Positions 1-24,718 of a stretch of DNA of 24,718 nt are shown here, piece by piece. Position 1 is the first letter of the stretch, and each line of letters starts with the position of its first letter. Below the pieces are notes generated by a model. It was not told the origin of the DNA, made no database searches, and saw only the letters and a program-made list of their open reading frames with translations. Source of the DNA: a virus; IMG/VR virus record IMGVR_UViG_3300043410_000391, positions 1 to 24,718 of that record, one strand, 5' to 3'. A program made the translations under genes and the position numbers.

Positions 1-3000
1 GTTGTAGTTGTTGCTGGAGGTTCAGTAACAATTACCGTAGTAACTGGATTTACAACCGTAGTATTATTTACAGTATTGGTTACATAAGTATTATTTTCAG
101 TTGTATATGTATTATTAATTGTTGTATTAACAATACCTACTGTTCTTCCTTCAAGTCTATTTACCGTTGTCTGCGTATCGTACACCGACCTACTATCTTC
201 TACAGTAGATGTGTATACTTTAGCTACGCGAGTTGAAAGAATTGTATCTTGAACATTTTGAGCAAGACCATTTGCAGAAAATGTTTGTGTTGCCGCGGTA
301 GTGGTAAATGCCGGTCTGTTGCCCACATCATCACACAAGCGGAAAATTTTATCTCCAACTCTGAATTGCCCAGCTGGAATTCTAAATTCACCACACAATC
401 TACCCTGGTCGTCAGTGATTAATGCATCACCGAAAGCCGAATAGTCTCTCCACGTTGCAAAATCTGAATTTGTTGGAGATGTTGTATTAATCGCTCCGAC
501 TGGCAGTGGACGGCAATGTTCGGCAACTGCAATTTTATCAAAGAACGGATAAACTCTAGTTCTTGGTTTTAAGCGAGTTGCTGAAAATTTTACAGTAATC
601 GTTCTCATAAACGGAACGATGGATGTATTTGTTACTCTAGCGCCAGTTCTTTGAGTTTGTGTTTCTGGTGTTACAGAAACTTGAACTCCCTGACGAGTTT
701 GGCGCTGTTCTGTTGTAGTGGTAACAAGTTGTAGGTCTGTAGTAAATCCAGTATTTCCACCAGTTGAAATGGAACTTACCGCATTTGTTGTTTCTGTGCT
801 GATAACTTTACCAGTTCCAACATCTTGCCAACTGCCCCACTGAGTTCCCCATGCATCAGCCAGATTTTCCCATGCATCATAATTTCCGTCAAAGTTTGCT
901 GTAATATCGGGAAGTGTGTTTGTATCAACCCAGTTATCTACTGGAGGATCAAGTTGCATATCTCCAAGATAATTAAATAGCAAATCGCCTACGCAATTTC
1001 TAGGCTTAACTGCATACGGATTTGATGCATAAGCTACACTGGTATATGGTAAAGTTAATAAATCACCAGTCTTTACCATATTTGAAGAATTTGTTGAATT
1101 GTAATGTAGATCAACATTTTCTAAAAAGAAAAATGGTCTTAATTCTTTATTGTCGGGATCAATAGCACAATGGTATTCGGAAGATTTAACGTTACCGATA
1201 TTGTGTCCAGTAAACGCATCAACAAGAATACCCGACTTGAATCTATCTAGTGTGGCATCCACTGCGCTTGGGATTACCATATCTTTTGCAGATTTTTCCA
1301 AAAGAGATAGCGCACTATAATACTCTAATCTATTAATACGCTGTTCAATAACGCCAATATCGCGCATAGTATATCTACGATTGTCCACCAATTTCATCGT
1401 CACTCCCATGCTAGGTCTAGAAATAGACTTAGCAACATTTGGAGCTAAAGATGGATACGGAGGAATAGTAATCAATGCAAGAGACATTGCATTATCTGGC
1501 TCAACAGCCTCTATCGGATATAATGACGAAACGCCAGAAACTACGCTAAAGTTTCCTTCTCCATCAACAATAACTCGGTCTTTTCTTCCCATGTAGTATT
1601 CTAGGTCGGTTGTGAATTGCTCAGTAGGAACTGGAGTAATTACTGCACCACCTTGTGGACCACTTGGTGTTAATCCAGAACTTGGATTTACGTTTGCTGC
1701 AATACCTTCTGCCGATGTGGCAGATGTTGTGTATGTGATTGTATTATCAAATCTAGGTCTAAAATCTAGCGTGTCTCGTAAATCAAACACTTCGCCAGTT
1801 ACTTGAGAAGTATATACTGGAATCTCATAAGTGTGAATTGTAGCTTCTGTTGCACCAGTATCATCAACTGGATAAGAATCGACACAATAGAAGTTATAGT
1901 TTGTAACTGGATCTCCATTGTGTTCGAAATAGTCAAATACGACTACAAGTTTACTATTTGTTAGAGATAGGGATGAGGCTGCTTTCTTGACAATTCTGCA
2001 ATTTGCATAAAAATTGTCCCTCTGTCCATTGTCGAAGATAAACTGATCTGCAACATCGTCTCCTGCCGAAACAACATCCTCTGCTGTGTCGTCATATGCA
2101 CCAATGTAAACATGTTTTAATTTCCAGCCATCAGACACACCTAAAGAGTATGTGCCGTTAGCATTACCAGTATTAGTATTAATTACAATAACAGCATTTT
2201 CTTTTAATACTTTTCTTACAGGTTCTACATTAGTTGCACGAACTTTTGCGAGGACTTGTACTATTGCGGCAGTTGCTCCGGATGTTCCAGGTAAACTGAT
2301 GGTTAATTGTGTTCCAGTATTTGTTACTACAAATCCTGAACCATTAAGATTTAAGATTGTGCCTGCGGCATAACTTACCGAATTGATAGTTGCAGCCTGA
2401 GTCAACGACAAGAAAAGATTGTCTGCAATTTCCGAAGCGGAAAGTGTTCCTATTGTATATGGAAATGACTCATATCCAGACACACTGACAACCACATCGT
2501 TTGTAGACGATGATATTGATGCTGAAAATTGTTTAGTATAATCAAAATCATTATTCTGATTAATACCAGGTTTTAATGTCTTCGTTGCTTTAGTTGGTAA
2601 CCTAAATAGCAGCTTGTTAAATTTTGTTTCTTTTAATACTGCAATGCTGTTTTCCAACACAACGTCAGCATGACCATCAGCAGTGGTGTTATAGAATACT
2701 GATTTCACATTATCAAAATTCTTTGATGCATCCATAGAAATGTCATACAGATACATTCTATATTGAGCAGCAGCGGAACCTATTGTCCCACTTTCATGCT
2801 TAATATATCTAACTCTTGCTGTACCGATTTTATTTCCAGCGGCAGCATGTGCAGAATATGATCCACTAGATACTGCATTTGCTGCCGCATCGCGAAGTTG
2901 CACAGTATCTCCTGCGGCAACATCCCAATTTCCACACATATCGTCAACAAGAATATAACTACCATAAGCAGTCGCTACAACAGCACCGTCATCGATTCTA

Positions 3001-4130
3001 GACTCGATGCCTTTTAGAACTGGAATATATTGTGTAGTTGCAGTTTCAACCGCATATCCTTGGACATATGCCTTACCAGGTTCAATACCAACAGCAAGAA
3101 ATTCTTCGTTTCCGCCAGACTCTGGATATTCCGGATTATATGGTAAATAACCACCATTAGAGCCATCATCTAGATGTTCTCTAAGACGAATTGGAAATGC
3201 CTTTACAGTATAATTACCAGATTCATCATAAGTTCTTTTTGCAAGATTTTTTCCAATTACGCTATAGATTTTATCTTCTGTTTGTGTAGTATAAATCTGA
3301 CCCCTTCTGATTTCTAGATACAATCTAAAATCTTCTGGAGCTTGAACTGTATATGCATACTTCCTTAAAACTGGTGTGGCAACATATCTGTCTGCGCCAG
3401 GAGCTGAATAGTTAAACGAGCCTCTAGCTGGATCCAATAGAGTATTATCTGCTTCAGAATCAACAATTGTTTCGCTTAGTTCAAAACCTACTTTGTAAGA
3501 AGGTAAAGTTCCATATTTGTCCAGAGGTAAGGTTGTCTGTGTAAATTCTACGAACTTGCCGTCCATATAGACTACGCCAGAACCAACAGTGACGAATGAA
3601 CCTTTACCGATTACAGCGTCATCTTCCGCTACAACGAAAGTATCTCCAATAAGACTTTCTGTTTCGGAAGCTACAACGAGAAGGATTTCTCCTCTTCTGA
3701 AAAATGTATTTTGTGTTTCGCCGTCACCAGTCAAATATCTTAGATAGATTGTGTTATAATCTGGAGCAGATCCCTCATCTCCGGTAATGACATTTAAAAT
3801 TTCGGCCTGAATGCTTGTGGTTTGACCCACAAGTTTGCATCCCACATATGCTGAAAGATCAGTGATTGTAATTCCTGAAGCATCGGCATCTTTAATCTTA
3901 GCAAAATCTCTGGAGGTATCTAATTGAAATGGACACCCGCTAATAACCGTGCCGTTTTTGAAAACGTGATTACCAAATTTTTCAATCTGATTTTGTAGCA
4001 GGGATTGTAATTGCGTAAGTTCTCTTGCCTGAACAGCAACGCCAGGTTTAAAAAGAATTTTACTGAATTTCTTAGCAATTGCATCTGCCGAATCGTCAAA
4101 ATAAGGAGATACGTTTATGTCGAGTGCCAT
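1..4130 (-). CDS. DUF4815-family large virion/baseplate protein, gp10 region (3' end missing)
   Basis: The frame is open from the ATG at 4130 to the left edge, giving about 1,376 codons with no stop. The N-terminus (MALDINVSPYFDDS, then KPGVAVQARELTQLQ at about residues 28-42) is the signature I associate with DUF4815 proteins of T4-like marine phages, which are large baseplate or fibre-attachment proteins. It follows gp8 in the order gp25-gp6-gp7-gp8, where T4 has genes 9-12, so a role at the baseplate periphery (tail pin or fibre connection) is inferred. The body looks beta-rich, without signal peptide or membrane segment. The last ~50 visible residues become rich in Thr, Asn and Val. The start lies 14 nt after the gp8-like stop, and a TATAAATA late promoter sits about 130 nt upstream. 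The family call is fairly secure; the exact T4 equivalent is not. Confidence 0.8.
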   Translation of the reverse strand, partial: MALDINVSPYFDDSADAIAKKFSKILFKPGVAVQARELTQLQSLLQNQIEKFGNHVFKNGTVISGCPFQLDTSRDFAKIKDADASGITITDLSAYVGCKLVGQTTSIQAEILNVITGDEGSAPDYNTIYLRYLTGDGETQNTFFRRGEILLVVASETESLIGDTFVVAEDDAVIGKGSFVTVGSGVVYMDGKFVEFTQTTLPLDKYGTLPSYKVGFELSETIVDSEADNTLLDPARGSFNYSAPGADRYVATPVLRKYAYTVQAPEDFRLYLEIRRGQIYTTQTEDKIYSVIGKNLAKRTYDESGNYTVKAFPIRLREHLDDGSNGGYLPYNPEYPESGGNEEFLAVGIEPGKAYVQGYAVETATTQYIPVLKGIESRIDDGAVVATAYGSYILVDDMCGNWDVAAGDTVQLRDAAANAVSSGSYSAHAAAGNKIGTARVRYIKHESGTIGSAAAQYRMYLYDISMDASKNFDNVKSVFYNTTADGHADVVLENSIAVLKETKFNKLLFRLPTKATKTLKPGINQNNDFDYTKQFSASISSSTNDVVVSVSGYESFPYTIGTLSASEIADNLFLSLTQAATINSVSYAAGTILNLNGSGFVVTNTGTQLTISLPGTSGATAAIVQVLAKVRATNVEPVRKVLKENAVIVINTNTGNANGTYSLGVSDGWKLKHVYIGAYDDTAEDVVSAGDDVADQFIFDNGQRDNFYANCRIVKKAASSLSLTNSKLVVVFDYFEHNGDPVTNYNFYCVDSYPVDDTGATEATIHTYEIPVYTSQVTGEVFDLRDTLDFRPRFDNTITYTTSATSAEGIAANVNPSSGLTPSGPQGGAVITPVPTEQFTTDLEYYMGRKDRVIVDGEGNFSVVSGVSSLYPIEAVEPDNAMSLALITIPPYPSLAPNVAKSISRPSMGVTMKLVDNRRYTMRDIGVIEQRINRLEYYSALSLLEKSAKDMVIPSAVDATLDRFKSGILVDAFTGHNIGNVKSSEYHCAIDPDNKELRPFFFLENVDLHYNSTNSSNMVKTGDLLTLPYTSVAYASNPYAVKPRNCVGDLLFNYLGDMQLDPPVDNWVDTNTLPDITANFDGNYDAWENLADAWGTQWGSWQDVGTGKVISTETTNAVSSISTGGNTGFTTDLQLVTTTTEQRQTRQGVQVSVTPETQTQRTGARVTNTSIVPFMRTITVKFSATRLKPRTRVYPFFDKIAVAEHCRPLPVGAINTTSPTNSDFATWRDYSAFGDALITDDQGRLCGEFRIPAGQFRVGDKIFRLCDDVGNRPAFTTTAATQTFSANGLAQNVQDTILSTRVAKVYTSTVEDSRSVYDTQTTVNRLEGRTVGIVNTTINNTYTTENNTYVTNTVNNTTVVNPVTTVIVTEPPATTT

Positions 4131-4144
4131 GCTTTATTTCTCTT

Positions 4145-5704
4145 TTAAAAATTAATTACAGTTCTAATTTTTTCAATTTGATCTTGTTCTCTAGAGATCG
4201 TCTTACGATTTTCAACATAGAGAATCTCACCAGAAACGTTAATAACATCGGGAACAGTAACACTATTTATAGTCAAATTATTAACGTTTGTTGTCTTATT
4301 GGATAGCAAACTGTTGGAATTTATGTGCGGAATATTTGGAAGAAGGTATACCAAATTCAAAGATTCTTTAATTTGTGCAACAATAAATCTACCACCAGTA
4401 TTTGTCCAAATTTCATCGTCCATGTTGTATTGAGATACATCATCAACAGCTATAACGTAGCATGTTGTTCCTGTATCATCAGAAAAATTATTTCCATCTA
4501 AATCTAAAATATTTTTAACTATACCTAATTGTCTATAATCGTTATTTAAGAAATAGTCTGAAGTATTATTTGTTAAGTTTACCGAAATACAGATTGTTGT
4601 TGCCTGTAACTCTTTGATTGCATTTGCTCCATGTCCATAATATGGAGAAATCGTAGCCTTTGCTGTTGCTCCTGTTCCTCCACCTAGCACATTAATAAAT
4701 TCGATGTTTGCAAATGTATATCCTGTACCCTGATTTGTTACTACAACAGAATTAATTCTTCCATATTCGTCCACTTCGGCAACTGCTTCTGCTCCATCTC
4801 CGTCTCCAATTATAGAAACTAGAACGTCACCAACTGCATAGTTTTCGCCATGTTCAATAATCGATATTCTATCTACTGTGCCAGGAACAGCAGCAGCTTC
4901 AATATTCTCTTGTACCGAAGATGTTGGTAATGAGCCTAAACTGACAGCAAATTCTGCACCAGATCCTGTCCCATTATCTACAGCAGTGACGTAAGCAAAT
5001 GAGTACCCGGATCCAGAAGTGACATTTACAGAGGTAATTTCTCCGTCTGTTATTGTACCGACAGTTACAGCACCACCGCTACCATCTCCATGCACGATTA
5101 ATGTTGGAGGATTAGAACTTACGTATCCAGATCCACCGCTAACAATTGTAACATCATCGATATATCCATTAATATCGTATAGGGGAACGCCAACTCCTGC
5201 CATCTTACGAACTGGAATATAATCTGGAGTTAGAAACTTCAGTTCATCGGAAGCCTCTAGAGTGAACATATATTTCCAAATATAGCCATCTGGCAAAATG
5301 AAAGATCCAGAAACATCTTCGTTTGCTGGCTTATATAAGCTAGGAGATCCAGAATTATTGTCTAAGCACTTATATACTCTATTATCAGTAGTTAGAACAT
5401 AAAAATTCTTTTCTGACAAATCAACATCGTCTTCGTATTGATCATAAACGGTATTTTCTATCCAATCGATTCTCCGAATCATTTGGACAACATCAGAGGC
5501 CTGCACTCTTTTAACAAACATCATATTTCTATGAGTTTGTCCACTGTAATATTCAGTGTCTACCGGAATTTCGGCATCAGGCTCATCATCCCAAGTTGTG
5601 GTTTTACCCACAAAGATATAAAAGTAATCATACTCGTTCGCAACATCGCGATAAAAACTTCTCGCGAGTTCCTGATGAGCCTGTGTTCTAAGTAATAAGG
5701 CCAC
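4145..5704 (-). CDS. 8: Baseplate wedge protein, gp8-like
   Basis: A 519-residue protein related to T4 gp8, a wedge subunit that with gp10, gp7, gp6, gp25 and gp53 builds the baseplate arms. Residues 1-160 follow the gp8 pattern: a 'YIFVGKTTTW' segment, an 'RRIDW' segment, a 'VYKCLDN' strand and a 'LPDGYIWKYMFTL' strand. The 'ISPYYGHG' motif (about 352-359) and the C-terminal 'ILYVENR' with an R..DQ.E..R.V tail are also typical of marine-phage gp8. It is much longer than T4 gp8 (334 residues). Residues 180-351 hold four glycine-rich 'GxGY' modules that explain most of the excess. The start is a GTG at 5704; the mRNA has AAGGA six nt upstream, and no ATG lies close by. It lies 13 nt after the small 150-residue gene. 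Confidence 0.85.
   Translation of the reverse strand: MALLLRTQAHQELARSFYRDVANEYDYFYIFVGKTTTWDDEPDAEIPVDTEYYSGQTHRNMMFVKRVQASDVVQMIRRIDWIENTVYDQYEDDVDLSEKNFYVLTTDNRVYKCLDNNSGSPSLYKPANEDVSGSFILPDGYIWKYMFTLEASDELKFLTPDYIPVRKMAGVGVPLYDINGYIDDVTIVSGGSGYVSSNPPTLIVHGDGSGGAVTVGTITDGEITSVNVTSGSGYSFAYVTAVDNGTGSGAEFAVSLGSLPTSSVQENIEAAAVPGTVDRISIIEHGENYAVGDVLVSIIGDGDGAEAVAEVDEYGRINSVVVTNQGTGYTFANIEFINVLGGGTGATAKATISPYYGHGANAIKELQATTICISVNLTNNTSDYFLNNDYRQLGIVKNILDLDGNNFSDDTGTTCYVIAVDDVSQYNMDDEIWTNTGGRFIVAQIKESLNLVYLLPNIPHINSNSLLSNKTTNVNNLTINSVTVPDVINVSGEILYVENRKTISREQDQIEKIRTVINF
4264..4271 (-). promoter_or_regulatory. T4-type late promoter octamer TATAAATA
   Basis: On the minus strand the octamer is an exact match to the T4 late -10 element. 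It lies inside the 3' end of the gp8-like gene, about 134 nt upstream of the DUF4815 start at 4130. Late promoters of T4-like phages need only this element, so it could give the downstream gene its own late transcript. Assignment is by motif and position only. Confidence 0.55.
4652..5167 (-). repeat. Four glycine-rich GxGY modules inside the gp8-like protein
   Basis: Residues about 180-351 contain four related 35-40 residue units, each with a beta strand, a 'G-x-G-Y' or 'GENY' turn, a short strand, a 'G-D/T-G-x-G-A' loop and an alternating V/A strand. Anchors are GGSGYV, SGSGYS, HGENYA and QGTGYT. They read as an inserted beta-repeat domain absent from T4 gp8. Confidence 0.7.
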
Positions 5705-5717
5705 AATAAGTCCTTAA

Positions 5718-6170
5718 TTATTCTACGGTAACTGTCCAAGTAATAGTCATTGAGTCTCCAGCAGCCTTATTGATTACGCTAAAGACTGTGCGACAAAGCA
5801 TGGTTCCATTTGTTGACGCATTGAAGACTCCGGCTTCTGTGACTGCACCTGTTCCCGAGCCTGCTGGGAAAGATGCAACATATGTAACGGTGTTGTCTGA
5901 GGCAGAACCACCAGAAACAGTAAGTGCTACTCTAGAACCCAAAGGCGATTGGAGCGCGGTGTCGCCAGATGCGGCCGCAGTAGTACCTGAGCCAAGACCC
6001 ATGTGCGACATCACGTTGGCGGATGTGCCAGTCATGCGAGACGCAATGAAATCTAAGCCTGTGTCAACTACTAGGTTTTTGACTTCTTCGGAATGCTTAA
6101 TATTACCGTTTTCGTCAGTAAGAACGATAGCTAGTTTACCTGTTGCTACCAAATTATTGCTAAGTTTCAT
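5718..6170 (-). CDS. Small virion structural protein, tail-fibre-associated type
   Basis: A 150-residue protein. The N-terminal half reads 'GKLAIVLTDENGNIKHSEEVKNLVVDTGLDFIASRM', quoted here only as landmarks: a TDENG turn, a 'KNLVV' strand and a 'DTGLDFIASRM' helix. A 'MSHMGLGSGTTAA' loop follows, and the C-terminus is a run of beta strands ending in 'TITWTVTVE'. This architecture recurs in small structural proteins of marine phages placed near baseplate and fibre genes; no catalytic motif is visible. It sits between gp7-like and gp8-like, where T4 has no equivalent. A good ribosome site (AAGAAGG on the mRNA) precedes the ATG at 6170, and a perfect late promoter octamer lies about 87 nt upstream. 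A virion role is inferred from context; the precise function is unknown. Confidence 0.75.
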   Translation of the reverse strand: MKLSNNLVATGKLAIVLTDENGNIKHSEEVKNLVVDTGLDFIASRMTGTSANVMSHMGLGSGTTAAASGDTALQSPLGSRVALTVSGGSASDNTVTYVASFPAGSGTGAVTEAGVFNASTNGTMLCRTVFSVINKAAGDSMTITWTVTVE

Positions 6171-6191
6171 AGAATTTACCTTCTTCTTGTG

Positions 6192-8951
6192 TTAAAATGT
6201 GTACTCTCTGCCGACATAATCTGCGGCAGCATATGTTTCAGACCAGTAATCTTGTATATTTATAACACCAGATTCACTGGTTACAGCGGCATGGTGTGCT
6301 AATTTTTCATATCCTACTGTAGAGTTATCTGTTGCGGCGGTATTTTCTTGCTGAGATGTATTCTCAACAACACTATTAATACTGTCACTGACAGTAACAA
6401 TATCTGAAGGTCTAGGATTTGGAACTACATCTGCGGAATCAGAAGCAGAAACAATTTCAGAGAAACTCTTACTTATGGAAAATGCCGCGCTATCAGAGGT
6501 ATTTGTAGTTTCTGCATCTAATTCTTGACCCTGAGTAATCATAAGTTCGGATGTCGTATATACCACATCAATAATACTCTTATTGAAAACTACATCTAGT
6601 GTTTCAATAGGAACAATCACATCTGTAAGATTCTTACCGACATTAGAAGCCAAATTGTCAGTGCTTGAGATTAATTCTGAGTCCGCAGATTTGTTGAAGG
6701 CTATAGCAACATTCTCAATTGTGGTTGCTGAATCTTCAAGAGTCTTAACAAAGTCAATAGAGAATTGCTCACCCGTATTAATTATCTCATCACGGAAAAT
6801 ATACTCATGAACAGGCATACGAAGAATATTAAAGTCGGACTTGAACGATAACGTGGACCTTACCAACAGTTCTCCAAAAACTGCCATACCAGTTGGGTGA
6901 ACAGTTTCTTTAACTAAATTCATCCAATTAATTGATGACGTTTTTGAACGAATTACATACGAATAATTCTGATAATAGTAATTGTCTTGCAGCTTATTGA
7001 CATCAGATAAGAAACCCTTTCGATTTGTAGGTCTTCCATCTTTTTCAAAAATTCCACCAGTACGAAGTTGTAACGTGAGAGTTCCGTTTCCGGTATTTGA
7101 CAAAACCTCTACTGTCGCATATTCTGCACCCCATAGTCTACCAGGATTAAAGATACTTACTGCTGTTGGTGCACCATTGGAATCTATAGCGTTAATTTTA
7201 ATACTAGCTTTATTGTCTATACCAATTCGAACATAATCACTTGCAAAATAATTTAATGCAGAATCTCTATAAATTATAGTATATGATCCAACACTTCCCA
7301 ATTCATTAACGGGATATATTTCATTAACTTTAAATCCATATGGAGAAGTTCCTGAGACATCTAAAATAGAAATCTCAGATAATACTCTTGAAAGATATCC
7401 ATATTTTGTTACTGGATCATCAGCAAGATATAGATACGTCTCAATATCCTGATTGTTAAATTGTACTAGTGTTGTGGAATCATAATTTTGTCCACTATCT
7501 AGAATTTCAATGTGACTAATTCCACCCGCATCATCTAAAATTGCTTTGCCTGTGGCGCCTGATCCTACACCTTCTGTGTAGAAACTGACAATTGGTGAGG
7601 CATAATAACCGCTACCTTTGGAATCCAAAGCACTCAGAAATCTTTGAGTTTCTGTTCCATATGAAGTAAAGTTTATAAAGTATTCTTTACTTAGAATGTG
7701 ATAATCGTTTGCCGCAGATGAAGTAAAGTTTATTTCATTATATGGAGATATTGTTGTATAAGGCTGACTATCATTATCATCTTCTTCATTTAATTTGTTT
7801 GCAAGATAACCGGACTCAACATATCTGGGATCTGAATCAATGAGAGTCTGCGCCAGCTTAATTGTATTAGCATCAATTTTAATGACATAATAAACCGCAC
7901 GGTGAGTTAATCCACCTAGTGGAGCATATGCGTTTTGATACACGACTAAATCACCGGTAATATATTGGTGATTCGGTAAAGTTATTGTATTTTCTGCAAA
8001 ATCAACACTGCTAGTTTTAAAAAACGTTTTCGAACTAGTTGCGTTTAATGTAGATTTGCTGCCATAAAGTCGAATATTATCGGCATCCAAAACTTTCACA
8101 TAATAGTGTCTGTATGGTATTAATCCACCAATAGCAGTTCCACCCTGAGGATCATATATTACAACATCGCCATTGGAAAAAGAATGTGATGTTAGCTGTA
8201 TAATACCAAAATTTAGTCCTATTCCAGTTTCTGTAGGATCAAATTCAAAAGAATTATCTAGAGGATTACCAGTTACCGCTACAATTTGTCCATCAACTAC
8301 TAATGGTTGACCAGATGCGCCAAATCCTGGTAACAAAATATCAGTAAAATCCAAGTCTTCAATTGTTAATTCATATGTTGGAATAGCTTCATACGCAATC
8401 TTAGATACCGCACCAACTCTAGCATTATAAACTTCAGATAGTCTTACTGTTCCAACATCTTTTACTGATTTAATTTTAATATATTTACCCAGCAAATCAA
8501 ATACGTTGCCTGGAGTATTTTCATTTTGAAGAACTTTTATTTTTTTATCTTTGACCCAAGTTCCATCAGATGCTTTAAGAATATATTCTGATGGATAAAT
8601 TACTTTTGGAGTATCATTAAAAAATACTCTGAATAAAAATTCAATAGATTTTTCGGATCCTTTCGCTTCGTAAAATTCTCTAATAAACTTGATTAGAGTT
8701 CTTTTATTTACCAAAGAATTGTCTGGGAACATTTGAAGAAATTGTTCTCCAAATGACGGTAAGAATAAATCTAGAGTTTTATTAATATCCGACCAAGTGG
8801 CAGCATTTAATAATAGACCATTTGCTTGGTCGTCTTGATCAAGAAATTCGTAATACTTTTCCAGGAAAAGAACAAATTGAGGGTAATCTTGCCTTATATG
8901 TAAAGGCAATTGACTAGAAATTAGATATGCTAATGAGTTCTTAAAGCTCAT
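6192..8951 (-). CDS. 7: Baseplate wedge protein, gp7-like
   Basis: A 919-residue protein in the place of T4 gene 7 (gp7, 1,032 residues, the wedge scaffold), directly after gp6. The helical N-terminus (about 1-110) carries 'LISSQLPLHIRQDYPQF', then 'FLEKYYEFLDQ' and 'FYEAKGSEKSIEFLFR', a conserved opening in T4-like marine phages. Residues 253-298 and 325-368 are two copies of an 'H-x-F/Y-x-x-G-D-x-V-x-Y ... GL ... YYV' beta unit. Residues 442-498 are one GxGY module like those in the gp8-like protein. Residues 656-695 ('DNYYYQNYSYVI ... VHPTGMAVFGE') are a conserved wedge landmark. The C-terminal ~190 residues are Ser/Asp/Thr-rich. The start ATG overlaps the gp6 stop (TAATG), suggesting translational coupling. 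Homology to T4 gp7 itself is inferred mainly from position. Confidence 0.72.
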   Translation of the reverse strand: MSFKNSLAYLISSQLPLHIRQDYPQFVLFLEKYYEFLDQDDQANGLLLNAATWSDINKTLDLFLPSFGEQFLQMFPDNSLVNKRTLIKFIREFYEAKGSEKSIEFLFRVFFNDTPKVIYPSEYILKASDGTWVKDKKIKVLQNENTPGNVFDLLGKYIKIKSVKDVGTVRLSEVYNARVGAVSKIAYEAIPTYELTIEDLDFTDILLPGFGASGQPLVVDGQIVAVTGNPLDNSFEFDPTETGIGLNFGIIQLTSHSFSNGDVVIYDPQGGTAIGGLIPYRHYYVKVLDADNIRLYGSKSTLNATSSKTFFKTSSVDFAENTITLPNHQYITGDLVVYQNAYAPLGGLTHRAVYYVIKIDANTIKLAQTLIDSDPRYVESGYLANKLNEEDDNDSQPYTTISPYNEINFTSSAANDYHILSKEYFINFTSYGTETQRFLSALDSKGSGYYASPIVSFYTEGVGSGATGKAILDDAGGISHIEILDSGQNYDSTTLVQFNNQDIETYLYLADDPVTKYGYLSRVLSEISILDVSGTSPYGFKVNEIYPVNELGSVGSYTIIYRDSALNYFASDYVRIGIDNKASIKINAIDSNGAPTAVSIFNPGRLWGAEYATVEVLSNTGNGTLTLQLRTGGIFEKDGRPTNRKGFLSDVNKLQDNYYYQNYSYVIRSKTSSINWMNLVKETVHPTGMAVFGELLVRSTLSFKSDFNILRMPVHEYIFRDEIINTGEQFSIDFVKTLEDSATTIENVAIAFNKSADSELISSTDNLASNVGKNLTDVIVPIETLDVVFNKSIIDVVYTTSELMITQGQELDAETTNTSDSAAFSISKSFSEIVSASDSADVVPNPRPSDIVTVSDSINSVVENTSQQENTAATDNSTVGYEKLAHHAAVTSESGVINIQDYWSETYAAADYVGREYTF
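6257..6264 (-). promoter_or_regulatory. T4-type late promoter octamer TATAAATA
   Basis: A perfect match on the minus strand inside the last codons of the gp7-like gene, about 87 nt upstream of the 150-residue gene start at 6170. It would allow that abundant-type small virion protein, and genes after it, to be transcribed separately from the long wedge operon. Confidence 0.55.
7458..7628 (-). repeat. Single GxGY module in the gp7-like protein
   Basis: Residues about 442-498 ('DSKGSGYYASPIVSFY', 'GVGSGATGKAIL', 'ISHIEILDSGQNY') match the module found four times in the gp8-like protein: G-x-G-Y turn, proline-led strand, GxGxGA loop, then a strand ending in a second G-x-x-Y. Confidence 0.65.
7848..8195 (-). 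repeat. Two 'GDxVxY...GL...YYV' beta repeats in the gp7-like protein
   Basis: Residues about 253-298 and 325-368 align as H-[SQ]-[FY]-x-x-G-D-[VL]-V-[IV]-Y, then G-G-L-x-x-x-x-x-Y-Y-V and D-x-[DN]-[TN]-I-[RK]-L. Each is about 45 residues, with a spacer of about 26. Similar units occur in fibre-like proteins of marine phages. Confidence 0.65.
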
Positions 8952-10819
8952 TATCTATTAGTCCCAAAAACAGAAATTGTAATACCTTTGATATGCCCAG
9001 CAACCGAGTTGTATTCAGAGCTATCTTTTGCTATTACAGAATTTTTACTAGGTAAAGCAAATGTTGCGCCTGTTGTTGATTCGGTCACATTTATAGGTCT
9101 AACGATGATATCTGGAGAAGTTTCCAAGCACTTGGCATATAATCTAAAATCAACAGCATTTCCAGATAGACTTTGAATCGATAGGCTGGGTAAAGAAATT
9201 AAACCTTCAGCGTAATTAACTGTGCCTGCACTATCAGAAACAACAATATCTCCATCTACCAAGTACATAGAAACGATTCCAACGGATTCTTCTGTATATT
9301 CATCGCGCAAATATACTTGTTTAATTTGTCCACCCGGTAAATAAGTGTAGAATTTACTTGAGCGAACAGAACCAGGTCTTAATTCGGTATTAAATTTACT
9401 ATCGATAACATTTTTTTCATTTAAATAAACATCATATCTTTTATTTAATGTGACTTCCATATTCACACTATATAACGAACTTGTTGTGTTTAAAATTAAT
9501 TCTAGTAATTCCGAATAATAAAAATTCTTTTTATTTTTTGTATTGTCTTGATTAGTAAAATAATCAGTTATTTGTTGATCAATATAATTTTTAACTTGCG
9601 CCGGAGTCATAGTAGATTTTTTAGTATCGTACTTTGCAGTAACATCTAAACTTAAATAGGTGTATTCCGGATCAACAAAAACTGGTTGAATTCCTACCAC
9701 ACCTCTAGGTTTAATAATATCATTTATAATATTATTTTTATCTTGTGTAGTAATAAATGATCCTGATAATGGTTCAATAGAAATGAATACCTTACCATAA
9801 ATTGGAGGGTCGTTATCTTCACCACCCCAAACAGTAATAGAATTGATGTTTGAATACCTTGCCTTAATCAGTGCAGTGTAGTCATCAGAAGTTACGGCTC
9901 TATTTTTTGTGGCATTAAATTTTGGCGCATTTACTCGAATTGAATCTAACGATTGTGCTTCGGCACCACCGGAAGATTCTGTAACATTAATAGTAACAGT
10001 TTCTCCAGTGCCCGTAATTGATCCGCCTAGGGCTAGAGATTTTACACCATTAGCCACAGAACCAGAACTAACGTGATATGTAACAAAGATGATGTTACCT
10101 GCCTCTAACTGTTTGCCTAAAATTCCATCACCAAATCTAAGTTCGTGAGTTCCGTCTCCAGATTCCTCAATAAAATATACTAACGAATCCGATTTAACGT
10201 CTAGGATATTATCTGCTTCAACATACTTTTCAAAAACAACTTCCGATGGACCTTTTTGAATATAAACTTCAACAGTTGTAGTGTCTACATTTTTATTTGC
10301 TAACGAAAATGGTCCAGAAAGAGTTGATGAGGTTACGTTAAATGACTGAGATGCTCTTTTACCCTCAACAAACTGTACAGAAAAGGTAAATGTGCCATCT
10401 ACTCTATCGGCATAGGCATCTTCAGTGACATAAAACGTGTACTGACCGGTATCATTAGACCCTCTAAATTGTGTAGTCTTACTGATTGATGCAATATTAC
10501 TTGTATATCCCGCAGCTGGCGTAACAGTAATTGTGGCATTTGCCCTAGCTGATCTGGTTGATGTGGGCATATATCCTAGAGATTTCGCGATGGAAACCGC
10601 AGATGATCTCTTAATGGCACTATCAATAAACATTTCGTTTGCAAGCATTGTTGCCAATACTGCATTATAATGCGTATTGTATGCTAACAAATCGACAATA
10701 GTTGACAATGCAGAACCATCAAAATTGTAATCAGCAAACTCTTCTTGCTGAGACAAGAATAGTTTTAAGTTTGCCTTGATGGTATCGAAATTTAAATCAG
10801 ATACATTTAGTTGTGCCAT
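8951..10819 (-). CDS. 6: Baseplate wedge protein gp6 (baseplate J-like)
   Basis: A 622-residue protein of the gp6/baseplate-J family (T4 gp6 is 660 residues). gp6 forms the ring that ties the wedges together around the hub. Family landmarks are visible: the N-terminal 'FDTIKANLKLFLSQQ', 'FDGSALSTIVDLLAYNTHY' with 'NEMFIDSA' and 'SLGYMP' (about residues 13-90), then 'YFIEESGDGTHELRFGDG' and 'APKFNATKNRAVTSDDY' (about 210-320), the core J domain, and a C-terminal beta-rich region with 'LPGGQIKQVYLRDE'. It begins one nt after the gp25 stop, and its own stop overlaps the gp7-like start, so gp25-gp6-gp7 form a tight translational unit. Nothing is broken or missing. Confidence 0.92.
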   Translation of the reverse strand: MAQLNVSDLNFDTIKANLKLFLSQQEEFADYNFDGSALSTIVDLLAYNTHYNAVLATMLANEMFIDSAIKRSSAVSIAKSLGYMPTSTRSARANATITVTPAAGYTSNIASISKTTQFRGSNDTGQYTFYVTEDAYADRVDGTFTFSVQFVEGKRASQSFNVTSSTLSGPFSLANKNVDTTTVEVYIQKGPSEVVFEKYVEADNILDVKSDSLVYFIEESGDGTHELRFGDGILGKQLEAGNIIFVTYHVSSGSVANGVKSLALGGSITGTGETVTINVTESSGGAEAQSLDSIRVNAPKFNATKNRAVTSDDYTALIKARYSNINSITVWGGEDNDPPIYGKVFISIEPLSGSFITTQDKNNIINDIIKPRGVVGIQPVFVDPEYTYLSLDVTAKYDTKKSTMTPAQVKNYIDQQITDYFTNQDNTKNKKNFYYSELLELILNTTSSLYSVNMEVTLNKRYDVYLNEKNVIDSKFNTELRPGSVRSSKFYTYLPGGQIKQVYLRDEYTEESVGIVSMYLVDGDIVVSDSAGTVNYAEGLISLPSLSIQSLSGNAVDFRLYAKCLETSPDIIVRPINVTESTTGATFALPSKNSVIAKDSSEYNSVAGHIKGITISVFGTNR

Positions 10820-10820
10820 A

Positions 10821-11219
10821 TTATCTGCTTCTACTTAAAATTGTTGTTACTTTTAGTAAGTCCGGTATACCAAAAACATAAAACGACACGGTTACAGAAA
10901 ATGCATTATCATCATATAATGGAACAACTTCCACGACATGCTCACGAACCCTAGGCTCATACTGATTAATCAACAATTCTACTTGAAGTTGTATTGCGTT
11001 TCCTGTAATCTGATCTAAATTTTCAAAGAGCAACTTATAAATGGGAGATCCCAAATTTGGTTGAAACGGTCTTTCATAATATTGAGTTAATATTAAATTT
11101 CTTAAAGACTGCTTTACCGCGTTAACATCATACTTTTTTGCCACATCCCCACTAACTGGGTTTGCAGTAAAACTCAGATCGATGTCCGAATATATTTTGG
11201 TTTTAATCTTCGTAGCCAT
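10821..11219 (-). CDS. 25: Baseplate wedge protein gp25
   Basis: A 132-residue protein, the same length as T4 gp25. The GPW/gp25 fold is visible: 'DVNAVKQSLRNLILTQYYER', then 'PFQPNLGSPIYKLLFE' (about residues 30-68), and the conserved 'YEPRV' core segment (about 88-92) followed by alternating beta strands. gp25 binds gp6 and gp53 in the wedge and is thought to initiate sheath assembly. It lies 19 nt after the spike gene stop. The usual Shine-Dalgarno is weak: AAGG lies unusually far from the ATG, so expression may depend partly on upstream translation. Confidence 0.95.
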   Translation of the reverse strand: MATKIKTKIYSDIDLSFTANPVSGDVAKKYDVNAVKQSLRNLILTQYYERPFQPNLGSPIYKLLFENLDQITGNAIQLQVELLINQYEPRVREHVVEVVPLYDDNAFSVTVSFYVFGIPDLLKVTTILSRSR

Positions 11220-11238
11220 GCTCTATTTATGTACCTTT

Positions 11239-14200
11239 TTACGCTCTTAGTCCAGGAAGTTGTACAAATCCTTGCATATTTGCGGAAACTCCGCTTCTTA
11301 CGGTACTATCGTTATACATGGTAAACTTCTGATATCTTGGTTGATATGTTGGTGGATAGTACACCCCGATATGCACCCAAGGATTATTAGTTCTTCTGGC
11401 AGGAGCAAATTCTAAAATAATCTGGTCGTGCGGAATATTGAGTCTTGCAATCTTTTCCGCAGCCTGAATAGTTCTAGCTTGGCTATAACCACAACCAATA
11501 AACTGCAAGTCTGCGGCTAATCCAGACAAGTGGGCAGAGGTTGATGATCCGCCTCTAGGAACATCATTTCTATAACAGCTACTTACCACAAGTTGTGGTC
11601 CAAATTCTCTTCTAATTGGATCCAAACACAGTACAGCAAGTTCTCTTAGATTGCGAATAATGTCAAATGGACCATAAGTTTTTCCATTAGGATATCTTAT
11701 TGTAGTAAGTCTCTTGCCTTTAGTAAGATCCTTCAATTTGAAATATTTCGAAATTTGGAAATTACCGTAAGAGTTTGGATCTCCCTGCGTTGGTAATGGA
11801 GGCAAAGGATGGCCGTCCATGTCAACGTTTGTGGGTCTTACTCCAGGTCTACTATTAAACGGACCAGCTTCTGCGCCTGGTGTATAGTTTTGATCCGATT
11901 CTGGATAACTACTATCTCCTGATGGATTTGAATTGTTCATACAATTTGGATCATCCATTACGGCAGAACCGGACTCTGAAATATCGCCGCCATCGTTTGC
12001 CATACCAGGGGCTGCGCCATCGTGTGCGTTTGATCCGCCGCTGCCACCTGAAGATTGACCGCCGCCTCTGCCAGAAGATTGTCCTCCGGCAATACCTTCT
12101 GAGACTGGCGCTGCGGCTATTGACACTGGACTATCAACTGGTACCGTAACTGCCTGTTCCGCAACAACAGCAAGTTCTGGCTCGCTTGCTGGATCCGCAG
12201 AGTTTGCAGATGCCGCGGCCGTAGCTGAAGCTGGAGAAACTGGACTTGCACTACCTTTAATGTTTGTTGTGTCGTCAGTTGAATTATGAGTACCTTTAAG
12301 GTTTGTTGTTGTCGCATTAAGTGTAGATACGTCAATAGTCGGCGCACTAAATTTAGACGATGCGACTTCTGGTGCCTTAAGATTAATGTTACCCGCACCC
12401 TCAACATTTACCGCTGCACCAGACTTGACGTTTGTGGCTGCCGCTGAATTGACGTTTACCGCATTTGCAGACTTAACGTTGATTGAATCCGTAGCTTCCG
12501 CATTAATAACATTCGCAGACTTGATGTTTGTAGCAGCCAGAGATTCTGTATTGACAGATCCGCCAGCCTTGACATTTGTATTACCTAGAGACTCAATATT
12601 AGTATGAGTTCCAGATTTAGAGTTGATAGTTTTTGCTGCCTTAAGTAATGCGTCTCCGTCTGTAGAAGTATTAATGTCTCCCACAGATGTTAGATATGTT
12701 TTACCAGCAACCTTGGTATGATGATCGCCCTTTGTGGTTACCTTATATCCAGAAGACGCTATTTGATTGATAGTTCCATCAACATTTGTATTGAAGTTTG
12801 ATGGAGTATGCATCTCAATATTACCCTTATTTTCTAAGGAAAACACACCCTCATTTCGCATAAAGATTCCATTACCTGCGGCAATCGACAATGCGCCACC
12901 AACATTCAAGTTAAAGTCATTATGGACATCCATGCTAACTTTACCATTCATGGTAAGATTTGCATTACCCATGACAATAATATTGCACTCGCCACCAACA
13001 TGAACTGATGCTTTACCTTCAATTGAAATGTATCCATCGTTATCGACAATCGTATATCCATCGCCGACAATACGAGTTACTTTTGTTCCATCTGGTCCAA
13101 TCTCATCGAACGTTCCTGATCGATGTGCAAAATGTACACGTTCTGCTCCGGGAGTATCATCCCATTCCATAACGTGGCCTGATTCTGTACCCATAACTTT
13201 ATTATATGGATATTCTGCTGCATATGGTGAATCTGGTTGTGACCAAGATCCACCATGTCTACCCGCTTTTGGAACATCTCTCCTCTTTGTCGCATTCTTT
13301 GCTGCTGGAGATGATCCTTTACCAAGAGTATCATGAACGTCACTTACTGGACTTTTCTGAATATGCTGAGAATTTACACCAACAGCCAGAGGGTTAGTAT
13401 CTGGTTTATTATTTAAAGATGGTTTTGGATATTGACCACCGGGGTCTTTAAAACCAGCAGTGGGCGATTGTCTATCAGGACGCAAAGTAGATTCATTTGA
13501 TGGAAGATTGTCTGCGTTCTCTGGAGCACTATTTGTATTAATTGGCGCCGCATCATTTGCTGGGTGGCAAACCACAGAAGAATCGACTCTATTAAGAGTT
13601 TCAATTTCGCCAACAATTGGAGGAGAAACTCGCTCGACTGTCTTATCCACAGTGACGAATCCATGTTGATCTTCAGTAATTGTTGTTGTGATTTTAGAAC
13701 CATCACCATACTTTTCTACGACTGTAGTTACAGTTGATCCATCAGGATTTGCAACACTAGGTTCCTGAGTTGCAACTGGTGTATTATTACTAAAGGTCTT
13801 CTTTACTTTTTCTAGATTTGTTGTCCAGTCACCAGGAATAGCTTGTCTGGCGGAATCTAAATCTTTAGAGATTTGGGTGTCTTCACCTGGAGTTTCAGAA
13901 TCAATTTTAAATTGGTTTAAAGTTTTATACGCATTGTTATTAACTTCAGCTAAAACTAAATCTAATCTTTTATCAGTATTTAATTCCGATATGTATGCTC
14001 GAATTTCATCAACTATAGCCGATACAGAGGTGTTATTACTTAATGAAAGATTGTCTTGCTGTGAAGTTAGAACGAATGTATATACTTTATTTCTAAGTCC
14101 ATATACAATATTATACGAACCGATGGTAACTTCTTTGTTATATACTGCCTGTTTATTTGGATTATTAGCAAGCCTTTCTTGTTTTATAGCTCCATCAATC

Positions 14201-17064
14201 GCAGCAATAAACAGTTTGTAAGGTAACGTATTGGTTTCTGTCTTTTCAATATTTGCAACAACAGAAATATTAATTCCCTTCACAGAAAGATATGCTACAC
14301 CACCAGATGCTTGCCACAGATAAGATACCTTAACTGAACCATAAGTCTTTTCAATAGGGTTTGGATCTGTTGGTGGAGTTGATGGTTCGCCACCAGTAAT
14401 CGCTGCAATTTTTGAACCAGGTAAAACTGGAACAGCTTTAGCAGAATTTGTTCCCGTTGCTGGAAGTTCTGGAATATTTGCTGGCGTCACTGGCAAATAA
14501 GAAGAAATTACATTTCCAGTTTCGGACGCCGCTGTAGTTCCTCCTGGCAATGCAGTTGCTAAGGTTGCAGACACATTGTTTGCGGCATCTGCAAGAGTGG
14601 CATCAACTGCGCCAAGTGAATTTGCTAATGCACCCTGCGCGTTTCCGGCTATTGACATACCAGAAGTGGAGATGCTGGCTGCTGATCCAGAAACGCTTCT
14701 AATTGCCGAGGCACCTAAAGCCTCAGCAGCGGCAACAGCATCTTTAGCTGAAGTTGTTAATGCGGTAAGGTCTGAACCAAGATTTTTTGTAGCCCCACCT
14801 ACAGTAGAAGATACCATCGAAGAAGCCGCAGAAGTTGCAGAAGACTTCAATGAATCTAAGCTGGCTGTTCCAGGTTTACTTAATAGTTGTGCTTTGTCTG
14901 TGCCAACAGAAAGAAGTGCAGAAGATTTTGCTTGGGTAAATGCATCAAGCATTCCTTTTTCCGCACCTGTGCTTTCAATTAATTTCATATTCAAAGCTGG
15001 CACAGCAGAACCAACATTACCTAAAGACGATGATGTTTCAGCAAGTTTGTCTGCAATTTTCTTAGGATCTGATTCTCCTTTTATGGCAGCCGCAAGTAAT
15101 GCAGTAGAACCTGGAGGACATAAACCTCTGCGATTTAACTCGTTGACAACAGCGGTATTAGGATCACAAGCTAATCCCATACCACTCTTCAAAGATTCGC
15201 CAATAAAACTTATAGATTCAGGACTGACTTCCCCAGAGGCTTCAATTGCACCAACCGCTGTTCCACATGCCTCAGTTGTCATACTCTCAACAGAATTGGC
15301 AAGATCAACAATCTTTTTAGAAATTGCACTTGGACTTTTTAGTTTTGCAGTCTCATCTGCAATTGATCCCAAATTAGGTGAGGCAAGTGCGGATGTTACA
15401 CTGGTGCCCACTGAACTTAATGAGTCTAATGAATAGCCAGTAACTTCTTTGGTTGCTGCATCTAAACTTTTTACTGGAGATGTAGTTCCACTTAATGCGG
15501 AACTAATGCTAGATACTTTGTTTAGGGCAGCCTTTGCTGGAGCAGTTAATGATGCTGAAGCGGCAAGTTGTTTCTTTGCAGAGTCGATTTGTGAAATTTT
15601 CGATTTAATAGATTCTGCGGCAATACCAAGTCCAGCATTAAGAATGCTTCCGGTCGATCTTGGAATAATACCAGAACTAACAAGTCCAGAAATTACACCA
15701 GGCAAATTTTTATTTGAGATAATATTTGCTAAAGTAGATGATGTATCTAGAAATAATTTTGGACTTACTTGAGTGGTTGGTTTTCTTTCTCCAGGACGAA
15801 TAATTACATTCTGCGAGGATATCTCTCTAGGAATTTCCGCAACAGAATTCCATCCTAAATCATACCAATACTTGGTATTGATGCCATCGGCGTTTGTTTT
15901 GATTGTACCCGATGCATATGAAATAGCGGCATCAGAGTTCTCAATTAGTCCAAGAGATAGTAATCCCGCCAAAGTCTTTTTATCAGTGGAAGTGTTTACT
16001 GTCTTTGCATACAATAATTTCTTATAAACATTTTCCATGATATTAAATGCTAACTCATCTTGTAACTTTTCGTCAGTTACAATTTCTGATGCATTTCTAA
16101 AAACGCAAGGATATACTGGAGGAATAGGATTATATAAAAAGAAATACTGAATATTATTTGCAGACTCTCTTTTGAAAGGAGCTACATCATAATCCGCACC
16201 AGATCTCTCTGAGATTACCTCTGCATATGTTTTGTACCTATCAGCAGGTCCAGATTTTGCTGGATTGCTATTCATTGCAAGTTCCGCCCAATGAAGCACA
16301 TCTTTAGATATAAACCCAATATCACCTAATTGCGATATTGTAAGTCTATATGCACCGTACTCACCGCGGCTGTGAATTTTCTTAAATAAACTTCTGCTGC
16401 CAGATACTGGATATTTTTCTGCTACTGCACCTCTAATAGAATTTAAAATTTTAGCAACATCATCTTTAGTTAGTTTTCCAATAACTGTTTTTTGTTTTGG
16501 AAATGATGTGGGTGAAGTAGAATAATTTCTCTGGCTCTGCGCCAAACTTGTTGTTGATAGTACGGCATCAAATGCTTGACCCAAAATTCTTGATGTTCTT
16601 GTGTCCAATCCAGCAATCTGCATTGCGCCAGCAGCCATAGAACCAAAATCATTTTTTGATTTTGCTTGTAAAATTTGTGCCGACAATCGCAAGAGTTTTG
16701 CTTCATCATTAGTAATTACATTTAAGGATTTCAAATTTGCAATAATCGATGACACGGATCCAGGACGATTGATATTCGTAGAAGCCATACCAATAGCTAC
16801 GGCTTTTCTTAACTTGTTTCCATCGGATCTACTTAAAATTCCGGATGTTGTTAATCCAGTAACAACATCACCAATTCTAGGTGTCTGTCCTTTTTCTAAA
16901 GAATCTGCAATTCTAAGACCACTAGTTAAAGCTCTAGCTTGATTAGTATCGATAACTCTTGCTTGCTGTGCAATCCTAACAATAGCCGTTAAATCGGGGG
17001 CTTTACCCGTTTTAATAGTTCTTGTTACAGATGTGATTAATTGTCTAGACTGTAATAGTGACAT
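11239..17064 (-). CDS. Giant central spike protein: beta-helix with octad repeats and C-terminal M15 peptidase
   Basis: About 1,941 residues, far longer than T4 gp5 (575). Rough order: helical ~40-residue repeats (20-140); a lysozyme-like region (about 215-415); a fourth helical repeat (454-486); an Ala/Ser-rich region (490-890); an unknown beta-rich domain (905-1060); a linker; a gp5/gpV-type spike opening at 1285-1350 ('ESGHVMEWDDTPGAERVHF', 'HRSGTF') and beta-helix to about 1600, with eight-residue repeats at 1481-1568; a Gly/Ser linker (1655-1700); and an M15-type peptidase (1770-1905) with 'SAHLSGLAADL' (zinc ligands His, Asp), then E and 'WVHI'. It replaces the C-terminal half of gp5: the OB fold and glycosidase are in the preceding gene. 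ATG at 17064 is preferred (GGAG seven nt upstream on the mRNA); a GTG at 17067 overlaps the gp5-like stop. It probably pierces the outer membrane and cuts peptide crosslinks. Confidence 0.85.
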   Translation of the reverse strand: MSLLQSRQLITSVTRTIKTGKAPDLTAIVRIAQQARVIDTNQARALTSGLRIADSLEKGQTPRIGDVVTGLTTSGILSRSDGNKLRKAVAIGMASTNINRPGSVSSIIANLKSLNVITNDEAKLLRLSAQILQAKSKNDFGSMAAGAMQIAGLDTRTSRILGQAFDAVLSTTSLAQSQRNYSTSPTSFPKQKTVIGKLTKDDVAKILNSIRGAVAEKYPVSGSRSLFKKIHSRGEYGAYRLTISQLGDIGFISKDVLHWAELAMNSNPAKSGPADRYKTYAEVISERSGADYDVAPFKRESANNIQYFFLYNPIPPVYPCVFRNASEIVTDEKLQDELAFNIMENVYKKLLYAKTVNTSTDKKTLAGLLSLGLIENSDAAISYASGTIKTNADGINTKYWYDLGWNSVAEIPREISSQNVIIRPGERKPTTQVSPKLFLDTSSTLANIISNKNLPGVISGLVSSGIIPRSTGSILNAGLGIAAESIKSKISQIDSAKKQLAASASLTAPAKAALNKVSSISSALSGTTSPVKSLDAATKEVTGYSLDSLSSVGTSVTSALASPNLGSIADETAKLKSPSAISKKIVDLANSVESMTTEACGTAVGAIEASGEVSPESISFIGESLKSGMGLACDPNTAVVNELNRRGLCPPGSTALLAAAIKGESDPKKIADKLAETSSSLGNVGSAVPALNMKLIESTGAEKGMLDAFTQAKSSALLSVGTDKAQLLSKPGTASLDSLKSSATSAASSMVSSTVGGATKNLGSDLTALTTSAKDAVAAAEALGASAIRSVSGSAASISTSGMSIAGNAQGALANSLGAVDATLADAANNVSATLATALPGGTTAASETGNVISSYLPVTPANIPELPATGTNSAKAVPVLPGSKIAAITGGEPSTPPTDPNPIEKTYGSVKVSYLWQASGGVAYLSVKGINISVVANIEKTETNTLPYKLFIAAIDGAIKQERLANNPNKQAVYNKEVTIGSYNIVYGLRNKVYTFVLTSQQDNLSLSNNTSVSAIVDEIRAYISELNTDKRLDLVLAEVNNNAYKTLNQFKIDSETPGEDTQISKDLDSARQAIPGDWTTNLEKVKKTFSNNTPVATQEPSVANPDGSTVTTVVEKYGDGSKITTTITEDQHGFVTVDKTVERVSPPIVGEIETLNRVDSSVVCHPANDAAPINTNSAPENADNLPSNESTLRPDRQSPTAGFKDPGGQYPKPSLNNKPDTNPLAVGVNSQHIQKSPVSDVHDTLGKGSSPAAKNATKRRDVPKAGRHGGSWSQPDSPYAAEYPYNKVMGTESGHVMEWDDTPGAERVHFAHRSGTFDEIGPDGTKVTRIVGDGYTIVDNDGYISIEGKASVHVGGECNIIVMGNANLTMNGKVSMDVHNDFNLNVGGALSIAAGNGIFMRNEGVFSLENKGNIEMHTPSNFNTNVDGTINQIASSGYKVTTKGDHHTKVAGKTYLTSVGDINTSTDGDALLKAAKTINSKSGTHTNIESLGNTNVKAGGSVNTESLAATNIKSANVINAEATDSINVKSANAVNVNSAAATNVKSGAAVNVEGAGNINLKAPEVASSKFSAPTIDVSTLNATTTNLKGTHNSTDDTTNIKGSASPVSPASATAAASANSADPASEPELAVVAEQAVTVPVDSPVSIAAAPVSEGIAGGQSSGRGGGQSSGGSGGSNAHDGAAPGMANDGGDISESGSAVMDDPNCMNNSNPSGDSSYPESDQNYTPGAEAGPFNSRPGVRPTNVDMDGHPLPPLPTQGDPNSYGNFQISKYFKLKDLTKGKRLTTIRYPNGKTYGPFDIIRNLRELAVLCLDPIRREFGPQLVVSSCYRNDVPRGGSSTSAHLSGLAADLQFIGCGYSQARTIQAAEKIARLNIPHDQIILEFAPARRTNNPWVHIGVYYPPTYQPRYQKFTMYNDSTVRSGVSANMQGFVQLPGLRA
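11353..11760 (-). other. M15-type D,D/L,D-peptidase domain of the spike protein
   Basis: Residues about 1770-1905 of the spike protein. The motif S-x-H-x-x-G-x-A-x-D appears as 'SAHLSGLAADL' (His about 1846, Asp about 1853), followed by a Glu near 1886 and 'WVHIGVY' (His about 1899). These are the zinc-binding and catalytic residues expected of M15A-type peptidases, so the domain looks active. Its likely target is the peptide part of host peptidoglycan. Confidence 0.8.
12364..12627 (-). repeat. Eleven octapeptide beta-helix repeats in the spike
   Basis: Residues about 1481-1568 split cleanly into eleven eight-residue units, such as TNVKAGGS, VNTESLAA, TNIKSANV, INVKSANA, VNVNSAAA, TNVKSGAA and VNVEGAGN. 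The consensus is [TVI]-N-[VIT]-[KE]-[SA]-x-x-x. T4 gp5 has an octad-based intertwined beta-helix (VxGxxxxx), so this is the same type of structure with an N-x-K/E variant. At DNA level it shows as degenerate 24-nt periodicity. Confidence 0.75.
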
Positions 17065-17066
17065 CA

Positions 17067-18005
17067 CTATGCTCCATATTTCTGCTTATATCTCTGAAAT
17101 GCTGCATTTCGCTCATCAAGTGCGTTTGTGCCACCATTAACAGCCCTAGTTACTGCGAGAATATCACCCCATTTGTTTCCTCTATCTAGGTATGATTTTT
17201 CTCTTTGGAAATACCACAAACATGTTTGCGCGGCAATTTCCTTCGTCTCAACTAATTCTGGTTGAGATACCAAATCTTTACCTATAAATCTTCCTGCTCT
17301 ATTATAATTGTTTTTCCAAGTTAATTGGACATAACCCCTACCTTTATATTTTGCGCCATCACCGATTTGTGTATTTCCGTTCTGCGCTGCATCTCTTCTA
17401 CGATCTGGATCGTATCTTCTAAAATAGTCTGGAGGTCCCATTTCTCTTAGTGTTCTAAATCTGTCAGATTCTACATAACATTGAGCCATAATTGCGGCTT
17501 TACAAACTGGGCCCCAATTTCTAAATGCTCTAGGACCATTTTGGTCTAAGAATTGTTCCAAGTACGACTCTAATCCTGCGGCATTACCAGACGGAACAAC
17601 ATAGCTTCCTCCACTACTCTGATAATCTCCGCCTGGGTTAGTGGTATCTCCAGAAGTAGGATTACAGTTATTCTCACTTAGTCCACCAGGAACAGCGCCG
17701 ACTGTCCCAAAAATCATGGGATGTTGAGCGTCTGAGCCGTCAGCAAAAAATCCAATTACCCAAGTTCCAGTAACTACACCATTTGGTGAAGTACCGACAC
17801 CGCCAACTCCCGCACTGTTGATAGGCATAATGGGCATAGCCCAAGGCAAATCTCCAGTCGGAAGCATCTCGGTATCATCAACGTGATACCCCATAATTCT
17901 AACTCTACACCTGCCCATACGAAGTGGATCATCTCTGTCTTCCACAACACCAAACCACCAGTAAAACTGGGCAACATTATCAGTTGTTCTATTATCCATA
18001 GCCAT
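17067..18005 (-). CDS. 5: gp5-like baseplate hub lysozyme: OB fold plus GH19 glycosidase
   Basis: A 312-residue protein. Residues 12-105 are the gp5/VgrG-type OB fold ('FGVVEDRDDPLRMGRCRVRI', 'LPWAMPIMP', 'GTWVIGFFADGSDAQHPMIFG'). In T4 this domain binds the gp27 torus. Residues 106-142 are a Gly/Ser/Asn-rich linker. Residues 143-312 are a GH19 chitinase-like muramidase: 'AIMAQCYVESDRFRTLREMG' with the likely acid Glu179 and a second Glu188, then 'GDGAKYKGRGYVQLTWKNNY' at about 216-235. T4 gp5 carries a GH24-type lysozyme instead. There is no beta-helix: the protein ends after the enzyme, and the spike is the next gene. It lies 3 nt after the gp27-like gene, and its stop overlaps the alternative GTG of the spike. 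Expected role: local peptidoglycan cleavage during injection. Confidence 0.9.
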   Translation of the reverse strand: MAMDNRTTDNVAQFYWWFGVVEDRDDPLRMGRCRVRIMGYHVDDTEMLPTGDLPWAMPIMPINSAGVGGVGTSPNGVVTGTWVIGFFADGSDAQHPMIFGTVGAVPGGLSENNCNPTSGDTTNPGGDYQSSGGSYVVPSGNAAGLESYLEQFLDQNGPRAFRNWGPVCKAAIMAQCYVESDRFRTLREMGPPDYFRRYDPDRRRDAAQNGNTQIGDGAKYKGRGYVQLTWKNNYNRAGRFIGKDLVSQPELVETKEIAAQTCLWYFQREKSYLDRGNKWGDILAVTRAVNGGTNALDERNAAFQRYKQKYGA

Positions 18006-18008
18006 ATT

Positions 18009-19514
18009 TTAATTTCCAGTTTGTGTCGTTGGTGGAACAGTAGTTTGTGGCGTAGTTGAGGTAGTATTTGTACCCATCTGCGCTTCAGTAACCAATGCTG
18101 TTACCAAAGAATCCTTAGCTATTTCCATGTTCATCGTATGTCTAAGTTTTGTAATTTGATGATGAATTGCAGTTATAATATAAAATCCACTGATGTACTT
18201 ATCATAGAAATCTTCGTCTCTCATATCAACCGTCTTAGACTTAACGGATGGATATTTAAACTCAACAATTTTACCAACGTGCATATCTGTTCTTCCCGGA
18301 ACTTGAATGCTTAACTTTAATGTATTTACATCAAGAAATAAACTGTTTCTGTTTTGAACAAACATTTCTGGATGCAAATTCATAAGTTTGTCATCTTTAT
18401 TATCTGTTACACCCGGATGAATAGTTTTAATAAACATTTTACTGTTTGCCGATCTCATGATGTTTGGCGGAAATACAGTATTTAATTTTGCTCTAGCTTC
18501 ATCCTTTGCAAATTTTCCGTCAGTATTTTTTGAATAGTCTTCAATATGTGTATATGAGTCTGCCTCAATACCATGATCGTAAATATTTTGGGTAACCTCT
18601 TTCTTTACCATATCAAAGGTATATAACATACTCGTATAATGTCCAGTATCTTGTCCCTGAAGCATATCTAGTTGAGTTAAAAATTTTACCTTTTCAACTT
18701 TACCAAATGAAGATACCAGGGCAGCAAATGTATTTCTTTCTCCATGAGTTTTGGACATGTAGATATATGATCCACCAAAAGAACCAGCTTCCATTTGAGT
18801 AGAAATTAAATTCTCTATGGAAGTAAAATAAAACGAATGTAATGTCTCAAAGAATAAGAATGTTGGAGACTTACTTGTCCCACCAATACTTCTAGTAGCA
18901 ATATAATTTAAACACTGGAACGGAGTCCAAAAAGCTGGAACAAACGAAACATTTGATTCATGAGGAGTATCACCTACAACCAAAGCCGTCTTATCACCAT
19001 CTCCAGGAACAATAGTGCTAGTGAAATATCTTGGTTGAGCAATTCGCTCAGTATATATTTTCTCTACCAACTCATCTGTTCTACCTTCAATCTTTTCTGA
19101 TATAAAAGATACGTTGTCCATGGCAGCTTCAAGAGACATAAACTTTAATATATAAACTTGTTCTTTATCTCCGTTGGTAAGCATTCGGTTCTTTACGCCA
19201 TAGGTTACAAACGATTTTTGGATTTTAGATACGAAATCTATTCCCTCACTCGCTTGACCTGGAGTGGTACATTCAATAGAAACAATTTCATTTCCCATAA
19301 TGGGAATTGACGAAATTAAATTTATAGTATCTCTGAGTACAAGATCGCCATGTAATGCATTGCCAAATAAATCTTCGTAGATATTAATTTCAACAACAAA
19401 GTTTGTAATATCTGCCGATTGAGAGGCGCCCGTAATCCAAACTTGCTTGATGATTACGTCACCAGCATTTACTAAGCCTCCAATTACTGGACCTGGAGAA
19501 GAAGTTTCAGCCAT
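18009..19514 (-). CDS. 27: Baseplate hub protein, gp27-like
   Basis: A 501-residue protein directly before the gp5-like gene, matching the role of T4 gp27 (391 residues), the trimeric torus that holds gp5 and continues the tail tube. The N-terminus has the tube-like beta pattern 'VVEINIYEDLFGNALHGDLVLRD' (landmarks NIYEDLFGN and LHGDLVL, about residues 42-63). The middle includes 'PFQCLNYIATRSIG' and 'TFLFFETLHSFYFTSIENL' type segments characteristic of hub proteins. Residues 380-455 ('LDVNTLKLSIQVPGRTDMHVG' then 'SGFYIITAIHH') are beta-rich. The C-terminus is a Thr/Pro/Gln tail. It is separated by 3 nt from gp53 upstream and 3 nt from the gp5-like gene. The hub call is strong from fold-like motifs and context, though sequence identity with T4 gp27 would be low. 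Confidence 0.82.
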   Translation of the reverse strand: MAETSSPGPVIGGLVNAGDVIIKQVWITGASQSADITNFVVEINIYEDLFGNALHGDLVLRDTINLISSIPIMGNEIVSIECTTPGQASEGIDFVSKIQKSFVTYGVKNRMLTNGDKEQVYILKFMSLEAAMDNVSFISEKIEGRTDELVEKIYTERIAQPRYFTSTIVPGDGDKTALVVGDTPHESNVSFVPAFWTPFQCLNYIATRSIGGTSKSPTFLFFETLHSFYFTSIENLISTQMEAGSFGGSYIYMSKTHGERNTFAALVSSFGKVEKVKFLTQLDMLQGQDTGHYTSMLYTFDMVKKEVTQNIYDHGIEADSYTHIEDYSKNTDGKFAKDEARAKLNTVFPPNIMRSANSKMFIKTIHPGVTDNKDDKLMNLHPEMFVQNRNSLFLDVNTLKLSIQVPGRTDMHVGKIVEFKYPSVKSKTVDMRDEDFYDKYISGFYIITAIHHQITKLRHTMNMEIAKDSLVTALVTEAQMGTNTTSTTPQTTVPPTTQTGN

Positions 19515-19517
19515 AAA

Positions 19518-20015
19518 TTATCTTACAATTAGTTGATTATATAAAGAAACAAAATCGCTTAAATAAGCAGGATGTAACATTTGGATTTCTCGTTTAGCAT
19601 TATTTAAATCTTCTTCATATGAATAATTTGATATTGCAGTCTTTACACCATCAGTGTAATCTGCGTCAACAATTACACCCTCATCATTGATATAATGATG
19701 TGTTTCATATAAATTTTCTAATCCATCATATTTTAACTTGCAGTATTCAACAAGTTCGCGTTCGCTTTTTGGCCATTCTTCTCGCACATCTATAATATTA
19801 TTAACAACTAGAATTACCCAATGATAAAACGGATTTTCATAATACTTATGTGCAATTTGTTCTGGCGTAAAATTGTCTGGAATAGTTATTGTTTCTAGTA
19901 AAGTATAATCTTTCACACTAGTCTTGGCATAAACTCTACGAAAAATGTCGGTAACTAGTACAAAATTACCGTCAATATTTGCTAGTTGTTTTGGATATGA
20001 ATTAAAAAGAGACAT
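19518..20015 (-). CDS. 53: Baseplate wedge protein gp53
   Basis: A 165-residue protein of the gp53 family (T4 gp53 is 196 residues). gp53 clamps the wedges onto the hub by binding gp6, gp25 and neighbouring wedges. Visible marks are the N-terminal 'FNSYPKQLAN', 'DIFRRV' at about 24-29, and the LysM-like segment 'TPEQIAHKYYENPFYHWVI' (about 50-68) followed by 'NNIIDVREEWP', the best conserved part of the family. The C-terminal part is helical. Its ATG overlaps the stop of the gp48-like gene (TAATG), so translation is likely coupled. Confidence 0.92.
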   Translation of the reverse strand: MSLFNSYPKQLANIDGNFVLVTDIFRRVYAKTSVKDYTLLETITIPDNFTPEQIAHKYYENPFYHWVILVVNNIIDVREEWPKSERELVEYCKLKYDGLENLYETHHYINDEGVIVDADYTDGVKTAISNYSYEEDLNNAKREIQMLHPAYLSDFVSLYNQLIVR

Positions 20016-21154
20016 TAGAATCCTGCCTCCACTCTTTGAGTTGTAAGGGTTTCGAGTTCTGAGAACGATAGTTTTAATGTTGCTTCAGTTGGCATACCAT
20101 CTGTGCCTTGAAAGAACTGTAGTCCATCTCCACCATATTCAACTTCCATACCTACCAATGCACAGTTTGACATCTTTCTGATAAATGCATTCTCTCTTCC
20201 TTTATAATAAAGAACAATCAGAAATTCTGACGGATATACTAAATATAACCCATTATTTTTTGCAGTGGGGTGCATATGAACCGTAAAAGTTTTCAATATT
20301 CCATCTGAACCAAAAATCGATTCTGCTTCGGCTCTATTTTTTGGAGCAAATTTATATTCAAATGTGAATGTTCTAAAGTCCATATTTTTAAAGAGTTGCT
20401 CTTTATATGGATTTTCAACTTTCTTAGTTCCCGCTTCCATAGCAGCCTGCATTTTTGGTCCACCTAATGCTGCGGCAGCTTTTCGAATTCCATATACGCC
20501 TAAATCACCACCGCCTTCCATAATATTAGATAAACTACCAGACATATTTGTATTGCCGGCACCCATTGCGCCAACTAATGCACCAAGATCGGCAGTATCA
20601 TAATTTGCACTATATTTTTGAGAAATTGAATTGTGTATTCCTAAACAGATGCTTCTTGATCCAAACATTAAGGTATTTGCTTGCTCTTCATCAACAGCCT
20701 GGGCAGCAAGAGCGCCAGCAACACCTCCTGCGGCAGTTCCAGCAACAACTTGACCGGCAGCTCTTGCAATACTAGAAACCGCACCAGTAATTTTTCCTGT
20801 TGTTTTGCCACCCTTCTGAGTCATAATATCACTCAGCTTCATTCCACCAACGGCTGTTATTGAGGCTTCAAGTCCTTTTTCGGCGCCGGCGGCTGCCATT
20901 GCAGCAGTTACATGATTTGGATCCATTCGCATTTGACCAGATTGATCAAACTCTTTAGTGGAGCCTTGAAAGGAAGCAATTCCTTCCGTAGTAGCCCCAC
21001 GCCTTACGAGAGGAAAGAATGAAATCCAAGCAGGAAATTCGTCATTACCTAACTCAGCAGGATATCTAATAACTCTATTATCTGATGTTGAGGTAAGAGG
21101 TCTTTCGCCAATAACATTTGAACGATTAAACTTACCAGTATTTGTATTTGCCAT
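20015..21154 (-). CDS. 48: Tail tube initiator/baseplate cap protein, gp48-like (gp54 alternative)
   Basis: A 379-residue protein, close to T4 gp48 (364). gp48 and gp54 sit on the hub and nucleate tail tube polymerisation. The C-terminal third ('FRTFTFEYKFAPKNRAEAE', 'VYPSEFLIVLYYKG', 'FIRKMSNCALVGMEVEYGG', 'MPTEATLKLSFSELETLT') is the diagnostic part: the last beta strands and a Glu/Leu/Thr ending shared by gp48 and gp54. The N-terminus contains 'VIRYPAELGNDEFPAWISFF'. The middle (about 125-160) is an Ala/Gly-rich helical stretch with glycine zipper character, as in gp48. It is first in the leftward operon; a perfect late promoter octamer lies 39 nt upstream. I cannot decide firmly between gp48 and gp54 from sequence alone. 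Confidence 0.8.
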   Translation of the reverse strand: MANTNTGKFNRSNVIGERPLTSTSDNRVIRYPAELGNDEFPAWISFFPLVRRGATTEGIASFQGSTKEFDQSGQMRMDPNHVTAAMAAAGAEKGLEASITAVGGMKLSDIMTQKGGKTTGKITGAVSSIARAAGQVVAGTAAGGVAGALAAQAVDEEQANTLMFGSRSICLGIHNSISQKYSANYDTADLGALVGAMGAGNTNMSGSLSNIMEGGGDLGVYGIRKAAAALGGPKMQAAMEAGTKKVENPYKEQLFKNMDFRTFTFEYKFAPKNRAEAESIFGSDGILKTFTVHMHPTAKNNGLYLVYPSEFLIVLYYKGRENAFIRKMSNCALVGMEVEYGGDGLQFFQGTDGMPTEATLKLSFSELETLTTQRVEAGF

Positions 21155-21158
21155 GGGA

Positions 21159-21166
21159 AATAAATA
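21159..21166 (+). promoter_or_regulatory. Probable late promoter AATAAATA for the rightward operon
   Basis: It matches the T4 late element at seven of eight positions (the first T is A). It lies 34 nt upstream of the gp4 ATG and inside the leader of the opposing gp48-like gene. A first-base-relaxed form of the octamer is expected in marine T4-like phages. Expected transcription start is near 21172. Confidence 0.5.
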
Positions 21167-21192
21167 TCCTGATAGAACTTATGATCTTGGAT

Positions 21193-21200
21193 TATTTATA
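21193..21200 (-). promoter_or_regulatory. Late promoter TATAAATA for the leftward baseplate operon
   Basis: A perfect T4 late -10 octamer on the minus strand. The expected start of transcription is near 21187, giving a leader of about 32 nt to the gp48-like ATG. The octamer overlaps the first base of the gp4 start codon on the other strand. Confidence 0.7.
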
Positions 21201-21655
21201 TGACATATACAACAGGTACCCTAAGGGGATTCTATAAAGTAGAGAATCCTAAGAAATATCTAGGAAATATTGAAAATGTGGTCTTTAGATCCAGTTGGGA
21301 ACTAAAGTTTATGAAGTGGTGTGACAGTAATCCAAACATTCTAGAGTGGGGATCTGAAGAACTTGCAATACCGTATATCTCGCCAGTTGATAAAAGGGTG
21401 CATAGATATTTCGTAGATTTTTATATGAAGGTTAAAGATAATTCTGGTACGATTAGTAAGTATCTAGTTGAAATAAAACCATCTAAGTTTCTAGTTCCTC
21501 CAAAACAACCAAAAAGACAGACCAAACAATTCATCTCAGAGGTCGCAACCTATGCGACAAACCAGGCAAAGTGGAAATTTGCAGAGGAGTTTTGTAAGGA
21601 TCAGGGCTGGAAATTTATTGTGCTTACAGAAAAAGAACTGGGAATTGTTGCATAA
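21200..21655 (+). CDS. 4: Head completion protein gp4 (nuclease-like fold)
   Basis: A 151-residue protein, the same size as T4 gp4 (150). gp4 (also gp50) acts after DNA packaging to make heads competent for tail joining. The pattern is TnsA/PD-(D/E)XK-like: 'FRSSWELKFMKW' with Glu34, 'HRYFVDFYMKV' with Asp73, and 'YLVEIKPSK' with Glu91 and Lys93. The Asp-Glu-x-Lys set is intact, so a nuclease-type active site is preserved. A basic stretch (about 98-109) and 'YATNQAKWKFAEEFCKDQGW' complete the family pattern. It is first in the rightward operon. No clear Shine-Dalgarno precedes the ATG, and no better in-frame start is visible. Confidence 0.88.
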   Translation: MTYTTGTLRGFYKVENPKKYLGNIENVVFRSSWELKFMKWCDSNPNILEWGSEELAIPYISPVDKRVHRYFVDFYMKVKDNSGTISKYLVEIKPSKFLVPPKQPKRQTKQFISEVATYATNQAKWKFAEEFCKDQGWKFIVLTEKELGIVA

Positions 21656-21658
21656 ATA
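21651..21658 (+). promoter_or_regulatory. Possible late promoter CATAAATA
   Basis: A seven-of-eight match to TATAAATA overlapping the gp4 stop codon, 22 nt before the next ATG at 21680. A start near 21664 would leave a short leader containing GAGGA just before the ATG. Position and spacing fit a second late promoter, but the motif could be chance. Confidence 0.4.
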
Positions 21659-21679
21659 TAGAAAGCACAACGAGGATTT

Positions 21680-22252
21680 ATGGCCAATACTGTTTTTTCA
21701 CAATTAAGAACTAATGCGGGAGATAAAGACAGGTCTCTCCAATGGTACATGCGTAATGTAAGGGCAGTTGTTGGCGCAAAACTAAAGCCAGCAGAAACCC
21801 TTAAATCAGACATTGGAAAGCTGGTTACAAATATCGATGTGGGATCAATGTATCTTTATTACTATGATCCAAAAACAAAAGATTCTTTACCTTTTTATGA
21901 TACTTTTCCATTAGTGTTGCCCTTTTCGCCAGCTCCAGGTGGATTTTACGGCATGAATCTACACTATTTACCATATATGCTGAGGGCTAAGGTACTAGGC
22001 GAACTATTAAATTATACAGATAAAAACTTAACCGCAACAAGCAAAATCAAGATGTCTTATAATTTTCTTATGGGATTGTCTGTGGCAAATGAAATTAAAC
22101 CTTGCATCAAGCGATACCTAACGTCTCATGTAAAATCCAGGTTTATGGAAATTAACCCCACAGATTGGAAAGCTACTATATTTTTACCAGTAGAATCGTT
22201 TGTTGGAGCAACCAAAGAACAAGTATTCAGACACTCTAGAGGCATGATCTAA
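21680..22252 (+). CDS. Conserved phage protein of unknown function (after gp4)
   Basis: A 190-residue soluble protein without signal peptide, membrane segment or recognised catalytic motif. The most distinctive part is 'YLYYYDPKTKDSLPFYDTFP' followed by 'LVLPF' and 'GFYGMNLHYLPYMLRAKVL' (about residues 58-107), aromatic and proline-rich with a helical follow-up. The C-terminus has 'DWKATIFLPVESFVGATKEQVFRHSR'. I have the impression that this sequence type recurs in T4-like marine phages but cannot assign a function. In T4, gene 2 (DNA end protector) adjoins gene 4, so gp2-like is one positional guess; the length (190 against 274) does not help. The ATG is preceded by GAGGA. Its stop overlaps the next start (TAATG), so it is coupled to the tail-tube-fold gene. 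Confidence 0.8.
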   Translation: MANTVFSQLRTNAGDKDRSLQWYMRNVRAVVGAKLKPAETLKSDIGKLVTNIDVGSMYLYYYDPKTKDSLPFYDTFPLVLPFSPAPGGFYGMNLHYLPYMLRAKVLGELLNYTDKNLTATSKIKMSYNFLMGLSVANEIKPCIKRYLTSHVKSRFMEINPTDWKATIFLPVESFVGATKEQVFRHSRGMI

Positions 22253-22809
22253 TGTCCACTCCAGCATTTAATACAGACAATTTTAGATCCGAAATGGCAA
22301 CTAAAGATTTTGCCAGATCTCATAGATATGAGGTTCAGTTTTTTGCGCCTAGAATTGTGCAGACCGGAACAGAAGTCTTTAGACAATTCTCGTTATTTAC
22401 CGAAGATGCGTTGATTCCAGGAACACTCTTAGGAACAAAACCAATTCGACTAAACAACATGAATTATCAGAGAGCAACAGCCATTGATTTTAACGGCGAC
22501 TCTATTAGTTTTGGATTTGTTGTTGATTCCACCTGGTTGGTAAAAAATGTTTTTACAGATTGGATGGAAAAAATCGTAAATCCAATTGATAGAGAAGTTG
22601 CTTTTCCGGAAGACTACTATTCAGAAATCTTAATACATGCTCTGGATCAGAGTGATAATATTTTAGCGACTTGGAAACTATATGATGCATTTCCTAGATC
22701 AGTTGCACCCGTGCAAGTATCTTATGGAAATACTCAGATTGTGAGACTACCCGTGACTTTCACGTTTAGAAAGTGGACATTAGAATTTACAGCAAATGAT
22801 CATGACTAG
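22252..22809 (+). CDS. Tail-tube-fold protein (gp19/gp54-like)
   Basis: A 185-residue protein with the outline of the contractile-tail tube fold: 'DFARSHRYEVQFF' at about residues 19-31, a 'LIPGTLLG' turn (about 59-66), 'ISFGFVVDS' strand, 'VFTDWMEKI' helix (about 99-107), 'YSEILIHALDQ' strand, 'ATWKLYDAFPRSV' and a final 'VTFTFRKW'. T4 gp19 (163 residues) has the same succession, including the D-W helix and the terminal beta strand ending in W. Whether it is the main tube protein, a gp54-type initiator, or an extra tube-like subunit cannot be read here. Its place between the coupled upstream gene and gp26 suggests a role at the hub/tube junction. The start codon overlaps the preceding stop. 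Confidence 0.65.
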   Translation: MSTPAFNTDNFRSEMATKDFARSHRYEVQFFAPRIVQTGTEVFRQFSLFTEDALIPGTLLGTKPIRLNNMNYQRATAIDFNGDSISFGFVVDSTWLVKNVFTDWMEKIVNPIDREVAFPEDYYSEILIHALDQSDNILATWKLYDAFPRSVAPVQVSYGNTQIVRLPVTFTFRKWTLEFTANDHD

Positions 22810-22822
22810 AGGATAATATAAC

Positions 22823-23512
22823 ATGGCTTTACCTACATTAAATACCCCAACCTTTAAAGTTCCTGTATATTCACAGAACAAAAAGGAATACGATTTTAGA
22901 CCATTCTTAGTACGAGAAGAAAAAATTCTTCTAATGGCACAAGAGTCTGGTAATCCTAACGAGATGATTGAATCGATGCAGAATGCTATTACGTCATGCT
23001 CGGATGGCAAGGTAGACGGACATAAGTTGCCGTTTTTTGATTTGCAGAACATCTTCATTCAATTGAGAATCAATTCAATTGGTGCAGTAACAGATTTTGA
23101 GTTGATTTGTGGCGAATGCTCTAATCACACGCCAATAAAGTTGGATCTAAAAGAATTACAGTTAAAATTTGCGGAAGATCATAGCAATAAAGTTGCACTA
23201 ACTCCAGAAGTTGGAGTTATTATGAATTATCCAACAGCAAAAATTTTAACAGATACTACCACGCCAGCATTTGATATTGTTGTGGATTGTGTGGACAAAA
23301 TCTATAGCGGCGATGAAGTGTATGATGCTAAGGAAGAGGGTAGAGAAGAAGTTGTTAAATTTATTGAAAGTTTAACCAAAGAACAATTTGATATGATTAT
23401 TAAGTTCTTCGAAACTACGCCTAGAATTGAAAAAGTAGTAGAATATACTTGTGGAAAATGTAATACAGATAACGTAGTTTTAATTGACGGTATTGAAAAT
23501 TTTTTCGAATAG
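22823..23512 (+). CDS. 26: Baseplate hub assembly protein gp26 (tail assembly chaperone type)
   Basis: A 229-residue protein of the T4 gp26 family (T4 gp26 is 208). The N-terminus 'YDFRPFLVREEKILLMAQES' (about 23-42) and 'FFDLQNIFIQLRINSIG' (about 71-87) are the family hallmarks. Two CxxC knuckles, 'CGEC' at 96-99 and 'CGKC' at 210-213, suggest a zinc ribbon. gp26 is needed for hub assembly but is not a major virion part. GAGGA lies upstream of the ATG. The last codons read through a TTTTTTC heptamer before the TAG at 23510. From there a -1 shift would extend the protein by 61 residues into the next ORF, giving about 289 residues. It is followed by the tape-measure-like gene, as lambda G/T is followed by H. 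Confidence 0.9.
   Translation: MALPTLNTPTFKVPVYSQNKKEYDFRPFLVREEKILLMAQESGNPNEMIESMQNAITSCSDGKVDGHKLPFFDLQNIFIQLRINSIGAVTDFELICGECSNHTPIKLDLKELQLKFAEDHSNKVALTPEVGVIMNYPTAKILTDTTTPAFDIVVDCVDKIYSGDEVYDAKEEGREEVVKFIESLTKEQFDMIIKFFETTPRIEKVVEYTCGKCNTDNVVLIDGIENFFE
23500..23506 (+). promoter_or_regulatory. Programmed -1 frameshift slippery heptamer TTTTTTC
   Basis: In the gp26 frame this reads T TTT TTC (X XXY YYZ), a classical -1 slippery site, two codons before the TAG. After a -1 slip the next codons (CGA ATA GCC CTT TCT CAT GAT AAC TTG ATG) are open and continue into the small ORF that ends at 23691. Confidence 0.75.
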
Positions 23513-23620
23513 CCCTTTCTCATGATAACTTGATGAATTATTATAAGACCAACTTTGTTCTAATGCAAGAACACAAATATAGTTTGACAGAACTTGAAAA
23601 TATGATGCCATGGGAAAGGG
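23513..23620 (+). promoter_or_regulatory. Putative frameshift-stimulating RNA stem
   Basis: CCCTTTCTCATG (23513-23524) pairs with CATGGGAAAGGG (23609-23620) in 12 continuous base pairs, one of them G-U. The stem begins six nt after the slippery heptamer. The 84-nt loop contains a nested six-bp hairpin (TGTTCT 23556-23561 with AGAACA 23568-23573). Confidence 0.6.
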
Positions 23621-23691
23621 AAGTTTATGTGGGATTGCTTATGCAACACTTACACAAAAAAGCAGAAGATGCTAAAAAGTTAAATAGGTAA
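23533..23691 (+). CDS. Small -1-frame ORF: C-terminal extension of gp26 (gp51/gpT-like)
   Basis: Fifty-two codons from the ATG, ending in a TAA six nt before the tape-measure-like ATG. The encoded helices ('NYYKTNFVLMQEHKYSLTE', 'MMPWEREVYVGLLMQHL', then a Lys-rich end) resemble the second-frame domains of phage tail chaperones, with a WER(E)xY element. No Shine-Dalgarno precedes the ATG. The frame is open upstream to the gp26 slippery site, adding RIALSHDNL before the first Met. The best reading is that it is translated mainly as a -1 frameshift extension of gp26 (22823-23506 joined to 23506-23691). It occupies the place of T4 gene 51, between 26 and the tape measure, but is far smaller than T4 gp51 (249 residues as I recall it), so I do not assign that symbol. 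Confidence 0.72.
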   Translation: MNYYKTNFVLMQEHKYSLTELENMMPWEREVYVGLLMQHLHKKAEDAKKLNR

Positions 23692-23696
23692 TAAAA

Positions 23697-24718
23697 ATGG
23701 CAGATGAACAAGTAGCCAAGAGTAATCTGGAAAAAGCAGCACAAAAGGCAAATCCTTTTGGAAAATCTGTTGCTCCAGAACAAAGACAGGAACAAATCAA
23801 GCGCGTAGAACATGCGACTGATATTAGGTCCATTGGTCTAACTGGCAATAAGGCACAAATTTCTGTCGCAAAAGATATGACGGCTGCACTGAAGGATACT
23901 GGTGCGGAATTTATTAAGGATTTAACTGAAGAAAATCAGAAACTTATTAAAGATATGGTTACCCAAATTGGTGGCCTATCTTCAAAATCAGCAAAGCAAC
24001 AAGAAAAGTTTCTAGATAAAATTCTAGAAATGTCTGAAAAACTTATCGAAGAAGGTAAGAAGTCGGGTAATGAGAAATTACAAAAATTAGGCGAAAAGAC
24101 AAATAAGTCCGCTGACCAAGAGAGAGCGCGACTAAAAGGAATGAATCTTCGCGGATCAGATGATAATAAAACAAACCGCGCGGCTAGAGATTTGTTTGAC
24201 GTTGATATGGAATCAAAGCTCAAGACAAATCCAAAAGATAACACAAAAGAATTATATAATACAGAAAAGTGGCAAGAAAGAAAATTAAAAGAACGCGGTA
24301 TCGAAGCCCAAGGAATTGGCTGGAAAAAGAAAGATGCCGAGGGTAAGTTTAGAAATCTTACCAAAGATCAGTTGCGCGAAGAAGTTAAAGATGTAAACAA
24401 TAATACGATTGAAGGTAAAGTTAGGGGCGTAGCTAAGGTTGGATTTCAATCAACCAAGAATGTTCTAAAGGCTGCTGGTGGTGGATTTGTTCGTGGTCTT
24501 GCAGAACCTTTTGGATTTAAAGGAATAACCAATAGTTTAGATCAGAATAAACTTACAGATGAACAAAAACGAGACATCGATGCCGCTGAGAAGGATAATC
24601 CCGACTTACCTCAAGGAAAAATAAAACAAAGCGCGCCAGAAGATACTGGTGTAATTAGTAGCTTTGGTGAACAGGCTATTTCTCAGTTAAAAACTCTGTT
24701 GGAAGATTTAACCAAAAA
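23697..24718 (+). CDS. Tape measure/hub-like protein, gp29 candidate (3' end missing)
   Basis: Open from the ATG at 23697 to the right edge, 340 codons plus two bases. The visible part is highly charged and mainly helical, with Lys/Glu/Gln-rich amphipathic stretches at about residues 60-140 ('AALKDTGAEFIKDLTEENQK', 'KQQEKFLDKILEMSEKLIEE') and a Gly-rich patch near 262-278 ('AAGGGFVRGLAEPFGF'). No enzyme motif is seen. Following the gp26/chaperone pair, the expected gene is the tape measure protein (gp29 in T4, gpH in lambda), which sets tail length and is bound by the chaperones. The helical composition fits. AGG precedes the ATG at short spacing. The call rests on order and composition, since the conserved C-terminal part is outside the window. 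Confidence 0.65.
   Translation, partial: MADEQVAKSNLEKAAQKANPFGKSVAPEQRQEQIKRVEHATDIRSIGLTGNKAQISVAKDMTAALKDTGAEFIKDLTEENQKLIKDMVTQIGGLSSKSAKQQEKFLDKILEMSEKLIEEGKKSGNEKLQKLGEKTNKSADQERARLKGMNLRGSDDNKTNRAARDLFDVDMESKLKTNPKDNTKELYNTEKWQERKLKERGIEAQGIGWKKKDAEGKFRNLTKDQLREEVKDVNNNTIEGKVRGVAKVGFQSTKNVLKAAGGGFVRGLAEPFGFKGITNSLDQNKLTDEQKRDIDAAEKDNPDLPQGKIKQSAPEDTGVISSFGEQAISQLKTLLEDLTK

Follow-up and report, generated by a model that had tools for sequence, protein, structure and literature searches.

A gp26-like gene of a marine T4-like phage almost certainly yields a short and a long tail chaperone by -1 slippage near its stop codon

Results

Gene content of the locus

The window, by which we mean the whole analysed stretch of 24,718 nucleotides (positions 1 to 24,718 of IMG/VR virus record IMGVR_UViG_3300043410_000391), carries on its plus strand genes for a gp4-like head closure protein/nuclease fold at 21200..21655 (phrog_218 E=8.6e-62; PF08722), a gp2-like DNA end protector at 21680..22252 (phrog_429 E=4.9e-49) and a tail-tube-type protein at 22252..22809 (phrog_45 E=3.9e-37). 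The last of these stands upstream of a gp26-like gene at 22823..23512, which encodes 229 aa, is preceded by the Shine-Dalgarno (SD)-like sequence GAGGA at 22809..22813 (anti-SD duplex -5.8 kcal/mol) and probably specifies a short tail assembly chaperone (TAC-N). A segment in the -1 frame, 61 codons plus TAA at 23506..23691, is annotated as 'gp51' and would supply the long chaperone (TAC-NC) with its C-terminal domain. The following gene at 23697..24718 is cut by the window end. The initial annotation had taken it for a tape measure gene; this agrees with synteny, the syntenic gene of HTVC008M being annotated as 'putative tail tape measure', and finds no counterpart in the profile searches, where neither Pfam nor phrog returned a match. 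The gp26-like gene is flanked 5' by a phrog_45 tube-type gene and 3', by synteny alone, by a probable tape measure gene.

The minus strand holds a T4-type baseplate cluster, made up of the tube cap gp48, the wedge proteins gp53, gp25 and gp6, and relatives of the gp5-like hub/lysozyme kind. At 11239-18005 of this strand the hub/lysozyme functions are divided between a protein of 1942 aa, which joins phrog_430 to an endolysin-type C-terminus, and one of 312 aa, in which an endolysin domain follows a gp5-like N-terminus.

The slip site and the predicted fusion

The gp26-like reading frame ends in GAA AAT TTT TTC GAA TAG, with the TAG at 23510-23512. The heptamer T TTT TTC at 23500-23506, two codons before this stop, has its first base at codon position 3 and thus follows the X XXY YYZ pattern in the -1 register. 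From C23506 the -1 frame is open through 61 codons up to a TAA at 23689-23691, which gives a predicted fusion of 228 + 61 = 289 aa with the junction ...IENFF|RIALSHDNL.... The initial annotation had placed the heptamer and the -1 stop at these same bases and had estimated the fusion at about 289 residues; all of this is exact. A second in-register slippery heptamer, A AAT TTT at 23497..23503, overlaps the first, and a slip on it would produce the identical fusion peptide.

Among the 6705 in-register positions of all window genes, T TTT TTN occurs once, near the stop of the gp26-like gene, and a first-order Markov model gives a chance of about 1% for 61 open -1 codons. Together with the conservation described below (144 of 144 pairs), this places the arrangement beyond chance. 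Sequencing error and coincidence were considered as its source and are ruled out by its conservation in relatives.

Protein families and structural models

The 0-frame protein belongs to PF12322 (T4_baseplate; E=6.7e-52, cut-off passed) and to phrog_150 (E=1.1e-55). The -1 segment, for which the Pfam search gave no meaningful match, is assigned at E=1.8e-25 to phrog_634 (gp51, 'baseplate hub assembly catalyst') and additionally matches the C-terminal 46 positions of phrog_150. PF12322 is matched by T4 gp26 as well as by T4 gp51, and phrog_634, of the two, by gp51 alone; on these profile matches the two T4 proteins are related, gp26 being the short form and gp51 the long one.

An AlphaFold model of the gp26-like protein reached a pLDDT of 94.6. 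Plain Foldseek against the PDB gave no significant match for this model, and searching PDB sequences with a gp26 profile turned up none of relevance; chaperones surfaced only on realignment, where the best of 617 realigned Foldseek candidates was the HK97 tail assembly chaperone gp13 (Z 6.8), then YqbN (Z 6.3), over about residues 1-91. YqbN, the second chain matched after HK97, is treated as a tail assembly chaperone in PMC9603447. As Z is below 8, we take the fold match as support for a chaperone, not as proof. The -1 domain was modelled as small and helical (pLDDT 86). Together with a location just ahead of the probable tape measure gene, the models make a role of the lambda G/GT type the best reading for the gp26-like pair. 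For the 'hub' label of the initial annotation we substitute that of a tail assembly chaperone pair (TAC-N/TAC-NC), which fits better.

Conservation of the heptamer in relatives

The -1 domain was matched in 614 phage records. Among the matches listed for Kyanoviridae, tblastn alignments of gp26 and of the -1 segment as a rule overlap by a single base, as in a -1 shift. Loci on viral contigs come from two scans that relied on alignments of just the C-terminal domain and from a gp26 search, which contributed two more; the set is not selected for the heptamer, because nearly all loci were retrieved by the C-terminal domain alone. When used as a single-sequence query of the viral contigs, the gp26 of the window found the same virus only.

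Automatic parsing yielded 160 gp26/-1-segment pairs, 144 of them distinct, and all 144 display the -1 relation together with an in-register T TTT TTN. Alignment of gp26 3' ends from related phages, the check proposed in the initial annotation, thus finds that neither the heptamer nor the open -1 frame has been lost. The second codon of the heptamer is TTC in 113 pairs, TTT in 22 and TTA (Leu) in nine, all of which are slippery. The heptamer is present in 106/106 clusters formed at a 70% identity cut over the last 60 gp26 residues, and also in three loci outside the automatic parsing. It usually lies one codon before the stop (in the window TTC is followed by GAA and TAG). In Mosig and in one further relative (L063) the 0-frame stop comes eight codons past the FF, not one, which makes the overlap longer.

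Codon usage at the site was followed in a subset of 86 sequences. The residue ahead of FF is S, N, D, H or A, yet its codon invariably has T in third position, and the first Phe codon is TTT without exception, while elsewhere in the genes of the subset T-ending codons make up 37-77% and TTT 74%. The log10 probabilities of an invariant T-ending codon and of an invariant TTT are about -15 and -11, assuming independence, though the sequences are related.

Cultured phages with the heptamer and the -1 overlap include S-PM2, S-CAM4, HTVC008M and Mosig among Kyanoviridae, and KVP40, nt-1, Aeh1 and EniLVp02 among Straboviridae; both features also occur in Pootjesviridae and in unclassified Stenotrophomonas (DLP_6) and Desulfovibrio phages, and Rhizobium phages carry the variant T TTT TTG. 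These gp26/gp51 genes of Kyanoviridae, Straboviridae and Pootjesviridae are the same genes as in the window, with the same type of heptamer and overlap; the window is a further member of the group. They differ from it by sequence divergence only, and their records either draw a pair of genes or lack the downstream one.

Synechococcus phage S-SCSM1 is an exception: the heptamer is kept, the -1 frame closes at once and the C-terminal domain is read in +1, downstream of what comparison with S-B05 suggests is an insertion of 11 nt. Either the sequence is in error or the domain has switched to an ATG of its own.

Translation of the -1 segment

Public annotations often show the small reading frame as a separate 'baseplate hub assembly catalyst' gene, so it could be argued that a gp51-like protein is made by reinitiation after the gp26 stop, from TTG 23530 or ATG 23533, the first candidate starts in the -1 frame of the window. 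This ATG does exist, and one is also found in the nearest relatives. Neither codon, however, shows SD complementarity (duplex +0.6 kcal/mol, against -5.8 for the gp26-like gene and -3.7 for the downstream gene), in line with the initial annotation, which saw no ribosome site here. That annotation had also seen a conserved-looking sequence that seemed to begin before the ATG, and indeed the nine codons ahead of it are conserved as protein across relatives. In most of the 86 relatives the first 17 codons of the -1 frame contain no ATG or GTG, so that none comes before codon 18-19, midway through the domain, and no stop codon separates the slip site from the domain in any of the 86. At nearly all early -1 codons of these relatives, variability peaks at the third position, which argues that the stretch before any start is translated. 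The records of S-CAM4, ACG-2014h and Aeh1 do not annotate the small gene, and a separate gene would leave the invariant heptamer unexplained. With no strong independent start found, we consider reinitiation highly improbable.

Elements that could stimulate slippage

An SD-like element upstream of the slip site is a feature of known bacterial -1 sites. Such sequences, of the type GAG GG, are enriched ahead of the heptamer in relatives: with a spacing of most often 10 nt, one is present in 38/86, against 14% of control windows, and a Glu before Gly upstream of the site is encoded by GAG in 21/35 cases versus 23% elsewhere (p about 4e-6, ignoring relatedness). In the window itself the upstream SD-like stimulator is absent and there is no strong hairpin 3' of the heptamer (z -1.07). 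Across 86 loci a downstream stimulatory structure was weak and unconvincing, with a mean z of -0.80 after the heptamer, -0.45 before it and -0.13 in the control.

A change of frame could in principle arise from transcriptional slippage on the T run, which usually needs a run of about nine, but the chance of this is close to negligible, given that the window and most relatives have six T only and that the codon register seen, with T TTT TTC/A/T directly ahead of the stop, is the one predicted for ribosomal slippage. Transcriptional slippage could contribute in HTVC008M, Melnitz-3 and two further relatives (L081 and L088), where an uninterrupted T8 runs directly into the TAA or TAG stop.

Discussion

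Proposed mechanism

A frameshifted tail assembly chaperone made in two lengths is very probably the right reading of this locus as a whole. Most ribosomes would read the gp26-like gene to the TAG at 23510-23512 and release the 229-aa short form. A presumed minority would slip back by one base at T TTT TTC, with the Phe tRNAs in the P-site and A-site re-pairing on TTT TTT; these ribosomes would bypass the stop and append the 61-aa helical C-terminal domain to give the 289-aa long form. If the pair behaves like lambda gpG/gpGT, the tape measure protein specified by the next gene would be coated with many copies of the short form and few of the long one. Tail tube protein would be recruited through the C-terminal domain, and both forms would depart before the tail is completed.

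Relation to known systems

The arrangement resembles lambda G/G-T in having a probable short chaperone, a slippery heptamer near its 3' end, a -1 extension and a position directly upstream of a (probable) tape measure gene. It differs in that the family is PF12322, the heptamer T TTT TTC is not that of lambda and the surroundings are a T4-type contractile-tail cluster. The conserved heptamer, the absent start, the domain families, the chaperone-like model and the gene-number pattern described below argue together for a chaperone frameshift of the lambda G/GT type, and the G/GT-H analogy drawn in the initial annotation was right in substance. The comparative conditions under which that annotation would have been refuted came out in favour of the frameshift: relatives keep the heptamer and the open -1 frame, and a strong start of the small reading frame is absent.

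A 2016 review (PMC5009743) describes the lambda-type scheme in most long-tailed phages as conserved 'except T4'. In T4, gp26 corresponds to the short form, and gp51 combines the short-form domain with the C-terminal domain seen in the window; these are two separate genes without the heptamer, whereas the window has one gene and a frameshift. The number of PF12322 genes follows the same division. Heptamer-bearing complete genomes have one, and the window record, a fragment, likewise contains a single one, unlike the two-gene arrangement of T4; T4, phiAS4, IT22, avDM2 and Morttis have two, one copy of which is an in-frame long form. The gp26 of T4 and IT22 keeps FF, coded TTC TTT, and lacks the heptamer. 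This pattern agrees with the statement in PMC10885494, citing Vladimirov, Gautam and Davidson 2022 (doi 10.1016/j.virol.2021.11.003), that in some T4-like phages one short and one long gene replace the frameshift.

As cited in PMC10885494 and PMC12846349, Vladimirov et al. identified the TAC genes of T4-like phages as gp26/gp51, and PMC12846349 credits them with poly-T slip signals in the TAC-N genes of T4-like phages. The initial annotation was aware of no described gp26 frameshift in T4-like phages; on the word of PMC12846349, this must give way to the publication of 2022. In the literature searched, which covers Vladimirov et al. 2022 as represented in the citing papers, we found no description of a gp26 frameshift in cyanophages specifically. 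For Vandenendeviridae/Andersonviridae, PMC12846349 likewise reports conservation of a poly-T site for -1 slippage (GTTTTT motif) where TAC-N ends; these are other phage families, likened to the window by slip motif. Frameshifts of this kind are already established in tailed phages, some T4-like ones included, and that of the window is a clear further case.

Alternative routes to a short and a long form

In Ackermannviridae (barely, phiMAM1, Coodle) and related Vibrio phages the -1 C-terminal domain is conserved at the same place; in Salmonella phage barely the junction region of the domain lies at 2200-2410 of the examined locus, and the junction reads GAA ATT TTC ATT TAA. An X XXY YYZ heptamer is absent at these junctions, which share the element T TTC/T TTT before the stop. 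Those checked (barely, K476 and D510) have a single PF12322 gene. The stop codon runs into an ATG (TAATG) in Coodle and the three Vibrio phages, and no early ATG is present in barely or phiMAM1. It is possible, if somewhat unlikely, that one chaperone family obtains its short and long forms by interchangeable routes, namely a heptamer frameshift (the window, Kyanoviridae, KVP40, Aeh1 and Pootjesviridae), a T4-type duplication with in-frame fusion, and a heptamer-free -1 extension in Ackermannviridae, perhaps through slippage of one tRNA on T TTY. If true, it is the last of these routes that would be undescribed.

Implications

The reading proposed here would correct a widespread annotation error, in that gp26 and the small 'gp51' of cyanophages and marine T4-like phages would be one frameshifted gene, for which public records mostly give a wrong gp51 start or overlook gp51. 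The heptamer may serve as a reliable annotation rule for the cyanophages and the marine T4-like group. In the marine T4-like loci sampled, the tail-chaperone frameshift would then be the rule, while T4 itself uses two genes.
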